Assembly: GCF_000284095.1 (NCBI RefSeq)
Contig: NC_017068.1
Coordinates: 1,984,001-2,048,000 of the forward strand
Origin: Selenomonas ruminantium subsp. lactilytica TAM6421
GTDB taxonomy: Bacteria; Bacillota; Negativicutes; Selenomonadales; Selenomonadaceae
Direction of reading: 5' to 3'
Length of the DNA: 64,000 nt
The position numbers were made by a program, and so were the translations under genes. The notes under the pieces were generated by a model, which was not told where the DNA came from, ran no database searches, and was given only the letters and a program-made list of their open reading frames with translations. Each line of letters starts with the position of its first letter. The stretch's first letter is position 1. Positions 1-64,000 of the stretch are shown here, piece after piece.

Positions 1-487
1 CGTATATGCTTTTGTCATTGACAAGACTTTTTCCAAGCGCCTGGACAGCAGCCTGGGTTACTATCGCTACAAATCAGCGGCCTATAATCGTAAGCCCCTG
101 CACATCGGCGCTGCCACGCTCAATTACAAATTAGTACGCAATCTTAATCTGCAGGGCATCTATGCCTTTGGCAGCCAGCATGGAGCCAATAGCCATGACA
201 AAGGTTATATGGTCGATCTCATGTTCCATGGCAATCCCTGGATTCCCAATGACCGTGCCCATTATTTTGGTGCCTATATCGGCTATCATTATCTGGCTCC
301 GGATACGTACATCAAATGCGGTTATGGCGATGATATCGAAAAAGGACAGAAAGGACTGGCCCTCGGCATGTTCTACAATTTCACAGCAAATATGCAACTG
401 GCAGTAAAATACGGCCGTGGTCATTCCCTGACCAATCATAATCTTTTCCGAGAAAAATTCTATAGCTGCTTCTCCGTCTTCTTCTAA
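1..487 (+). CDS. C-terminal end of an SLH-type outer-membrane porin (partial)
   Basis: The reading frame is open from base 2, so the gene begins before the window; about 161 residues are visible. The sequence shows alternating short hydrophobic strands and ends in Phe, the usual outer-membrane beta-barrel C-terminus. It is clearly paralogous to the next gene: both carry LGYYRYKSAAY, a YLAPD segment, a GQKG turn and a YNF strand near the end. By comparison with that full-length copy, the missing part should hold a signal peptide, one SLH domain and a coiled coil. The role inferred is a general or oligosaccharide porin of a diderm Firmicute. The gap to the next gene is 54 bp with no clear terminator, so the two may be cotranscribed. 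Confidence 0.85.
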   Translation, partial: VYAFVIDKTFSKRLDSSLGYYRYKSAAYNRKPLHIGAATLNYKLVRNLNLQGIYAFGSQHGANSHDKGYMVDLMFHGNPWIPNDRAHYFGAYIGYHYLAPDTYIKCGYGDDIEKGQKGLALGMFYNFTANMQLAVKYGRGHSLTNHNLFREKFYSCFSVFF

Positions 488-541
488 AAAATCTGCCCCC
501 AACCTTCCCCAAGACTGTCATGATACAAGGAGGAAAACAAT

Positions 542-2152
542 ATGAAAAACAAACAACTAGCGCTTGCCGTCTGTGCTCTGCTGCTCTCTGCTGCACCTGT
601 CACCCAGGCTGCTGAAAACCCACTCTTCCAGGATGTCCCCCCCAACCACTGGGCTTATGAAGCCGTGACTAGTTTGGCAAAAGATGGGATTATCACCGGC
701 TATAGCGATGGCAGTTTCCAGGGAGAAAAACTGATCACACGCTATGAAATGGCACAAATTGTAGCCAATGCCCGCACACATATGGACAAGGCTTCCCCTG
801 ATGACAAACAGCTGATTGAAGAACTGTCCGATGAGTTCCACAATGATCTTGATGCTTTAGGGGTGCGCGTGCAGAAGCTGGAACGGAAAGTGGACAACGT
901 CCGCCTCACTGGCTCCTTTGCCCAGAAGTACAACAAAGCACATCATCAGGGCATGGAGAATACCAAAGGCAACACTACATCTTACAAGTGGGAGAAGGAA
1001 TTGGATTTGCACCTGGATGCGGATGTCCCCAAAACCAATATCACCTTCCACAGTAATTTCAAGACCACCTTCCGCGCCGATAACAGCAGCGGCTTCAACA
1101 GCGAAGAAGAATCCAAAGATACCTGGAACGGTGGCAACGAGCGCCGGAACACCATGCGGCCGGAAACCTATTATGTTGAAGGCCCACTTGACAAAACCGG
1201 CATTCAGGCCTGTTTTGGAGCTTTCATCCCCGATGCTCAGTCCGGCTTTGTCAATCATGCGGCCATGAAAGGTCTGAGCTTTTCCCACGAGAGCAAAAAA
1301 TACAAGCTCACCCTCTTCGGCGGTCGTCTGGATGTAAAAGATACGGATATGGATGCCACCGAAGGCACCTATACCCACAACCTGACCAATGCAGACATAG
1401 ACTGGGATGGTCCGAAGGAACTTGTCTCACAGACAGCCGATAAATATGTCCAGAAAGTCTACTATAAAAAAGATGCTTATACATCCACTGACAATACTGC
1501 TGCGGCCAACGATTTTGCCCGGCATTCTGCGGTAAAAAAAACCGGCAGTGACCAACCCTATGTGCTTCAGACTGCGACCAGTACAAACAGTGACTGGAAT
1601 TATGATTGGGACAATGCCATCATCGAAGCACAAAATACCGTAGACAAAACCTACTATGCTACCCGGCATAAATCCCTTTACGGTGGCACTTACAGCCGTC
1701 AGCTCACCCCTGCCCTCAATGCTTCCCTAGGCTATTATCGCTACAAATCTGCCGCATATGACAACAGTGCCCTGAATATCGGTGCCCTGACCGCCGATAT
1801 CCGTCTTTCCCCTAAAATGAATCTCCACAGTACCTATGCACACGGCAGTCAGAAAGGCCACAACGATGCCTGGACGGCAGAATTGCAATTCAACGGTGCA
1901 CCAGATATGGACAGCAGAGACAAGCATCGCTTTGGTTATTATCTGGCCTACCGCTACCTTGCCCCTGATGCCCTGATCCGTACCATCTATGAAGACGGTG
2001 CAGATGAAGGCCAGAAAGGCTGGGAAGCAGGCATTTACTACAACTTTGCTCCGCATCTCCAGTACCAGTTGAAATACTTCAACGGAAAATCCATCACCAG
2101 AACAGGGCAGGATCGTGATAAACTCTTCAGCAGCCTTACCTTTGATTTTTAA
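542..2152 (+). CDS. SLH-domain outer-membrane porin (OmpM-like)
   Basis: The protein has 536 residues. Residues 1-23 form a signal peptide with probable cleavage after VTQA. Residues 25-80 form one SLH domain (FQDVPPNHWAYEAV, then GIITGYSDGSF and TRYEMA). A coiled coil follows at about 90-125 (LDALGVRVQKLERKVDNVRL), then a long beta-rich barrel ending in FDF with C-terminal Phe. In Negativicutes such proteins tether the outer membrane: SLH binds polyamine-modified peptidoglycan and the barrel forms a pore. A strong site (AAGGAGGAAAACAAT) precedes the ATG. It is the second of at least two tandem paralogues, and two secreted esterases follow 20 bp downstream. The substrate is unknown; acetylated plant oligosaccharides are a guess from the neighbours. 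Confidence 0.92.
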   Translation: MKNKQLALAVCALLLSAAPVTQAAENPLFQDVPPNHWAYEAVTSLAKDGIITGYSDGSFQGEKLITRYEMAQIVANARTHMDKASPDDKQLIEELSDEFHNDLDALGVRVQKLERKVDNVRLTGSFAQKYNKAHHQGMENTKGNTTSYKWEKELDLHLDADVPKTNITFHSNFKTTFRADNSSGFNSEEESKDTWNGGNERRNTMRPETYYVEGPLDKTGIQACFGAFIPDAQSGFVNHAAMKGLSFSHESKKYKLTLFGGRLDVKDTDMDATEGTYTHNLTNADIDWDGPKELVSQTADKYVQKVYYKKDAYTSTDNTAAANDFARHSAVKKTGSDQPYVLQTATSTNSDWNYDWDNAIIEAQNTVDKTYYATRHKSLYGGTYSRQLTPALNASLGYYRYKSAAYDNSALNIGALTADIRLSPKMNLHSTYAHGSQKGHNDAWTAELQFNGAPDMDSRDKHRFGYYLAYRYLAPDALIRTIYEDGADEGQKGWEAGIYYNFAPHLQYQLKYFNGKSITRTGQDRDKLFSSLTFDF

Positions 2153-2172
2153 AAGCGAAAGGAAGTAATCTC

Positions 2173-3318
2173 ATGTATTTCAAACGTTTTGCCACATTGG
2201 CAGCAGCTATGTGTCTATGGCAGAGCTCTTGCCTGGCTGGAGCCATCGCCCCAACGCCACTGATCAGCCGGGACATTCCGGCCTATACCTCTGCGGAGCC
2301 AGCAAAAACTATCCACGACAGCAATTACCGCACGATATGGCGTGGGGAAGCCCCCGGCTATGTGGCATTCGATCTGAGCAGTCTGCCAGCGGCCCGACGC
2401 CAACAGCTGGCTTTGGTCTGGTACAGCGACAGTTATGACTATGATCCCACCATCAAGAACCGCCCTTCCTATGGCCTGCTGAAAAACTATACCATCGAAA
2501 TAAATAAAGCCCCCGGCGGCAAACTTCCTACCAAGGGCTGGCAAAAACTCGTAGAAGTGAACGACAACCCCCATCACTCAAGGCAACACATACTAAATAC
2601 CATCGATGCTAACTGGATTCGCCTGCATTTTGACCGCGTGGACAATGCAGGCGGAAAAAACGCCAGCATCAATGTCGATATTCACGATGTCAGCGGCGGG
2701 CTTGCCGACGACTGGATTATCTATGGTGATTCCATAACCGCTGGCTGGGGCAACTATTCCAGCAGTCCCTATGGTCCTGCCGGCCAGCTGGTCAATGCCG
2801 CCAATCCCATGTACTATCCCATCCTGGAATGCGGCGGCACAGGCAGCATCACCTCCCAGGATGGCCGGGAAAAGATCCAGGATTGGCTGAAGGTCTTCCC
2901 CGGTCACTATGTAGGGCTGGCTTTTGGCACCAATGATGCCTGGGGACACAGCAATAATATGGAGCAGTTCGCCGACAATATGAATGAAATCGTCAAAACC
3001 ATCACCGCAGCAGGCAAAGTTCCTGTCATCGCGAAGATTCCCTGGTCCAGCGAAAAAGCGGTAGCAGATAATGCGCCCGCCTACAACGCCAAGATTGATG
3101 AACTCTATGCCAAAAATCATGCGGTCATCCCAGGCCCGGATTTTTGGAACATCTTTAAGGATAAGCGGGAACTTCTGAGTCCGGACGGCGTGCACCCCAG
3201 CCCTAAAGGCTATGGCATCATGCGCGCCGCATGGGCAAAAACCATGCTGGAACAACCCCGTGAAGGCTGGAGTCAGGAACTCACCCCGGAACTGGCAAAG
3301 GAGGCCGCTAAAAAATGA
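2173..3318 (+). CDS. secreted SGNH/GDSL esterase with N-terminal discoidin-like domain
   Basis: The protein has 381 residues and a signal peptide (about 1-23, ending CLAGA). Residues about 35-175 look like a galactose-binding/discoidin-type beta-sandwich (NYRTIWRG, YVAFDLSSLPAARR, SRQHILN). Residues about 180-365 form an SGNH hydrolase: block I IYGDSITAGWG with the nucleophile Ser, block III GTNDAW with Asn, and block V DGVHPSPKG with the Asp-His pair. The family removes acyl, often acetyl, groups from polysaccharides. The signal peptide places it in the periplasm or outside. The stop overlaps the start of the next esterase gene (ATGA), so the two are translationally coupled. Substrate is inferred only; arylesterase or sialate esterase activity is also possible. 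Confidence 0.82.
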   Translation: MYFKRFATLAAAMCLWQSSCLAGAIAPTPLISRDIPAYTSAEPAKTIHDSNYRTIWRGEAPGYVAFDLSSLPAARRQQLALVWYSDSYDYDPTIKNRPSYGLLKNYTIEINKAPGGKLPTKGWQKLVEVNDNPHHSRQHILNTIDANWIRLHFDRVDNAGGKNASINVDIHDVSGGLADDWIIYGDSITAGWGNYSSSPYGPAGQLVNAANPMYYPILECGGTGSITSQDGREKIQDWLKVFPGHYVGLAFGTNDAWGHSNNMEQFADNMNEIVKTITAAGKVPVIAKIPWSSEKAVADNAPAYNAKIDELYAKNHAVIPGPDFWNIFKDKRELLSPDGVHPSPKGYGIMRAAWAKTMLEQPREGWSQELTPELAKEAAKK

Positions 3319-4400
3319 GAAAAAAAGCATTGTTGGCTATGCTTCTGGCATTAGGAACAGGCACCAGTCCCGGTAATGCGGCCAGCATTAACGCCGATTC
3401 CCCACAGATCCAATACTTTGGACGCTGGGAAAGCACTTCTGGTCTCCGCCGCTGCGCTCAGGGAGCTACCTATATCAAAGCCAATTTCACCGGCACCAGC
3501 CTATCTGCCGACCTCAATGGCCCCGGTGACTGGTGGCGTGTCAGTATCGATGGCCAGCCCTTCCGTCGTTTCCGCCCCCAAGGCAAAAACACAAAACTGG
3601 CGGAAAATCTGCCAGACGGCAACCATAAAGTACTGTTGGTTCGTTCCACTGAAGGCTATATGGGAATCAGCGAATTCCGCGGTTTCATCATCGACGACCA
3701 TGCCCAGATGCTTCCCCCGGACCCCTTGAAAAAACGTCGGCTGGAATTCGTAGGGGACTCCATCACCGCCGGTGCCAAAAACGATGGGCCGGCCAATGCC
3801 CCTTATAATGATATCGAGGATAATGATATGGCCTATGGCCCTCAACTGGCTCGGATGCTCGATGCCGATTACAGCGTATTGGCAAAATCCGGTGAAGGCA
3901 TTATCCACAACTGGGCCGAAAGTTGGCCTGGAAAGGAGGTGCATACTGCCGATCGCTATGGCTGGGTTCTCTACAGCGACAAAAAATCCCCTGACCATAA
4001 ACAATGGGACCCCCAAAATTTCCCCGTAGATGGTATCATCATCGCCATGGGCACAAATGATTTCAGCGATAGCGAGCGCAAGCCCACGAAAGAAGAATTC
4101 ACCCTAGGATATAAAAACCTGATTCGGACTGTACGTGCCCTAAATCCCCATACCCCCATCATCTGCACAGAACCTGTCCCCAGCTGGGTTCCTCCCCATG
4201 TACGCAGCTGGATCAAGGAAACCATTACTTCTCTACATCAGCAAGGTGAGCAAAACCTTCACTTCATCCCCCTGAATGAAGGTGCCCCCTTGCTCGATGC
4301 CACTGACTACGCCGGCGATAACACCCATCCCCTGAAAACCGGCGCAAAAAAAATAGCCCTTTATCTCAAAGATAAAGTAGCCAGTATATTAGGTTGGTAA
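3315..4400 (+). CDS. secreted SGNH esterase, carbohydrate esterase family 2-like
   Basis: The protein has 361 residues with a short signal peptide (residues 1-22). An N-terminal jelly-roll of about 110 residues (YFGRWE, YIKANFTGTSLSADLNGPGDWW) precedes an SGNH domain with FVGDSITAG, GTNDFS and a C-terminal DNTHPLKTG holding the Asp-His pair. That order, jelly-roll then SGNH, is the architecture of CE2 acetyl esterases that deacetylate xylan and glucomannan. The ATG lies inside the stop of the preceding gene (ATGA overlap). Two different SGNH enzymes directly behind a porin suggest handling of acetylated oligosaccharides at the outer membrane. The esterase class is well supported; the CE2 assignment is from domain order, without a search. 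Confidence 0.8.
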   Translation: MRKKALLAMLLALGTGTSPGNAASINADSPQIQYFGRWESTSGLRRCAQGATYIKANFTGTSLSADLNGPGDWWRVSIDGQPFRRFRPQGKNTKLAENLPDGNHKVLLVRSTEGYMGISEFRGFIIDDHAQMLPPDPLKKRRLEFVGDSITAGAKNDGPANAPYNDIEDNDMAYGPQLARMLDADYSVLAKSGEGIIHNWAESWPGKEVHTADRYGWVLYSDKKSPDHKQWDPQNFPVDGIIIAMGTNDFSDSERKPTKEEFTLGYKNLIRTVRALNPHTPIICTEPVPSWVPPHVRSWIKETITSLHQQGEQNLHFIPLNEGAPLLDATDYAGDNTHPLKTGAKKIALYLKDKVASILGW

Positions 4401-4440
4401 AAAAATTCCCTAAGCCCTGAAAATGGCTTAGGGAATTTTT
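4401..4440. terminator. bidirectional intrinsic terminator
   Basis: A perfect 16-bp inverted repeat (AAAAATTCCCTAAGCC and its complement) around an 8-nt loop lies between the convergent ends of the esterase operon and gdhA. The arms carry A and T runs at both ends, so it can stop transcription from either side. Confidence 0.92.
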
Positions 4441-4445
4441 ATTAT

Positions 4446-5795
4446 TTAGACCAGACCATGCGCCAGCATGACATTGGCTACCTTGATAAAGGCAGTGATG
4501 TTAGCACCGGCTACGAGGTCATCAGGATCTGCATATTTTTCGGCATTGGCCTTGGAGTTCTTGTAGATATTGGCCATGATATCCTGCAGTTTGCCATCAA
4601 CTTCTTCGAACGTCCACTGCAGGCGTTCGGAGTTCTGGGCCATTTCGAGGGCCGATACGGATACACCGCCCGCGTTGGCTGCCTTGCCCGGGGCAAAGAG
4701 CACCTTGTTCTGCTGGAAGTATGCGATAGCTTCAAGCGTAGACGGCATGTTGGCGCCTTCGCCCACGGCGATTACGCCGTTAGCAACGAGAGCCTTAGCA
4801 CTTTCGAGGTCAATCTCTCCCTGGGTTGCACAGGGCAGAGCCACGTCGCATTTGACCGTCCAGACGCCCTTGCAGCCTTCGTGGTATTCTGCCTGCGGAT
4901 GCGTTTCCACATATTCCTTGATGCGGCCGCGGCGAACCTGTTTGATTTCCTTGACGGCAGCGAGGTCGATGCCGTTGGGATCATAGACATAACCGTTGGA
5001 GTCAGAGCAAGTCACGACTTTCGCACCGAAGGCCTGTGCCTTTTCAATCGCATAGGTAGCCACGTTGCCGGAACCGGATACGACCACCGTCTTATCCTTG
5101 AGACTGATATCCTTGGCATCGAGCATGTTCTTGACGAAATATAAGAGGCCATAGCCGGTAGCTTCGGTACGGGCAAGGCTGCCCCAATAGTCCACACGCT
5201 TGCCGGTCAGGACGCCGGCATCATAGCTGTCGCGGATGCGCTTATACTGGCCATAGAGATAACCGACTTCACGGCCGCCCACGCCGATATCACCGGCCGG
5301 AACGTCCACATCCGGGCCGATATGGCGATAGAGCTCGGTCATAAAGCTCTGGCAGAAATGCATGACTTCGTTATCGGATTTCCCATGCGGATCGAAATCG
5401 GAACCCCCCTTGGCGCCGCCGATGGGCAGACCGGACAGGGCATTCTTGAACACCTGCTCGAAGGCCAGGAACTTCAGGATATCAAGATTTACACTGGGAT
5501 GGAAGCGCAGGCCGCCTTTGTACGGGCCAATGGCGCTGCTCATCTGTACGCGGAAACCGCGGTTCACATGAACTTCACCCTTGTCATCCTGCCAGGGAAC
5601 ACGGAAGGTGATCACCCGCTCCGGCTCGATGATGCGTTCCAGAATCTTTTGTTCCTTAAACTCGGGATGTGCTTCCAATACTGGAATAACGCTCTCCAAC
5701 ACCTTGGATACCGTATTCTTGAACTGCGGCTGGTCCGGATCGCGTTTTGCAATCAGGTCTAACGTATCTTGTACATACTGTTTCATGTCTGCCAA
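4446..5795 (-). CDS. gdhA: NADP-specific glutamate dehydrogenase
   Basis: It catalyses reductive amination of 2-oxoglutarate by NADPH, the main ammonia-assimilating route in many rumen and gut anaerobes. With the chosen start it has 449 residues, matching the hexameric bacterial GdhA size of about 447. Visible motifs are the substrate-binding KGGLRFHPSVN, the PIGGAKGGSDFDP lysine region, the GDIGVGGREVGYL turn and the Rossmann VVSGSGNVATYA. The open frame extends upstream, but the TTG at 5795 sits 8 nt after AGGAG and is preferred; an ATG three codons later is 17 nt away. The gene is monocistronic, with its own promoter and a shared bidirectional terminator. Confidence 0.95.
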   Translation of the reverse strand: MADMKQYVQDTLDLIAKRDPDQPQFKNTVSKVLESVIPVLEAHPEFKEQKILERIIEPERVITFRVPWQDDKGEVHVNRGFRVQMSSAIGPYKGGLRFHPSVNLDILKFLAFEQVFKNALSGLPIGGAKGGSDFDPHGKSDNEVMHFCQSFMTELYRHIGPDVDVPAGDIGVGGREVGYLYGQYKRIRDSYDAGVLTGKRVDYWGSLARTEATGYGLLYFVKNMLDAKDISLKDKTVVVSGSGNVATYAIEKAQAFGAKVVTCSDSNGYVYDPNGIDLAAVKEIKQVRRGRIKEYVETHPQAEYHEGCKGVWTVKCDVALPCATQGEIDLESAKALVANGVIAVGEGANMPSTLEAIAYFQQNKVLFAPGKAANAGGVSVSALEMAQNSERLQWTFEEVDGKLQDIMANIYKNSKANAEKYADPDDLVAGANITAFIKVANVMLAHGLV

Positions 5796-5847
5796 AGTAA
5801 TCGCTCCTTTGTCTATAAAACTTATACAATTCTGTCTACCGTAAATC

Positions 5848-5876
5848 ATTATACTACATTCTTGCCTGAATGTACA
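5848..5876 (-). promoter_or_regulatory. gdhA promoter with an operator-like dyad in the spacer
   Basis: On the minus strand, TGTACA (5871-5876) and TATAAT (5848-5853) are separated by 17 bp. Between them lies the inverted repeat ACATTC-N6-GAATGT (5856-5873), which would be covered by RNA polymerase. This is the geometry of a repressor operator. The regulator is unknown. Confidence 0.7.
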
Positions 5877-5900
5877 CAATTTTATCATAAAGGTGAAAAC

Positions 5901-5927
5901 ATCTGTAAATTACAACATATCTGTAAA
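5901..5927 (-). promoter_or_regulatory. tandem 9-bp repeat upstream of the gdhA promoter
   Basis: ATCTGTAAA occurs at 5901-5909 and again at 5919-5927 in the same orientation with an 18-bp period. The pair is 25-50 bp upstream of the gdhA -35 element, where an activator would bind. It also lies just past the stop codon of the helicase gene. Confidence 0.45.
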
Positions 5928-5934
5928 GATGTCC

Positions 5935-8559
5935 TTACGCATTCTGCACATACTTCCGTGGCAAGATCTGCAGGAATCTGCTGATATGGCGCCAATGGCC
6001 ATAGAGGGACTGGGACCAGGACAGGAACAGCTGCTTCTTCGCCCGCGTCAGCCCCACATAAAACAGCCGTGCTTCTTCCTCGAGCCGCTTGCTTTTCTCC
6101 GCCTGCATGCTCGGGAAGGTCCCCTCCTGCAAACCTGCCAGGAACACATAGTCAAACTCCGAACCCTTGGCCTGATGGATGGTGATAATGGGAATCTGCG
6201 GCTTTTTCGTCAGGGTATCGAGTTCCGTATTGGACAGTGTCGTATAGCGCAGGAAGCGCTCGATGGCATCCAGCGGACGGATGGCCTCATCATCGAGGTC
6301 ACGTGCCTGCCGGAACAAATCCCGCAGATGTTCCACGCGCTGCGGCTCCTTATGAGCCTCGTAATAATCCTTCATGCCAAAGTCCAGCACGATCTTCCCC
6401 AAGAGCTGCCAAGGCCGCAGACGGCTTGCCTGATGGCGGACCTCAGTCAGTTTTTCCGCCCATTCGGTAAACAGATCCTGATATTTGCTCATGATTTCCC
6501 GACGTTCTGCTGCATGCGGCCGCAAATCCCGTTCCACGGCATAGAGCAGGATTTCCGCCGTCGCCATGATATCATCAAAGGCATCATGAGAAGACGGGTG
6601 GCTGACCTGACAGTATTTGCCCAAAAATTCCAACTTGTGGTTGGGCAGGTTCGGATAGAAGCGCCGGAAGATATCGAGCGTATCATAGAACTGCGGATAA
6701 TCCAGCTGCGGCATATCGAGCCGCGACAGTTCGCTGCCCAGGATTCGCAGGTCATAGGTGACATTATGCCCTACGAGCACGGCCCCGCGGGCAAAGTCGC
6801 AGAAATCCTGCAAGACCTTTTTGGGATCTTCCCCTTCGGCCGCCAATTGCGCATCGGAAAACCCATGAACCTTGAACGAATCTCCCACTTTGGTCAGAGG
6901 CTTCAACAGGCGCACGAATTTTTCCTTCACCGAGCCATCCTTGCCCAGTCGGATGCCCGCAATCTGCACGATTTCATCCCGCGTCGTGTCCACCCCCGTG
7001 GACTCCACATCGAAGACAATCACATTTTCTGCTTCAATAGCCTGTAAAAGTCCCGCATAGGGATCGCCGGCCTGCCGCGCTTCAGCCTCCACAAAATCCG
7101 TGAGCCGGATACCCGCACTGCGGATTTCATCACTGGACAGCTTCTTGATGGTCGCCGGGCCAATGCCCTTGGCAAAACGGTTCAGCACCCGCACGAGACT
7201 GGCCACATCGTGCTTGTTGACCGCCAGTTTCAACACCGCCAGCGCATCCTTGACCTCCTGCCGCCGGAAGAACTTCTGCTCGTCAATCAGCATGAAAGGC
7301 AAACGCTCGTTATCGGGCAGGAACCGCCCCAAAGCGCGGAAATGTGCCGACAGTTCCTTGTTATAGCGATTGCTGCGCGTCAGGATGCACACCCGGGAAT
7401 AATTTTCCACGGGCAGCTGCTGTATCGTGTAGTAAATCCATTGCGCCTCCTCGCTGAAATCTGCCGCCCCCTTGAGCACGATGGGCTGGCCGTAGTCATG
7501 ACTTACTGCCTGTAAGCCGTCCGGATACAGCAGATTCACCCGCTCCGGGAAATAGTTCCGCAGCCAGTCAAACGAGGCATTCAGCAACACCTGCGTGGCC
7601 CGGTAGTTTTCGTGCAGCACAATGCGGCGGGGCTGATAGTCCTGCTGGAACCTGCGCAGTACAACCTCCGGATGAGAGCCTCGCCACTCATAGATGGTCT
7701 GAAAATAATCCCCGCATAGAAGCAGGCGGCTTGTGCCGAAAATCTGGGAAATGATGCGGTACTCAAGCAAGCTCGTGTCCTGCACCTCATCGATATTGAT
7801 ATAGACAAAGCGCCGCGCCCATTTTGCCGCCACCTCATCCTGCCGGAACAGTTCATCCACCTGCACCAAAAGATCCGTAAAATCCAGCCCATGCAGCTCA
7901 TGGAGTCGCTCATCATAAAGGGCGGTCTTCTCCGCCCCCCAAATTTGCCACCCTTCGTAAAGCCGCTGATGGAAGTGATAGGAATCATCAATGGCCAGAT
8001 TCTTCACGCTTTGCGCATCCTCTTTAACCAGCTTGCGCAAAGTTTCCTCATAATCCTGCTGCAGATTGCCGCTGGCAATGGCGTACTCAGCCTTTTTCTC
8101 CTTGAGCTGGTTCACGAGATTCTGCACCGCTCGCAGGGGCCATTCCTCATCCACGATTTCCTTCAATAGCCCTTGGCAGTCTGACTCGTCAAATATCGTA
8201 AAATCCGTAAAGAGATCCGCATGCCGCTTGGCCTCGGCCTTGATGACCTCATAGCAGAAGCCATGGAAGGTCTTGACCATCACCCGCCGGCCATTTTCCC
8301 CGGCCCGGACCTCCACCCGCTCCCGCATTTCCCGGCAGGCCTTGTTGGTAAAGGTCAGACAGAGGATTTCCTCGGGCATGGCCCTGTTTTCTTCAATGAT
8401 ATGTGCAATGCGACAGGCCAGGGTATTGGTCTTGCCCGTCCCAGCCGGTGCCAGCAGGAGAATATTCTTCTCCAGTTCCTCTACGGCTGCTTTTTGTTCC
8501 TTGTTCAATTCCTGTAATTCCATAGTTCCTGTGTCACCTTGGTTCATTGGTTCATTCAT
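5935..8559 (-). CDS. UvrD/PcrA-type helicase with an internal DnaQ-type 3'-5' exonuclease domain
   Basis: The protein has 874 residues. Superfamily 1 helicase motifs are seen in order: motif I APAGTGKT (about 37-44), Ia CLTFTNKA, II NIDEVQDTS (about 253-261), IV region ENYRATQVLL, V ITIHQAKGSEFD (about 790) and VI YVGLTRAKKQLFL (about 835). Between the helicase halves, residues about 510-670 form a complete DEDDh exonuclease: Exo I FDVESTG, Exo II GHNVTYDLRIL and Exo III HDAFDDIMAT. The acidic and His residues are intact, so both activities may work. A repair or replication-fork role is inferred. The start ATG overlaps the upstream stop (ATGA); a second in-frame ATG 12 codons in is possible. 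Confidence 0.88.
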   Translation of the reverse strand: MNEPMNQGDTGTMELQELNKEQKAAVEELEKNILLLAPAGTGKTNTLACRIAHIIEENRAMPEEILCLTFTNKACREMRERVEVRAGENGRRVMVKTFHGFCYEVIKAEAKRHADLFTDFTIFDESDCQGLLKEIVDEEWPLRAVQNLVNQLKEKKAEYAIASGNLQQDYEETLRKLVKEDAQSVKNLAIDDSYHFHQRLYEGWQIWGAEKTALYDERLHELHGLDFTDLLVQVDELFRQDEVAAKWARRFVYINIDEVQDTSLLEYRIISQIFGTSRLLLCGDYFQTIYEWRGSHPEVVLRRFQQDYQPRRIVLHENYRATQVLLNASFDWLRNYFPERVNLLYPDGLQAVSHDYGQPIVLKGAADFSEEAQWIYYTIQQLPVENYSRVCILTRSNRYNKELSAHFRALGRFLPDNERLPFMLIDEQKFFRRQEVKDALAVLKLAVNKHDVASLVRVLNRFAKGIGPATIKKLSSDEIRSAGIRLTDFVEAEARQAGDPYAGLLQAIEAENVIVFDVESTGVDTTRDEIVQIAGIRLGKDGSVKEKFVRLLKPLTKVGDSFKVHGFSDAQLAAEGEDPKKVLQDFCDFARGAVLVGHNVTYDLRILGSELSRLDMPQLDYPQFYDTLDIFRRFYPNLPNHKLEFLGKYCQVSHPSSHDAFDDIMATAEILLYAVERDLRPHAAERREIMSKYQDLFTEWAEKLTEVRHQASRLRPWQLLGKIVLDFGMKDYYEAHKEPQRVEHLRDLFRQARDLDDEAIRPLDAIERFLRYTTLSNTELDTLTKKPQIPIITIHQAKGSEFDYVFLAGLQEGTFPSMQAEKSKRLEEEARLFYVGLTRAKKQLFLSWSQSLYGHWRHISRFLQILPRKYVQNA

Positions 8560-10706
8560 TCCTGCTGTTGCTGCCGTCTTCTATCGGCACCCTGACGGTT
8601 ATAATAAGCCGCTTTGTCCCTGTACATCTCATGGTCAGCCAAGGCAATCAGCTCACTCAGACTCAGCTTTTGCGTCTCACCATTATGCGCAATTCCCAAA
8701 GACACCGAAAGAACTTTATTCTTGTCGCCCTGCCAATGGCCAAAAGCGACTTTCAGCGCTTGTACAATCGATGGAAGGCTTTCCGGCACGGCTTCTATAA
8801 TGGCCACAAATTCATCCCCGCCAGTCCTGTATACAGAACCATAGGGCGACAAAACCTGCTTCATGCAGCCGGCAGCCCCGATCAGGAGCTCATCCCCAGC
8901 CTCATGCCCCAGATTGTCATTAGCAGCTTTTAGCCCATTCAGATCCATGGAAAGCACCACCAGATCATCCCGCGGATAACCTTTGCTATGGGCACTCAGG
9001 AAAATATTGAAACTGTTCCGGTTGAGCAGGCCCGTAAGATTATCATGATGGGCGATATACTGTATTTTTTTCTTATTGTGACGAATGAAAAAAATGTAGG
9101 CCAACAAGACGCTTAAAATCGCAATGATGATTCCCGCCACCAGCCAAACGGCCAGCAAATGCTCCACCAGATAATCCTTGAAGGTCATCGGTGCCATCCT
9201 GCCCGTATACGCATAAGTGGAAGTGAGACTGAAATCAGCCGGCAGCCTCGATATGCCGCGATTCAATATCGATAACAGCTCGCTATTCCCATGTCTTACA
9301 GCAAAGCCACGGCTGATGTAATGCTTCAAAGGAATCGTCTGTAATTCCCGATAACCTGCATGCAGCAGATAAGCATCCTTGCGGAATTGATTGAGGATAC
9401 AACCATCAGCCTCTCCGCGTTTGACGGCAGTAAGCATTTCCTCGACATTATCGTAATAAACGATTTCCGCCTCAGGATAATAAGCCTTTACATAGGTATC
9501 GCCAATCGAATTCTCTCGTTTCACCCCGATACGCCGCAGATTCAGCGCAGAAAAATCGCCCATGTATATCAGATGCATGGGCGTAGTGATAACCTCACTG
9601 CTCAGGAACAGACCATCCCGTTCCGCCTGTTGTACATCGTTATTGATGGGAAAAGCCACATCGACAGAACCATTCGCCAGCGCATGAATCAGTTCCTCAT
9701 AGCTGTTATAGGGAACCCCCTGAAAACGCACTTTATCCTGGATGTTCAGTTTCAGCGCAATTTCCTGCAGGATATCTTTCAGAATACCATTTATCTGCCC
9801 TTCATCGTCACAATCCGACAAGGGCAGATAGTCATCTATATACCCCACCGTAATCACCGGATGCGCACTGAGCCAGGCCAGTTCGTCCGCAGGCAGATTG
9901 GCCACTACGGCCAGCTTGGAAAAATACGCACTGGCCAGCATATCGGTAAATCTAGGGTTCGTCGCACTTATTTTCCGAAGCGCTGCATTGAGGTCCTGCA
10001 AGAGATCCGGACGTTCCTTATTGATGGCCAGATAATAATCCGACTGCCCAATCTGTGCCAGGGGAATCAGGTTCTCATCATCCTGAACCGCATTGTCCGT
10101 ATCCACTGTGGCCTCCGCCCGCTGTGCCTTAAAATCCTTATAGCGTTTCGCATTACCGCTATAGGTAAGGATGTTCAGCTGATAGCGTCCCTCCTCATTC
10201 CAGCGCTGGAGCAGGTCATACATGATCGTATTTGCATTGACACTGACCGTGTGGCCTGCCAGCCCCTCAAGGCCGCTGCCAGCCAGAGGATGATCTGCAT
10301 GGACATAGATATAATAGTTCTCCGAGCCCATAGCATAATCGGGAAAGAGCATCTTACCAAAGCGTTCCGGCGTCTTTGAAACGCCGGCCATGACATCCAC
10401 TTCCCCTTTGCACAACTTATCCAGGATAGTCGCCCAGTCCCCATATACATAGGTATAGCTCCAATTCGTATAATAGGACACACGCTGCAGATAGTCATAA
10501 GCCATGCCCGATTTGGCCGCATCATCACTCATACCCTGCATGAAGCAGGGCGCTTCCACATAACCAACCCGAACCGGCTTCGTGTCTGGAACTGTATTTC
10601 CTGAGGCCCATACCTCCTTAAAAACTGTTTCAACTTCCCCCATCCTGCCGGCTATGCCTAAGAACAGGACAAGACATAAAAAAACACGCAAACAAAGTTT
10701 AACCAA
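8556..10706 (-). CDS. membrane diguanylate cyclase with two periplasmic solute-binding sensor domains
   Basis: An N-terminal hydrophobic signal/anchor is followed by two SBP_bac_3-like modules in tandem (about 45-260 and 275-500, each opening with a PV(R/I)(V/T)VGY strand). A transmembrane segment (VWLVAGIIIAILSVLLAYIF) follows, then a GGDEF domain with the intact YRTGGDEFVAI active site. No RxxD inhibitory site lies before GGDEF. The protein should sense amino-acid-like ligands in the periplasm and make c-di-GMP. The open frame begins at a TTG (10733) overlapping the upstream stop, but the TTG nine codons later has an AAGGG site 7 nt ahead and gives a cleaner signal sequence. Its stop overlaps the helicase start. 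Confidence 0.85.
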   Translation of the reverse strand: MVKLCLRVFLCLVLFLGIAGRMGEVETVFKEVWASGNTVPDTKPVRVGYVEAPCFMQGMSDDAAKSGMAYDYLQRVSYYTNWSYTYVYGDWATILDKLCKGEVDVMAGVSKTPERFGKMLFPDYAMGSENYYIYVHADHPLAGSGLEGLAGHTVSVNANTIMYDLLQRWNEEGRYQLNILTYSGNAKRYKDFKAQRAEATVDTDNAVQDDENLIPLAQIGQSDYYLAINKERPDLLQDLNAALRKISATNPRFTDMLASAYFSKLAVVANLPADELAWLSAHPVITVGYIDDYLPLSDCDDEGQINGILKDILQEIALKLNIQDKVRFQGVPYNSYEELIHALANGSVDVAFPINNDVQQAERDGLFLSSEVITTPMHLIYMGDFSALNLRRIGVKRENSIGDTYVKAYYPEAEIVYYDNVEEMLTAVKRGEADGCILNQFRKDAYLLHAGYRELQTIPLKHYISRGFAVRHGNSELLSILNRGISRLPADFSLTSTYAYTGRMAPMTFKDYLVEHLLAVWLVAGIIIAILSVLLAYIFFIRHNKKKIQYIAHHDNLTGLLNRNSFNIFLSAHSKGYPRDDLVVLSMDLNGLKAANDNLGHEAGDELLIGAAGCMKQVLSPYGSVYRTGGDEFVAIIEAVPESLPSIVQALKVAFGHWQGDKNKVLSVSLGIAHNGETQKLSLSELIALADHEMYRDKAAYYNRQGADRRRQQQQE

Positions 10707-10729
10707 ACCTACACCCTTTTCCTTATGGC

Positions 10730-10921
10730 TCAATGTGCTGCCAGCGAAGCCTCAAACACTTCCACGCAGGATTTCTTCTGTTTTGCAGCCAGTATCTCCT
10801 CATAGCTGGCCGGCGTCATGCCCATGCGCAGGAATTTCTCATGAAGTCCGATGGTCTGATCGATTGCAGCCCGTGTGATGCCGATTGCTTCTGCTTCTGC
10901 TCTGAATTCTTCAGCTGTCAT
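10730..10921 (-). CDS. small conserved-looking protein, unknown function
   Basis: This 63-residue soluble protein is rich in Ala, Glu and Ile and predicted mostly helical (MTAEEFRAEAEAIGITRAA). The ATG has a good site (AGAAGGGATGA, 6 nt). It is not recognised. It lies 71 bp after comEC and immediately before the sensor cyclase gene on the same strand, so it may be the first gene of the cyclase-helicase operon. The good ribosome site and tight spacing argue that it is real. Confidence 0.6.
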   Translation of the reverse strand: MTAEEFRAEAEAIGITRAAIDQTIGLHEKFLRMGMTPASYEEILAAKQKKSCVEVFEASLAAH

Positions 10922-10992
10922 AATAAATCATCCCTTCTGCACATTTTTTACTAACTGTTTATAATATTTCCACCTTTTACGAAAAAATCCTG

Positions 10993-13395
10993 CTAATTTA
11001 TATATTTTTCCACTCTTATATGTTCCCCATCCGTATAAAACACCACTGCCCCATCTTCATCCGTCCGATATGTCTTGATCCCTTGCTGTGCAAAACGTTT
11101 GACCACATCAGGCTTGGGGTGGCCGAAGCTGTTGTCCGCCCCCACACAAAATACACCATATATTGGCTTCACGGCCTGCAGGAATTCCGGTGAACTTGAG
11201 GTGTCGCTGCCATGATGGCCAATTTTTAGCACGGTGCTGGCAGGATTTATGCCCTCTGACAATAACTGCGCTTCTTTTTCCCTAGTCAAATCCCCTGTAA
11301 ACAGGAAGCTGGCCTTGCCATAACTCACACGATAGACGTTGGAGGCTTCGTTGCCGGTCTTATTATCCCCATCCTTAAGCGGCGGCGCAAACAAGACCTC
11401 AATGGTCACGCCGTCCACCACCAGCTGCTCGCCCTGCCGGCCAACATGGAATTTATGCAGCAGCGGATCATTATCTCCGAGCTTCATGCTGCGGGCATAA
11501 TCGAGCACGCCTTCATCTGCCGTTATCACCTGCGTCACCGGGATTTTCTTCAGGATGGAGCCACAGCCTGCCGCGTGATCTTCATGGGCATGGCTCAGGA
11601 AGATGCCATCAAGCCGCAACACGCCATAATGAAGCAGATATGGCACGTCCACCTTTGCGCCGATATCAAAATTGCCATCCCTTGTACCGCCGCAGTCAAA
11701 CATAAAAGCATGCCCATGGGGCGTAATGATCAGCGCCGCATCTCCCTGTCCCACGTCAATGAAATGCACCTGCAATTTCTTTGGCTTTGCCAGCTGCATA
11801 CTGATAATAAAGACCAGCAATACCAATGCGCCTATCCCGAGCAGTTTCCGCTTCTGTTTCAACCTGACAGCAGCTTTCTCCCTTTGCTCCTCCGTCAGCA
11901 AAAACATCCCCAAACCTGCATAATACAAAGCACTCCAGCCAAAACTCAGGGAAGGAATCCAAACCTGGCTTGCGGGCAGGGCGGCAATCTTGGCCGTCAT
12001 TTCCGTGACAATGCCCAAAAGCAGGCTGTCGCAGACAAATACTACACTGCCCACAAATGGCAGGATAAAGGCAACAACGCCCGCAAACAGCCCCAACACG
12101 ATCATCAGTTCCACCAAAGGCATCACAATCAGATTGGCCAGCAGGGAAGACAGGGACAGCTGATTGAAATACCAGGCCAGTATCGGCAATGTCGCTAATT
12201 GCGCGGCCATGGTTATGGAGATGCCTGCGGCCAGATACTTACTGCAGCCGTGCTCCCGCATATAGTTCTGCCAAACAGGAGCCAGATACAAAAGCCCTGC
12301 CGTGGCCAGAAAGGAGAGCTGAAAACTGATATGAAAGAGCAATAACGGCGAGATAATCAGCATCACCAGCCCGGTCAACAACAAGATTCGCCGGGCATCC
12401 CGTTCCCTGTCCAAAGCCAGTGCCACAAAAGCCAAGGCCCCCATAATGGCCGAACGCACTACCGGCGGCACAGCGCCAGCCAACAGACTGTAAACGATAA
12501 TCAGGGCCACCACCAACACCGCCGTAGCGGCCTTCGGCAGCCGCAGCAACGTGCCAAGCGCGGCCATCACCGCTGCCAGCAGGCTGATATGGGAACCTGA
12601 CACGGATAATATATGTACGATACCAACGGCCGTAAAATCCTCAACCAGCTCTCTTTTGATGCCATCATAGCCGCCGAACAGCATTGCAAAGATAGCCGCC
12701 GCATCGGCTTTGGGCATGCCCTGCTCCATGCGCTCCCGATAATGTCGGCGGATTTCCACCAGCTTGCGCTGGAATACTGCCGTATCCACTGCGGTGACTT
12801 TTATCCCCTGTTTTCCCGCTGAAAGTGACGCTGTGATGCCCTGACTTTTCAACAGCATCTTTGTATCAATCTGGCCGGGATTCTGGTAGCCGTGCGGGGA
12901 ACGCACCTTGCCCGTTACATTTACCTTATCTCCAATCTGCACTGCCGGTGCCTTATGGCTATGGGCATAAATATACAGGCCGCCACTGCCCTTCTGCCAA
13001 TCCTCCCCTTGCTTTTTTACTCTCGTCACATCAATAAGATAACGCTGTTTCTGCCCGCCCTGAGCGTCTTCGCTCAGACGCGGCTCTTCGCGCAATATTC
13101 CCTCCACCTTGACCGTTTCCCGGGCCAAATGGGAAATATCCGATGCTGGCAGGGTATCCACCGCTGAAAAACGCAGCATGCCCAACAGGAAAAACAATAG
13201 CGCCAATGCCAGTCCCGTCCATTTCTGTGCACGATAACAACCATAAGCTGACAATATCCCCAATACGATAATGCCTGCCAGTATCATGCCCCATGTCAGA
13301 TGGACTAGACTCGCCGCAAAAATCCCTGCACCAAGAGAGAACAGCAATATTCCCAGAAAAACTTCCTGCCCTTGCCCAATCTGCATGGCCTTCAC
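10993..13395 (-). CDS. comEC: DNA internalisation competence protein ComEC/Rec2
   Basis: The protein has 800 residues, normal for full-length ComEC, which forms the inner-membrane channel for single-stranded DNA during transformation. Three N-terminal membrane helices are followed by an OB-like DUF4131 segment (VEGILREEPRLSED) and the Competence core (about 220-500, with LLFGGYDGIKRELVEDF and HILSVSGSHISLLAA). The C-terminus is a metallo-beta-lactamase domain (FIDVGQGDAALI, HAHEDHAAG, FTGDL, GHHGSDTSS) thought to degrade the non-transported strand. The frame opens at GTG; an ATG three codons later is an alternative. It follows comEA by 6 bp on the same strand. All metal-binding motifs look intact. 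Confidence 0.95.
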   Translation of the reverse strand: MKAMQIGQGQEVFLGILLFSLGAGIFAASLVHLTWGMILAGIIVLGILSAYGCYRAQKWTGLALALLFFLLGMLRFSAVDTLPASDISHLARETVKVEGILREEPRLSEDAQGGQKQRYLIDVTRVKKQGEDWQKGSGGLYIYAHSHKAPAVQIGDKVNVTGKVRSPHGYQNPGQIDTKMLLKSQGITASLSAGKQGIKVTAVDTAVFQRKLVEIRRHYRERMEQGMPKADAAAIFAMLFGGYDGIKRELVEDFTAVGIVHILSVSGSHISLLAAVMAALGTLLRLPKAATAVLVVALIIVYSLLAGAVPPVVRSAIMGALAFVALALDRERDARRILLLTGLVMLIISPLLLFHISFQLSFLATAGLLYLAPVWQNYMREHGCSKYLAAGISITMAAQLATLPILAWYFNQLSLSSLLANLIVMPLVELMIVLGLFAGVVAFILPFVGSVVFVCDSLLLGIVTEMTAKIAALPASQVWIPSLSFGWSALYYAGLGMFLLTEEQREKAAVRLKQKRKLLGIGALVLLVFIISMQLAKPKKLQVHFIDVGQGDAALIITPHGHAFMFDCGGTRDGNFDIGAKVDVPYLLHYGVLRLDGIFLSHAHEDHAAGCGSILKKIPVTQVITADEGVLDYARSMKLGDNDPLLHKFHVGRQGEQLVVDGVTIEVLFAPPLKDGDNKTGNEASNVYRVSYGKASFLFTGDLTREKEAQLLSEGINPASTVLKIGHHGSDTSSSPEFLQAVKPIYGVFCVGADNSFGHPKPDVVKRFAQQGIKTYRTDEDGAVVFYTDGEHIRVEKYIN

Positions 13396-13401
13396 GCTTT
13401 C

Positions 13402-13980
13402 TCAAATACAGATCTTATCCTTCAGCTTGGCAAATTTCGCGTCCCCAATGCCGCGGATTTTCTTGATATCCTCGATGGACTGGAACGCCCCTTCCGTTTC
13501 CCGGTACTCAATGATCCGCTTGGCCATGGCCGGGCCGATTCCCGGCAAGGTGTCAAGTGCCTTCTCGTCTGCCGTATTGATATTGACCTTTTCCCCAATG
13601 TCAGCTGACTTTGACTTGTTTGACCGCTCAGTTTGACTGCCATTTGCGGCGGGATTCTTCTCCGGCACTTTCAGCTGCTGGCCGTCCTTCAAGGCCTGTG
13701 CCATATTGACTTTTTCGCTGTCCGCAGTTGGCAGCAGACCGCCGCAAGCATTGACTGCATCGGCCGCCCGCGCTCCCTCCGGCACCTTCACCAAGCCCGG
13801 CTTGTTTACCGCCCCCGTCACATAAACCGTAATCTCCTTTGCCGGCAGATTACCGTCACTCGTTCCTGCTGACTCCAGCACCACCGACTGTCCTTCCTGA
13901 TAAAGCCCATAATAGGTGCCGCCCGCTGCTGCAGCCACGATAATCAGCAGGATAAACATTGCCTTTTTGTACATTGGCAT
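13402..13980 (-). CDS. comEA: competence DNA receptor ComEA
   Basis: The protein has 192 residues: one N-terminal membrane anchor (about 6-26), an SLBB-like domain (ITVYVTGAVNKPGLVKVPEG), a charged linker, and a helix-hairpin-helix pair (about 130-192: VNINTADEKALDTLPGIGPA, then KIRGIGDAKFAKLKDKI). ComEA binds incoming double-stranded DNA outside the membrane and hands it to ComEC, encoded directly downstream. The start ATG follows AGGCGGTGA by 6 nt. The serA terminator lies between serA and comEA, so comEA should have its own promoter; no clear -35/-10 pair was found in the short gap. Confidence 0.95.
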   Translation of the reverse strand: MPMYKKAMFILLIIVAAAAGGTYYGLYQEGQSVVLESAGTSDGNLPAKEITVYVTGAVNKPGLVKVPEGARAADAVNACGGLLPTADSEKVNMAQALKDGQQLKVPEKNPAANGSQTERSNKSKSADIGEKVNINTADEKALDTLPGIGPAMAKRIIEYRETEGAFQSIEDIKKIRGIGDAKFAKLKDKICI

Positions 13981-14037
13981 TGCACGTCACCGCCTTTTAT
14001 CCGTTATGACTATACACCTGCTACTTCGCGGACAAGC

Positions 14038-14066
14038 AAAAAACTCCTGCCGCAACAGGAGTTTTT
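14038..14066 (-). terminator. intrinsic terminator after serA
   Basis: On the minus strand an AAAAACTCCTG stem with a 6-nt loop is followed by a T run. It sits 17 bp past the serA stop. Confidence 0.88.
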
Positions 14067-14082
14067 CTGCCTATTATTTTAA

Positions 14083-15669
14083 TCAAACCGCATAGAAGTT
14101 CACGAGCTTGGCATCCAAAATGCCGTCAATGCCCTTGACATCCTTGAGCACTGCGGCAGGGATATCATGGTCAATGGTCAGTACCATCAAGCTCTTGCCT
14201 TCGACTTCCGTCTTGCCCACCTGCATGCCGGAAATATTGATGCCATGAACCCCCAGGAAGGTACCTATCGTACCAATAACGCCCGGTTTGTTGATATGCG
14301 GGCAGACGAGGATGCGGGCCTGCGGATCTACGTCCACGCGGAACTTGTTGATGCGCACGATGCGGGCTTCGCTGCCAAAGAGCGTGCCCTGTACCGTCAG
14401 CGTCTTGCCGCCGCCAATATCAGCCTTGACCGTAATCAGGTTGGCAAAGTCTTCGGCTTCCTTCTTCTTGACTTCCGTGACCTTGATGCCACGCTCTTTG
14501 GCCAGACCAGGAGCATTGACATAGTTGACGTCATTTTCCATGACCGGATTCAAAAGTCCTTTGATCACGGCCGTGGTCAGCATGCCGGTCTTGACTTCCG
14601 TGATTTCGCCATTATAGGTGACTTCCACCTTCTTGACCGGTGCTTCAGCCAGGGATGCCACCGTGCCGCCCAGACGCTCAGCCAGCGGCAGATACGGTGC
14701 GATGACCTTCATGACCTGCGGGGAAACCGGCGCCATATTGACCGCCGTAGCCACCGGCTCGCCCTTGAGGGCAGCCAGGATGCCTTCGGAAACGTCGAGG
14801 GATACACCGACCTGTGCTTCCACCGTGGAAGCACCAAGATGCGGCGTCAGCACGATGCCCGGTACGCCCACCAGCGGATGGTCAGCCCCCACCGGCTCGC
14901 TGGTGAATACGTCGATGGCAGCACCGGCTACAATGCCCTGTTTAACTGCTTCGGCCAAATCTTCTTCGACGATGATGCCGCCGCGGGCACAGTTTACAAG
15001 GCGCACGCCCTTTTTCATCTTCTTCATCTGCTCCATGCCGATCATGCCCTTGGTATCGGGAGTCAGCGGCATATGCACCGTGATGAAGTCCGCTTGGGTG
15101 ATGACATCCTCCAGCGTGCCCACCGTCACGCCTAGATCCTTGGCACGGTCTTCATTGATATAAGGATCATAAGCAATGACATTCATATCAAAAGCCATCG
15201 CACGTTTGGCTACACCGGAACCGATACGGCCCATACCGATAACGCCCAACGTCTTGTTCCGCAGTTCCACGCCCACATACTTCTTGCGATTCCACTCGCC
15301 TTTCTGCATGGTCTCGTTGGCAATGGGGATATTACGGGACATAGCCAGCATCATAGCCATGGTATGTTCCGTTGCAGCGATGGTGTTGCCGCCCGGAGAG
15401 TTGATGACGATAATGCCCTTAGCCGTAGCAGCCGGGATATCAATATTATCCACACCGACACCGGCACGGCCGATAATCTTCAGCTTCTCAGCCCGGTTGA
15501 TGACTTCAGCCGTCACCTTGGAAGCTGAACGCACCATCAAAGCATCATACTGGGGAATAACCTCCAGAAGCTCTTCAGCAGAAATCTTATCCCGCACATC
15601 AACTTCAAATTCCTTCTGCAAGAGCTCAATGCCCTTGGGCGAAATACCATCAGCAGCCAAAACCTTCAT
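14083..15669 (-). CDS. serA: D-3-phosphoglycerate dehydrogenase, long ACT-domain form
   Basis: It oxidises 3-phosphoglycerate with NAD, the first step of serine synthesis. The protein has 528 residues, the length of the type with an intervening domain and a C-terminal ACT domain, as in Bacillus. Motifs: catalytic-domain RSASKVTAEVI, Rossmann GVIGMGRIGSGVA, the VNCARGGIIVEEDLAEA loop, the catalytic His in TPHLGASTVEAQ, and the ACT start ILVCPHINKPGVIGTIGTFL. The ATG is 8 nt after AAGGAG. It is monocistronic, with a strong promoter, an upstream dyad and a terminator. Confidence 0.96.
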   Translation of the reverse strand: MKVLAADGISPKGIELLQKEFEVDVRDKISAEELLEVIPQYDALMVRSASKVTAEVINRAEKLKIIGRAGVGVDNIDIPAATAKGIIVINSPGGNTIAATEHTMAMMLAMSRNIPIANETMQKGEWNRKKYVGVELRNKTLGVIGMGRIGSGVAKRAMAFDMNVIAYDPYINEDRAKDLGVTVGTLEDVITQADFITVHMPLTPDTKGMIGMEQMKKMKKGVRLVNCARGGIIVEEDLAEAVKQGIVAGAAIDVFTSEPVGADHPLVGVPGIVLTPHLGASTVEAQVGVSLDVSEGILAALKGEPVATAVNMAPVSPQVMKVIAPYLPLAERLGGTVASLAEAPVKKVEVTYNGEITEVKTGMLTTAVIKGLLNPVMENDVNYVNAPGLAKERGIKVTEVKKKEAEDFANLITVKADIGGGKTLTVQGTLFGSEARIVRINKFRVDVDPQARILVCPHINKPGVIGTIGTFLGVHGINISGMQVGKTEVEGKSLMVLTIDHDIPAAVLKDVKGIDGILDAKLVNFYAV

Positions 15670-15707
15670 ATCAATCGCTCCTTAAAATCAAAATCAATCA
15701 CTACTCC

Positions 15708-15736
15708 ATTATAAGGTATCCACATTATAGTATCAA
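15708..15736 (-). promoter_or_regulatory. serA promoter
   Basis: On the minus strand, TTGATA (15731-15736) and a perfect TATAAT (15708-15713) are separated by exactly 17 bp. The expected transcript leader is about 35 nt. Confidence 0.82.
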
Positions 15737-15737
15737 G

Positions 15738-15758
15738 TGTGTTTTACAGAAAAACACA
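15738..15758. promoter_or_regulatory. 21-bp dyad next to the serA -35 element
   Basis: TGTGTTTT-ACAGA-AAAACACA is a perfect 8-bp inverted repeat with a 5-nt spacer, one base upstream of the serA -35 hexamer. The position suits an activator or a -35-blocking regulator. The protein is unknown. Confidence 0.55.
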
Positions 15759-15936
15759 ATTTATTTTTTTTAGCATCTTTTTTAAATTTTTTTCGTAAAA
15801 TATAAACAATATAACAACAAATTATAACTCATCATACTAATATCAAGAAGATAAACCGTAAATTGTCCATATTTTACAATAATCTATATCTATTATTCTA
15901 ATTAGTTATGGTATGGGAAAAAAATCACGTTATTCA
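15759..15936. other. AT-rich intergenic stretch between divergent promoters
   Basis: This stretch between the divergent serA and carboxyltransferase promoters is very AT-rich, with runs of A and T. No gene, RNA or clear repeat was recognised in it. It could bind nucleoid proteins or act as an UP element for the flanking promoters. Confidence 0.5.
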
Positions 15937-15965
15937 TTGACAAAGCCATAATTAGCACCTATACT
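15937..15965 (+). promoter_or_regulatory. strong sigma-70 promoter of the carboxyltransferase gene
   Basis: Consensus TTGACA (15937-15942), a 17-bp spacer and TATACT (15960-15965). Transcription should begin near 15972, leaving a leader of about 140 nt. Confidence 0.88.
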
Positions 15966-15970
15966 ATGCT

Positions 15971-16110
15971 TGTGATGTTAAATTTTGTGATGCTCGAAAA
16001 ACATAGAATTTACGCGACCTCCAAAGCTTTCATATTATGTTTTTCCGGCTCATCACAGATAAAGACGCATAATTGATTTTTATGCGTAAATAACTCAGAG
16101 GAGAGTGTTT
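15971..16110 (+). ncRNA. structured 5' leader of the carboxyltransferase mRNA (candidate cis-regulatory RNA)
   Basis: Two dyads fill the leader. The outer arms are 15986-16005 (TGTGATGCTCGAAAAACATA) and 16036-16057 (TATGTTTTTCCGGCTCATCACA). They pair over nearly their full length with a short bulge and enclose a 30-nt loop containing GACCTCC. A second perfect 8-bp hairpin, ACGCATAA-N7-TTATGCGT, lies at 16065-16087, 9 nt before the GAGGAG ribosome site. TTGTGATG is also directly repeated (from 15970 and 15985). No known riboswitch class is recognised. The structure could control translation or mRNA stability. Confidence 0.5.
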
Positions 16111-16114
16111 AGTT

Positions 16115-17503
16115 ATGGCAAAGAAACCCGTAAAAATCATGGAGACTGTCCTGCGTGATGGTCACCAGTCCCTTTGTGCCACTCGCATGCGCATCGAGGA
16201 TATGCTTCCCCAGCTGAAAGCCCTCGATGAAGTGGGTTACAAAGCCTTGGAAGCCTGGGGCGGTGCTACTTTCGATACCTGCCTGCGCTTTTTGGGTGAA
16301 GATCCCTGGGAACGCCTGGATACGCTGAAGGCCAATCTCAAGACGCCGATCCAGATGCTCCTGCGCGGCCAGAATCTTCTCGGCTATAACCACTACTCCA
16401 ACGACGTTGTAGAAAAGTTCGTACAGCATGCTTCTGCTCACGGTATCGGCGTATTCCGTATTTTCGATGCCCTGAACGATGTCCGCAATCTGAAGGTTGC
16501 CATCGAAGCAGCACTGGCTTGCCCGGAAAAGCCGGAAGTACAGGGATGCCTGGTCTACACCATCAGCCCGGTTCACACCAACGAGAAATTCGTGGAACTG
16601 GCCAAGGAATTGCAGGATATGGGCTGCCATTCCGTCTGCATCAAGGATATGTCCGGCCTCTTGAAACCGTATGTTGCGGAAGATCTGGTCAAGAAACTCA
16701 AAGCCGCTCTGGACATTCCTGTGGAACTGCACACGCATTGCACCTCCGGTTTCGGCCATGCCACTTACCTCAAAGCCATCGAAGCCGGCGTAGATATCAT
16801 CGACACGGCTCTGGCTCCGTTCTCCTCTGATACTTCCCAGCCTTGCACGGAAACCATGGTTCGCGCTTTGGAAGGCACGGAATACGATACGGGCATTGAC
16901 GTGCAGAAGCTCACGCCGATTTCCAAGCACTTCCTCGAAGTCAAGAAACGCGTCATCAACGAATTCAACCTCAAAGGTTATTTCGATATCAACCCGAATG
17001 TACTGGACTTCCAGATTCCGGGCGGCATGCTCTCCAACCTGGCTAACCAGCTCAAGGAAGCCGGCATGGAAGACAAATATCAGGAATTGCTGGATGAAAT
17101 GCCCCGTGTACGTAAAGACCTGGGCTATCCGCCGCTCGTTACGCCGTCTTCCCAGATTGTGGGCACCATGGCAACCTTCAATGTCATGAGCGGCGAACGC
17201 TATAAGATGGTTCCGACAGAATTCAAGGATCTGGCCCGCGGCAAATTCGGCCGTACGCCGGTTCCCGTCGACAGAGATTTCCTCACCAAGACGCTGGGCA
17301 TTGCTCCGGAAGATATCATCGAAGATTGCTCCGTGGAAGATGCTAAAGCTACGACCTTTGCTGAATTCGAAGCAGAGCTCAAGGAAAAAGGCTTCCTGAA
17401 TCCGTCCGAAGAAGACGTCCTCTCCTATGCCCTGTTCCCGCAGGTTGCCGAGGAATTCTTCCAGAAACATTATCAGAAGGTAACGGCTTACAAGCGTTCC
17501 TGA
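16115..17503 (+). CDS. pyruvate/oxaloacetate carboxyltransferase subunit without biotinyl domain
   Basis: The protein has 462 residues and is a TIM-barrel carboxyltransferase of the oxaloacetate decarboxylase alpha / pyruvate carboxylase B / transcarboxylase 5S family. Motifs: ETVLRDGHQSLCATRM, the EAWGGATFD substrate region, the Lys in CIKDMSGLLKPY and the HTHCTSGFGHATYL metal site. The C-terminal conserved domain is present (FDINPNVLDFQIPGGMLSNL). There is no C-terminal MKM biotin site, so the biotin carrier must be a separate protein. It transfers CO2 between oxaloacetate and biotin in succinate/propionate fermentation. The ATG follows GAGGAG by 10 nt. The exact complex (oadA, pycB or 5S) cannot be settled from this gene alone. 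Confidence 0.88.
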   Translation: MAKKPVKIMETVLRDGHQSLCATRMRIEDMLPQLKALDEVGYKALEAWGGATFDTCLRFLGEDPWERLDTLKANLKTPIQMLLRGQNLLGYNHYSNDVVEKFVQHASAHGIGVFRIFDALNDVRNLKVAIEAALACPEKPEVQGCLVYTISPVHTNEKFVELAKELQDMGCHSVCIKDMSGLLKPYVAEDLVKKLKAALDIPVELHTHCTSGFGHATYLKAIEAGVDIIDTALAPFSSDTSQPCTETMVRALEGTEYDTGIDVQKLTPISKHFLEVKKRVINEFNLKGYFDINPNVLDFQIPGGMLSNLANQLKEAGMEDKYQELLDEMPRVRKDLGYPPLVTPSSQIVGTMATFNVMSGERYKMVPTEFKDLARGKFGRTPVPVDRDFLTKTLGIAPEDIIEDCSVEDAKATTFAEFEAELKEKGFLNPSEEDVLSYALFPQVAEEFFQKHYQKVTAYKRS

Positions 17504-17530
17504 TAAAAAGTTTAATACTGCCATGTCACA

Positions 17531-17568
17531 AAAAAGGACTGACCAGACACCGACTGGTCAGTCCTTTT
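17531..17568 (+). terminator. intrinsic terminator after the carboxyltransferase gene
   Basis: AAAAGGACTGACCAG and its complement flank a 7-nt loop, followed by a T-rich tract. The stem is perfect over 15 bp. Confidence 0.9.
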
Positions 17569-17582
17569 ATAATGCAAAGCAA

Positions 17583-17608
17583 GATGAAAAATCTCACGAT
17601 TTTTCATC
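17583..17608. repeat. perfect 11-bp hairpin between two terminators
   Basis: GATGAAAAATC-TCAC-GATTTTTCATC lies between the terminators of the convergent genes. The A and T runs make it a possible back-up terminator. About 60 bp of otherwise featureless sequence follow, containing GAAATCT/AGATTTC arms (17620-17667). Confidence 0.5.
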
Positions 17609-17672
17609 AGCCCTTACACGAAATCTAACCGATTCTGTGCCTTGCAGGCTTGACTCGCTAAGATTTCATAGT

Positions 17673-17713
17673 AAAAAGACATCTGATGAGCTGATATTGA
17701 CTCATCAGATGTC
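17673..17713 (-). terminator. intrinsic terminator of the dacF-to-MBL operon
   Basis: GACATCTGATGAG and its complement form a 13-bp stem with a 10-nt loop. On the minus strand it is followed by TTTTT, directly after the MBL hydrolase stop. Confidence 0.9.
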
Positions 17714-17718
17714 ATTCC

Positions 17719-18360
17719 TTATTTCAGTCGTCCTGCGTACCAGGGCATTTTCATTTCATGCTCCACCGTGGTTTCTTCGGAATGGGCACTCAAAAGCACT
17801 GTTTCCTTGGGCAGCGTAAGAATACGCTCTGTGATCTTGCTCAGCAGGGTTTCCTCATCGCCGCCGGGCAAATCAGTGCGGCCATAGCTCTCACGGAACA
17901 CGCAGTCGCCAACAAAAGCCACGCCATCCTGTTCACTGTAATAGATGCAGCCATCACTGGTATGTCCGGGAACATGACGGAGCTGCAACCGGAAATCAGG
18001 CTTGTCCTTCAAGGTGATTACGGCATTATCCGGCAGATAATTCACATCATGCAGGATAATGTCCTTCCCTAACTGATCCGAGAGATTCCAGGCAGGATTC
18101 TCAGCGTAGATTTTGCCCTTCTCCTGCATATAGACCTCAGCCCCCCAGGCTTCCTGCAGCTCATTTACGGCAGCGATATGGTCAAAGTGGCCATGCGTCA
18201 GCAGGATCTTTTCCATGACAAAACCGCGTTCCTCCGCCACTTTCTTGAGTTTATCGGCTTCGGCTCCCGGATCGATGATGAAACCGTGCTTGCTTTCCTC
18301 ATCGACGTAGAAATAAACATTGGTAGGCAGATATTTCGTGACTGTAACCTGCAAAATCAT
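17719..18360 (-). CDS. MBL-fold metallo-hydrolase, glyoxalase II-like
   Basis: The protein has 213 residues. The zinc-binding motif THGHFDHIAA (HxHxDH) is followed by HVPGHTSDGCIYY, GDCVFRESYGRTDLPGG and a C-terminal SAHSEETTVEHE. This is the small YcbL/GloB-like subgroup, which hydrolyses thioesters such as S-lactoylglutathione or related substrates. The open frame begins at GTG, but the ATG three codons later is 8 nt from GAGG and is chosen. It is the last gene of the operon that starts with dacF. Substrate is inferred only. Confidence 0.85.
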   Translation of the reverse strand: MILQVTVTKYLPTNVYFYVDEESKHGFIIDPGAEADKLKKVAEERGFVMEKILLTHGHFDHIAAVNELQEAWGAEVYMQEKGKIYAENPAWNLSDQLGKDIILHDVNYLPDNAVITLKDKPDFRLQLRHVPGHTSDGCIYYSEQDGVAFVGDCVFRESYGRTDLPGGDEETLLSKITERILTLPKETVLLSAHSEETTVEHEMKMPWYAGRLK

Positions 18361-18379
18361 TTGACTCACCTCATATTCG

Positions 18380-18979
18380 TCAGTCCTGATATTCAGCTTT
18401 CATCGCGGCAATCTTATCCATGATGCTCTGGGAGAATGCTGCCAGCGCTTCCTTATCCTTATGGTCGCCTTCAAATTTCATTGGCTCGCCGTAGATGACC
18501 TTGAGTTTCGGGAAGTGTCCCCCATTGGCAAAAATCTTATCCGTGCCGATAATGGCGGCGGGAACGATGGGAGCCTTGCTCATGGCGGCAATCAGCCCCA
18601 CACCTGCTTCAGCCTTGCCCAATTTACCCGTGCGGCTGCGGGTGCCTTCCGGAAACAGCCCTAAGCAACGGCCCTCTTTCAAGACCTGCATGGCAGCCTT
18701 GATGGCGCCACGATCGGCAGCACCACGCTTTACGGGGAAAGCATGGCAGGCGGTGATCGCCCGGCCAAAGATGGGATTCTTGAAAAGTTCAATCTTGGCC
18801 ATATAGCTGACCGGCCGATGCAGGAACGTAGCCACCAATGGCGGATCCCAGTTACTCATATGGTTGGCGGCCAGAATCACGGCACCGTCCTTGGGCATAT
18901 TTTCCCGGCCGTAGATCTCTGCGCGGAAAAATAATTTGAAGAACAAGCCAAATATCAATTGCAATAAACTATATAACAT
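18380..18979 (-). CDS. plsC: 1-acyl-sn-glycerol-3-phosphate acyltransferase
   Basis: It acylates lysophosphatidic acid to phosphatidic acid at the inner membrane. The protein has 199 residues from the start chosen here: an N-terminal hydrophobic helix (YSLLQLIFGLFFKLFF), the catalytic NHMSNWDPP (HX4D), the FPVKRG block, the FPEGTRSRTGKL phosphate-binding block and the VPAAIIG block. The open frame extends 28 codons further, into cmk, but the ATG at 18979 has a GAGGTG site and begins 10 bp after the cmk stop. The cmk-plsC order is typical of Clostridia and Negativicutes. Confidence 0.93.
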   Translation of the reverse strand: MLYSLLQLIFGLFFKLFFRAEIYGRENMPKDGAVILAANHMSNWDPPLVATFLHRPVSYMAKIELFKNPIFGRAITACHAFPVKRGAADRGAIKAAMQVLKEGRCLGLFPEGTRSRTGKLGKAEAGVGLIAAMSKAPIVPAAIIGTDKIFANGGHFPKLKVIYGEPMKFEGDHKDKEALAAFSQSIMDKIAAMKAEYQD

Positions 18980-18989
18980 GGAACGCACC

Positions 18990-19646
18990 TCATTTGCACA
19001 TAGCAAGGATGCGCTCAACAACTTCGTCGATGGACAGGCCTGTGGTATCCAGCAGCGTTGCATCCTCTGCCTGCACCAAAGGGCTGATTTCCCGTTCGCT
19101 GTCGGCCTTGTCCCGGGCAGCGATATCGGCCTTCATCTTTTCCATGTCGATTTCGTATCCCTTTTCCGTGAGCTCCTTGTGGCGGCGGCGGGCACGTTCC
19201 TCGATGGAAGCGGTCAGGAAAATCTTCACATCGGCGTTGGGCAGGACGTTGGTGGCAATATCGCGGCCATCCATAAGCACACTACCCCGCTCCCCCATCT
19301 TGCGCTGAAGGTCTACCATTTTCTCACGAACAGGACCGAGGGCAGCCACCTGAGATACAATAGCGCTGACTTCCGGCGTACGGATCTGCCCGGTAACATC
19401 AGTACCATCCACAGCTACAGTAGTCTTGCCATCCTTGTACTGAAGATCTACATCAATATCCTTGACCACTTCGAGAATCAGCTCGTCGGTGACTTCTTTC
19501 TGCTGCTGGAGGGTTTTCCAGGCCACAGCGCGGTACATGGCGCCAGTGTCGATATAGGTATAGCCCAGCTTTTTGGCGGCTAATTGCGCCACCGTGCTCT
19601 TGCCTGCGCCGGCAGGGCCGTCGATTGCTACTACTAAGTTCTTCAT
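18990..19646 (-). CDS. cmk: cytidylate kinase
   Basis: It phosphorylates CMP and dCMP. The protein has 218 residues with the P-loop IDGPAGAGKSTVAQLAA, the IDTGAMYRAVAW substrate block, MDGRDIATNVLPNADVKIFL and the lid arginines in ERARRRHKEL. The start ATG overlaps the aroA stop (ATGA), so the two genes are translationally coupled. It is followed by plsC. Confidence 0.96.
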   Translation of the reverse strand: MKNLVVAIDGPAGAGKSTVAQLAAKKLGYTYIDTGAMYRAVAWKTLQQQKEVTDELILEVVKDIDVDLQYKDGKTTVAVDGTDVTGQIRTPEVSAIVSQVAALGPVREKMVDLQRKMGERGSVLMDGRDIATNVLPNADVKIFLTASIEERARRRHKELTEKGYEIDMEKMKADIAARDKADSEREISPLVQAEDATLLDTTGLSIDEVVERILAMCK

Positions 19647-20944
19647 TTTCTGATTTCCTCCAAAGTCTGATAAAATTCAGGATAAGAGATATTCACGCAC
19701 TCGGGGTTTTCAATGGCGACGCCTTCACCCACTGCCCCCAGGATAGCCAGAGACATGGCAATGCGGTGGTCGTCATAGGAAAAGGCTGTGGCATGCTGAA
19801 GTTTGGCACTGCCATGGATAATAAGGCCATCTTCCCGTTCTTCAATGGACCCCGGTGCCAGCTTGTTGAATTCCTTGGCAATGGCCATCAGGCGGTCGGT
19901 TTCCTTCACCCGCAATTCTCCAGCGCCAGTGATAACGGTATCGCCTTTAGCGCAAAGAGCCGCCACAGCAATAACGGGAATCTCGTCAATCAGGCGGGGC
20001 ATAATTTCCGCCCCAAAGGTGGTGCCTTTGAGTTCGCTGTATTCCACCAGCATATCCGCTGCGGCTTCCCCGCCGCTCGTGCGCTCATTCTGCAGGGTAA
20101 TCTTAGCGCCCATATCCTTGAGCACATCGAGGATGCCCGTACGGGTGGGGTTGATGCCCACATTCTTCAACAGCAGCTTGCTGCCGGGTACAATGCTGCC
20201 TGCCACCAGCCAATAGGCGGCGGAGCTGATGTCACCAGGCACTTCGATTTCTGCCGGCGCCGTGAACTTTTCCACAGGCTGAATGGTTACAGCCGTACCC
20301 TCACGCTTGAGCTTTACACCGAAGGCAGCGAGCATCTGCTCCGTATGGTCACGGGAGACAAAGGGTTCATTCACCGTGGTTTCCCCTTCGGCAAACATGC
20401 CCGCCAGCAGGATGGCGGATTTCACCTGGGCACTGGCCACAGGGCTGTCATAGTGCATGCCCTGCAGTTTCTTACCTGCGGGCACTACGGTAATGGGCAG
20501 CTTGGCATTATTTTCCCGGCCATAAATCTGCGCGCCCATTTTAGACAGGGGCTTGATTACCCGGCCCATGGGGCGCTTATGCAGGGAGGCATCACCCGTA
20601 AAAGTGGACAAAAACGGCTGCGCGGCCAAAATTCCCATCAAGAGGCGCAGGGTGGTGCCAGAATTGCCCGCATCCAGAATGGTTGCCGGTTCCGTGAGAC
20701 CATGCAGGCCATTACCCGTGACAATCAGCTCCGTATCACTGATGAATTCGACTTTTGCGCCCAAAGCTTCCATGCAGGCTGCCGTGGACATGCAGTCCTG
20801 AGCATGCAGGAAGTTCTTGATACGCACCGGCGTATCCCCCAAAGCAGAGAACATCACACTGCGATGGGAAATTGACTTGTCACCGGGTATTACGATTTCG
20901 CCTTGCAGGCCCTGACGGGCTTTTTCAATCTGGATTTTTTCCAT
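19643..20944 (-). CDS. aroA: 3-phosphoshikimate 1-carboxyvinyltransferase (EPSP synthase)
   Basis: It joins PEP to shikimate 3-phosphate in aromatic amino-acid synthesis. The protein has 433 residues. Motifs: IPGDKSISHRSVMF at the N-terminus, LDAGNSGTTLRLLMG, PLSKMGAQI and SYDDHRIAMSLAI near the end, with the active-site Lys, Arg and Glu residues in place. The frame is open 15 codons further upstream, but the ATG at 20944 has AAAGGGG 8 nt ahead and avoids overlap with baiN. The GNSGTT loop has the Gly typical of class I or class II enzymes; the class was not assigned. Confidence 0.95.
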   Translation of the reverse strand: MEKIQIEKARQGLQGEIVIPGDKSISHRSVMFSALGDTPVRIKNFLHAQDCMSTAACMEALGAKVEFISDTELIVTGNGLHGLTEPATILDAGNSGTTLRLLMGILAAQPFLSTFTGDASLHKRPMGRVIKPLSKMGAQIYGRENNAKLPITVVPAGKKLQGMHYDSPVASAQVKSAILLAGMFAEGETTVNEPFVSRDHTEQMLAAFGVKLKREGTAVTIQPVEKFTAPAEIEVPGDISSAAYWLVAGSIVPGSKLLLKNVGINPTRTGILDVLKDMGAKITLQNERTSGGEAAADMLVEYSELKGTTFGAEIMPRLIDEIPVIAVAALCAKGDTVITGAGELRVKETDRLMAIAKEFNKLAPGSIEEREDGLIIHGSAKLQHATAFSYDDHRIAMSLAILGAVGEGVAIENPECVNISYPEFYQTLEEIRK

Positions 20945-20976
20945 TCTGCCAACCCCTTTTTTATCGGTATATATGA

Positions 20977-22218
20977 TTAATCGTTCCACACACTCCAGTT
21001 ACCCGCAGCGGCGCCCATCGAGAACGCTGCCTGCAGATTATAGCCGCCGGTGTAAGCGTCCACATCCACCACTTCCCCAGCAAAATACAAGCCTTTGACC
21101 AGCTTTGACTCCATGGTCTTGGGATTGATTTCCTTGACGGAAATCCCCCCGGCTGTCACAATGGCCTCAGCTATTGGTCTTGCTTTCGTTATGGTCAAGG
21201 GCAAGTGCTGCAAGGTCTGCCCTAAGCGATGGCGTTCTTCCACCGTGATCTGATGGACGGGCTTATCCATTTCCAGGAAGGCCGCATCCAGTACCGGCTC
21301 AATGAGCTTGTGGGGCAGTAAGTCCACCATGGCATTGCCCAGCTGCTTGCGCTGATACTTGGCAAAATCCCGCTGCAGACGAGCATCCAACACATCTTCG
21401 GCCAATGCCGGCTTCAAATTGAGCTCCAGTTCCACGAAGGCATCGTTCTGCAGTGCTTCCGTGGCGGCCCGGCTCAGGGACAGGATAATGGGGCCTGTGA
21501 CGCCGAAATGGGTGAACATCATTTCCCCGAACATATCCGTCTTTTTCTCGCCATCCACCAATAGCGTTGCTTTGACATTGCGCAAGGAAAGCCCCTGTAC
21601 GGATTTTACCCAGTCTTCCTCCGTTTCCAACGGCACCAACGACGGCCGAATATCCATCAAGGTATGGCCCAGTTTCTGAGCCATCTTATAGCCATCCCCC
21701 GTTGAGCCGGTGCCGGGATAAGAAGCACCGCCGGTACAGAGGATTACGGCCTCAGCTTTAAGCCTGACCCCGCTTTGCAGGATTACCCCCTTGACCTCGT
21801 TATCCTGCACGAGAATATCGCGGACAGGACTGTCGGTTTCAATTTTCACGCCCAGCTCGTGGAGTTTATGCACCATGGCATCCACCACATCCTGGGCCTT
21901 GTCGCTGACCGGAAATACCCTTTGTCCCCGTTCCACCTTGGTGGGTACACCGGCAGACTCGAAGAAGTAAATGACATCCTCATTGTCGTAAGCCCGCATG
22001 GAGCTGTTGAGGAACTTGCCATTGCCGTGGATATTCTTGATGATTTCCGGCACCGTGGCGGCGTTGGTGATATTACAGCGTCCCTTGCCCGTAATCAGCA
22101 TCTTCTTGCCGGGACGCTTCATCTTTTCCAATATGGTAACATCGGCCCCGTTCTCCGCCGCCTTGATGGCCGCCATCATGCCTGCGGGCCCGGCACCGAT
22201 TACAATGATCTTTTTCAT
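20977..22218 (-). CDS. BaiN/HI0933-family flavoprotein
   Basis: The protein has 413 residues. It opens with a dinucleotide-binding fold (IIVIGAGPAGMMAAIKAAENG), then KMLITGKGRCNITNAA and a long central domain, and closes with GLYFAGEVVDVDAYTGGYNL, the FAD-binding C-terminal signature of the family. Members are NAD(P)/FAD oxidoreductases; some act on bile-acid intermediates, but most have no proven function. The ATG overlaps the rluB stop. The gene sits between rluB and aroA, a common arrangement in Firmicutes that suggests a housekeeping role rather than bile-acid metabolism. Confidence 0.9.
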   Translation of the reverse strand: MKKIIVIGAGPAGMMAAIKAAENGADVTILEKMKRPGKKMLITGKGRCNITNAATVPEIIKNIHGNGKFLNSSMRAYDNEDVIYFFESAGVPTKVERGQRVFPVSDKAQDVVDAMVHKLHELGVKIETDSPVRDILVQDNEVKGVILQSGVRLKAEAVILCTGGASYPGTGSTGDGYKMAQKLGHTLMDIRPSLVPLETEEDWVKSVQGLSLRNVKATLLVDGEKKTDMFGEMMFTHFGVTGPIILSLSRAATEALQNDAFVELELNLKPALAEDVLDARLQRDFAKYQRKQLGNAMVDLLPHKLIEPVLDAAFLEMDKPVHQITVEERHRLGQTLQHLPLTITKARPIAEAIVTAGGISVKEINPKTMESKLVKGLYFAGEVVDVDAYTGGYNLQAAFSMGAAAGNWSVWND

Positions 22219-22943
22219 GCTTGTTCTATTCCTGCTATATGATAGAGTTCTGCTACCTCGGCATCGGTCAAGGGCCGGTAATGACCGCGCTTGACGCCTG
22301 CCAAATTCAGCTTGGCAAAGCGGATGCGCTTCAGCGCCCGCACATCACAGCCGATAGCCGCAAACATCCGGCGCACCTGCCGGTTGCGGCCCTCGTGAAT
22401 GGTGATTTCCACCTTGGCCTCGTCCTCTACCGTGTCCAATAACCTCACGACAGCAGGAGCCGTCAGACCGTCTTCCAGCCGGATGCCCTGGCGCAATTTG
22501 TCCAAGGCATTTTCTGCAGGCACAGGTGCAACCCTGGCCACATAAGTCTTGTTGACCTTATAGCGGGGGTGCAACAGGCCATTCATCAGCTGGCCGTCAT
22601 TGGAAATCAGCAGCAGGCCCTCCGTATTGTTGTCCAACCGTCCCAGAGGATAAACCCGCTGTTTGACTTCCGGCAGCAGATCCAGCACCGTGCGCCGTCC
22701 CCGCTCATCCTTGGCCGTGGACAGATACCCTTTGGGCTTGTTCAAAAGGAAATAGACCTTTTCTTCCGCCAGAGTCAGAGGTTTGCCATCCACGCAGATG
22801 CGCTGGCTGCTCTCATATTTACCGCCTAGTTCCATGATAACCTTTCCGTCAACGGTAACCCGGCCGGCCAATATCAGCCCTTCCGCCGCCCGCCGGGAGG
22901 CAATGCCTGCTTGGGCAATGATTTTTTGCAAGCGTTCTGCCAT
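22215..22943 (-). CDS. rluB: rRNA large-subunit pseudouridine synthase, RluB type
   Basis: It isomerises a uridine in 23S rRNA. The protein has 242 residues: an N-terminal S4 RNA-binding domain (RLQKIIAQAGIASRRAAEGLI) and a catalytic domain with the Asp in YPLGRLDNNTEGLLLISNDG and the GRNRQVRRMFAAIG block. This is the RsuA/RluB/RluE family; neighbours and length favour RluB. Its ATG shares one base with the dacF stop (TGATG), and its stop overlaps the next start, so translation is coupled throughout. Confidence 0.92.
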   Translation of the reverse strand: MAERLQKIIAQAGIASRRAAEGLILAGRVTVDGKVIMELGGKYESSQRICVDGKPLTLAEEKVYFLLNKPKGYLSTAKDERGRRTVLDLLPEVKQRVYPLGRLDNNTEGLLLISNDGQLMNGLLHPRYKVNKTYVARVAPVPAENALDKLRQGIRLEDGLTAPAVVRLLDTVEDEAKVEITIHEGRNRQVRRMFAAIGCDVRALKRIRFAKLNLAGVKRGHYRPLTDAEVAELYHIAGIEQA

Positions 22944-24169
22944 CAGAACAGTCCTTTCCAGAAATCACGCAGCCAGTTCAGCAAATTGTCCCAGAAGGAA
23001 TAATAGGCTACATCCTGGGCTGCCAGCAAATTGATAGCTCCCTGACGCTTGCCGTTATAATAGCAGACCACCTTGCCCACTACATCCCCCTTCTTTATCG
23101 GGGCAACGACCTCCTCGGGAACTTCCAGTTTCTTCTCCACCTTGCCGGTCTCCCCGGTCTTTTCCGCAGCTACCAAGGATTCGTCCGCAATGAGTTCAAT
23201 CTCATCCTGACGGCCATCGGCTACTTTTATCTTGGTCACCACTTCTCCCTTTTTCACCAAGGACTTAGCGTGAACATTCTGGAAGCCGTAATCCAGCAGG
23301 GCAATGGAGTCATTCCACATATAATAGCTGTCCAGCACCACGGCCACCAATTGCATGCCATCACGGCGGGCAGCGGAAACCAGACAGCGGCCAGCCGCTT
23401 CCGTATAACCGGTCTTGACACCGTTAGCGCCCCGATAGAGCCAGAGCATCTGATTTTCATTGCGCAGTTTCTTGGCGGGATCTTTCACCCAGTCATAGAG
23501 GACTTCCTGCTGGCTGACAATCCGTTCAAAGTTAGGCAGGCTGTAACCATAGGCCGCAATCTTAGCCAGATCAAAAGCCGTGGTGTAGTGGTTATCGTCC
23601 GGCAGGCCATTTGGATTAGCAAAATGGGTATTATAGGCGCCGATTTCCGCCGCCTTTTCATTCATCATTTCCACAAAGGCGGGCACGGAGCCGGCGATAT
23701 GCTCGGCAACAGCCACGGTGGCATCATTGCCGGAGTGCATAATCATGCCTTCCAGGAGTTCCCCCAGGGGAATCCTATCCCCCTGCACCAGCCACAAGGT
23801 AGATCCTTCCACCCCTTCAGCATTCTTGCTGACCGTGACCATATCGTCCAATTTGCCATGTTCCAATGCCACAATCAGCGTCATCATCTTGGTGGTGCTG
23901 GCGGGATAGCGGCGGGCATCGATATCCCGCTCATAGAGCACCTGTCCCGTCACCGCATCCATCACGATTGCCGACCGGGCCGTAAGCTTCTGCAGGGGAT
24001 CGGCGGGACTGACCACCAGCCCCGGAATCTCCGGCCGCTCCGGCTGCACATAGACCTTATCCTGCAACTCTGCATAAGCAGGGGAAGCAAGGGGCAAATC
24101 AAACATCGTAAAGCTTGTGGCGCCTAACAACAAAGCGGCTGCCACGCGGCAAGCAATAGCTCGTCTCAA
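22943..24169 (-). CDS. dacF: D-alanyl-D-alanine carboxypeptidase (PBP5/DacF type)
   Basis: It trims the terminal D-Ala of peptidoglycan stem peptides. Motifs: SxxK in PASTTKM, SxN in MHSGNDATVAV and KTG in GVKTGYTEAAG. A signal peptide covers about the first 33 residues (ending SPAYA), and a C-terminal PBP5-like beta domain precedes an amphipathic anchor (FWDNLLNWLRDFWKGLF). The frame opens at a TTG at 24184 with no ribosome site. The TTG five codons later is 8 nt after GGAG and is preferred, giving 408 residues. It is the first gene of the seven-gene operon and has its own promoter. Confidence 0.92.
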   Translation of the reverse strand: MRRAIACRVAAALLLGATSFTMFDLPLASPAYAELQDKVYVQPERPEIPGLVVSPADPLQKLTARSAIVMDAVTGQVLYERDIDARRYPASTTKMMTLIVALEHGKLDDMVTVSKNAEGVEGSTLWLVQGDRIPLGELLEGMIMHSGNDATVAVAEHIAGSVPAFVEMMNEKAAEIGAYNTHFANPNGLPDDNHYTTAFDLAKIAAYGYSLPNFERIVSQQEVLYDWVKDPAKKLRNENQMLWLYRGANGVKTGYTEAAGRCLVSAARRDGMQLVAVVLDSYYMWNDSIALLDYGFQNVHAKSLVKKGEVVTKIKVADGRQDEIELIADESLVAAEKTGETGKVEKKLEVPEEVVAPIKKGDVVGKVVCYYNGKRQGAINLLAAQDVAYYSFWDNLLNWLRDFWKGLF

Positions 24170-24207
24170 ACAAATACACTCCAATTTTCAAAAATCATAA
24201 CACTACT

Positions 24208-24236
24208 ATTCTATCATTCCCGCCCCTGCTTGACAA
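24208..24236 (-). promoter_or_regulatory. promoter of the dacF operon
   Basis: On the minus strand, TTGTCA (24231-24236) and TAGAAT (24208-24213) are separated by 17 bp. The -35 element lies inside a TTGACTTGTCATTGTCAA cluster related to the intergenic dyads described elsewhere. Confidence 0.65.
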
Positions 24237-24261
24237 TGACAAGTCAACTAAAACATAAAGC

Positions 24262-24306
24262 CAGCGGGCTGTTGACTGTCAATCTGACTTGTCAAACCGC
24301 CCGCTG
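24262..24306 (-). terminator. probable terminator of dnaE
   Basis: CAGCGGGC and its complement flank a 29-nt loop that itself holds TTGACTGTCAA and TGACTTGTCAA dyads. On the minus strand it is followed by CTTTATGTTTT. The U-tract is weak, so termination is likely but not certain. Confidence 0.6.
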
Positions 24307-24335
24307 CTTCTTCATTATGTTCAAGTTTCAGAGAA

Positions 24336-27300
24336 TCAGCGCTTTTTGACCCCCTGCGCTCCCAACACCTTGACCAATTCTGCCAAGGTTTCTTCCGTGT
24401 TGTCCAAGGCGCATTCCGGGCCCAGTTTCTGCCAGCGCCCCTGATAGATATAAACCGCATTTTCCCCTGGATGTGCCGCCATCACCTTTTTTATCGCTGC
24501 AATAGCCTGTTCATCACCAGCCTTGGGCATCAAATAGTATTCCGGTTTATACTCATCCATCGACCAGATCTTATCGGCCAATATCTTAACCGTATCATCC
24601 TTCAAGTCAGCCTTGCCTTGGATGACCACCGGCGTATCCGGCACCAGCGCATTCATGGACTGATAGAACAGCCGCGGGAAAACCGTGACCTCCATCTGCT
24701 CCGTATAATCTTCCAATGTCACAAAGCACATGGTTTCCCCTTTTTTCGTGGTGATGCGCTTGCACTCGCTGACCAGCCCTGCCACCCGCAACGTCTGTTT
24801 GTCCTTGACGCCGCTGTCCTGCAGGGTTTCCAGCCGGGGCAGATGACCAATCTTGTCCTGATACTGATCCAGGGGATGACCCGTGATATAGAAGCCCGTG
24901 TTTTCCTTCTCCCAGGCCAGCCGGGTAAGCACAGGTGCTTCGTCCATATCCGGCAGCTTCATATCCATGGCGGTATCCTCCATGACATCGCCAAAAAGTC
25001 CTAACTGCCCATGGGCAAAATCCCGTTGCCGCCGCTGGGCTTCGCCTACCACTTTGTCCAGCACCGCCAACAGCTGGCTGCGCTTAGCCCCCAACGAATC
25101 GAACGCACCACATTTGATCAGGCTTTCAATCACGCGCTTGTTGACCGTGGTCATATCCAAGCGCGTACAGAAATCCAACAAGGATTCAAAAGGACCATCC
25201 TGCTTCCGGGCGGCCATAATGACCTTGATGGCATTCTCGCCCACGTTGCGCACGGCTGCCAGGCCAAAGCGGATATCCCCCTTATCCACGCCGAACATGA
25301 TGTCGCTGGCATTGATGTCCGGCGGCAGGATCTTAAGCCCCATGCGATGTGCCAATTCGATATAAACCGGCACCTTCGTGCTGTTATCCATGACGCTCGT
25401 GAGCATGGCCGCCATAAATTCGGCAGGATAATGGGCTTTTAAGTACGCAGTCTGCCAGGCAACCAAGGCGTAAGCCGCACTATGGGACTTATTGAAGCCA
25501 TAGTCGGCAAAATGCGTCAGCAAATCAAAGATGGTATTGGCCAGCTCCGCATCGATGCCATTGCCCGCACAGCCTTTCAGGAAGTTTTCCTTCTGGGCCA
25601 TCAGGATTTCATGCTTCTTCTTGCCCATGGCACGGCGCAAAAGGTCTGCCTGTCCCAAGGAGAACCCCGCCAGCACCTGCACAATCTGCATGACCTGCTC
25701 CTGATAGAGCACCACGCCGAATGTTTCCTTGAGAATAGGTTCCAACAGCGGATGCATATAGGTGACTTCCTTGCGCCCGTGACGGCCACCGATGAAATCA
25801 TCCACCATGCCGCTGCCCAATGGCCCCGGACGATAGAGGGCTACCGTGGGGATCAGATCGGCAAAATTCCGGGGCGCCAGATTTTTCACCAGATTGGTCA
25901 TACCAGCAGATTCCATCTGGAACACAGCCCCCGTACGCCCATCGCAGAGCATTTTGGCCGTGAGTTCGTCCTCCAGCGGAATCTTGTTGATATCCACCGT
26001 CTCCCCGCGGGAAGCCTTGATATTGTCCAACGTATCGCTGATAACCGTCAAGGTACGCAGGCCCAAAAAGTCCATCTTCAAGAGCCCTAGTTCTTCCACA
26101 TGGTCCTTGTCAAATTCCGTGACCAGCGTGCCTTCCGAAACAGAAACCGGCAGATAATCCGTCAGCGGATGCTTGGCGATAACCACGCCTGCGGCATGGG
26201 TGGAGGAATGACGGGGCAGCCCCTCCACCTTGCGGGCAAAATCAATCAGGCGATGGGCTTCTTCCGAGGATTCATAGAGATTGCGGAATTCCGTGGAAGC
26301 CTTCAAGGCCTTGTCCAAGGTCATCTTGAGTTCATTGGGGATCAGCTTGGCAATGGCATCCACCTGGGCATAAGTCATGCCCAACGCCCGGCCCACATCC
26401 CGCACGGCACCTTTCGCCGCCATGGTGCCGAAGGTTACAATCTGAGCCACATGGTCGTAGCCATAGCGTTCCTTTACATAGTCAATAACCTCTTCCCGGC
26501 GGATATAGCAGAAGTCGATATCGATATCCGGCATGGTCACGCGTTCCGGATTCAGGAAACGCTCGAAGAGCAAATCGTATTTGAGCGGATCGAGATTGGT
26601 GATGCCCAGCAGATACGCCACGATACTGCCTGCCGCCGAACCGCGCCCCGGGCCAACGGAAATCCCCTGTTCCCGGGAATGATTGATAAAGTCCCAAACA
26701 ATCAAAAAATAGCTGTCATAGCCCATGCGATGGATAATGACCAGCTCGTAATCCAGGCGCTCCCGTATTGCCTCTGTGACTTCCGCATAGCGGGAGGGCA
26801 GCGCCTGCTCACAGAGCGCCCGCAAATAAGCTTCATCGTCTTTATACGCTTCCGGAATCGGATAATACGGCAACTGGATATGGCCGAACTCAAAATCCAC
26901 CTGACAGCGCTCGGCAATCCTGGCCGTATTGCTCAGGGCTTCCGGGTGATCCGGGAACAGGGCCGCCATTTCCTCCGGGGATTTCAAATAATAATCATCG
27001 CTGTTGAAGCGCATGCGGTCCGGATCGTCCACGGTCTTGCTCATCTGAATGCACAGGAGGATATCGTGGAACTCACTGTCCTCCCGCCGCACATAATGGC
27101 TGTCGTTGGTGGCAACCAGTCCCAGTCCATACTTTTCCGCCAGCTCAATCAGGCCTTCATTGGCCATGCGTTCCTCGGGCAGGCCATGATTCTGGATTTC
27201 CAGGAAATAATTCTCCTTGCCAAAGATGTCGATATACTCCTGCACCAACCGGTCAGCCTTGTCCTTGTTGTTCTGGATCAGAGCCCGGGGCACATCGCCG

Positions 27301-27734
27301 GCAATACAGGCCGACAGACAGATAATCCCTTCATGGTACTGCCGCAAGAGTTCCTTATCCACCCGGGGCTTATAGTACATGCCCTCGATATTGGCCAAAG
27401 ACACCAGCTTCACGAGATTCTTATAGCCCGTCTGATTCTCGGCCAGCAGAATCAGATGGTAATACTTCGTGCCGTTGACCTCCTGCCGCTCCCGGCGGTT
27501 ACCCGGCGCCAGATAGACCTCACAGCCGATAATCGGCTTGATGCCCTGCTTCTTGCACTCCTTGTAAAAGTCAATGGTGCCATACATCACGCCATGGTCC
27601 GTGATGGCCAAGTGCTTCATGCCCAATTCCTTGGCCCGGCTCACCAGATCCTTGATGCGGGCGGCGCCATCGAGCAGACTAAATTCCGTGTGCACATGGA
27701 GATGAGCAAAATCTATCGTCTTGACTGCTTCCAT
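24336..27734 (-). CDS. dnaE: DNA polymerase III alpha subunit DnaE
   Basis: This replicative polymerase subunit has 1132 residues. An N-terminal PHP domain (FAHLHVHTEFSLLDGAARI) is followed by the polymerase core, with GPGRGSAAGSIVAYLLGIT and the catalytic Asp pair in MPDIDIDFCYIRR. The finger/beta-binding region (MGKKKHEILMAQKENFL, YGFNKSHSAAYALVAWQTAY) and a C-terminal helix-hairpin-helix plus OB fold complete it (LRVAGLVSECKRITTKKGE). No exonuclease domain is fused, so it is DnaE and not PolC. The ATG follows AGGAAGGA. It is transcribed alone. Confidence 0.97.
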   Translation of the reverse strand: MEAVKTIDFAHLHVHTEFSLLDGAARIKDLVSRAKELGMKHLAITDHGVMYGTIDFYKECKKQGIKPIIGCEVYLAPGNRRERQEVNGTKYYHLILLAENQTGYKNLVKLVSLANIEGMYYKPRVDKELLRQYHEGIICLSACIAGDVPRALIQNNKDKADRLVQEYIDIFGKENYFLEIQNHGLPEERMANEGLIELAEKYGLGLVATNDSHYVRREDSEFHDILLCIQMSKTVDDPDRMRFNSDDYYLKSPEEMAALFPDHPEALSNTARIAERCQVDFEFGHIQLPYYPIPEAYKDDEAYLRALCEQALPSRYAEVTEAIRERLDYELVIIHRMGYDSYFLIVWDFINHSREQGISVGPGRGSAAGSIVAYLLGITNLDPLKYDLLFERFLNPERVTMPDIDIDFCYIRREEVIDYVKERYGYDHVAQIVTFGTMAAKGAVRDVGRALGMTYAQVDAIAKLIPNELKMTLDKALKASTEFRNLYESSEEAHRLIDFARKVEGLPRHSSTHAAGVVIAKHPLTDYLPVSVSEGTLVTEFDKDHVEELGLLKMDFLGLRTLTVISDTLDNIKASRGETVDINKIPLEDELTAKMLCDGRTGAVFQMESAGMTNLVKNLAPRNFADLIPTVALYRPGPLGSGMVDDFIGGRHGRKEVTYMHPLLEPILKETFGVVLYQEQVMQIVQVLAGFSLGQADLLRRAMGKKKHEILMAQKENFLKGCAGNGIDAELANTIFDLLTHFADYGFNKSHSAAYALVAWQTAYLKAHYPAEFMAAMLTSVMDNSTKVPVYIELAHRMGLKILPPDINASDIMFGVDKGDIRFGLAAVRNVGENAIKVIMAARKQDGPFESLLDFCTRLDMTTVNKRVIESLIKCGAFDSLGAKRSQLLAVLDKVVGEAQRRQRDFAHGQLGLFGDVMEDTAMDMKLPDMDEAPVLTRLAWEKENTGFYITGHPLDQYQDKIGHLPRLETLQDSGVKDKQTLRVAGLVSECKRITTKKGETMCFVTLEDYTEQMEVTVFPRLFYQSMNALVPDTPVVIQGKADLKDDTVKILADKIWSMDEYKPEYYLMPKAGDEQAIAAIKKVMAAHPGENAVYIYQGRWQKLGPECALDNTEETLAELVKVLGAQGVKKR

Positions 27735-27792
27735 AAGTAGTTCCTTCCTAAAATAATCAAAAAACGTTTATCCTTTAGTATAACATAAAACC

Positions 27793-27821
27793 TTGCCCCC
27801 TTGCAGGCTCTTTGCTAAAAT
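27793..27821 (+). promoter_or_regulatory. promoter of the small gene at 27855
   Basis: TTGCCC (27793-27798) and TAAAAT (27816-27821) are 17 bp apart. The spacer is C- and G-rich, so strength is probably moderate. Confidence 0.55.
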
Positions 27822-27854
27822 ATCAGTAAGAACAGTTTTCGGGAGGTGCCCGCT

Positions 27855-28115
27855 ATGACCATACACGGAGCCGTTATCATCGAACAGGGTGTGACCTTTG
27901 CCATTATCGCCGTGAAACAATCCGTCACCATGTATACTGCCAGGATGGTGCAGACGCGCCATGAACTGGCCCAGTTCTTCCCCAACATGCCCATCATCCT
28001 CATGAGCCAGGACAACAGCGGCACGCCCCATTACTATGGGCGAAAGGATATCGTGGAATTTTTGAAGAGCATACGGCTGGATCAGATTCCCTGGAAGGAA
28101 TATCATATCTACTGA
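27855..28115 (+). CDS. small conserved-looking protein, unknown function
   Basis: This 86-residue protein has no signal peptide and a compact alpha/beta look (HGAVIIEQGVTFAIIAVK, then FPNMPIILMSQD and GRKDIVEFLKSI). It is not recognised. The ATG follows GGGAGGTG by 6 nt. A promoter lies ahead and a strong terminator immediately after, so it is a genuine single-gene unit. The frame opens three codons earlier at another ATG, but the later ATG fits the ribosome site. It is divergent from dnaE. Confidence 0.72.
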   Translation: MTIHGAVIIEQGVTFAIIAVKQSVTMYTARMVQTRHELAQFFPNMPIILMSQDNSGTPHYYGRKDIVEFLKSIRLDQIPWKEYHIY

Positions 28116-28153
28116 ATGCAAAATGACCTGTCAATCGGCAGGTCATTTTGCAT
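28116..28153. terminator. bidirectional intrinsic terminator
   Basis: A perfect 15-bp stem, ATGCAAAATGACCTG and its complement, has an 8-nt loop. It is placed directly between convergent genes and abuts both stop codons. Confidence 0.92.
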
Positions 28154-29127
28154 TAAATCAACATATTTACCGTCATGGCATTCTGTTCGGCAGGAGTGGC
28201 CGCTCTGTCCGGCAGCCTGCCCATGCGTTCCTTTGCCTGTTCCAGGAGCTTTTTGGCTTTTTCCACTTCCGCAGCATCGCATTGATTCAGCCGCAGGCCG
28301 TCCTCCAATTGTTGCAGATCCTGTTCCAGCAGAGCCACAACGGACTGCATATCCCCTTGGGTAGCAGCAGCTGCAATCTGCCGGCGGCGCTTATTCTCGT
28401 TAAGAGACACCGTGGTCTTGGAAGAAGTCATGCTCATTTCCCCATCTTCATCAATGGTGACCTGCATTCCCTGAAAGCCCACTTCATCCTTGCGGTTGTT
28501 ATAAACATCCTCTGCCACCCGCAGGTTGTCGAAGAGCTTCAACCGGCTTTCCTCGTCCGTCAGGCACTTCTGCAGATACTTACCGGAAATCTTTGCCATG
28601 CCGGCCTTGACCATGCTGAAATTCTCCTGCAGGTATTTGGTGAGTTCGTTGGTATTGGCAAATTTTTTCTTCTTCTCCCTAGGCTTGCCCAGCATATCCT
28701 GCCACCAGTTCTTTTTGTCGGAGCGTTTGAGATGGGACTGCTGGCGCCGATTGCCGTCATCATACTCGGATATGCCCCAGCTTCTCAGGCCACCATCATC
28801 CTCGATAATAAAGCCATGGGATTTCACTTTGCGCCCCGACATATTGCCGCCCGTCACATCGGTGTGGGCAATATCGTAAATCAGGGCTTCGTACTCCATG
28901 CGCTTCTCCGGATCCTGCTCAATCTGTTTAAGGATTTTGGATGAAATAGACACGTTGTTGGTGCCGGTTCCCGCAAAGGGTGCCGTGCCCACGCTGAACT
29001 TGAGATTGGGAAATTTTTCTGCTAGACTTTTCATAACATCAGAGTCTTCTTTTTTATCCGTGGCCCGGGCTTTGGCGAAGCTGTAAGCCGCCTCGGATAC
29101 ATAACTGCCACCTACCTTCACTGGCAT
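28153..29127 (-). CDS. uncharacterised protein, possibly DUF6033-like
   Basis: The protein has 324 residues with no signal peptide or membrane segment. An N-terminal block (AEKFPNLKFSVGTAPFAGTG, then ILKQIEQDPEKRMEYEALI and DIAHTD) is followed by a long charged helical region with an EKKKKF stretch. The C-terminus is coiled-coil-like (VVALLEQDLQQLEDGLRLNQ). The N-terminal block resembles DUF6033 proteins of rumen and gut anaerobes, from memory only. The ATG is preceded by AAGGGGG. Two other unrecognised soluble proteins of similar style (31155 and 31677) lie 2 kb away on the same strand. No function is proposed. Confidence 0.8.
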   Translation of the reverse strand: MPVKVGGSYVSEAAYSFAKARATDKKEDSDVMKSLAEKFPNLKFSVGTAPFAGTGTNNVSISSKILKQIEQDPEKRMEYEALIYDIAHTDVTGGNMSGRKVKSHGFIIEDDGGLRSWGISEYDDGNRRQQSHLKRSDKKNWWQDMLGKPREKKKKFANTNELTKYLQENFSMVKAGMAKISGKYLQKCLTDEESRLKLFDNLRVAEDVYNNRKDEVGFQGMQVTIDEDGEMSMTSSKTTVSLNENKRRRQIAAAATQGDMQSVVALLEQDLQQLEDGLRLNQCDAAEVEKAKKLLEQAKERMGRLPDRAATPAEQNAMTVNMLI

Positions 29128-29316
29128 GTCGATTACCCCCTTGTAAAAACACCATAACCTCTTTACCCATATATCGGCAATTTTGACTTGTCAATAATAC
29201 TTATAGCACCAACGGCAGATTTATCGGTGTGAACTGCAAAACTACAACAGAAACTTTTTCACTGATAGAGCATTACAGTCAAACGGAAACGCTGACGCTT
29301 TTCGCCTTTTACCACT

Positions 29317-29676
29317 TCAAATATCAAAGGGTGCCTCTGCCGGATAATGGAAGCTGGCCGCAAAACTGATGCCCTTCTTCTCGGCCCGTTGGCAATAAAG
29401 TACGTCCGCAAGCCAGACCTTCCGCCGCTCCCAGGAGGAATCCCGCCCGTCGTTGACCTTCAGCAGGATGTATTCCTTTTTTTGCTTCTGGATATGAGCA
29501 GCTTCCCGGCAGGCCTTTTCCAAGACCTGGGCAAACTTTTCCTTATCGATGGGCTTCAAGAGATAATGGAACGCCTGTACATCAAAGGCCTTGGCCATGT
29601 ATTCCCGATAGCCCGTCACAAAGATGATGATGCTTCGGGCCGCCTGTTCCCGGAAGTCCCCTTTTGAAGTAGTCAC
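29317..29676 (-). pseudogene. fragment of a LytTR-type response regulator
   Basis: Only 119 codons remain. Residues about 13-60 match the C-terminal half of a receiver domain (IIIFVTGYREYMAKAFDVQA, then the conserved Lys-Pro in YLLKPIDKEKF). The start of a LytTR-like DNA-binding domain follows (KVWLADVLYCQRAEKKG) before the frame ends. The phospho-acceptor Asp and the receiver N-terminus are missing, as is most of the DNA-binding domain. No good ribosome site precedes the ATG and no partner kinase is nearby. Just past the stop, the +1 frame stays open for 20 more codons, so an indel may have contributed. It is probably a decayed AgrA/LytR relative. Confidence 0.7.
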
Positions 29677-29720
29677 TGCCTTTAATTGTAGCGACTAACA
29701 ACAGCAACATTCAAGGGTTA

Positions 29721-29759
29721 TGGCGCGAATTACCCAATTTGTGGCGTGAACTACTTAAT
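29721..29759. repeat. two 18-bp direct repeats with a 21-bp period
   Basis: TGGCGCGAATTACCCAAT (29721-29738) and TGGCGTGAACTACTTAAT (29742-29759) match at 14 of 18 positions, and every difference is C to T. Two helical turns between copies is typical of sites for dimeric or LytTR-type regulators. They lie just upstream of the broken response-regulator gene and upstream of the small membrane protein gene. Confidence 0.5.
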
Positions 29760-29870
29760 ATATCGTACATCAGGTCCATAACTTAACCATCAGCCGCCCT
29801 CTCTCCTTGACAAATGCCGGGCAATCCGTCACTATAAAGCTATAGCAAATACGGAGAGGGGATTTTTATC

Positions 29871-30068
29871 ATGGAGATTTTACGTTATATTGTCAATATC
29901 ATTTGTTTTATTGCCTTGTTTATCACACTGGAAGTAGTCTGGGCCAATGTGCGGAACAACTGGCAGGCCAGGAACCTGTTGGGCTGTGCCGAATATCTGA
30001 TTGGCGGCGTAACTGTACTGCTGGTGCTGATTGCCCTTAGCGATGCCGCGAACAGCATGTTGCTATAA
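29871..30068 (+). CDS. small two-helix membrane protein
   Basis: This 65-residue protein has two predicted membrane segments (YIVNIICFIALFITLEVVW and LIGGVTVLLVLIALSDA) joined by a short basic loop. The ATG follows GGAGAGGGG. A TTGACA occurs upstream with a poorly spaced TATAAA, so the promoter is uncertain. It lies 16 bp before hydE on the same strand and is probably cotranscribed with it. Not recognised. Confidence 0.68.
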   Translation: MEILRYIVNIICFIALFITLEVVWANVRNNWQARNLLGCAEYLIGGVTVLLVLIALSDAANSMLL

Positions 30069-30084
30069 GAAAAGGGAAGCAAAT

Positions 30085-31143
30085 ATGCAGAACTTAATCG
30101 ACAAACTGGAACGCAATAATGATTTAACAGATGAAGAATTCATCGTCCTGCTTACGGCAGATTCCCCGGAACTTGACGCCTGCCTCGCTGCCCATGCCCG
30201 CAAGGTGCGGGAAAAATATTACGGTAAGGACGTCTATATCCGCGGACTGATTGAGTTTACCAATCACTGCCGCAACAACTGCTATTACTGCGGCATCCGG
30301 CGGGACAATCCTAACGCCCAGCGATACCGGCTGACCATGGAAGAAATCCTTACCTGCTGCGAAACAGGCCAGCAGCTGGGTTTTCGCACCTTTGTCCTGC
30401 AAGGCGGCGAGGATGCTTACTTTACGGACGAACGGCTGGCAGAACTCATCCGCGCCATAAAAAAACGCTGCCCCGATTGCGCCGTAACGCTGTCCATCGG
30501 GGAGCGTGAAAAAGATAGCTATGCAAAACTGTTTGCCGCCGGGGCCGAACGCTTCCTGCTGCGCCATGAAACGGCAGACAAGGTCCATTATGAGAGCCTG
30601 CACCCGGCAGAAATGTCCTTTGACCACCGGATGAAATGCCTGCAGGATCTGCGGGATATCGGCTATCAGGTTGGCTGCGGCATGATGGTGGGTTCGCCGG
30701 GCCAGACCAGCGCCCAACTTTTGCAGGATATGCGTTTCCTGCAGAAGTTCCAGCCGGAAATGGTGGGCATTGGCCCCTTTATCCCCCAGCATGATACACC
30801 TCTGGCGGAATATCCGGCAGGAACGGCCAAACTTACGGTGCGGCTGCTTTCCATCATCCGCCTGCTGCTACCCCAGGTCCTGCTGCCTGCCACCACCGCC
30901 TTGGGCACCATTGACACCCAAGGCCGGGAAAAAGGCCTGCTGGCCGGCGCCAATGTGCTGATGCCAAACCTATCCCCCACTGCCGTCCGTCAGAAATACG
31001 CCCTCTACGACAACAAGATCTGCATGGGAGAAGAAGCCGCCGAATGCGTCAACTGCCTGGCTAAGCGGGTAGCATCCACCGGTTACAAAATCGTCAGTAA
31101 TCGCGGTGACCATCCAGCATTTGCATCGAAGAAAAACTTGTGA
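30085..31143 (+). CDS. hydE: [FeFe]-hydrogenase maturation radical SAM protein HydE
   Basis: The protein has 352 residues. The radical-SAM cluster motif CRNNCYYCGI (CX3CX2C) is followed by QGGEDAYF, SIGEREKDSY, RHETADKVHYESLHP and a GPFIPQHDTPL block characteristic of HydE. It builds part of the dithiomethylamine/diiron precursor of the H-cluster. The frame is open 18 codons upstream, but the ATG at 30085 follows AAGGGAAG and avoids overlap with the preceding small gene. HydF, HydG and hydrogenase subunits are not in the window. It implies H2 metabolism. Confidence 0.93.
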   Translation: MQNLIDKLERNNDLTDEEFIVLLTADSPELDACLAAHARKVREKYYGKDVYIRGLIEFTNHCRNNCYYCGIRRDNPNAQRYRLTMEEILTCCETGQQLGFRTFVLQGGEDAYFTDERLAELIRAIKKRCPDCAVTLSIGEREKDSYAKLFAAGAERFLLRHETADKVHYESLHPAEMSFDHRMKCLQDLRDIGYQVGCGMMVGSPGQTSAQLLQDMRFLQKFQPEMVGIGPFIPQHDTPLAEYPAGTAKLTVRLLSIIRLLLPQVLLPATTALGTIDTQGREKGLLAGANVLMPNLSPTAVRQKYALYDNKICMGEEAAECVNCLAKRVASTGYKIVSNRGDHPAFASKKNL

Positions 31144-31154
31144 AATATCCATCA

Positions 31155-31673
31155 TCAAGCAGCAATATCCACATTAGCTCCCCGATATTTGCTGGCATCA
31201 GCGGATTTCAGATCCTTTTGATAGGGATTGTCCTCATTATAATAACGGATTTGTGTAGAAGTCTCACCACCAGAAATATACGTTCTGCCACATTCCGGGC
31301 AGACATCCGTCTTTAGGCGCACACTGGCCCGTACCACTTCACCATTGCCCAGTTCCGCCTTCTGGTAGGCGTTGGATACATGTTCCTGCTCATGACTCAT
31401 CACCACTGCCGCAGCATTGCCAGGATCGATATGCCCCGCCGCCTTGAACGAAACCATTTCATTGGAGCCATCCTGGTACTTGCGCCGTTTACAGGTCTCA
31501 CATTCCCCGGGGCTGGACTTACGGCCATTTACATTCTTGTCCTCGTTCTCATCATCCTGTACCGAGAAGGCAGCGCCTGATTCATAGCCACTATCCGCGC
31601 TTCCATAACCTCCGTAACTGCTATAGCGATCATAAGGCGAGCTAAAACTCCCGCCAATTCTCATATCTGCCAT
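31155..31673 (-). CDS. putative SprA-like zinc metallopeptidase-type protein
   Basis: The protein has 172 residues. The N-terminus is disordered and rich in Tyr, Ser and Gly. A CETCKRRKYQDGS block (CxxC), then SHEQEHVSNAYQ (HExEH) and CPECGRTYISGG (CxxC) follow. The histidines and two CxxC pairs predict zinc binding. The pattern resembles SprA-related putative metalloproteases, from memory only; a full HExxH with a third ligand is not evident. It follows the next gene (31677) by 3 bp in the same operon. Substrate and location are unknown; there is no signal peptide. Confidence 0.72.
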   Translation of the reverse strand: MADMRIGGSFSSPYDRYSSYGGYGSADSGYESGAAFSVQDDENEDKNVNGRKSSPGECETCKRRKYQDGSNEMVSFKAAGHIDPGNAAAVVMSHEQEHVSNAYQKAELGNGEVVRASVRLKTDVCPECGRTYISGGETSTQIRYYNEDNPYQKDLKSADASKYRGANVDIAA

Positions 31674-31676
31674 GAT

Positions 31677-32504
31677 TCACACTTCCTTCCCTGCGCCTAC
31701 ATCTATTACCTGCCCTATGCCATCCTCCAGCGAAACCGTCATCTGTGTTTCGCTGTCAGGCATGGACATTTCTTCTACACTGTAATCCTTCGGCTCAGCT
31801 TCCCGTGCCCGGGCTTCCTCATTGTCCACGGAAATCTTGTCATCTTCCTTATCGTCCCGCCTGCGACGATGCTGTTCCAAAGCCGCGGCATTCTTGGCCA
31901 TGGCATAAAGGTCTTTGTTAAACTCCATCAATTCCTTTTCATCAGCGGGAGATACCTTGCGTCCATGCATGATGCGGGAAGCGGTCTGCATGGCGCGGCT
32001 CATCTTGTCATTGGCTTCCTTCATGGCATCACTGCTCTGGCGAGCATTGGCCGCCTCATGGAGCAGGAAGTTATGCAAGGAAACGCCCTTCTTCATATCC
32101 TGAATCTGTTTGCTCGTGGCCAACAGCTGTTTCTTCACGTCATCGGAAAGATCAATCCGCTGATTTTCGACTTCGATATATCCCTGCTTCACCGCCCGGC
32201 TGACCATATCCGCATTGTCAAAGCTGACGACGAATTTATTGCTGTCACCCTGACGGAAAACGGAAAAATCAATCCGAGTTTCCTCTGTTTTTTCTTTGGC
32301 CGCTTTCTCCTTATCCGCCTGCTGCAGTTCATAACCAGCTGAGGAAATATCCACCTCAGCCGTTGAAAACATATCCAGCTTTTCTGTATTCTGTGCCGGA
32401 ACAGTCATCCCATCCCGCTTGATGCGCTCATTGAGTTTTTTCGCCATAGGCTGGCTGGTGTAATAGTCCAGCTCCTGCCTGGTTATATTCCTTAAGATAC
32501 GCAT
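31677..32504 (-). CDS. uncharacterised helical protein
   Basis: The protein has 275 residues, highly charged and mostly helical, with no signal peptide or membrane segment. Charged stretches (ADKEKAAKEKTEETR, EQHRRRRDDKEDD) suggest coiled coil or disorder. The frame opens ten codons earlier, but the ATG at 32504 has GGGAGGAT 6 nt ahead. It is the first gene of a two-gene operon with the SprA-like protein 3 bp downstream. Not recognised; the pairing suggests the two products act together. Confidence 0.72.
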   Translation of the reverse strand: MRILRNITRQELDYYTSQPMAKKLNERIKRDGMTVPAQNTEKLDMFSTAEVDISSAGYELQQADKEKAAKEKTEETRIDFSVFRQGDSNKFVVSFDNADMVSRAVKQGYIEVENQRIDLSDDVKKQLLATSKQIQDMKKGVSLHNFLLHEAANARQSSDAMKEANDKMSRAMQTASRIMHGRKVSPADEKELMEFNKDLYAMAKNAAALEQHRRRRDDKEDDKISVDNEEARAREAEPKDYSVEEMSMPDSETQMTVSLEDGIGQVIDVGAGKEV

Positions 32505-32607
32505 AGTCTTATCCTCCCTGATAAATGACCTCAATCCCTCTTATTGGGTATATCGTTCGAAAACCGACTTTACTTAACGATTTTTTGATGATTTTCCAAT
32601 TGCTTTC

Positions 32608-32637
32608 TTGAAGTATGATAGCATTTATGCTATCATA
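32608..32637 (+). promoter_or_regulatory. toxin-antitoxin promoter with overlapping operator
   Basis: TTGAAG (32608-32613), a 17-bp spacer and TATCAT (32631-32636). The perfect inverted repeat TATGATAGCA-TTTA-TGCTATCATA (32614-32637) fills the spacer and covers the -10. This is the standard layout for autorepression by an antitoxin or toxin-antitoxin complex. Confidence 0.85.
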
Positions 32638-32667
32638 TAAGAAAGATTTATTAGCATTGGAGCAGTT

Positions 32668-33039
32668 ATGTACACCGTTGAGTTTTATGAAACTTCCGCT
32701 GGTGAATCTGACGTTTGGGATTTCTTAGAAGAACTTCGCCTAAAGTCAGTCACCAACAAAGATGCCAGAATACAGTATAATCAAATGGTATTCTATATTG
32801 ACCTTTTATCCAAAAATGGAACGCGAATGCCGGATAAAATAACCAAGAATATCAATGAAGATATATGGGAATTACGTCCTGGGAACAATCGCGTGTTTTA
32901 TTTCTATTATCGTGATAATACTTTTGTTTTACTTCACCATTTTCGCAAAAAAAGTATGAAAACGCCCTCACAAGAAATAGAACGTGCTAAAAGAGAACGT
33001 GATGATTATAAAAAGAGAAAGGACGCTGATAAGAAATGA
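32668..33039 (+). CDS. type II toxin, RelE/HigB (Gp49-like) family
   Basis: The protein has 123 residues. It follows the Gp49/HigB pattern: an N-terminal strand VEFYETSAGESDVWDF, a basic middle (KNGTRMPDKI, then DIWELRPGNNRVFYFYY) and the C-terminal VLLHHFRKKSMKTPSQEIERA. Members cleave mRNA at the ribosome. The gene overlaps the antitoxin gene by ATGA, and the toxin comes first, as in higBA. Base composition is more AT-rich than the surrounding chromosome, consistent with horizontal acquisition. A Lys-rich tail (KKRKDADKK) ends the protein. Confidence 0.88.
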   Translation: MYTVEFYETSAGESDVWDFLEELRLKSVTNKDARIQYNQMVFYIDLLSKNGTRMPDKITKNINEDIWELRPGNNRVFYFYYRDNTFVLLHHFRKKSMKTPSQEIERAKRERDDYKKRKDADKK

Positions 33040-33314
33040 GAACTTGGAATGATTATAAAGACCATGTTAAAGCCATTGACCCTGTTGCGAAAAAAGATAT
33101 CGAAAACATCGAGGAGCTGACCACCATTGTTTCTTCTTTAATTGCCAAAAGGACTGAACTTGGTATAAGTCAGCGTGAACTAGCCGCCGAATGCGGACTC
33201 CCCCAATCCTCCGTAGCAAGAATAGAATCCTTTAAAACTACGCCAAAATTCGATACATTATTAAAAATTATGCGTCCATTAGGTTTGAAATTACAAATTG
33301 TACCTAGCAACTAA
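33036..33314 (+). CDS. antitoxin with XRE-type helix-turn-helix (HigA-like)
   Basis: The protein has 92 residues. A Cro/C1-type helix-turn-helix occupies about residues 35-80 (RTELGISQRELAAECGLPQS, then SVARIESFKTTP). It should neutralise the upstream toxin and, with it, bind the palindrome in the promoter. The start is embedded in the toxin stop (ATGA). The last codons, through the stop, form the left arm of a long inverted repeat shared with the convergent gene. Confidence 0.9.
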   Translation: MRTWNDYKDHVKAIDPVAKKDIENIEELTTIVSSLIAKRTELGISQRELAAECGLPQSSVARIESFKTTPKFDTLLKIMRPLGLKLQIVPSN

Positions 33315-33371
33315 GAATATAAGATGGCGGGCAAGAATTTGACTTGTCCGCCATCTTAATTCTTAGTTGCT
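33306..33371. terminator. 66-nt near-perfect inverted repeat / bidirectional terminator between convergent genes
   Basis: The left arm starts AGCAACTAAGAAT and the right arm ends ATTCTTAGTTGCT. The inner arms (33320-33335 and 33343-33358, TAAGATGGCGG(G/A)CAAG) continue the pairing to a 7-nt loop. The arms differ by one inserted base and one substitution over about 29 bp. The stop codons of both convergent genes lie inside the arms. Confidence 0.85.
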
Positions 33372-34442
33372 TTCTTCATTCACCTTTATATATCGAGCAG
33401 CAATTTTTATTAACTGGTCTTTATAATTATACAAACCATCAATGGAATCAAGCTGATATTTTTCTTTATCAGGGGTAACAAAAAATTTTCTCTTCTCTGA
33501 AAGATACAATCTACATATCCATTTTCTCGTATTATTGTCAATTAATATGCTAAAATAGGTTTCCGTATCTTTATAGGTGATTTCATGCCCTTCCAATGAC
33601 GAATGTAGAAGCGTTTTTATTATGAAAAAGCTCTCAACTTCTTCCTTCGTAGTTATAATTTTAGACTTTTCAATAAGTTCATTAGATATGGATTCATCTG
33701 TTTGCTCATCCTCTATTTGTTTTTCACCTTCTGTCTTTAGAGCAGTTTTCAAGCGATCATTTATCATTTCATTAACAAATTGTGCAAATGCCTTCTTAAC
33801 TATAGGACGAAATGAATCTATGACTTTCTGAGTTTTTAAGCCATCATAAACTTTTGACAAAATATATTTGACAAACACATCATCTGGATTAGCTAGCTGC
33901 TCGTTAAATATTTGCCGAATTTGACTGCTATATTTTAATTCGGATGCAGAATTTGTAATAGCCTCAATATCAAAAGCTTGTTTTTGAAATTTTTTCAATT
34001 CTGGGATCAATGGTTCCTTTATATTTAATATATCAAATTCAAGGAACGGTCTATCATCCATTTTATTACTTTCATCAAGATCAGTATAAAAACGATAAAT
34101 TATACCGTTGGTTAGAATACCAAATTTCGCCGGTGTTGTAGAAAAATATCTAAAAAGTTGTGAGGAATGTTTATCAAGAGGTTCACCACACCATTTCGCT
34201 TCAATTAATATTAATGGTTGGTTATCCTCCCCCATAATTGCATAATCAACTTTTTCACCTTTCTTAATGCCAAAATCTGCGGTATATTCAGGAACAAATT
34301 CCAAGGGATTAAATACATCATATCCTAAAATTTGAAAAAACGGCATAATCATAGAAGTTTTTGTTGCTTCTTCTGTTGAGATATTATCTTTCATGGTGTT
34401 AATTCTAGCTGAAAACTGTTTAATTTTATCAATGAAATCCAT
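33363..34442 (-). CDS. restriction-type HSDR_N domain protein
   Basis: The protein has 359 residues. Residues about 1-150 resemble the N-terminal nuclease domain of type I restriction subunit R: FFQILGYDVFNP, then EYTADFGIKKGEKVDYAIM and LILIEAKWCGEPL, giving the D...ExK nuclease core, then QLFRYFSTTPAKFGILTNG. The rest (about 180-359) has no helicase motifs, so this is a stand-alone HSDR_N-type protein, often of phage or mobile origin. Low GC and its position beside the toxin-antitoxin pair support horizontal acquisition. The ATG at 34442 follows GGGGAGGAT; the frame opens 8 codons earlier. Defence or phage role is inferred only. Confidence 0.8.
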   Translation of the reverse strand: MDFIDKIKQFSARINTMKDNISTEEATKTSMIMPFFQILGYDVFNPLEFVPEYTADFGIKKGEKVDYAIMGEDNQPLILIEAKWCGEPLDKHSSQLFRYFSTTPAKFGILTNGIIYRFYTDLDESNKMDDRPFLEFDILNIKEPLIPELKKFQKQAFDIEAITNSASELKYSSQIRQIFNEQLANPDDVFVKYILSKVYDGLKTQKVIDSFRPIVKKAFAQFVNEMINDRLKTALKTEGEKQIEDEQTDESISNELIEKSKIITTKEEVESFFIIKTLLHSSLEGHEITYKDTETYFSILIDNNTRKWICRLYLSEKRKFFVTPDKEKYQLDSIDGLYNYKDQLIKIAARYIKVNEESN

Positions 34443-34522
34443 GATAACATCCTCCCCATAACTCAATTTCTTCTATCGTTTGTGAATTACTTCGCGATAA
34501 AACTGTAAAATCCTGCCTATGG

Positions 34523-34628
34523 CTATAATTTCTCCAGCAACCAAAAGTCGTATTCCTCTTTGCCGAACATTTTGTAGGACATGTTGAATAGCCTACCTAT
34601 CAGCAGTGGGGTCGAATGGGGATGCAAA
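34523..34628 (-). pseudogene. possible C-terminal remnant of a lost gene
   Basis: One minus-strand frame reads about 35 codons without a start of its own and looks protein-like (LLIGRLFNMSYKMFGKEEYD, then FWLLEKL and a stop). It lies between the AT-rich island and phzF and may be the tail of a gene truncated when the island inserted. The length is too short for certainty. Confidence 0.3.
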
Positions 34629-34657
34629 ATTTGACCGGTCAAAAGTCAAATTTCAAA
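34622..34657. repeat. intergenic dyad repeat, copy after phzF
   Basis: ATGCAAAATTTGACCGGTCA followed by AAAGTCAAATTTCAAA. It contains the palindrome TTTGACCGGTCAAA. The unit is almost identical to the one at 35604-35650, except that the latter has the dyad twice. On the minus strand it sits right after the phzF stop and is followed by TTTT. Confidence 0.7.
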
Positions 34658-34658
34658 T

Positions 34659-35564
34659 TCACAGCTCAATTTCTGTTCGGAACGCCACTACCGCCTGACC
34701 GGTTATTTTTACCTGCACCGGCTGATGGTCTTTGATTTTCACTTGTACCTGCATACCGCCGTCCCTCTTTATGGCCTCGCCCTGCCGGATGGTAAATTTC
34801 AGTTCATTATCCTTTTCCAGCTGACGGCAGATACCAAAATGCACCAGATAAGCTCCCAATGGCCCATTGGCATTTCCGGTGACCGGGTCCTCCTGAATGC
34901 CAATGGCAGGCGCAAACATTCGGCCGTGAACCAGCACCTCCGCATCTGGATGCAGAGTAAACACATAATAGCCGTTGCAGTCAACTTCGGCGCTAATTTC
35001 TGTCAGCTTATCCATGTCAGGCTTTAAGCTGTGCAGAAGTGATTCAGAATTTATCCCTACCATGATTTTGGAATGGCCTGCCGAGGCAATAGCCACCGGA
35101 CAATCTTTGCGCAGAGAGTCCTGCGCTATGCCCAGTGCTTCCGCTATGCGCTTTACCAATGGCTCTGGAAAGGGTTCAGACACCTCCGGCTTGCCCTGAG
35201 TCATAACGATGGAAAAATCCTCCCCCTCCTGCATGATATCTACTGGCAGTATCCCCGCTTTTGTCTTTTGCATGCCCCGTCCAGACACAACACTGCCCTC
35301 AATGGCCCGCACATAATGGGCTGCTATAGTGGCATGACCGCACAGCGGGACTTCTGTGGTAGGCGTGAAGAAGCGCACCTCTACATCGGCCTCAGCTTCG
35401 TTTGCCTGCAGGATAAAGGCCGTTTCGGAGTTGTTCATTTCCCGGGCAATGTGCTGCATCTGCTCATCGGTCAAGCCATCGGCATTAGGCACTACCCCTG
35501 CCGGATTTCCGTGGAAGCGCTCCCGTGTAAATGAATCCACCTGGTACAATCTGTATGTTTTCAT
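34659..35564 (-). CDS. PhzF-family isomerase/epimerase
   Basis: The protein has 301 residues with the diaminopimelate-epimerase-like fold of PhzF/YddE proteins. Motifs: QVDSFTRERFHGNPAGVV, the catalytic Glu in MNNSETAFIL, FFTPTTEVPLCGHATIAAHY and the C-terminal EDPVTGNANGPLGAYLV. Family members isomerise small aromatic or amino-acid-like substrates; most have no known substrate, and no phenazine genes are nearby. The frame begins at a TTG two codons ahead, but the ATG at 35564 is 8 nt from GGAGG. Repeats of the TTGACCGGTCAA family flank both sides of the gene. Confidence 0.9.
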   Translation of the reverse strand: MKTYRLYQVDSFTRERFHGNPAGVVPNADGLTDEQMQHIAREMNNSETAFILQANEAEADVEVRFFTPTTEVPLCGHATIAAHYVRAIEGSVVSGRGMQKTKAGILPVDIMQEGEDFSIVMTQGKPEVSEPFPEPLVKRIAEALGIAQDSLRKDCPVAIASAGHSKIMVGINSESLLHSLKPDMDKLTEISAEVDCNGYYVFTLHPDAEVLVHGRMFAPAIGIQEDPVTGNANGPLGAYLVHFGICRQLEKDNELKFTIRQGEAIKRDGGMQVQVKIKDHQPVQVKITGQAVVAFRTEIEL

Positions 35565-35580
35565 CAGCAATTCCTCCGCT

Positions 35581-35596
35581 GATTTGACTTGTCAAA
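35581..35596. repeat. TTTGACTTGTCAAA dyad
   Basis: A 14-bp imperfect palindrome (two central mismatches) 18 bp upstream of the phzF start. It belongs to the same family as 24291, 29187 and the dyads at 34631, 35609, 39816 and 47167. Confidence 0.5.
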
Positions 35597-35603
35597 CACA
35601 CTG

Positions 35604-35650
35604 CATAAAATTTGACCGGTCAATTGACCAGTCAAAAGTCAAATGTCAAA
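35604..35650. repeat. intergenic dyad repeat, copy after pckA
   Basis: The unit reads GCATAAAATTTGACCGGTCA, then ATTGACCAGTCAAAAGTCAA and ATGTCAAA. It is homologous to 34622-34657 with the dyad duplicated (TTGACCGGTCAATTGACCAGTCAA). It follows the pckA terminator on the minus strand. Confidence 0.7.
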
Positions 35651-35683
35651 AACGGCCACCGCACTACATATGCGATGGCCGTT
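35648..35683 (-). terminator. intrinsic terminator of pckA
   Basis: AACGGCCATCGCA pairs with TGCGGTGGCCGTT (one G-U) around a 7-nt loop. TTTTT follows on the minus strand, 14 bp past the pckA stop. Confidence 0.9.
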
Positions 35684-35696
35684 CTATCATGCAATC

Positions 35697-37316
35697 TTAG
35701 AGCTGGGGGCCTGCGGAAACCAGAGCCTGGCCTGCTTCGTTGTTCTTCGTGTATTTGTCGAAGTTCTTGATGAAGCGCTGAGCGAGGTCTTTGGCCTTTG
35801 CTTCCCAGTCAGCCGGGTTAGCATAAGTATCCTTCGGATCGAGGATATTGGTGTCTACGCCTTCGAGTTCCGTCGGTACTTCGAGGTTGAAGAACGGAAT
35901 CTTCTTGGTGGGAGCCTTCTTGATGGCGCCGCTGTGGATAGCGTCGATGATGCCACGGGTATCCTTGATGGAGATACGCTTGCCGGAGCCGTTCCAGCCC
36001 GTGTTCACGAGGTATGCCTTCGTGCCGTTGGCTTCCATCTTCTTAACCAGTTCTTCTGCGTACTTGGTCGGATGCAGTTCGAGGAATGCCTGACCGAAGC
36101 AAGCGGAGAACGTCGGCGTCGGTTCGGTGATGCCACGTTCCGTACCAGCCAGTTTAGCCGTGAAGCCGGAGAGGAAGTAGTACTTCGTTTGTTCCGGAGT
36201 CAGGATGGAAACCGGGGGCAGTACGCCGAAAGCATCTGCGGACAGGAAGATAACACTCTTGGCTGCCGGAGCTGCGCTCTTGTCGTTGACAAAGCCCTTA
36301 ACGGTGCCTTTGATATGATCGATAGGATAGGATACACGGGTGTTTTCCGTGATGGTCTTATCGGCAAAGTCGATGTTGCCCTTGTCATCGAGGGTTACGT
36401 TTTCGAGGAGGGCGTTGCGCTTGATGGCGCCATAGATGTCCGGTTCGGATTCCATGTCGAGGTTGATAACCTTGGCATAGCAGCCGCCTTCAAAGTTGAA
36501 TACGCCTTCATCATCCCAGCCGTGTTCGTCATCGCCAATCAGCAGGCGTTTCGGATCCGTAGACAGGGTGGTTTTACCCGTGCCGGAGAGACCGAAAAAG
36601 ATAGCCGTATTCTGGCCCTGCTTGTCGGTGTTGGCGGAGCAGTGCATAGCAGCAATGCCCTTGAGCGGCAGGAAGTAGTTCATCATGGAGAACATGCCCT
36701 TCTTCATCTCACCGCCGTACCAGGTGTTGATGATGACCTGTTCGCGGCTCGTGAGGTTGAATACTACGGCCGTTTCGGAATGCAGGCCCAATTCCTGATA
36801 GTTTTCTACTTTAGCCTTGGAAGCGTTGTAAACCACGAAGTCCGGCTTGAAGTTTGCCAGTTCTTCTTCCGTCGGCTGGATGAACATATTGGTTACGAAA
36901 TGTGCCTGCCAAGCAACTTCTACGATGAAGCGTACAGCCATGCGGGTGTCTTTGTTGGCACCGCAGAAAGCATCTACAACGTAGAGTTTCTTGTTGGACA
37001 GTTCCTTCTTAGCGATTTCTTTCAGAGCGTTCCAGGTTTCCGGCGTAGCTCTGTGGTTATCGTTATGATAGTCTTCGGAATCCCACCATACAGTGTCATG
37101 GGAAGTCTCATCATCCACGATGAATTTATCTTTAGGCGAACGGCCGGTGAAAATACCAGTCTTTACGTTGACAGCACCCAGTTCGGAAACCTGGCCCTGT
37201 TCGTAGCCCGTCAAACCTTCTTTAGTCTCTTCTTCAAAAAGCGTCTTGTAAGACGGATTGTGGAGAATTTCAGTCGTACCAGTGATGCCATATTGGCTAA
37301 GATCGATGTTTGCCAT
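35697..37316 (-). CDS. pckA: phosphoenolpyruvate carboxykinase (ATP)
   Basis: It interconverts oxaloacetate + ATP and PEP + CO2 + ADP; in succinate/propionate fermenters it often runs toward oxaloacetate. The protein has 539 residues. Motifs: [13 protein letters not shown], the metal-binding [17 protein letters not shown] region, the P-loop [15 protein letters not shown], the second metal motif [20 protein letters not shown] and the adenine-binding [11 protein letters not shown]. The P-loop and both metal sites mark the ATP-dependent family. The gene is monocistronic with a near-consensus promoter and a good terminator. Confidence 0.97.
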
Positions 37317-37398
37317 TTTACATTCAACCTCTTTCGTAAAAAAGATACTTTTCGCAGTTTGAGAAGCTTTTCACATTTGACTTCTCGCCACGCATATT

Positions 37399-37427
37399 AT
37401 ATTAGCTTATTTTTCCATAAATGTCAA
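37399..37427 (-). promoter_or_regulatory. pckA promoter
   Basis: On the minus strand, consensus TTGACA (37422-37427), 17 bp, TAATAT (37399-37404). The leader is about 75 nt with a GAGAAG/CTTCTC hairpin. Confidence 0.88.
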
Positions 37428-37503
37428 CTATTTTCTGCTCAAATTACAAAAATGACATTTATCCAAATTATTTGATAATATATTTTTTTCTTGAATCAAT
37501 AAA

Positions 37504-37545
37504 CAGAGGACTGAAACAATCACTATCGATTGTCCCAGTCCTCTG
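37504..37545 (-). terminator. intrinsic terminator of the FIST-transducer operon
   Basis: CAGAGGACTG pairs with its complement, continued by an inner GACAAT/ATTGTT pairing. It lies 10 bp past the transducer stop. The TTTATT tract on the minus strand is modest. Confidence 0.8.
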
Positions 37546-37554
37546 TTGCGCTGC

Positions 37555-38598
37555 CTAACCGTGACGCTCCTTGAGCAATACCTTGACCTGCCGCAGGAAG
37601 TCAATCATGCTGCAGGCAATCACATTCTTCTCGCTCATGAGTTCCTTGAGCCCCAGGATGTTGGCCCGCATGGACTTGACCAGGCCGCCCACGGAATTCG
37701 TGCCATCCGATACGCTGCCCATCATATCGCTGGTACGCTGGATTCCCGCCACAATCTTGCTGCTGTAATCATTTACGCTTTTCGTGCTCTCAGCCACATT
37801 GGCAAAACTTTCCTGCACCCGATCCACAAAGGCAGCATTCTCCGCCGCCTTTTCCTTGGTTTCATCAATGACCTTATTGAGCTCCACCAACGTCTGCCGC
37901 AGGGAGCTGATATTCGCATCAATCCCCTCAACCATGCCTTTGGTAGAAGCCGCCAGCTCACGGATATTTTCAGCAACTACACTGAAACCGCGGCCGGCCT
38001 CTCCTGCCCGGGCAGCCTCGATGGAAGCGTTCAGGGACAGGAGATTTGTGCGGGTGGCAATGCCCTCGATGCCCTCTGACATCTTATTGATATTGTCGAA
38101 GTTATCCTCCAACTGCTGGAAAACCTGCATGATGCTGTCGAGCTTTTCGCCGATTTCCTGGGTTTTGACGGACAAAGTCCCCACATCGCTGCCAGCGTTA
38201 TGGACGACCTCATGGGCATCCTTCATGATGGTGGAGATATTCTGCGCATAATCATTCAGGGAATTGAAATTATCATTGAGGGAGGAAAAATCTTCATTGA
38301 CCTGACCGATACCCGCATAGGTCTCCCCCATCTTGTGGATGTACTCGGCAATGCCTGCCTCCGCTTCCGTCAGTTCCCCCATGCGCTCATCCAGGTAATT
38401 GATGCCATAAATGAGCTGCTTATCATTGTTTTCATTATTTTTGACCGTATCATGATAGGGTGCAGATTTATGCTGTGCCTGTACTGCTGGTTTATGGTTA
38501 AAGGACGCCTGCTCTGCCGCCTGATTGGCGGCCGCTTTTTCCTTGGCCCGCTGATTGTAGAGCGGTTCCTTTGACTTGCCGAAATTAAAGAATCCCAT
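37555..38598 (-). CDS. soluble methyl-accepting chemotaxis-type transducer
   Basis: The protein has 347 residues with no membrane segment. A low-complexity Ala/Gln-rich N-terminus is followed by long coiled coils. The conserved signalling hairpin lies near residues 185-215 ([20 protein letters not shown], then [17 protein letters not shown]). This tip binds CheA and CheW. The length suits a cytoplasmic transducer without its own sensor. The FIST-domain gene 12 bp upstream probably supplies the sensor. The ATG follows AAGGAG. Chemotaxis or another two-component output is inferred; no che genes are in the window. Confidence 0.88.
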
Positions 38599-38610
38599 AG
38601 CCGTCTCTCC

Positions 38611-39723
38611 TTATTCAAACACCGCCGCAATCATCGTCTGATTGAAATGCTGCTCATAGATCTGCTCGCCATAACCACCCCAGCCAACATAACTCCCCAG
38701 CACCCTTCCCATGCTCTGGAAGAACTCATCCGCATAGCCTTCACTCTCAAAGAGCAGGGTGCGGGCCAGACAGTTTACCATAATGGACATTGACGGATGC
38801 GGCACATCATGGTGTATCCGCTCCATGGTCTGGCGGTTCACCTGCCGGTAGTCATCAGGCTGCAGCATGACAATCTGGTCATTCTCATAGATGCGGGCAT
38901 GATATTTCATGGACCGATGGTCGGAATCGATATCGTCATTGGCAATGATATACATATCCTTGCCGATAATGCGCCCCACGGGATTGCTGTCCAGGAAATT
39001 GCGGTTCATCTGGGAAACGGAAATACCATGCATCCTGGCTTCCATTTCCGCTGCCGCAGAACCATCGTAGCCCATGACCTTGCGGGAGAAAGCATCCACC
39101 TGGGTGGCCGTAAGAGGATCGCAGATAGGCTTGTAGATGTTCTCCCGATAAAGATGGATTCGGCCGCCTAAGTTCCGCAGGATGACAAATATGCAGGCCT
39201 TGTCATATACCTTGCCATTCAAGGAGACGTAGGTTTTTTCTGCCAATCCCCGGTCGCCAGCCGTCCCGCCAAAGACGGGAATCCTTTCCTTGCGCAGTAC
39301 CGAATTGAGCACCGCCAGCACCGATTCCTCGCAGGCAATCAGGCCATTGGTGGCAGTCAGGCAAATCGTATCGCCGCTGCCATGATGGCCAAAGGAACGC
39401 ACGGCATCCTGCACCCGTCCTACATATTTCAGCGGACAGTGATCCGCCTCCTCCAGGACATCTGCTACGCATTCCACGCCACTTTGCACCGCCAGCACTT
39501 CCAGAGTATCGTGAAAAATCCCTTCATGGGAAAAAGCCGCAATGGAAGTTGTCCCCATGACAATGCTGCGCGGAAAGCGCTGATGCAATTTCTCGGTGGT
39601 TTCCTTAAAGGCATCCACCGCAGTGGTAAACCAGACAAACTTGGGCTCTGTCATTCCCTGACAGGCAGTGTCAATCGCAGCATTTACCGGCTTGGCTGCG
39701 CTGCGGCCGATTTTATGATCCAT
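38611..39723 (-). CDS. FIST-domain sensory protein
   Basis: The protein has 370 residues with FIST-N (about 25-215: FPRSIVMGTTSIAAFSHEGI, GTAGDRGLAEKTYVSLNG) and FIST-C (about 235-355: ARMHGISVSQMNRNFLDSN, GRVLGSYVGWGGYGEQ). FIST domains are small-ligand sensors usually coupled to chemotaxis or c-di-GMP output. Here the partner is the soluble transducer encoded 12 bp downstream. No membrane segment is seen. The ATG follows GGAAGGTGG. The thrC terminator separates it from thrC upstream. Confidence 0.88.
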   Translation of the reverse strand: MDHKIGRSAAKPVNAAIDTACQGMTEPKFVWFTTAVDAFKETTEKLHQRFPRSIVMGTTSIAAFSHEGIFHDTLEVLAVQSGVECVADVLEEADHCPLKYVGRVQDAVRSFGHHGSGDTICLTATNGLIACEESVLAVLNSVLRKERIPVFGGTAGDRGLAEKTYVSLNGKVYDKACIFVILRNLGGRIHLYRENIYKPICDPLTATQVDAFSRKVMGYDGSAAAEMEARMHGISVSQMNRNFLDSNPVGRIIGKDMYIIANDDIDSDHRSMKYHARIYENDQIVMLQPDDYRQVNRQTMERIHHDVPHPSMSIMVNCLARTLLFESEGYADEFFQSMGRVLGSYVGWGGYGEQIYEQHFNQTMIAAVFE

Positions 39724-39815
39724 ATTCCACGTACCACCTTCCGTATGTCCTCAATTCCATTACACACTACTTTGCTTGCTTCGACGCAAATCCACCAAAA
39801 TCCTGCCATAAAACA

Positions 39816-39851
39816 AGGTCTGACCAGTCAATTTTTTGACCGGTCAGACCT
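39816..39851 (-). terminator. intrinsic terminator of thrC, built from a TTGAC-GTCAA dyad
   Basis: AGGTCTGACCAGTCAA pairs with TTGACCGGTCAGACCT (one mismatch) around a 4-nt loop; TTGTTTTAT follows on the minus strand. The stem contains the family dyad. Confidence 0.88.
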
Positions 39852-39866
39852 TTCAGCAAAAGCCTA

Positions 39867-41354
39867 TTATTTTTTGACGAAATCCAATACGGCCTCCGCC
39901 ATCTTATCCTTTTCGCATACGCCTTTATGACGTACTTCCTTTGTCTTGAGGGCTGCCAAACCTGCAGGAATGGGCTGTTCATTCAGGGACTGCAGCTTGT
40001 CCAGCAGGCCGAATTCATCAAGGCCGGCTGTCTCTGCCTGCAGGGCTTCCAGCACGCTGCCATTGAACTTGTAGGGGCTGGCCGTGGAAACCACCACCAT
40101 CACATGGTCATCCTTCGTCTCATGGCGATAGTTTTTCGCCACCTGATAAGCCACCGCCGTATGGGTGTCCAGCACATACTTATGCTGTTCGTAGACCTGA
40201 CGGATGCAGGCCTTGGTGGCATTGTCATCCACAAAATCGGCCCAGAAGAATTCCTTGATCTTGCCACGGGTGTCCTTGTCCACTTCATAGTTACCCGTCT
40301 TGGCCAACTCAGCCATCCAGCCGGCCACCTGTTCCTTATTGCCCGTCACATGATAGAGCAGGCGTTCCAGATTGCTGGAAATCAGGATATCCATGGAAGG
40401 CGTGATTGTCTTATAGAAATCACGGTTGCGGTCATAACGGCCCGTCTGCAGGAAATCCGTCAGCACGTTATTGGCATTGGAGGCACAGATGAGCTTATGG
40501 ACAGGCAGCCCCATCTGCTTGGCATAGAAGCCCGCCAGGATATTGCCGAAGTTGCCCGTAGGCACGGTGAAGTTGACTTCTTCTCCGGCTTTGATTGTCC
40601 CAGCCTTGCGCAGATCTGCATAGGCGCTGAAATAGTAGACAATCTGCGGCACAAGACGCCCCCAGTTGATGGAGTTGGCCGAAGACAGCTTCACATTGGC
40701 CTGCGCCAGCTTCTCCGCAAATTCCTTATCACCAAAGATGACCTTGACGCCGCTCTGAGCATCGTCAAAGTTGCCCTTGACCGCCGTCACATTGACATTG
40801 CTGCCTTCCTGGGTGAGCATCTGCAGCTGCTGGATCTGGCTGACACCGCCTTCCGGATAGAAGACCATGATGGAAATCTGGTCCACATCCTTGAAGCCCT
40901 CCAGCGCAGCTTTACCCGTATCGCCGGAAGTCGCCACCAGAATCAACACATCCGACTTTTCCCCGGTCTTCTTGAGCGCTGTGCTCATAAGCTGGGGCAG
41001 CAGCTGCAAGGCCATATCCTTGAATGCACTCGTAGGGCCATGCCAGAGTTCCAAAACCTGCATATTGCCCAGATCCGTCACCGGAGCCCGGTCTTCACAG
41101 TCAAACTTGCCCTGGCCATAGGCATTATTGACACAGGTCTTTATTTCCTCAGCCGTATAATCCGTCAAGAATAAGCTCAGTACCTTTGCAGCCCGTTCCT
41201 CATAGGAAAGAGGCAGCAAATCTTCAATGAATGACTGGTCAACCTGCGGCAAACTGTCCGGCACGAACAAACCGCCGTCCGTTGCCAGCCCTTTGATAAT
41301 GGCCTGAGCCGAAGTAAGCTTAACATTTTCTCCCCGGGTACTGCTGTAATTCAA
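39867..41354 (-). CDS. thrC: threonine synthase
   Basis: It converts O-phosphohomoserine to threonine with PLP. The protein has 495 residues, the long clostridial/yeast-like form. Motifs: YSSTRGENVKLTSAQAIIKG at the N-terminus, the PLP-lysine block LWHGPTSAFKDMALQLLP, VATSGDTGKAALEGF and VPTGNFGNILAGFYAK. The start is TTG at 41354, 8 nt after GAGG; no ATG is available upstream. ybaK precedes it by 34 bp on the same strand, so the two may be cotranscribed. Confidence 0.95.
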   Translation of the reverse strand: MNYSSTRGENVKLTSAQAIIKGLATDGGLFVPDSLPQVDQSFIEDLLPLSYEERAAKVLSLFLTDYTAEEIKTCVNNAYGQGKFDCEDRAPVTDLGNMQVLELWHGPTSAFKDMALQLLPQLMSTALKKTGEKSDVLILVATSGDTGKAALEGFKDVDQISIMVFYPEGGVSQIQQLQMLTQEGSNVNVTAVKGNFDDAQSGVKVIFGDKEFAEKLAQANVKLSSANSINWGRLVPQIVYYFSAYADLRKAGTIKAGEEVNFTVPTGNFGNILAGFYAKQMGLPVHKLICASNANNVLTDFLQTGRYDRNRDFYKTITPSMDILISSNLERLLYHVTGNKEQVAGWMAELAKTGNYEVDKDTRGKIKEFFWADFVDDNATKACIRQVYEQHKYVLDTHTAVAYQVAKNYRHETKDDHVMVVVSTASPYKFNGSVLEALQAETAGLDEFGLLDKLQSLNEQPIPAGLAALKTKEVRHKGVCEKDKMAEAVLDFVKK

Positions 41355-41388
41355 TCAAACCGCCTCTTTCCTACTATATAAATAACAC

Positions 41389-41877
41389 TTATCTGCTGAC
41401 TGATGCCACCGTGGCTTTGGCCGCCTGCACCAAATCCGCAGGCTTCAGGATAATCTGCTCTCCGCGCTTGCCGGCGCTGATGGCAATGACCTCCTGCGCC
41501 TCGGCACTGACATCGAGATACACAGGATAATCCTTCTTTGCCCCCAAAGGAGAACAACCGCCCCGGATATAACCGGTCAAACCAAAGACTTCCTTCAGAT
41601 GCACCATTTCCACGCGCTTGTTGCCCGAAGCTGCGGCCAGCGCCTTGAGATCCAGCTCCCCGCCACCGGGGATCACCGCCATCAGCACGCCATTCTTATC
41701 GCCACGGCACACCAAGGTCTTATAGACCATCTCGATGGGCATGCCCACGGACTCAGCCACATGCACCGCGGACAGGTCATTTTCATCCACCTCATAGGTC
41801 TTCAGCTCATAGCTGATGCCTAACGTGTCCAAAATCCTTGCTGCATTGGTCTTTGCTTCTTTTTTCTTTTTTGCCAT
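41389..41877 (-). CDS. ybaK: Cys-tRNA(Pro)/Cys-tRNA(Cys) deacylase YbaK/EbsC
   Basis: The protein has 162 residues. It hydrolyses Cys mis-attached to tRNA-Pro, an error-correction step. Motifs: NAARILDTLGISYELKTYEV, the VYKTLVCRGDKNGV strand, ASGNKRVEMV and GYIRGGCSPLGAKKDYPVYL with the conserved GGxSPLG-like loop (here GGCSPLG). The basic N-terminus (MAKKKKEAK) follows an AAGGTG site. A TGTAAA-N6-TTTACA dyad lies about 100 bp upstream. Confidence 0.93.
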   Translation of the reverse strand: MAKKKKEAKTNAARILDTLGISYELKTYEVDENDLSAVHVAESVGMPIEMVYKTLVCRGDKNGVLMAVIPGGGELDLKALAAASGNKRVEMVHLKEVFGLTGYIRGGCSPLGAKKDYPVYLDVSAEAQEVIAISAGKRGEQIILKPADLVQAAKATVASVSR

Positions 41878-41971
41878 TTTTACTTACACCTTGTTTCCAA
41901 AAACTTTACCTCTCCTATTATACATTTGTTTTACATATTTTGCCACATAAAAATAAATTTATTTCTAAAAA

Positions 41972-41989
41972 TGTAAATCCATGTTTACA
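41972..41989. promoter_or_regulatory. TGTAAA-N6-TTTACA dyad (TyrR-box-like)
   Basis: TGTAAATCCATGTTTACA is an exact match to the TGTAAA-N6-TTTACA form known for TyrR boxes. It lies upstream of ybaK and just downstream of the EAL-gene terminator. The match may be chance in AT-rich sequence. Confidence 0.35.
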
Positions 41990-42004
41990 CTGGCAAAATA
42001 AAAG

Positions 42005-42033
42005 AGCCGCTGATAAGTCAAATATCAGCAGCC
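42005..42033 (-). terminator. intrinsic terminator of the EAL-domain gene
   Basis: On the minus strand GCTGCTGAT pairs with ATCAGCGGC around a 9-nt loop and is followed by TCTTTTATTTT. Confidence 0.85.
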
Positions 42034-42044
42034 CACTGAAACAT

Positions 42045-43991
42045 TTAATCCAACCAGTGATGCTTCCGATGGCTTTCCAGGAAATCCACCAGCTCATCTT
42101 CCGGCAGTGGCCGGGAGAAGTAATAGCCCTGCTCATACTCACAACCAATTTGCGCCAGCTGCTGAGCCATATGCTTATCCTCCACACCTTCCACAATGAT
42201 GTCCATCTTTTCTTCCTGGAACATATGCATCACATGGATCAGCATATGACTGTTGCTGCGGAAATATGCCCAAATCAGCTGCATATCGATTTTCACCATG
42301 GCAAATGGCAGGTTGATGACCCGGACAATATTGGAAGTTCCGGCGCCAAAATCATCCAACAAGAAGCTGACACCGCAATTTTTCAACCGCCGCATCTGCT
42401 CCAACAGGGAATCCATATCCCCAGTAGCCGATTCCGTAACCTCCAGCCTGATTTTATCCATGGATATACGATGCCGCACCGCGATGCGCTCCAACTCATC
42501 ACCAAGATTGTAGTTCAAGCACTGAGCCGGAGAAATATTGACCGTCAGGAAATCTATGCCCAAAGCATCCAAATCATGCGTACTGATAAAATGACAAGTC
42601 TTGGCAAAAATCTGCCGTCCCAGCTCCATAATGTTCCCATCTGTTTCCGCCACAGGAATAAATTCATGCGGCGGTATATAGCCCAACTCCTCGTCATACA
42701 GACGGGCCAACACTTCCACAGCGCCGATACGGTCTTCCCGGACAGAATACAGAGGCTGCAGATGAATTTCCATCTTATTTTCCCGCAGAGCGCTCCCCAA
42801 AATAACACGAACTTTTTCCTGCCGCTTGAGCTGCTCCAGCAGTGCTTCATCTGCCGCGTATACATCCGTCATATCACGACGGTGCGCCTCCTTGAAAGCC
42901 TCCTCCAGACATTCCACCACACTATGGACCTGCTTCTTGGGCACACTCTTGGAAATATACACCATGTTTATGCCCAAAGCCGCCTTGGCTCCGCCACTGT
43001 CTGCCCAGGGATAGCAGAAGCGCTCACTGATTTTTTCTGCCATGCTCTGAACATCAATGTAATCCAGCGTATGATTCAATAACGCCATATAACCATTGCC
43101 CAGATAAAATACCTGGAATCCCGGAAACTGAACCTCCAGCCACTTGCCAATATCCAGCAAACTTTTATACATCGTACTAGCGCCATAAAATGTTTTGAAA
43201 GAAGAATAATTTTTTATTCCGATACCAAAGCAGGAAAATTCCTTTTCCTGCAATACCAATTCCGATACCATCTCCACAAAAGCTGACTTATTAAAGACAT
43301 CTACCATTCGATCCCGGAAGGAATCCGGATTCTGGGCAGTCAGATAGATAATCAGAATTGCCATCAGACTGAAAAAACTGGTTACCAGCGTATTCATAAA
43401 GGAGTGGCGCATAATCAGCCCCACCGCCAGAATCACATTACAGGTATACAATCCAGCCTGCAACCTGAATGCCGTCTCCTTCCGGCAACGAAGCAACACC
43501 ACCACTGAAGCTACAATGTAAAACCAGGTACTTACATATATGGCATTATAATAAGCCAGGTTATGGTAGCCTGTCACAGGGTCCATGGTAAAAATGGCTC
43601 CTGTCCATGGCGTGGAAGCGATCAGCAGGCAAACCAATACTGCCGGAAGCCCCATAAACAAAGTAAATTTTCGCCCCCACCTCAGGGAAGCATTCACCAC
43701 TTCGGAAGCATAGACAAACAGCAGCCAGCCACGCAGAATAAAACTAAAAAAGTACGCAATATTCAGTCCATATGAAAAAAAAACAGGATAATCGCGCCAT
43801 ACCTCATTCAATTCACAAGCCCAGATATCCGTAATGGTCATGATAAGATTCATCATCATAACCCACCAGAAACTACGGCCCTGCCGGGTGGGCAGCTGGC
43901 GCCGCAGATAATACAGAATCATCAGGATAAGCTGCACCGGAATCGTAGCCAAGGCAAAATCATAATTATAGTTGCTAAGCCAATTCCACAT
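42045..43991 (-). CDS. membrane c-di-GMP phosphodiesterase (EAL domain)
   Basis: The protein has 648 residues. About seven hydrophobic segments fill residues 10-225. A degenerate GGDEF-like domain (about 250-385) has FYLGNGYMALL where GGDEF would be. The EAL domain (about 395-640) keeps the catalytic set: EVLARL for EALxR, TVNISP, RLEVTES, LLDDFGAGTSN, VKIDMQLI, EGVEDKHMA and QGYYFSRPLP. It should therefore hydrolyse c-di-GMP. The frame opens at a TTG nine codons earlier; the ATG at 43991 follows AAGGGGAATTTTT and starts MWNWLSNYNY. It is probably transcribed alone, with a terminator after it. Confidence 0.88.
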   Translation of the reverse strand: MWNWLSNYNYDFALATIPVQLILMILYYLRRQLPTRQGRSFWWVMMMNLIMTITDIWACELNEVWRDYPVFFSYGLNIAYFFSFILRGWLLFVYASEVVNASLRWGRKFTLFMGLPAVLVCLLIASTPWTGAIFTMDPVTGYHNLAYYNAIYVSTWFYIVASVVVLLRCRKETAFRLQAGLYTCNVILAVGLIMRHSFMNTLVTSFFSLMAILIIYLTAQNPDSFRDRMVDVFNKSAFVEMVSELVLQEKEFSCFGIGIKNYSSFKTFYGASTMYKSLLDIGKWLEVQFPGFQVFYLGNGYMALLNHTLDYIDVQSMAEKISERFCYPWADSGGAKAALGINMVYISKSVPKKQVHSVVECLEEAFKEAHRRDMTDVYAADEALLEQLKRQEKVRVILGSALRENKMEIHLQPLYSVREDRIGAVEVLARLYDEELGYIPPHEFIPVAETDGNIMELGRQIFAKTCHFISTHDLDALGIDFLTVNISPAQCLNYNLGDELERIAVRHRISMDKIRLEVTESATGDMDSLLEQMRRLKNCGVSFLLDDFGAGTSNIVRVINLPFAMVKIDMQLIWAYFRSNSHMLIHVMHMFQEEKMDIIVEGVEDKHMAQQLAQIGCEYEQGYYFSRPLPEDELVDFLESHRKHHWLD

Positions 43992-44071
43992 AAAAATTCC
44001 CCTTGCCGTAAACCTCAAATCTCCATATGATTAAAGGTTTCGCCAAAGGGAATCTTATTTCCTGCAAATAT

Positions 44072-45472
44072 TTAATTAATGATGCCGAAAGCCTGCAGGG
44101 CGAGGATCACCATGATAACTGGTGCCACATAGCGAATGACCACCCGATAGAGGCCTTTACGCGGCATGGGGCTTCCATCTGCTTCCATTTCCCCAATGAT
44201 CCATTCCGGCTTCACCAGCCAGCCGATCAGGATGGCCGACAAGAAGGCGATGATAGGCATCATGCAGGCGGTGCTGATATAGTCCATGAGATCCAGCAGC
44301 TGCCCCGTGGAACCATTCGGCAGTCCCACTTCCACATAGAACAGGCTGTAGCCTAAAGCAATAACTACGGTAATAACCGTATAGAACGCGCTGACAATCA
44401 GCGTCACCTTCTTACGCTCTGCATGGAAGATTTCCATGCAGTTGGCTACAATGGCCTCCAATACGGAAATACAGCTGGTTAAAGCCGCAAAGATAGCCAT
44501 CATGAAGAAAGCCGCACCGATAACAATACCGATAATCCCCAGGGAATTGAAAACCTTTGGCAAGGAAACAAACATGAGTTTCGGCCCGGCTGCCATGCCC
44601 TCCACACCGGAAAAGGCGAAGATAGCAGGAATGATCATCATACCGGCCAATACCGCCACCGCCGTATCCACAATGGCAATCTGGGACACGGATTGATTGA
44701 GATTCACGTCCTTCTTGACATAGGAACCATAGGTAATCATGATGCCCATGGCTACAGACAGAGAATAGAACATCTGACTCATGGCATCCAGCACAATCTG
44801 GATGTACTTGCTAAGTGTCATACCTTCAAAATTCGGCAGGAAGTAAATCGCCAAGCCCTGCAATCCGGTTCTGATCGTTCCATCAGGCTCATGTACCTCC
44901 AAAGTCAGCACATACATAGAAATCAAAATGACGGTAACCAACAGGACCGGCATGATAATACGGGAAGATGCCTCTATGCCCCTTTCCACACCGCGATAAA
45001 CAACAAAGGCCGTGGCCAACATGAAGATGGCCGCATAAATGCCAGACTCCACAGGATTCGTGATAAAGCCCACAAAATAATCATCCTGCGCCGCAGCTGC
45101 CCCGACTCCTGTCAGGAATGTCACCGCATACTTGGTAATCCAGCCGCCGATAACCGCATAATAAGTCATGATGATTGCCGGTACTAAGAACGTCAGGATG
45201 CCCAAAAATTTCCAGCCAGGCTTCATGGCTCCATAAGCCTTGATGGAACTGAGCTGTGTCTTACGCCCGATAGCCAAATCAGAAGACAACAGTGCGTAGC
45301 CAAAGGTCACAAGCAAAATCAGATACGTCAGCAGAAAAATTCCGCCGCCATCCTTCGCGGCAAAATACGGAAAGCGCCAAAGATTGCCTACGCCAACGGC
45401 GGAAGCCGCCGCTGCCAGAACGAAGCCAAGCTGGCCGGAAAAGCTGCTGTCCTTGCTGTTTTTCTCATTCAT
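44072..45472 (-). CDS. sodium-dependent transporter, NSS/SNF family
   Basis: The protein has 466 residues and about 11-12 membrane helices. The N-terminal signature FVLAAAASAVGVGNLWRFPY, with GGGIFLLTYL following, marks the LeuT/MhsT-type neurotransmitter:sodium symporters, which take up amino acids with Na+. The C-terminal helix ends LALQAFGI. The frame opens at a GTG in GAGGTGATG, but the ATG at 45472 has GAGG 8 nt ahead. A promoter with an operator-like dyad lies upstream. Substrate is unknown; hydrophobic or aromatic amino acids are usual for the family. Confidence 0.93.
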   Translation of the reverse strand: MNEKNSKDSSFSGQLGFVLAAAASAVGVGNLWRFPYFAAKDGGGIFLLTYLILLVTFGYALLSSDLAIGRKTQLSSIKAYGAMKPGWKFLGILTFLVPAIIMTYYAVIGGWITKYAVTFLTGVGAAAAQDDYFVGFITNPVESGIYAAIFMLATAFVVYRGVERGIEASSRIIMPVLLVTVILISMYVLTLEVHEPDGTIRTGLQGLAIYFLPNFEGMTLSKYIQIVLDAMSQMFYSLSVAMGIMITYGSYVKKDVNLNQSVSQIAIVDTAVAVLAGMMIIPAIFAFSGVEGMAAGPKLMFVSLPKVFNSLGIIGIVIGAAFFMMAIFAALTSCISVLEAIVANCMEIFHAERKKVTLIVSAFYTVITVVIALGYSLFYVEVGLPNGSTGQLLDLMDYISTACMMPIIAFLSAILIGWLVKPEWIIGEMEADGSPMPRKGLYRVVIRYVAPVIMVILALQAFGIIN

Positions 45473-45501
45473 ATACATCACCTCTAATCGTTAATGATAT
45501 T

Positions 45502-45531
45502 ATTATACACCTTTACAGTGATTTGTAAAGG
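45502..45531 (-). promoter_or_regulatory. promoter and operator-like dyad of the NSS transporter gene
   Basis: On the minus strand TTTACA (45524-45529) and TATAAT (45502-45507) are 16 bp apart. The perfect inverted repeat CCTTTACA-N6-TGTAAAGG (45510-45531) covers the -35 and spacer, so a bound repressor would block transcription. Confidence 0.7.
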
Positions 45532-45599
45532 TTTTTATTATAAATATATACTTTTGTCCATTTATGGCTAACATCACTTTTAGTCATAAGAAGAAAAGC

Positions 45600-45636
45600 A
45601 GCCGCAATCCATGCCTATCGGACAGGGATCACGGCT
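45600..45636 (-). terminator. intrinsic terminator of udk
   Basis: On the minus strand AGCCGTGATCC pairs with GGATTGCGGCT around a 15-nt loop, followed by GCTTTTCTTCTT. It is 48 bp past the udk stop. Confidence 0.75.
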
Positions 45637-45683
45637 GACTTTGCCTGTTTTATGCTCCGCTCAATATGGACATTTGTTTCACG

Positions 45684-46307
45684 TCAGTCTTCATCCGGAT
45701 TTTCCAAAATCCGTTCAATCTTATTTTTCATGACTTCAAAGGCCACATCGTTAAGACCGCTGTTGAGGACAATATCCGCCACATTGCGGGTGGGTTCCAC
45801 ATAGAGATAGTGCATGGGCTTTACCGTTGCCAGATAATGCTCGATGATATCCTGCAGCTCCCGGCCCCGTTCTTCCATATCCCGCACCACGCGGCGCAGA
45901 ATGCGTTCATCGGCATCCGCTTCCACGAAAATCTTTATGTCAAACATATCCCGCAGGCGCTCGTCCTGAAAGATCAGGATGCCTTCCACCACAATAACGC
46001 GGCTGGGATTGATGGTCACCGTTTTGTCCGAACGATTATGTTGGGTAAAGTCATACACCGGACATTTGATGCTCTGCCCCTTGCGCAGGGCATCGAGATG
46101 CTCCACCAATAAGTCCGTTTCCAAAGCCTGGGGATGGTCGTAATTGATCTTGCGGCGTTCCTCCATGGATAAAGCATCGTTGGCACGATAGTAATTGTCA
46201 TGATATATGACCGTTATGTTATCACCAAAAAAGTTTTTCAAGCGATTGGTAAAGGTGGATTTGCCCGAACCCGAGCCGCCCGCAATACCAATAATCGTTG
46301 TCTTCAT
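45684..46307 (-). CDS. udk: uridine kinase
   Basis: It phosphorylates uridine and cytidine in pyrimidine salvage. The protein has 207 residues with the P-loop GIAGGSGSGKSTFTNRL, the HDNYYRANDALS substrate block, YDHPQALETDLL, YDFTQHNRSDKT and the VVEGILIFQDERLRDMFD Walker B region. The frame extends 11 codons upstream; the ATG at 46307 begins MKTTIIGIAGG and follows AGGAGG by 11 nt. It lies 56 bp after the coiled-coil membrane protein gene, probably in the PBP1A-tyrS operon. Confidence 0.95.
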   Translation of the reverse strand: MKTTIIGIAGGSGSGKSTFTNRLKNFFGDNITVIYHDNYYRANDALSMEERRKINYDHPQALETDLLVEHLDALRKGQSIKCPVYDFTQHNRSDKTVTINPSRVIVVEGILIFQDERLRDMFDIKIFVEADADERILRRVVRDMEERGRELQDIIEHYLATVKPMHYLYVEPTRNVADIVLNSGLNDVAFEVMKNKIERILENPDED

Positions 46308-46363
46308 TTGGCGCAACACCTCCTTTGGGTAATTCAGCATTAGTAACGATTATAGCACAAAAC

Positions 46364-47095
46364 TCATTCTTCCGCTAGTATTTCATAGAGCTCCATTATC
46401 TCCCGTATTCTTTTGGTTTCAACAGCACTCAACTCATGACGGCGCGACTTGCCACCACTCTTATAATAGACAATATAACCGCCGCCAACACTCAAGATTC
46501 GTTTGAATGCATCAACAACTGCCTTATTGGCATTCAGGGAGTAACTTTCAGTCAACCACTCTGCATCAGAGGCCATATGCTTATTCAGTTTTGACGGATC
46601 AAACGCAATGGTTGTCGTCTGACCGCCCGCCACAATATCCAAGTGATCCCCCTTTATCCAGGCTGTCTGCAATGGATCGCTGATATGATAATAATAATAT
46701 ACATCATAAGCGATCATGCATTTTCCGTTCCCCGCTATCACAAAAGGACGCAGATAAACCCCCGGCTCCGGCTTTTTCGGCCATCTATGCCTATAATAAG
46801 TCATACCCCCAACGGTTTCCGCACTCATACTGTCCTTTAGTTCCCGGGATTTTTTCTCCTTGGCTTCTGCTGCCGCCTTCGCCTTTGCCTCTTCCTGACG
46901 GCGGATTTCTTCCTCCCGGGCCCTTTGAGCCTCCCGCTCCAGCTCCTCCGGCGTCTTTTCCCTTAATTTCTCTGCCTGCAGCTGTTCCTGTTGCAGTTTC
47001 TGCTGCTGATCAAAATAGTAATAAGCCGCGCCGCCCACAACCATAATGCATAAATACACTGCCACCGCACCGATAATAAGATTTCGCTTCGTCAC
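46364..47095 (-). CDS. membrane-anchored coiled-coil protein, unknown function
   Basis: The protein has 243 residues: one N-terminal membrane helix (NLIIGAVAVYLCIMVVGGAA) and an Arg/Glu/Lys/Ala-rich coiled coil (about 30-95). An unrecognised C-terminal domain of about 145 residues follows (YYRHRWPKKPEPGVYLRPFV, TAWIKGDHLDIVAGGQTTTI). The helix and topology place that domain outside the cytoplasm. The frame opens at an ATG with no ribosome site; the GTG nine codons later has GGAGGGGG ahead and is chosen. The tyrS terminator separates it from tyrS. Confidence 0.68.
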   Translation of the reverse strand: MTKRNLIIGAVAVYLCIMVVGGAAYYYFDQQQKLQQEQLQAEKLREKTPEELEREAQRAREEEIRRQEEAKAKAAAEAKEKKSRELKDSMSAETVGGMTYYRHRWPKKPEPGVYLRPFVIAGNGKCMIAYDVYYYYHISDPLQTAWIKGDHLDIVAGGQTTTIAFDPSKLNKHMASDAEWLTESYSLNANKAVVDAFKRILSVGGGYIVYYKSGGKSRRHELSAVETKRIREIMELYEILAEE

Positions 47096-47166
47096 CACCC
47101 TCACCCCCTCCGTTACCTTCATATTTTGCCAAGAAAGGAAAAAATCCTGCTCCCCAAGCGCTAAAA

Positions 47167-47189
47167 TGACCGGTCAAATTGACCGGTCA
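47167..47189 (-). terminator. terminator of tyrS, a double TTGACCGGTCA dyad
   Basis: TGACCGGTCAA-A-TTGACCGGTCA is an 11-bp inverted repeat of two palindromes, followed by TTTT on the minus strand. It lies 14 bp past the tyrS stop and belongs to the same dyad family as the phzF, pckA and thrC copies. Confidence 0.7.
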
Positions 47190-47203
47190 TCCCATTCTGA
47201 CTT

Positions 47204-48412
47204 TTACTTCGTCAGCTTATAGTATTTTTTCTTGCCCTTTTTCACAATGGCTTCGCCATCCTTGAAATCAGCCTCTGCCAGCACATAATCCGCATCGCTG
47301 ACCTTTTCGTCATTCAGGGACAGGCCATTTTGCTGAATCAGACGGCGGCCTTCGCCCTTGGAAGCAAAGACTTTGCCAGCCACCAGCACATCGAGCAGCT
47401 TCTGACCGACTTCCGCCTTAACTTCCGGAATGTCAGCGCCGGCACCGCTGCCACCAAACATGGCTTCGGCAGATGCCTGTGCCTTGTTGGCCTCTTCTTC
47501 GCCGTGGACGATTTTCGTCACTTCATAAGCCAATACCTTCTTGGCCTCATTGATAGCAGCATCCTTGAGTGCACCCAAGCGGCGAACCTCATCCATGGGC
47601 AGGAAGGTCAGCAACGCCAGGCAGTTTTCTACGTCTGCATCATCCACATTGCGCCAGTACTGGTAGAACTCGTAGGGGCTGGTCTTCTCGGCATCGAGCC
47701 AGAGGGCACCGCCGGCAGTCTTGCCCATCTTCTTACCATCGCTCTTGGTCAGCAATTTGTTGGTCAGACCATATACAGCCGTGTTGTTCTTGCGACGGTT
47801 GAGTTCCACGCCCGCAATGATGTTGGACCACTGATCGTCGCCGCCCATTTCCAGCTTGCAGCCATAACGACGGTTGAGTTCCAGGAAGTCATACCCCTGC
47901 ATGACCATGTAGTTGAATTCCAGGAAAGTCAGGCCCTTTTCCCAGCGCTGCTTGTAGCAGTCAGCTGCCAGCATGCGGTTGACCGTGAAGCAGGCGCCGA
48001 CCTCACGCAGCAGATCGATGTAATTGAGCTTGCGCAGCCAGTCGCCATTGTTGACCATGATGGCCTTGTCATCGCTGAAATCGATGAAACGGGCAATCTG
48101 CTTCTTGAAACATTCGCAATTATGCTCGATATCTTCATCGGTGAGCATCTTGCGCATATCCGAGCGACCCGAAGGATCGCCCACGGTGCCCGTGCCGCCG
48201 CCCACCAGGCAGATGGGACGATGGCCCGCCCGCTGCATATGTGCCATAGCCATCAGAGCGATGAAATGCCCAGCATGGAGGCTGTCAGCGGTGGGGTCAA
48301 AACCAATATAGAACGTCACGCGCTCCTTATCGAAAAGTTCCCGCAGTTCTGCTTCATTGGTGCACTGCGCAATAAAGCCGCGTTCCTGTAATGTGTCAAA
48401 TACGTTTGCCAA
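47204..48412 (-). CDS. tyrS: tyrosyl-tRNA synthetase
   Basis: The protein has 402 residues and is a class I synthetase. Motifs: the HIGH-like [26 protein letters not shown], the tyrosine-binding [15 protein letters not shown] and QWSNIIAG blocks, and the second signature [16 protein letters not shown], where KMGKT stands for the KFGKT of typical TyrRS. A C-terminal S4 RNA-binding domain follows (about 340-402). The start is TTG at 48412, 8 nt from GGGAG. It is 22 bp downstream of the PBP1A gene. No T-box leader is visible. Confidence 0.96.
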
Positions 48413-48434
48413 CGAACTCTCTCCCTTGTTATCT

Positions 48435-50540
48435 TTAATTTCGGCCCTTGCCTACACCGTCACCGGGTTCCGGGGCCACCACTGGCGGCATAGCTGGTGC
48501 ATTGCCGGGCTTATTGCCATTGCCAGCCGGTGCTGATTTGTTTTCGGTATTTTCCTTGCCATCTTTCTTATCAGCAGCCTTTTTATCCTCTTTTTTCTTG
48601 TCATCCTTCTTCCGGAGCTCCTGCTTATGGTCGTCTTCCAATTCGCCGACGCCACCATAATTGCTGGAACGCGAACCATCAAAGTTCTTGGCCGGTGTCT
48701 GGGCTACCGCCTTCTGCATGAAGGCTTTCCATATCTCGGCAGGCAAATGACCGCCCATAATACCTCTGGTTGGGGTATTATCATCATTGCCAACCCATAC
48801 GCCAGCTACCAGATCCGGCGTATAACCTACAAACCATGCATCGTTGTAGTTACTCGTCGTACCGGTTTTGCCAGCAGCCGGACGACCAATATTGGCCCGA
48901 GTACCCGTGCCCTTCTTGATGACATCTTCCAGCATATCCGTGAGCTCTGCAGCGCTGGATTCACTGACCACACTGCGCTGCTTAGGTTCACTCTGCTCCA
49001 GCACCTTGCCATTGCGGTCCAGCACCTTCACGATCACCACAGGCTCCACATGGACACCCTTATTGGCAAAAGTACCATAGGCGCTGGTAATCTCCAGCGG
49101 TGTCACGCCTTTGGTCATCCCCCCCAAGGCCGTAGCCAGCTGACGGTCATTCTGGGGACCTTCCAATACAAAGGTGCTGATGCCCATTTCCTGCGCATAA
49201 TAGATAGGCTTATCAATGCCCAGCTTCTGAGCGATCTTAACCGTCGGCACGTTCATGGAATAACGGGCCACTTCCCGCATGCTGACACGTCCGCTGAAAT
49301 TGCCGCTGGCATTCTGCGGACGCCAGCCATTGATATCAATAGGGCTGTCGTTGATCACCGTGTTCGGCGTGAACTTATTTTCCAAGGCCGCAATGAACAC
49401 AAAGGGCTTGAAGGCCGAACCCGGCTGACGCACAGCCATGGTAGCGCGGTTGAACTGATCATTGCCACGGCCGCCCACCATGGCTTTCACATAACCATTA
49501 TGAGGATCGATGGCCACAAGTGCCATCTGCGGCTGTGCCAAACCATTGCCATCCGTCTTATAGGTAGGCAGCTTGCTGACCGTTTCCTCCGCAGCCTTCT
49601 GCATATCCATATCAATGGTGGTATAGATTTTCAAGCCTTCCTTATAAACAGCATCGGCACCGTATTTATCAATCAGCTTCTGTGTTACATAATCAATAAA
49701 GTAGGTAGCAACACCATTTTCAGTCTTCTTAGCCGGTTTTACCAGCTTCATTTCTTCTTTTTTCGTCTTTTCTGCCGTGGAACGATTAATATAACCATAT
49801 TTTTCCATCTGATCCAGCACAACAGCCTTACGCTCCTGAGCTGCCTGCAGATTATTCAGCGGCGAAAAATAGTTCGGGCTCTTCGGGATGCCCGCCAACA
49901 TTGCACACTCATTAAGATCCAGATCCTCGACATCTTTGCCGAAATACGTCTGGGCAGCAGCCTGCACACCATAAGCACCCTGGCCAAAGTAAATCTGATT
50001 CAGATACATTTCCAGAATCTCTTTTTTCGTATACTGACGCTCCAGCTGCAGAGCCAGGAAGACTTCCTGCACCTTACGGGTAAGAGTGCGGTCCTGCGTC
50101 AGATAGGCATTTTTCGCCAGCTGCTGGGTAATGGTGGAACCACCTTCGGCTACCCCATGTCCCCGGATATTGGTATACAAAGCACGCATGATGCCTCGCG
50201 GGTCCACGCCGGAATGCTCATAAAAGCGATTGTCCTCCACCGCTATGAATGCATCCTGCAGCTGCTTGGGAACCTGCGCAATCTTTACCGGGCGGCGATT
50301 CTCCGCTGCGTGGACATTGGCAATCTCGTTGCCATTGATATCATAGATCTGCGAAGACGCCGGCGGCAAGATATCGTTAGCCAGATCCGGCTTAGTATTC
50401 ATACTGGCAGTAAGAAATCCACAGCCAATACCAGTGACCATGACCATGACAATCAAACCAAGGCCCAAAATGACACGCTTGAACGTTCCACCAGACTTGG
50501 CAGAACGCTTTTGACGGCTCGTATTTGAACGTTTATCCAT
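48435..50540 (-). CDS. class A penicillin-binding protein 1A
   Basis: This bifunctional peptidoglycan synthase has 701 residues. A cytoplasmic tail ([17 protein letters not shown]) and one membrane helix precede a GT51 transglycosylase with [32 protein letters not shown] and [14 protein letters not shown]. The transpeptidase follows with SxxK in [12 protein letters not shown], SxN in RYSMNVP and KTG in [15 protein letters not shown] Lys/Asp/Glu-rich tail ends in a Pro-rich stretch. The frame opens 15 codons earlier; the ATG at 50540 has AAGGAGG. tyrS follows 22 bp after its stop. Confidence 0.95.
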
Positions 50541-50626
50541 ACGCTGCCTCCTTAAATTTATACTTTCCCATTGTAACACACTCAATCGATTTATGCCACC
50601 CTGTTGGCCTTTTCCACAGGAAAAAT

Positions 50627-50655
50627 TTGACGAAGGCCCGCCCTTCCACTATAAT
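50627..50655 (+). promoter_or_regulatory. promoter of the SpeD-like gene
   Basis: TTGACG (50627-50632), a 17-bp spacer and consensus TATAAT (50650-50655). It is divergent from the PBP1A gene. Confidence 0.85.
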
Positions 50656-50688
50656 GTATGTTATGACATTACGAAGGAGCGAGAAAGC

Positions 50689-51150
50689 ATGAAAATCTTA
50701 GCCCGTCATTTGACCGCGGATTTATTTAACTGCCAGAACAATCAGTTGAATGATAATGATCTCATTTTAGATATGCTCAAAAAGATTCTGCAGGATTTGG
50801 AGATAAAACTGATCAGTCATACCATTGAAACACCAGTCAACGACCACCATGTGTTTATGCTGATCCTCAACGAGGGACACATCACACTGCAGATTTATCC
50901 CCAGCTGAAATATGTGGCCATGGATATCTTCCTCTGCCAGGAAGATGCCGAACCGGATAAATTAGGCCAGGCTGTACGCAGTTTCTTCAAACCGGACAAG
51001 ATCAAGACCACCGTGCTGAAGCGCGGCGATTTCGGTACCGCCAAAGAACTCAAACCCAAAGTTAAGACCAAGGTTGCCCCCCTGCGCAAGATTCACAACA
51101 CCGGCGCCAAGGTCATCCGCATTCTGGCCCGCCGCAACAATTCGCAATAA
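50689..51150 (+). CDS. S-adenosylmethionine decarboxylase-like protein lacking the pyruvoyl serine
   Basis: The protein has 153 residues. The fold pattern of the small bacterial SpeD is visible: LARHLTADLFNCQNNQLND at the start, then the strand NEGHITLQIYPQLKYVAMDI and FLC. In active SpeD the middle reads ESHxxIHTWPE and the Ser becomes the pyruvoyl group. Here it is Glu62-Gly63-His64, so self-cleavage cannot occur, and the second conserved His is also replaced (LQIYP). The Cys of the DxFTC motif is kept. The C-terminus is basic (KPKVKTKVAPLRKIH). The gene has its own promoter, an AAGGAGCG site and a terminator, so it is expressed. Function unknown. Confidence 0.7.
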   Translation: MKILARHLTADLFNCQNNQLNDNDLILDMLKKILQDLEIKLISHTIETPVNDHHVFMLILNEGHITLQIYPQLKYVAMDIFLCQEDAEPDKLGQAVRSFFKPDKIKTTVLKRGDFGTAKELKPKVKTKVAPLRKIHNTGAKVIRILARRNNSQ

Positions 51151-51167
51151 TTTCATAGGCAAAAAAG

Positions 51168-51202
51168 AAGGTGCTGTTGACCATTCATCAACCAGCACCT
51201 TT
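51168..51202. terminator. bidirectional intrinsic terminator
   Basis: AAGGTGCTG-TTGA pairs with TCAA-C-CAGCACCTT around a short loop, with A-rich and T-rich flanks. It separates the SpeD-like gene from the convergent PAS-GGDEF gene. Confidence 0.88.
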
Positions 51203-51207
51203 ATTTA

Positions 51208-52497
51208 TTACTCAGTCACCATTCGCGGCTTCAGTTTATCTTTGATATCCTCATAAAAAACGTATTTTCCCCGGCAATGCTCTTTCACGTAATAGAGCGC
51301 ATCATCACTGCGTTGCAGAAGCGTGTCTAATGACACTTTATCATCATACGTCTCAGCCACCCCAATACTCATGGACAGCTTTCCTAAGCTCTTATCCAAA
51401 TCAAAATGCTTTCTCATTACGGCACAGAGTTCGTCCAATATCCTGCACATTTCTGCCCGCTCCAGTACAGCAAATATGGCCACTACGAACTCATCACCAC
51501 CAAGCCGGGCAATGAAATCCTTAGGAAACGCATTTCGCAGCACTTCACTGACCATCATCAATGCTGCATCGCCAAACTGATGGCCATAACTATCGTTGAG
51601 CTGCTTAAAATAATCCAGATCGATATAGCAAAGTGTCAGCGGTCCTTGACGGTGTTCATCCAGATATTGATAGAAATAACGCCGGTTCGCCAACTGCGTC
51701 AGCTCATCCGTACGCGAAATCTTCAAGATCCGCTCCTGATTGGCACATGTCTCCGTCACATCTGTCGCCGCACCAATATTCCCAATCATCATACCATCTT
51801 CATCAAAAACAGGCGTCTTATAGGTATTCAACTGTCTTAACCCCAACCGCGAATGCAGCACCTGTTCCTTAAATAATGTGGTCTTCTGATCTTTGGCAAT
51901 CGCTTCATCTGTTTCCAAACAAACGTACTCGCCTTCAGCATACTTCTCGGGTGGTATCCCCCAGATTTCACAATGCTTTTTACCTATCACTTCAGACCTG
52001 GGCTTACCCACCATCTCACAAAAGGCCTTATTAACCTTCAGATGATGCCCCTCCATATCTTTGAACCAGACAAAGCCTGGCATCATATCAATAACAGTCT
52101 GCAGGCAATTCTGCGTGTTCCAAAAACACCTTTGCCGATACAAATCGTCCAACAGCTGCTGACAATAAAACCCCAATAGCTCATCTGGCAGCGGCACAGG
52201 CCAAATATGCCGCACCCGTGCCAGTTTTTCCTGCGGCCAAACCGTGTTTGCTGGGGCACATACAACCAGATTGGTTTTCTCCCCAAATAAATGATTTATA
52301 TCATCTGTTTTCCACGATATATGCTCCCCCAGCACAATCGCTGAGCACTTTGAATCTGCCAATGCGGCAGCATCATCAAGTGATGATGCCGCTGCAAGCC
52401 GCAGCCGTCCATCCTTGGGCAGCGGCAAGCTTTTCAGCATATCCACAGTATGCTCTGTCATACCTACCATAATGACAAACAGGTGACAAAGATACAT
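51208..52497 (-). CDS. PAS-GGDEF diguanylate cyclase
   Basis: The protein has about 429 residues. An N-terminal segment (about 1-110) of unknown type contains a conserved-looking VLGEHISW and PVPLPDELLGFYCQQLL. A PAS domain follows at about 120-250 (VIDMMPGFVWFKDMEGHHLK, AATDVTE). The GGDEF domain (about 265-425) has ISRTDELTQLANRRYF, YIDLDYFKQLNDSYGH and the active-site ARLGGDEFVVAIF. The position five residues before GGDEF reads FPKD, so the RxxD inhibitory site is lost. It should be a soluble c-di-GMP synthase. The start ATG was picked 9 nt after GAGGGG; nearby ATGs are possible. Confidence 0.87.
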   Translation of the reverse strand: MYLCHLFVIMVGMTEHTVDMLKSLPLPKDGRLRLAAASSLDDAAALADSKCSAIVLGEHISWKTDDINHLFGEKTNLVVCAPANTVWPQEKLARVRHIWPVPLPDELLGFYCQQLLDDLYRQRCFWNTQNCLQTVIDMMPGFVWFKDMEGHHLKVNKAFCEMVGKPRSEVIGKKHCEIWGIPPEKYAEGEYVCLETDEAIAKDQKTTLFKEQVLHSRLGLRQLNTYKTPVFDEDGMMIGNIGAATDVTETCANQERILKISRTDELTQLANRRYFYQYLDEHRQGPLTLCYIDLDYFKQLNDSYGHQFGDAALMMVSEVLRNAFPKDFIARLGGDEFVVAIFAVLERAEMCRILDELCAVMRKHFDLDKSLGKLSMSIGVAETYDDKVSLDTLLQRSDDALYYVKEHCRGKYVFYEDIKDKLKPRMVTE

Positions 52498-52626
52498 AAT
52501 CATCCACCCCTCAAAACTTCTAATTTCATCATACAACAGGAGTGTTTTACCGTCAATAATAACTTAACAAGTTGAAGACATCTATGAAAAGGAAAAAGGG
52601 AATATCCCGGAAACTCAAAAAAATGT

Positions 52627-52655
52627 TTGACAAGGATAGATAATTCTGCTAATAT
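52627..52655 (+). promoter_or_regulatory. promoter of tRNA-Leu
   Basis: Consensus TTGACA (52627-52632), 17 bp, TAATAT (52650-52655), 33 bp upstream of the mature tRNA 5' end. Confidence 0.88.
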
Positions 52656-52687
52656 ATTTTTTGTCAGCAACAAACAAGTTGCTATCT

Positions 52688-52774
52688 GCCGGCGTGGCGG
52701 AATTGGCAGACGCAGCAGACTCAAAATCTGCCGTTGGCAACAACGTATCGGTTCAAGTCCGATCGCCGGCACCA
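52688..52774 (+). tRNA. tRNA-Leu (anticodon CAA)
   Basis: An 87-nt class II tRNA with the acceptor stem GCCGGCG/CGCCGGC, anticodon loop CTCAAAA inside the GCAGA/TCTGC stem, a long variable arm (CGTTGGCAACAACG) and the T-arm GGTTCAAGTCC. The 3' CCA is encoded. The anticodon reads UUG codons. Confidence 0.95.
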
Positions 52775-52786
52775 CTTGAAATTAAA

Positions 52787-52816
52787 GGCTCCATGAGGTT
52801 TTCATGGGGCTTTTTT
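52787..52816 (+). terminator. intrinsic terminator of tRNA-Leu
   Basis: GGCTCCATGA pairs with TCATGGGGCT (two wobble pairs) and is followed by TTTTTT, 12 nt after the CCA end. Confidence 0.88.
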
Positions 52817-52836
52817 GTTATTCACTTTTGAGGTGT

Positions 52837-52858
52837 TTGCCTACCACTTGCCTACCAC
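52837..52858. repeat. tandem 11-bp repeat near the 3' side of tRNA-Leu
   Basis: TTGCCTACCAC is repeated twice without a gap. It lies 63 bp past the tRNA. tRNA-Leu genes are common integration targets, and the repeat could be a scar; no integrase is present. Confidence 0.45.
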
Positions 52859-52952
52859 CAGAAATCAACCAGTGATGTCAACTTTATTTATTCACTCTAC
52901 TATCGAGGATGGCTGTAAATAATTATAAGATAATTGCACCAATCCTTTGCCC

Positions 52953-52981
52953 TTGCAAAAATAATCATTTCCGCCTATAAT
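52953..52981 (+). promoter_or_regulatory. promoter of the small coiled-coil gene
   Basis: TTGCAA (52953-52958), a 17-bp spacer and consensus TATAAT (52976-52981). Confidence 0.85.
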
Positions 52982-53015
52982 GGACATATCATTTTTTTAG
53001 GAGTGACTTTTTAAC

Positions 53016-53219
53016 ATGGCAAGAAAAGCAAATTATGACGAGAAAATCAGTGCGCTAGAGGCAAAAATCGAAAAGAAGCAGCGCGAAATCAAAGCCCTCA
53101 AAGCACAGGTTTCTGACCTGAAAGCCAAGAAGGCCGAAAATGATTATAAAGAGCTGACGGAATACATGCTGGCCAACAACCTGACCGCTGAAGAAGTCCT
53201 GGCCTGCATCAAGGACTGA
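53016..53219 (+). CDS. small coiled-coil protein, unknown function
   Basis: This 67-residue protein is almost entirely a Lys/Glu/Ala-rich coiled coil (YDEKISALEAKIEKKQREIK, then ALKAQVSDLKAKKA) with a short C-terminal helix (LTEYMLANNLTAEEVLACI). The ATG follows AGGAGTGA by about 10 nt. It has a near-consensus promoter and a strong terminator and is therefore a real, probably well-expressed, single gene. No family is recognised; a nucleoid or scaffold role would be a guess. Confidence 0.8.
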   Translation: MARKANYDEKISALEAKIEKKQREIKALKAQVSDLKAKKAENDYKELTEYMLANNLTAEEVLACIKD

Positions 53220-53241
53220 CACATATACAAAACGCTAAACG

Positions 53242-53280
53242 GGGCGGCTGACCTATCAATAGACGATAGGTCAGCCGCCC
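53242..53280 (+). terminator. intrinsic terminator after the coiled-coil gene
   Basis: GGGCGGCTGACCTATC and its complement form a perfect 16-bp stem with a 7-nt loop, followed by TTGTGTTTG. The U-tract is interrupted, but the stem is very strong. Confidence 0.82.
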
Positions 53281-53336
53281 TTGTGTTTGTATAAAACAGT
53301 ATTATTACCAAGCAGGCTATTCCTGCATAAGGTCTT

Positions 53337-53717
53337 TTACCTGCCCACGCATTCAGCCAGCAGGGCCTGCACCTTGTAGACATCCGCGTCCTTGCTGAAG
53401 GTGTAAACCAATGGGTCAGCGCCCAGCCCTGCCACCCAGATTTTCAATTCTGCGTCCAAGTCAAAATGCCCAGCCGACTCCACGGCAAAGTGACGGATGC
53501 TCTTATATGGAATGGAATGATAATCCACCTTTTTGCCTGTAGCTCCCTGAACATCCACCAGAAGCAGCCGATAATCCGTGAAAATCATCAGATCCCGCAC
53601 CCACTGGTACGCCTGAATGATTTCTTCATGCTCCCCCAGCAATTTACCGTAATCCTTCTTTACCTCGTCGATATCAGTCTTCGCCGCATTGCCCATCAGA
53701 CCGCTGATAATGCTCAT
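53337..53717 (-). CDS. PH-domain-like protein (bPH type)
   Basis: The protein has 126 residues: a short helical start (SIISGLMGNAAKTDID) and a beta-rich domain resembling bacterial PH domains (IIQAYQWVRDLMIFTDYRLL, VDVQG, GKKVDYHSIPYKSIRHFAVE, DLDAELKIWV). It has no signal peptide. Such proteins are common in Firmicutes and have no known function. The ATG at 53717 follows AAGGAAGG; the open frame extends 12 codons further. It is convergent with the small coiled-coil gene, whose terminator lies between them. Confidence 0.78.
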   Translation of the reverse strand: MSIISGLMGNAAKTDIDEVKKDYGKLLGEHEEIIQAYQWVRDLMIFTDYRLLLVDVQGATGKKVDYHSIPYKSIRHFAVESAGHFDLDAELKIWVAGLGADPLVYTFSKDADVYKVQALLAECVGR

Positions 53718-53810
53718 ATTCCGACCTTCCTTTCCACTGTCAAAATCCAACAATAGAAAAATTCGCCTTTCCCCCAGCTGAATCCTGCCGGCAATGCCGC
53801 CTGATTCCCG

Positions 53811-54503
53811 TTATGCAAACAAGGCAGCAACATCCTCTGCCTTAATCCCCGACAAAGTCTTATCCCCTTTCGCAATGCAGGCCAACACCGAAAGCCCCGT
53901 CATTTCCTCACACATGTGCCGGTTGTCTTCCTCCATCACATCACCTGCATGGTAGTTATTGAAGAGTATCCCCTTGAGCGGCATTCCCTTCTGCCGCATG
54001 TATTCATAAGTGAGCACCACGCCATTTATGGTGCCAAGACCTGCATCAGCTACCATGACACTGGGCAAGTTGAACTTGCGCACGACATCTTCCAGCTGGA
54101 TGTGTTCTTCGTCATAGCCCAGCGGACAAAGAATTCCGCCGCTGCCTTCCACCACCACATAATCATGGGCTGCGCAAACCTCTCGGAATGTCTTTTCCAC
54201 GACTTCCATACGCACAGGATTTCCCTCTAGCCGCGAAGCCAGATGCGGCGATACTGCGTGTTCGTAGACATAGGGGCACATGCTTTCCAGACTCTGGTCT
54301 ATCCCGGAAAATTCCTTGACAAACAGGGCATCTCCCGGAATGAGCGCGCCATCTGCCCGCCTGTCGTTACCGCTCATCGCCGCCTTATAATAGGCAACAT
54401 CCAGACCAGCATCATGCAGTGTTTTCACCAGCAGCCCAGCCACATAGGTCTTGCCGATTTCCGTTCCCGTTCCCGTTACAAAAAGATTCCGGCTCATGCT
54501 CAT
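53811..54503 (-). CDS. bioD: dethiobiotin synthetase
   Basis: It closes the ureido ring of dethiobiotin using ATP and CO2. The protein has 230 residues with the P-loop VTGTGTEIGKTYVAGLL, a Lys/Ser block (YYKAAMSGNDRRAD), VEGSGGILCPL and a GTINGVVLTYEY segment. The ATG at 54503 is 8 nt after GGAGG and overlaps the bioA stop (ATGA). The open frame extends 7 codons further. It is the second gene of bioA-bioD, under a predicted BirA operator; bioB and bioF are not in the window. Confidence 0.94.
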   Translation of the reverse strand: MSMSRNLFVTGTGTEIGKTYVAGLLVKTLHDAGLDVAYYKAAMSGNDRRADGALIPGDALFVKEFSGIDQSLESMCPYVYEHAVSPHLASRLEGNPVRMEVVEKTFREVCAAHDYVVVEGSGGILCPLGYDEEHIQLEDVVRKFNLPSVMVADAGLGTINGVVLTYEYMRQKGMPLKGILFNNYHAGDVMEEDNRHMCEEMTGLSVLACIAKGDKTLSGIKAEDVAALFA

Positions 54504-55708
54504 TTCTCTGTCCTCCTGAACCATTCCTTCATCACGGCAAAGATTTTGACCAATTCCTCATCATTCAGGATATAGGGAACCATCGAATAGAGATATTTGA
54601 GGAATGGCCGTGCAAACACACCATGCTCATAGGCAAATTGCTGATAACCCTCCAGCGTTTTTTCATCATAAACTTCGATGCAGGCACAGCCGCCCATTAT
54701 GCGGATCTCACGGATGCGCGGATCACTAAAGCCAGCCAATTCCCGCCGCGTCACGTCTTCGATATGCGCCACCCGCGCCGGGATATCCAACTGATCGAAC
54801 AGCTCAATCGACGCCTTGGCTGCCGCACAGGCCAGGGCATTGCCCATAAAGGTCGGTCCATGCATCAGTGCCTTTTCCGGCGCATCATCGTAAAAGGCCT
54901 CAAATACCTTTTTATTCGCCACCGTTACGGCATGGCCGATATGGCCGCCGGTGAGTCCTTTGCCCAATACCAGAATATCCGGCAGAACCACATCCGCCAC
55001 AAAACGATACCCCGTCCGGCCAAAGCCCGTGGCCACCTCATCGAAAATCAGCAGCACGCCATACTGGTCGCAAAGTTCCCGTGCTCGTTTGAGGAAGGAG
55101 ATATCATACATCCGCATTCCCCCGGCCCCCTGCAACAGCGGTTCCACGATAAAGCAGTTCAATTCATCCTTATAGCGGGCAAAGGCTTCTTCCAGCGCTG
55201 GAATCTCCGTGGGAATATGCACGACATAGGGATTCTCGCCATAAACCTGCAATACGAAGTGATAGTCCTCATCGTCCCCCACAGCCATGGTCTTGAAGGT
55301 ATCACCATGGTAGGCATGCTCCAACGCCAGCACCTTCGTACGCCCAGCCTCGCCACGGTTCACATAATACTGCAAGGCCATCTTCAGCGCTACTTCCACA
55401 GCCACGCTGCCTGAATCCGAGAAAAAGCAATAATTCAAATCTCCCGGCAGCCAATCCGCCAGCTTCTCCGAAAGTTCCTCCACCGGCTTATGCGTCAGAC
55501 CGCCGAGCATGACATGGGAGAATTTTGACGCCTGCTGGCAAATCGCCTCTGTAATATGCGGCTGATGATAGCCATAAATCACGCTCCACCATGAAGATAT
55601 GGAATCCAGCAGCTTCGCATTCTTCGTGTAGAGATACGGCCCTTTGGCGTCAACAACCTCATAGGGTGCCTTCATCGTCTTCATCTGTTCATAGGGATAC
55701 CAAATCAT
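54500..55708 (-). CDS. bioA: adenosylmethionine-8-amino-7-oxononanoate aminotransferase
   Basis: It transfers an amino group from S-adenosylmethionine to KAPA in biotin synthesis. The protein has 402 residues. Motifs: IWYPYEQMK, DSISSWWSVIYGYHQPHI with the substrate Trp pair, FFSDSGSVAVEVALKMALQY, ALEHAYHGDTFKTMAVGD, IFDEVATGFGRTG and the PLP lysine in LVLGKGLTGGHIG. The ATG follows AAAGGGGGG. It is the first gene of the bioA-bioD operon. It is slightly shorter than the E. coli enzyme, but no motif is missing. Confidence 0.95.
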   Translation of the reverse strand: MIWYPYEQMKTMKAPYEVVDAKGPYLYTKNAKLLDSISSWWSVIYGYHQPHITEAICQQASKFSHVMLGGLTHKPVEELSEKLADWLPGDLNYCFFSDSGSVAVEVALKMALQYYVNRGEAGRTKVLALEHAYHGDTFKTMAVGDDEDYHFVLQVYGENPYVVHIPTEIPALEEAFARYKDELNCFIVEPLLQGAGGMRMYDISFLKRARELCDQYGVLLIFDEVATGFGRTGYRFVADVVLPDILVLGKGLTGGHIGHAVTVANKKVFEAFYDDAPEKALMHGPTFMGNALACAAAKASIELFDQLDIPARVAHIEDVTRRELAGFSDPRIREIRIMGGCACIEVYDEKTLEGYQQFAYEHGVFARPFLKYLYSMVPYILNDEELVKIFAVMKEWFRRTEK

Positions 55709-55778
55709 TGACAGCCCCCCTTTGCCTGGCTAATATTCTGCATAATCATTACTTCCTTTCTAAAACTTCACGTTTATC

Positions 55779-55807
55779 AAGATACTCCTTTAAACCGCCA
55801 TTGTCAA
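55779..55807 (-). promoter_or_regulatory. bioA promoter
   Basis: On the minus strand, consensus TTGACA (55802-55807) and TATCTT (55779-55784) are 17 bp apart. The -35 lies inside the BirA-type operator. Confidence 0.8.
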
Positions 55808-55832
55808 CCTGGGATAAGATAAAAGTTAACAA
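55801..55832. promoter_or_regulatory. BirA operator of the biotin operon
   Basis: TTGTCAACC (55801-55809), 14 bp, AGTTAACAA (55824-55832). This is the known BirA arrangement, TTGTNAACC-N14/15-GGTTNACAA, with small deviations. It covers the bioA -35 hexamer, so the biotinoyl-AMP-loaded repressor would block transcription. The other strand carries the divergent prepilin peptidase gene, which may also be affected. Confidence 0.85.
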
Positions 55833-55918
55833 AAGAATTGTGAAGATTGCGTTTTATACCAATCTATGATAAAGTATGCAATTATAAAAAGCACACAAAC
55901 ACAGGAGGCAAAGGTCTT

Positions 55919-56548
55919 ATGATAAAACTACTTTTCGCCATTGCAGCAGCTGTTATTGGCGCCATGACTGGCTCACGCTGGATTGAGCGCCTTTACGAAA
56001 AAAAACCGGATATTCTCAGCTTTCCCCACCAAACATCGGCACAGAATCATCAGCGGAGACGATTCTTACCGGCTGTTTTGGGAACACTCTTTGCATTTTA
56101 CCTGCTCACAACTGCAGCCACACCTTTGCTGGCAGTTTTGCAATTGTTTTACATCTACTTTCTTATTCTTTTCACCTTCACTGACTTTGAGCAGCAGGTT
56201 ATCTTTGACCGCATGCTGATTCCTTTTGCCCTACTGGGCCTGCCTGCCACTCTGCTCAGCGGAGCAGGCATCGTCAATCACCTGCTGGCAGCACTGAGTG
56301 GCGGCCTGCTGTTCCTGCTGCTGGCCATCATTACCCGCGGCGGCATCGGCGGCGGCGATATCAAATTGATTGCCGCTTTGGGCTTATGGCTGGGCGTAAA
56401 CAGCCTTAGCCATGTGATTGCCATGGGCCTGATTGGCGGCGGCATCGGTGCTCTTCTGCTGATGCTTTTGAAGCACAAAAAAAGGACCGATACTTTCGCA
56501 TACGGTCCTTACTTTACCATCGCAGCCCTGATTCTATTGCTGCTTTGA
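55919..56548 (+). CDS. prepilin peptidase, short form (type IV prepilin-like A24)
   Basis: The protein has 209 residues and about six hydrophobic segments. The two catalytic aspartates of A24 aspartic peptidases are present: TDFEQQVIFDRM and GIGGGDIKLIAALGLWLG. Full-length enzymes (about 250-290 residues) also have an N-terminal methyltransferase domain with CxxC pairs; here it is reduced to a loop (YEKKPDILSFPHQTSAQNHQ), so only cleavage is expected. The ATG is 10 nt after AGGAGG. It could process pseudopilins of the DNA-uptake machinery, in line with comEA/comEC. Its last codons contain the terminator of the convergent gene. Confidence 0.85.
   Translation: MIKLLFAIAAAVIGAMTGSRWIERLYEKKPDILSFPHQTSAQNHQRRRFLPAVLGTLFAFYLLTTAATPLLAVLQLFYIYFLILFTFTDFEQQVIFDRMLIPFALLGLPATLLSGAGIVNHLLAALSGGLLFLLLAIITRGGIGGGDIKLIAALGLWLGVNSLSHVIAMGLIGGGIGALLLMLLKHKKRTDTFAYGPYFTIAALILLLL
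56476..56510 (-). terminator. terminator of the binding-protein gene, inside the prepilin peptidase coding region
   Basis: On the minus strand AAGGACCG pairs with CGGTCCTT around a 13-nt loop and is followed by an unbroken run of seven T. It lies 44-78 bp past the binding-protein stop and within codons 187-198 of the convergent gene. Confidence 0.82.
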
Positions 56549-56553
56549 TCTGA

Positions 56554-57357
56554 TTATTTTTTTGTAATGTCCTTGCCGAACCATTTTTCGGAAATCTTGG
56601 CCATGGTGCCATCGGCTTTCATTTCATTCAGGACTTTCTGCACATCGTCACGCAGCTGCTGATTGTCCTTGGCAAAACCAATGCCAAAGGTGCTGACCTC
56701 ACCGATAGCCACATCCACGGCCTCCAAGCTGTCCGGATGCTTGCTCATATAGTAGCGGCCCACAATCTCATCGCCCACAACGGCATCAACGCGGCCATTT
56801 TCCAAATCCATAAAGGCAGAAACAAAGTCGGAATACTTCTTGACTTCCTTTACCTTCTCCTTGAAGAAGGCGCTGCCATCCATATATTCTTCAGCCGAGC
56901 TGGCACTCTGGGTACCAACGATCTTGCCTGCCATGGAAGCTTCGTCCTTGATATCCTTGTTGCCTTTCTTTACAAAGATGATCTGGCGGTTATCCATATA
57001 GGGATCGGAGAAGAGCATGTTTTCCTTACGCTTTTCCGTGATATCCAGACCATTCCAAAGGATATCCACGCGGCCGCTCTTGAGTTCGGCTTCCTTGCTG
57101 GACCAGTCGATGGCCTTGAATTCCACTTCACGTCCCAGACGCTTGCTGGCTTCCTTGGCCAGGTCGATATCAAAGCCCACAATCTGGTTATTCTCATCCT
57201 TGAAGCCCATGGGCGGGAAGTTATCGTCCAGACCTACCACGATTTTCTTGCCTGCGCCGGGTGCAGCGTCCTTATTTGCCTCACTGCCACAGCCTGCAGC
57301 TACCGCCGCCGTCATAATTGCCGCCAAGCCCAGCGACAAGAGTTTCTGCCATTTCAT
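56554..57357 (-). CDS. amino-acid ABC transporter substrate-binding lipoprotein
   Basis: The protein has 267 residues. A lipoprotein signal ends in the lipobox VAAGC (Cys23). The SBP_bac_3 fold follows (GKKIVVGLDDNFPPMGFKD, GFDIDLAKEASKRLG, DILWNGLDITEKRKENMLFS, GTQSASSAEEYM). Binding-site residues typical of polar amino-acid binders are present. No permease or ATPase genes are adjacent, so it is an orphan. The ATG at 57357 is 9 nt from GAGGGG; the frame is open 11 codons further. A TTGACA promoter lies upstream. Confidence 0.9.
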   Translation of the reverse strand: MKWQKLLSLGLAAIMTAAVAAGCGSEANKDAAPGAGKKIVVGLDDNFPPMGFKDENNQIVGFDIDLAKEASKRLGREVEFKAIDWSSKEAELKSGRVDILWNGLDITEKRKENMLFSDPYMDNRQIIFVKKGNKDIKDEASMAGKIVGTQSASSAEEYMDGSAFFKEKVKEVKKYSDFVSAFMDLENGRVDAVVGDEIVGRYYMSKHPDSLEAVDVAIGEVSTFGIGFAKDNQQLRDDVQKVLNEMKADGTMAKISEKWFGKDITKK

Positions 57358-57413
57358 ACCATCAGGCCCCTCTCTGTTTTTCTTTATCACGCTAAAGGAT
57401 TAATTCATTTGTA

Positions 57414-57443
57414 ATTATACTGTAAAGTTGTAAATAATGTCAA
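57414..57443 (-). promoter_or_regulatory. promoter of the binding-protein gene
   Basis: On the minus strand, TTGACA (57438-57443) and consensus TATAAT (57414-57419) are 18 bp apart. Confidence 0.85.
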
Positions 57444-57549
57444 GCTAATTTCCCGCTGACAAAAATAAAAAAAGGTATTTTCCGCCGAAACGAGAAATAT
57501 ACAGTATATATAACTGTGGAATTATATCCCACGCAAGGAGGGGTTTACT

Positions 57550-58614
57550 TTGCGAGCAGTTTCGGTGGAAGATCTAAAACCTGGCATGATTCTTGCCCGC
57601 ACCATCGTCAATCCAGACATGGTCGTGGTTTTATCGGAAGATACACTTTTGACCAAAGCCCATATTACCAGGCTGACCTTTTTGAACATCCCTGTGGTAT
57701 ACATCAAGGACGAATATGAACTGAGCAAAAATTATCAGGCTGTTTCCACGATCTTCAATCGTGGCAATGCATTTGTGAAGGAATACGACGGTGTTCTGCA
57801 GGAAGCCAAGGGAATTTTTGAGGAAACCAGCAAATCTGGCAATGTTCCCATGAACGAAACCCAGGATATGGTCAAGGACACCATCGCGCCGCTGGCTCGT
57901 AACAGCGGTGCCATCGATTACCTGTATGAGCTCAACCACAAGGCCAATGATGTATACAACCATTCCCTGCGCGTGTCCATCCTGGCTGGTGTCATCGCCA
58001 AATGGATGCATTTCAAGCGGGACAAAACCCGTGACCTCATCATGGCCGGGTTCCTGCATGATATCGGCAAATGCAAATTCCCCCAGCGACTGCTGGATAA
58101 GAACATCAACAACCTGCAGGGGGAAGATTATGAAGCCTATATCAAGCATACCGTGGATGGCCAACATATCCTGAACAGTATCGACGGTCTGTCTGACGGC
58201 GTGAAACTGGCCGCTATGCAGCATCACGAACGCATGGATGGCACCGGGTTCCCCTTTGGCAGCCAGGGCAGCGATATCCACGAATACGCTCGCATCATCA
58301 TGATTGCAGATATCTACGATAATATCACGACGGAGCGGGAAGGTTATATCAAGCAGACTCCCTTTGCTGCCATCGCCCAGCTTACGGAAAATATGTTCGT
58401 TTCCTTGGATCCGGAAGTCTGTGTGCCTGTACTGACGCATATCAAAGATGCCTTCCTGGGTTCCAGGGTTACTCTGAACAACGGCGAAAAAGGCAGCATT
58501 GCCGCCTACCCCAACGACTACGCTGCCCATCCCATCGTCAGCCTGGACACGGGCGAGATCTTGAACCTCAACCATCATCCGGAACTGATGATTACAGAAT
58601 ACAATCCTAAATAA
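57550..58614 (+). CDS. HD-GYP domain c-di-GMP phosphodiesterase
   Basis: The protein has 354 residues. A DUF3391-like N-terminus (VSVEDLKPGMILARTIVN) is followed by the HD domain (YNHSLRVSILAGVIAK, then MAGFLHDIGKCKFP and HTVDGQHIL) and the GYP region. In the GYP region the usual HHERxDGxGYP reads HHERMDGTGFP, a conservative Tyr-to-Phe change. The metal ligands look intact, so it should degrade c-di-GMP to pGpG or GMP. The start is TTG at 57550, 7 nt from AGGAGG. A terminator follows. It is divergent from the amino-acid binding protein gene. Confidence 0.92.
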   Translation: MRAVSVEDLKPGMILARTIVNPDMVVVLSEDTLLTKAHITRLTFLNIPVVYIKDEYELSKNYQAVSTIFNRGNAFVKEYDGVLQEAKGIFEETSKSGNVPMNETQDMVKDTIAPLARNSGAIDYLYELNHKANDVYNHSLRVSILAGVIAKWMHFKRDKTRDLIMAGFLHDIGKCKFPQRLLDKNINNLQGEDYEAYIKHTVDGQHILNSIDGLSDGVKLAAMQHHERMDGTGFPFGSQGSDIHEYARIIMIADIYDNITTEREGYIKQTPFAAIAQLTENMFVSLDPEVCVPVLTHIKDAFLGSRVTLNNGEKGSIAAYPNDYAAHPIVSLDTGEILNLNHHPELMITEYNPK

Positions 58615-58621
58615 AGCAAAG

Positions 58622-58656
58622 ACGCGGTCTCCGCTATCAGGAGACCGCGTTTTTTA
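58622..58656. terminator. intrinsic terminator after the HD-GYP gene
   Basis: A perfect 11-bp stem, ACGCGGTCTCC and its complement, with a 7-nt loop and TTTTTT. It sits between convergent genes and overlaps the stop of the GerMN lipoprotein gene. Confidence 0.92.
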
Positions 58657-59244
58657 TTTGATCAGGTTGTCCATGCGTTCCACTGGTTTGGTCAGATCCA
58701 GATGACCGGACAGGGATTCAATCTTCTTCCCCTCCACCAGCAGCTGCACCTTTTTGATTTCTTCAAATTCCGTCAGCGTGTTGACGATGGAGCCCACCAG
58801 CATTTCCTCGCCAGTGGAGCCGCCGATGAATTTCTTGATCAGATTATCATCGAAATCCACAAAGGCAGTATCGCCCTGCACCTTGACACTCTTGATCTTC
58901 GCCTGCTTCGGCACAATGGTTGCCAGGCCTTTTTCCTTGGTGCCCTCCAGCAGGGCCTTCAGGGTTGCAGTGTACTTATCGTCACTGCCTGTTTTGACAG
59001 TCTTCTGCACCGGCACCAGTTTCAGGCCCTGTTCGTCAGGATAGTAAACCTTGACGGTGAGTTTTCCCTTGGCCACATTTTTGTCCTTGTCCTGGACATT
59101 TGTCGGTACCTTGTTCTTATCCGTCGCCACGATAGGACTGTCATCAATATCCGATGAATTCTTCTTATTGTCGTCACTGCATCCCGCCGCACAAAGCATG
59201 GTGATGGTCAGCAGGACAAGCAGGAGAGCTCGTAATTTTTTCAT
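58654..59244 (-). CDS. GerMN-domain lipoprotein
   Basis: The protein has 196 residues with lipobox CAAGC (Cys22), a Lys/Asp-rich linker (about 25-60) and one GerMN/sporulation-type domain (about 62-175: TVKVYYPDEQGLKLVPVQKT, GDTAFVDFDDNLIKKF). GerM domains occur in spore cortex and germination proteins, but also in non-spore-formers as cell-envelope lipoproteins. Here the gene follows an amidase by 11 bp in a cell-wall operon, so a peptidoglycan role is likely. No specific function is shown. Confidence 0.85.
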   Translation of the reverse strand: MKKLRALLLVLLTITMLCAAGCSDDNKKNSSDIDDSPIVATDKNKVPTNVQDKDKNVAKGKLTVKVYYPDEQGLKLVPVQKTVKTGSDDKYTATLKALLEGTKEKGLATIVPKQAKIKSVKVQGDTAFVDFDDNLIKKFIGGSTGEEMLVGSIVNTLTEFEEIKKVQLLVEGKKIESLSGHLDLTKPVERMDNLIK

Positions 59245-59255
59245 GATCGATCACC

Positions 59256-60323
59256 TCATTGGAAATAGCGGGCAATGCCCCGCACGATTGCTGCTGCTAA
59301 TTTATTCTGATAAGCCTCGCTGCGCAAGAGCTTCTCTTCCCGATAGTTCGTCACAAAAGCCAGTTCTACCAGAGAAGCCGGCATATTGGTGTGGCGAAGT
59401 ACATAATAATTCGCGGTCTTGACTCCGCGGTTGAAAAGGCCGCCAGCCTTGGCCAGTTCCTGGTTCAACAGCGTCGCAAACCGCTGACCATTTCTGGAAC
59501 CGGCACTGTAATACGTTTCCATCCCATTCGCGGACGGACTGGAAAATGCATTGCAATGAATGGACAGGAACAACGCCGTGCGGCTGTCCCGATTCGCCAC
59601 ATCACAGCGAGCCTGCAGCTCCTGTTTGCCCGTGGCATTGGGGGCATATACATCCACATCCCGCGTGCGTGTCATGACCACCCGGGCACCGGACTGGGTC
59701 AGGAGATTCTGGACTTTTTTCGCCACCGAAAGCGTCACCGTCTTCTCCATGACGCCCGTAGGACCAACTGCGCCGCTGTCGCTGCCGCCATGACCGGCAT
59801 CCACCACAATGGTCTTGCCCTTGATTCCCGGGCCGGCAGAGAAAGCTCCATCTTTAGAAGGCTCCATTATCTCCAGCACGATGCGGGCAGGCTTTTTCAG
59901 CCGTCTCTCCGCCGGCAACGTTGAGATACGGTAATTGTCACGCGTCACAGGATTGGCGAGCTCCACAGCGATCTGGGTGCTGTTGCCCACTTCCGAGATC
60001 CGCACCTGATTCGCCAGGCCATTGGTCATCGGAATATAACTCTTCACCCGGCCGCGCTGCGTATTGGGCAGTTCCAATACCAGCTCCTGACGCAGATAAC
60101 TATGGGTTTTGACCGTATAACGAGGTTCTCCCCCTGTCATACCTATTTCGATACGCAGGGCGTTACGACCTGCTATTTTTACCCGGCTCGTCTGAAAATA
60201 ATTCAATTTATGCTCATCAGCCTGTGCAGCCTGTGCCGCTTCCGGCAGGCATAAGCCTGTGATAAAAGCTGCCAAAGCTACCAAAACGCCCACCCATCTT
60301 GCCCAGCGGAATACGTTATTCAT
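59256..60323 (-). CDS. N-acetylmuramoyl-L-alanine amidase with AMIN domain
   Basis: The protein has 355 residues: signal peptide (about 1-32), an AMIN-type beta domain (about 40-150: YTVKTHSYLRQELVLELPNT, RIVLEIM) and an Amidase_3 catalytic domain (about 165-355). Zinc ligands and the catalytic Glu are in VVDAGHGGSDSGAVG, the EKTVTLSVA helix, FLSIHCNAFSS and PASLVELAFVTN. It cuts the bond between glycan and stem peptide during division or growth. It lies 18 bp after the DUF3006 gene and 11 bp before the GerMN gene. Confidence 0.93.
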   Translation of the reverse strand: MNNVFRWARWVGVLVALAAFITGLCLPEAAQAAQADEHKLNYFQTSRVKIAGRNALRIEIGMTGGEPRYTVKTHSYLRQELVLELPNTQRGRVKSYIPMTNGLANQVRISEVGNSTQIAVELANPVTRDNYRISTLPAERRLKKPARIVLEIMEPSKDGAFSAGPGIKGKTIVVDAGHGGSDSGAVGPTGVMEKTVTLSVAKKVQNLLTQSGARVVMTRTRDVDVYAPNATGKQELQARCDVANRDSRTALFLSIHCNAFSSPSANGMETYYSAGSRNGQRFATLLNQELAKAGGLFNRGVKTANYYVLRHTNMPASLVELAFVTNYREEKLLRSEAYQNKLAAAIVRGIARYFQ

Positions 60324-60341
60324 TAAATAAGCCTCCCAAAA

Positions 60342-60542
60342 TCAATCACGCAGAAGCTCCAAGGCTTCTTGTTCGGCCGCGTCATTGGCCTCTTTGTCCA
60401 AGGCGATATCAATCTTGATATAGTCGCCCTCATCCACATCCTCCGGCAGAAATTCCCGGGGAAAGTTCACTTTTTTCATTTCCTCGCCTAGCAGCAGCAC
60501 GGCCAGATTGCCTTCATAGCGGTCAATATAAGCAGAAATCAT
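60342..60542 (-). CDS. DUF3006-type small protein
   Basis: This 66-residue acidic protein reads YIDRYEGNLAVLLLGEEMKK, NFPREFLPEDVDEGDYIKID, a pattern typical of DUF3006 proteins in Firmicutes, which often sit next to ComEC-like secreted MBL genes, as here. The ATG lies inside the stop of the MBL lipoprotein gene (ATGA). Function unknown. Confidence 0.83.
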   Translation of the reverse strand: MISAYIDRYEGNLAVLLLGEEMKKVNFPREFLPEDVDEGDYIKIDIALDKEANDAAEQEALELLRD

Positions 60543-61477
60543 TGTGCATCCCCCGTTTCTGGTACGATCTGATACGTCTTGCCATCCGTGGTTACCGTGA
60601 TGGTGCCGTTTTTATCCGTTTCATAGATCTTCATCTTCAGCGAATGGAATTTCTTCATGGTCTGTGCATGGGGATGACCATAGTCATTGCCTGCCCCACA
60701 GGAAATCAACGCCGCCTCCGGGTTCACCGCCCGCAGGAAATCAGCCGAAGAGGATGTCTTACTGCCGTGATGGCCGGCCTTCAGGATATTGCTCTTCAAT
60801 TCCCCGCCATACGCTTTGACGATTGGTTCTTCTTCCACCTTTTCCGCATCGCCGGTAAACATCATGGCAAAGTCGCCAAAGATCAATTTCCCTACTACGG
60901 ATTCATTATTGGGATCATGATTGTCCGTCGTCTTGCTGCCCTTTTCTACCACATCTTTAGCCGGGGCAAACACCTTGAATTTGACACCGCCGCCCAAATC
61001 AAGCTCTTCACCGGCTGTCAGGGCATGACGCTTGATGTTCTTCTGCTTCAGCAATTTCATATAGCGGGTGTAGATCTTGGACTTGGAGGGCATGCCATTA
61101 TCATAGACCTCACCTACCTCATAATCCTTCAGCACCACACCTTCCACACCACCGATATGATCGGCATGGGGATGGGTGAGGATCAGCTTATCAATGCGCT
61201 TGACACCGGCCTTTTTCAGCTCGGCCCGCAGTTTTTCCTGTTCGTCCAGATCACTGGTATCGATGAGTACTGTCTGCTGCGGTGTCTGCACCAGGATTGC
61301 ATCGCCCTGACCGACATTCAGCATCTTCACGGTCATATTGGCGGCAGCATCAGTCGTTGCCGCAGCACTTGTCTCTGCCGGCTTGTCCGCCGTCTTCTGA
61401 CCGCCGCAGCCTGCCAAGAAGCAGGTCAGCGCCAGCATCAGCCCCATAAGCAGGCTTAATTTACGTTTCATCTTCAT
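60539..61477 (-). CDS. secreted ComEC-like metallo-beta-lactamase lipoprotein
   Basis: The protein has 312 residues with a lipoprotein signal (lipobox LAGC), an Ala/Thr-rich linker and an MBL domain related to the ComEC C-terminus: MLNVGQGDAILVQTP, LTHPHADHIGGVEG, FTGDAEKVEE, KAGHHGSKTSSSADFL, SCGAGNDYGHPHA. It is anchored outside the membrane and could be a DNA- or nucleotide-degrading phosphodiesterase. The DUF3006 gene overlaps its end by ATGA. The frame opens at a GTG embedded in GAGGTG; the ATG four codons later is used. Substrate inferred from family only. Confidence 0.85.
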   Translation of the reverse strand: MKMKRKLSLLMGLMLALTCFLAGCGGQKTADKPAETSAAATTDAAANMTVKMLNVGQGDAILVQTPQQTVLIDTSDLDEQEKLRAELKKAGVKRIDKLILTHPHADHIGGVEGVVLKDYEVGEVYDNGMPSKSKIYTRYMKLLKQKNIKRHALTAGEELDLGGGVKFKVFAPAKDVVEKGSKTTDNHDPNNESVVGKLIFGDFAMMFTGDAEKVEEEPIVKAYGGELKSNILKAGHHGSKTSSSADFLRAVNPEAALISCGAGNDYGHPHAQTMKKFHSLKMKIYETDKNGTITVTTDGKTYQIVPETGDAQ

Positions 61478-61490
61478 CGCTCTGATCACC

Positions 61491-62294
61491 TCAAATACGC
61501 TTCAATATATAACGGTAAATGCCCTCAGCTACACCATCTTCATCCACCGTTGGCAATACATGCTCTGCCAGCGATTTCAATTCCGGGCCAGCGTTGCCCA
61601 TGACCAGGGCGTGGCCGACTGTTCCCATCATCTCCAAATCGTTAAGGCCATCCCCGAAAGCATAGCTGTTTTCCAATGGAACCTTCATGTACTCCAGCGC
61701 CCACTGGATGCCCGTGGCCTTGGAGATATCCGCCGCATAAAGTTCCATGTATTTCCGCAGGGTGGGATCGATAAGTCCCGTTACCCCCGGCCAGGACAGG
61801 AGTTTTTCAAATGCACCATCAGCACCGGGCGTATCGCAGAGGAATTCCAATTTCGCCGCCTGCACATCCTCCAGATCAAAATCCCGCACAAATTCATCCA
61901 CATCAATCTTGATATTGCGATAGACATTTTCCAGTCCCTTGAACTCCGGCCGCAGATAGACTTTCGGATGGCCTTCCAAAATATATTCCAGCCCCTTCTC
62001 CTCAGCCAGCGCTACCATCTCCCGGACAGTCTGTGCCGGCATATCCTGACGGAAGATGACCTGCCCGTCCAGAATGACCACCGCACCATTCATCAGCACA
62101 AAGCCATCAAAGAGCCCCTCGCTGGTCATCTCCGCACTCAGATAAGCCCAAGGCCGCCCTGAAGCGATGAATGTACGATGCCCCGCCGCCCGCAACTCAT
62201 GAATAGCCCGTTTTACCATAGGCGATATGCTCGTTCTTTTATGATGAATATTGATAAGTGTGCCGTCAATGTCGAAAAATACTGCTTTGGTCAA
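61491..62294 (-). CDS. HAD-family phosphatase, Cof type
   Basis: The protein has 267 residues. Catalytic motif I is FFDIDGTLINI (DxDGT), motif II FIASGRPW, and motif IV FGDGLNDLEMMG near the C-terminus; a type IIB cap lies between. Cof-like HADs dephosphorylate sugar phosphates, flavins or pyridoxal phosphate. The start must be the TTG at 62294, because the catalytic Asp is at residue 8. That TTG is the end of an eight-T tract that follows a hairpin, so the leader overlaps a terminator. The likely Shine-Dalgarno sequence is the GGGGG of the hairpin arm. Confidence 0.88.
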   Translation of the reverse strand: MTKAVFFDIDGTLINIHHKRTSISPMVKRAIHELRAAGHRTFIASGRPWAYLSAEMTSEGLFDGFVLMNGAVVILDGQVIFRQDMPAQTVREMVALAEEKGLEYILEGHPKVYLRPEFKGLENVYRNIKIDVDEFVRDFDLEDVQAAKLEFLCDTPGADGAFEKLLSWPGVTGLIDPTLRKYMELYAADISKATGIQWALEYMKVPLENSYAFGDGLNDLEMMGTVGHALVMGNAGPELKSLAEHVLPTVDEDGVAEGIYRYILKRI

Positions 62295-62362
62295 AAAAAA
62301 CCCCCGATTCTTAATAACTAATGAGAAAACTTCTTCTCTCCTATGTTACTAAAAATCAGGGG
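62294..62362 (-). terminator. terminator overlapping the start of the HAD gene
   Basis: On the minus strand CCCCTGATTTTTAGTAAC (62345-62362) pairs, with one bulge and some wobble, with GTTATTAAGAATCGGGG (62301-62318). The 26-nt loop is followed by eight T, and the TTG start overlaps that run. It is 15 bp past the stop of the upstream gene. Confidence 0.7.
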
Positions 62363-62377
62363 CTCATTCAAGAGCTT

Positions 62378-62980
62378 TTAGCATTTATCTGCTATGCAAA
62401 GGGAATATTCATAAGGCTGGGGAATGGTCAGCATGAAAGGCGTCTGCGAAAGGATTCCGGCAATCAGCTGATTGCGCAGCAGATAGTAATCCTCAGCCCT
62501 GCCACCAGTTTCTTTCCAGTATGCACCATGCACATCAAAGCGCTGTTCCCAGCTGAAATGGTCCTCGCAATTGTCCGTAACAATATTGACACCATCGCAG
62601 GGCATGCCATTGAGCGTACAGTCCTCAATCCGCTTATAGCACTGGCTGGCTGTGCTGTCTGAAGTGACAGCCTGCTCCTCGCCCAAAGCATAGGCAACAG
62701 CCTGCAATTCATCCAGCCGTTCTTCATGACCGGCCAGGATTTTGACCGTCAGCTCTGCATAACGTCTTTCCACGCTTTCAATCCGCCCGCTGAGCCAGCC
62801 ATGGATATTAGCTTCGTCAATGATTTCTTCCAACGGACAATTCTCGTCGTTCACGAAATCCCTGGCCGAAACCAGCCAACCTGACGTTTCCGCCTGAATG
62901 GCGAAGCGCCGCACCAGTTCTTCCTGCATCCGAATCTTATCATACATCCAATAATGGATTGGCCCTAAAAAAGCACTCAT
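62378..62980 (-). CDS. conserved-looking protein, unknown function
   Basis: The protein has 200 residues with no signal peptide. It reads SAFLGPIHYWMYDKIRMQEE at the N-terminus and is helical and acidic throughout (ARDFVNDENCPLEEIIDEAN, IESVERRYAELTVKIL). Several Cys and His residues (DGVNIVTDNCEDHFSWEQRF) could bind metal. Proteins of this kind occur in anaerobic Firmicutes, from memory only. The ATG follows AGGAGGAGG and is preferred over a frame opening 21 codons upstream. The IS110 element begins close upstream of its start. Confidence 0.75.
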   Translation of the reverse strand: MSAFLGPIHYWMYDKIRMQEELVRRFAIQAETSGWLVSARDFVNDENCPLEEIIDEANIHGWLSGRIESVERRYAELTVKILAGHEERLDELQAVAYALGEEQAVTSDSTASQCYKRIEDCTLNGMPCDGVNIVTDNCEDHFSWEQRFDVHGAYWKETGGRAEDYYLLRNQLIAGILSQTPFMLTIPQPYEYSLCIADKC

Positions 62981-63065
62981 CCTGTTACCTCCTCCTACAA
63001 TAGAACTATGGATTGGAAACGGATAGCTACCGTTCCTATCCACCTCGTTGTTTAAGCTGGTAAAA

Positions 63066-63250
63066 TAGTGAGGTAATGGTTAGACGGGATTCCTCCTAGG
63101 ACCTACATGTCCGTATACGAGTCTGTTTACCATCCTCTCATTCCCAGCTGTTCGATTTATGCAGGTTGGGCTATCTTTCCAGATGCGTCCGTGTCAACCC
63201 ACAGGAGATTGAATCGGCAATGAGGAGTATGGTTCGCCATTGCAATTCTA
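63066..63250 (+). ncRNA. probable IS110 bridge RNA region
   Basis: Three stem-loops precede the transposase. (1) 63068-63139: TGAGG and ATGGT/AGAC arms pair with GTCT, ACCAT and CCTCTCA around a large internal loop. (2) 63161-63203: GGTTG with CAACC around a 26-nt loop. (3) 63211-63248: GAAT and GCAATG with CATTGC and ATTC. This matches the layout expected of a bridge RNA, a 5' stem followed by target- and donor-binding loops. Guide sequences were not assigned. Confidence 0.6.
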
Positions 63251-63269
63251 TCTTCAAGGAGCGATGTAC

Positions 63270-64000
63270 ATGAACGCAGTAGGGATTGATGTCTCGAAAG
63301 GCAGAAGCACAGTTGCCGTAGTAAAGCCTTTTGGTGAGACAGTAGCCAAACCTTTTGAGGTACGTCACACTAAAAGCGGCATGAACGACCTCGTGAATTA
63401 TTTAAATACCTTAGACGGCGAATGCCGCGTTGTCTTGGAGCACACAGGCCGCTACTACGAACCAATGGTTCGCTGGCTTTCTGGTGCCGGCCTGTTTGTT
63501 AGTGCTGTGAACCCCAAGTTAATCAAGAACTTCGATAACAACTCCCTGCGCCGCGTCAAAACAGATAAAGCTGATGCAAAGAAGATTGCACGCTACGCCC
63601 TTGACAAATGGCCTGAGCTGCGTCAGTATACAGCTATGGATAAAATACGTACACAGCTCAAACTCATGAACCGCCAGATGAGCTTCTACCAGAAGCAGCA
63701 GACGGCATACAAAAACAATTTAATAGCCTTAGTTGATGAAACCTATCCGGGAGCCAATAAATTCTTCACCAGCCCCAAGCGGCCAGATGGCAGCGAAAAG
63801 TGGATAGACTTCATCGAAAAATTTTGGCATGTGGATTGTGTTTGCAATATCAGCCTGTCTTCCTTTACAGACAAGTACCAGAAGTGGTGCAAAAAGCACG
63901 GCTATAATTTCCAGCCTGACAAGCCAAAGGAAATACGTGATGCTTCGTTGGAACTGATTGCCATATTACCTAAAGATGATATGACGAAAATGTTTATCCA
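63270..64000 (+). CDS. IS110-family DEDD transposase (partial)
   Basis: The 243 residues visible (frame runs off the end) show the RuvC-like DEDD catalytic domain: Asp7 in GIDVSKGRSTVAVV, Glu57 in VLEHTGRYYEP, and Asp99 and Asp102 in RRVKTDKADAKKIARYA. A later NFDNNSLRRVK block and a Lys-rich helix (QLKLMNRQMSFYQKQQTAYK) follow. The C-terminal Tnp20 domain with the catalytic Ser is beyond the window. The ATG follows AAGGAGCG. The enzyme recombines DNA guided by the bridge RNA encoded upstream. The gene appears intact so far. Confidence 0.92.
   Translation, partial: MNAVGIDVSKGRSTVAVVKPFGETVAKPFEVRHTKSGMNDLVNYLNTLDGECRVVLEHTGRYYEPMVRWLSGAGLFVSAVNPKLIKNFDNNSLRRVKTDKADAKKIARYALDKWPELRQYTAMDKIRTQLKLMNRQMSFYQKQQTAYKNNLIALVDETYPGANKFFTSPKRPDGSEKWIDFIEKFWHVDCVCNISLSSFTDKYQKWCKKHGYNFQPDKPKEIRDASLELIAILPKDDMTKMFI

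Follow-up and report, generated by a model that had tools for sequence, protein, structure and literature searches.

A SpeD-fold protein conserved across the Negativicutes and mostly lacking the pyruvoyl-forming serine

Here we describe SpeD-L, a relative of class 1b S-adenosylmethionine (AdoMet) decarboxylase encoded by 50689..51150 on the + strand of the window, by which we mean the whole 64,000-nucleotide stretch of Selenomonas ruminantium subsp. lactilytica TAM6421 DNA that was analysed. The protein has the SpeD fold, has lost the serine that forms the pyruvoyl group, is under strong purifying selection, belongs to a clade of its own and survives in genomes with no other AdoMet decarboxylase (AdoMetDC) or spermidine synthase. 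On balance we lean towards a pseudoenzyme, one that relies on its fold and basic tail in place of pyruvoyl chemistry, with the tail and the surface of residues 104-138 binding a partner, most likely a polyanion.

Gene, fold and active site

The 153-residue reading frame is intact and opens with an ATG at 50689, a start that is kept among orthologues. The original prediction had credited the gene with a near-consensus promoter, a ribosome site and a terminator, and each can be recognised: a sigma-70-like TTGACG-17-TATAAT (50627..50655, + strand; 11 of 12 matches), a Shine-Dalgarno-like AAGGAG read from the sequence (50674..50679, + strand; ATG 9 nt downstream), and a stable terminator-like hairpin with a U-rich run after it (51167..51202, + strand; -17.9 kcal/mol, z -4.3), though the last is absent from the output of a simple terminator scan. 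The hairpin is common to SpeD-L and the convergent GGDEF gene downstream of it; upstream, on the other strand, lies a gene for a class A penicillin-binding protein.

Three lines of evidence bear out the description of the product as SpeD-like. Pfam AdoMet_dc (PF02675) matches it with E=5e-20 and 72.2 bits against a cut-off of 25, which places it in the superfamily, and the NCBIfam SpeD equivalog model TIGR03330 reaches 66.6 bits, below its cut-off of 75.65. Alignment to Thermotoga maritima SpeD (1tlu), whose residue numbering we use throughout, is gapless (E=2e-11). The AlphaFold2 model of the Selenomonas protein (pLDDT 85.8) has as its best Foldseek matches the AdoMetDCs of T. maritima and Aquifex, with TM scores by target of 0.84-0.86, so that the structural comparison with T. 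maritima SpeD proposed at the outset comes out in favour of a common fold; a structure or alignment setting the protein outside the SpeD family, which would have overturned the proposal, did not emerge from any of the three. Further Foldseek matches include the prozyme complex and 3c6k, a chain of human spermine synthase. When a viral structure library was searched by fold, the top matches were ordinary SpeD-like proteins. A phage or plasmid origin was considered and rejected, the matches being weak, partial and to ordinary SpeDs, with nothing else found.

At the position of the pyruvoyl-forming Ser63 of T. maritima SpeD the protein has Gly63, encoded by GGA (50875..50877, + strand), as the sequence, the 1tlu alignment and the orthologues all indicate. 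Since GGA is two base changes from any serine codon, a single-base error does not explain it; residue 63 is, moreover, glycine in all 22 Selenomonas genomes, so that the serine-bearing orthologues that would have pointed to a sequencing error are missing from the genus. Glu62, His64, Arg112 and Cys83, a catalytic cysteine of SpeD (TGC, 50935..50937, + strand; kept here and missing from several other families), are unchanged, in agreement with the predicted Glu62-Gly63-His64 motif and downstream cysteine, and Ser55 and Glu72 are replaced by Val and Gln. One detail of the altered motif that had been described around His68 needs correcting: Gln68 is indeed found here (CAG, 50890..50892, + strand), but only this species and a small number of relatives have it, and it is atypical of SpeD-L, about 90% of orthologues having His68. 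Among Gly-type SpeD-L members Phe49 and Glu72, which we take to be AdoMet contacts of T. maritima SpeD, are not retained, which makes AdoMet binding less likely.

Ser63, His68 and Cys83 are essential for self-processing and catalysis in T. maritima SpeD (PMC10407285). Against the active class 1b pattern of Ser63 within Glu-Ser-His together with His68 and Cys83, the Selenomonas protein offers Gly63, Gln68 and a retained Cys83; it departs at the same two positions from SpeDA and SpeDC, pyruvoyl arginine and ornithine decarboxylases in which the cleavage serine, His68 and Cys83 are conserved (PMC10407285). Because Ser63 is absent, there can be no self-cleavage and no pyruvoyl group at that site, and the protein should remain a single chain, unable to carry out AdoMet decarboxylation in the established way. 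The claim that no pyruvoyl is made at the known site gains support from Gly63 throughout the genus, and SpeD-L very probably works by some means other than a pyruvoyl group.

Clade, conservation and the basic tail

SpeD-L is near-universal in the Negativicutes, that is, in Veillonella, Selenomonas, Sporomusa and their kin: it is present in 58 of 60 relatives, and a profile of 50 sequences finds it in 246 of the 252 class members searched. Applied to the other classes of the phylum, this profile returns mostly SpeDs of 125-140 residues, the best E-value at the class border stepping from 1e-44 to 1e-29, and the match stops at residue 113-125. For this reason the tail that begins at about residue 116 can be regarded as a property of the Negativicutes, within the part of the phylum that was sampled.

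To place SpeD-L among its relatives we used a tree of 80 diverse SpeD-L members and seven canonical SpeDs, from which columns 62-64 had been left out (149 columns); its starred branch parts all 80 from the canonical proteins. Residue 63 is Gly in 55 of the 80, Ser in 16 and another residue (C, T, A, H or F) in nine, and the Glu-Ser-His motif is retained in 10. On the tree these states imply at least seven changes between serine and another residue, and the alignment indicates that Ser63 is lost in several SpeD-L lineages; the exact count is unsure because 149 columns leave many inner forks open. In the most distant families, serine-bearing members have Glu62 replaced (by Asn, Asp, Gly, Gln or Arg) and Phe in place of Cys83. 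Within a single genus, two motifs are found side by side, His-Cys-His and Gln-Ser-His (L208 and L210; genomes G204 and G198), where loss of the cleavage site appears, from these sequences, to be still under way. With serine-bearing and serine-free members sharing one tail, the family offers a natural series on the change from enzyme to non-enzyme.

The sequence is under clear constraint. In pairwise comparison with five genus members dN/dS is 0.044-0.143 over the whole gene and 0.01-0.07 over residues 114-153 (51028..51147, + strand), which take in the basic Negativicutes-specific extension, the most constrained part within the genus. Together with the 246 genomes that carry the gene these values back the earlier claim that it is kept by selection, and, with glycine at residue 63 genus-wide, they also support the suggestion that an old enzyme has been converted to another use. 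Across the family the most conserved stretch is residues 104-123 (KIKTTVLKRGDFGTAKELKP; 50998..51057, + strand), in which mean pair identity peaks at 0.57. Asp11, Thr108, Arg112 and Pro123 are invariant in the 80 members and Cys15, His64, His68, Asp79 and Gly113 nearly so, His64 and His68 being conserved in about 90% or more and Cys83 in most. As the conservation of His64, His68 and Cys83 goes beyond what a pure scaffold needs, the old pocket may host a second chemistry.

The basic C-terminus noticed in the original prediction is real and is conserved as a class-specific extension. It spans about 37 residues with a median net charge of +10, the remainder of the protein having -2, and it contains the RGDF-x4-[DE]-[MIL]-[KR]-P core that marks SpeD-L. 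Models of the tail place a strand at 124-131 and a helix at 138-151 with modest confidence (mean pLDDT 59-73), and a deeper alignment brought no gain (pLDDT 59-73). A Pfam search with the Selenomonas tail gave no domain match, the tail of another member gave one insignificant Hfq-like match (E 0.1), and no second copy of the tail was found elsewhere in the genome.

Gene neighbourhood and polyamine pathway

Outside the Selenomonadaceae the usual neighbours of SpeD-L are fabK, an A-type flavoprotein gene and ctsR-mcsA-mcsB-clpC (L082-L099, L191, L192, L194). The ctsR cluster is only a few genes away, generally on the other strand, at 17 of the 20 loci drawn from other families in the relatives set and at 6 of 19 in a more distant one, and this deeply conserved neighbourhood is gone in the Selenomonadaceae. 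Judging from gene order, this looks like the ancestral place of SpeD-L, which would support vertical descent, and a functional tie to these neighbours may exist. Control by CtsR in common with the ctsR operon was considered and set aside: box-like sites stand near ctsR in some genomes and none stands before SpeD-L. No polyamine genes were seen beside SpeD-L at the loci examined in either set.

A search for a second, active speD, as had been recommended, found none in this genome by PF02675 or TIGR03331, that is, no other AdoMet_dc protein and no E. coli-type SpeD; in all 22 Selenomonas genomes the sole AdoMetDC homologue is a Gly-type SpeD-L. Elsewhere an E. coli-type SpeD occurs in addition in 29 of the 60 relatives (all 29 above cut-off), often near speE, and every genome checked whose SpeD-L retains Glu-Ser-His has a second AdoMetDC too, of E. 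coli type or short class 1b. Two genomes, G024 and G035 (99% complete), have SpeD-L and no SpeE, carboxynorspermidine decarboxylase (CASDC) or other SpeD; a third, G050 (100% complete), has SpeE and CASDC, yet no AdoMet_dc protein of any kind. These patterns uncouple the gene from the pathway: SpeD-L is not bound to spermidine synthesis.

The S. ruminantium genome contains an operon (G000:C1, ~2394.3-2401.2 kb; L108:2342-9165) for a PLP decarboxylase, SpeE, a carboxynorspermidine-synthase-like dehydrogenase (CASDH-like), CASDC, agmatine deiminase and N-carbamoylputrescine amidase. As read from its genes, this operon can give spermidine without an AdoMetDC, if the dehydrogenase and the decarboxylase act like their families. 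In G031 and in some other genera a like set of genes has an E. coli-type speD upstream of it, at the place where the S. ruminantium genome has a gap of ~780 bp. The Selenomonas SpeE (L108:6772-7668; G000:C1 ~2398.8-2399.7 kb, - strand) has altered pocket motifs, YHEM having become YNEM or YDEM, QxESP having become QxGSP and PSG having become PAG. Similar changes are seen in G030 and G050, likewise without a pyruvoyl-type AdoMetDC, and the motifs are unchanged where an AdoMetDC is present; the altered SpeE may take AdoMet itself or another donor.

Possible roles and known counterparts

The pseudoenzyme that we favour would have arisen as a paralogue of class 1b AdoMetDC, gained its basic tail before the Negativicutes radiated, and been handed on through the class as a core gene of the chromosome. 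It would act as a binding protein, probably homodimeric as T. maritima SpeD is, with the conserved 104-138 stretch and the cationic tail as its presumptive working surface. What it grips would most likely be a polyanion, whether RNA, DNA or an acidic protein, which fits with a basic C-terminus that the class has kept; going by charge alone, RNA is the kind of partner that we would guess at. In most members His64, His68 and Arg112 still line the old pocket, which may meanwhile hold a small regulatory ligand.

Perhaps the pocket instead supports a new, pyruvoyl-free activity through His64, His68, Asp79 and Arg112. The invariant and near-invariant residues of the 80 members speak for such an enzyme, but His64, His68, Asp79 and Arg112 are also residues of SpeD and may serve to keep the fold, His68 is replaced by Gln in the Selenomonas protein and missing in a few others, and Cys83 is missing from several families; we consider this reading unlikely. 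A part in CtsR/McsA/McsB/ClpC protein quality control, for example as an adaptor, draws on the proximity of that cluster at the 17 and 6 loci given above. The divergent arrangement, the frequent intervening genes, the loss of the neighbourhood in the Selenomonadaceae and the lack of a CtsR box before SpeD-L count against it, and a common ancestral place accounts for the proximity equally well, which makes such a part improbable. SpeD-L might also be an activator in the manner of the prozyme, or pair with some other polyamine enzyme as its dimer partner; precedents are known (PMC6221367, PMC5201418, PMC11203672), and both the prozyme complex and 3c6k are among the Foldseek matches. This reading is weakened, to the point where we think it slightly less probable again, because the presumed partners are absent from genomes that keep SpeD-L: no AdoMetDC is there to be activated in Selenomonas, G024 and G035 keep the gene without SpeE, CASDC or SpeD, and G050 has SpeE and CASDC without an AdoMet_dc protein. 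SpeD-L was, besides, not seen beside polyamine genes.

Peptidoglycan-bound cadaverine or putrescine is a trait that marks the Negativicutes (PMC10628300), and SpeD-L could conceivably be a class-wide regulator linked to it, sensing polyamines in the old pocket and acting through the basic tail. The support for it is a common distribution, which amounts to one evolutionary event, and we regard it as a long shot; in the window SpeD-L adjoins the class A penicillin-binding protein gene. That SpeD-L is still an AdoMetDC, or an arginine or ornithine decarboxylase, supplying the genome's SpeE by an unusual route might be argued from the presence of SpeE and the lack of another AdoMetDC. It is highly improbable, given that no pyruvoyl group can be made from glycine, that G050 has SpeE without any AdoMet_dc protein, that SpeE pocket motifs are altered in SpeD-less genomes, and that the operon supplies a CASDH/CASDC alternative. 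Nothing was found in favour of a pseudogene or a sequencing error beyond the loss of a catalytic residue, which is how decay looks early on; with an intact frame, dN/dS far below 1, glycine in independent genomes and two base changes separating the codon from serine, this explanation is almost certainly wrong.

Among known systems the nearest is class 1b AdoMetDC itself (T. maritima TM0655 and Bacillus subtilis SpeD; TIGR03330), with which SpeD-L shares the fold, gapless residues 1-115, Glu62, His64, Cys83 and Arg112. The Selenomonas protein differs in lacking Ser63 and Ser55, in having Gln68 and an extra basic tail, and in scoring below the TIGR03330 cut-off, and SpeD-L occurs alongside or without a canonical SpeD. 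SpeDA and SpeDC are likewise neofunctionalised SpeD homologues that may or may not have the normal spermidine partner next to them, but they retain the cleavage serine and use pyruvoyl (PMC10407285), whereas the protein described here has no such serine. The trypanosomatid prozyme is, like SpeD-L, a dead AdoMetDC paralogue under selection (PMC5201418, PMC6221367). It belongs to a different AdoMetDC class, however, and activates an active AdoMetDC, of which Selenomonas has none. The N-terminal domain of human spermine synthase, which has a SpeD-like fold (compare the Foldseek match 3c6k), also goes without AdoMet decarboxylation. This domain is dimerising (PMC11203672), and the C-terminal halves of SpeD-SpeDC fusions from Lentisphaerota, which are inactive, similarly combine a SpeD-like fold with lack of AdoMet decarboxylation (PMC10407285). 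Both are parts of larger proteins, in contrast to SpeD-L, which is free-standing and has a conserved tail of its own. In the literature searched, no free-standing, class-wide dead AdoMetDC relative of bacteria is described, and searches on SpeD in Negativicutes and on Veillonella essential genes returned nothing relevant.

Family models label SpeD-L as S-adenosylmethionine decarboxylase, an activity that most members cannot have by the known route. Where SpeD-L is the only 'speD' of one of these gut or oral bacteria, polyamine pathways that have been reconstructed automatically are probably wrong. G250, which we take to be the Veillonella parvula genome, carries both an E. coli-type SpeD (520 kb) and SpeD-L (1,188 kb); by position alone, Vpar_0438 is probably the former and not the latter. 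Under the name of 'AdoMetDC', Vpar_0438 has been found down 18-fold in coaggregation (PMC6529473).
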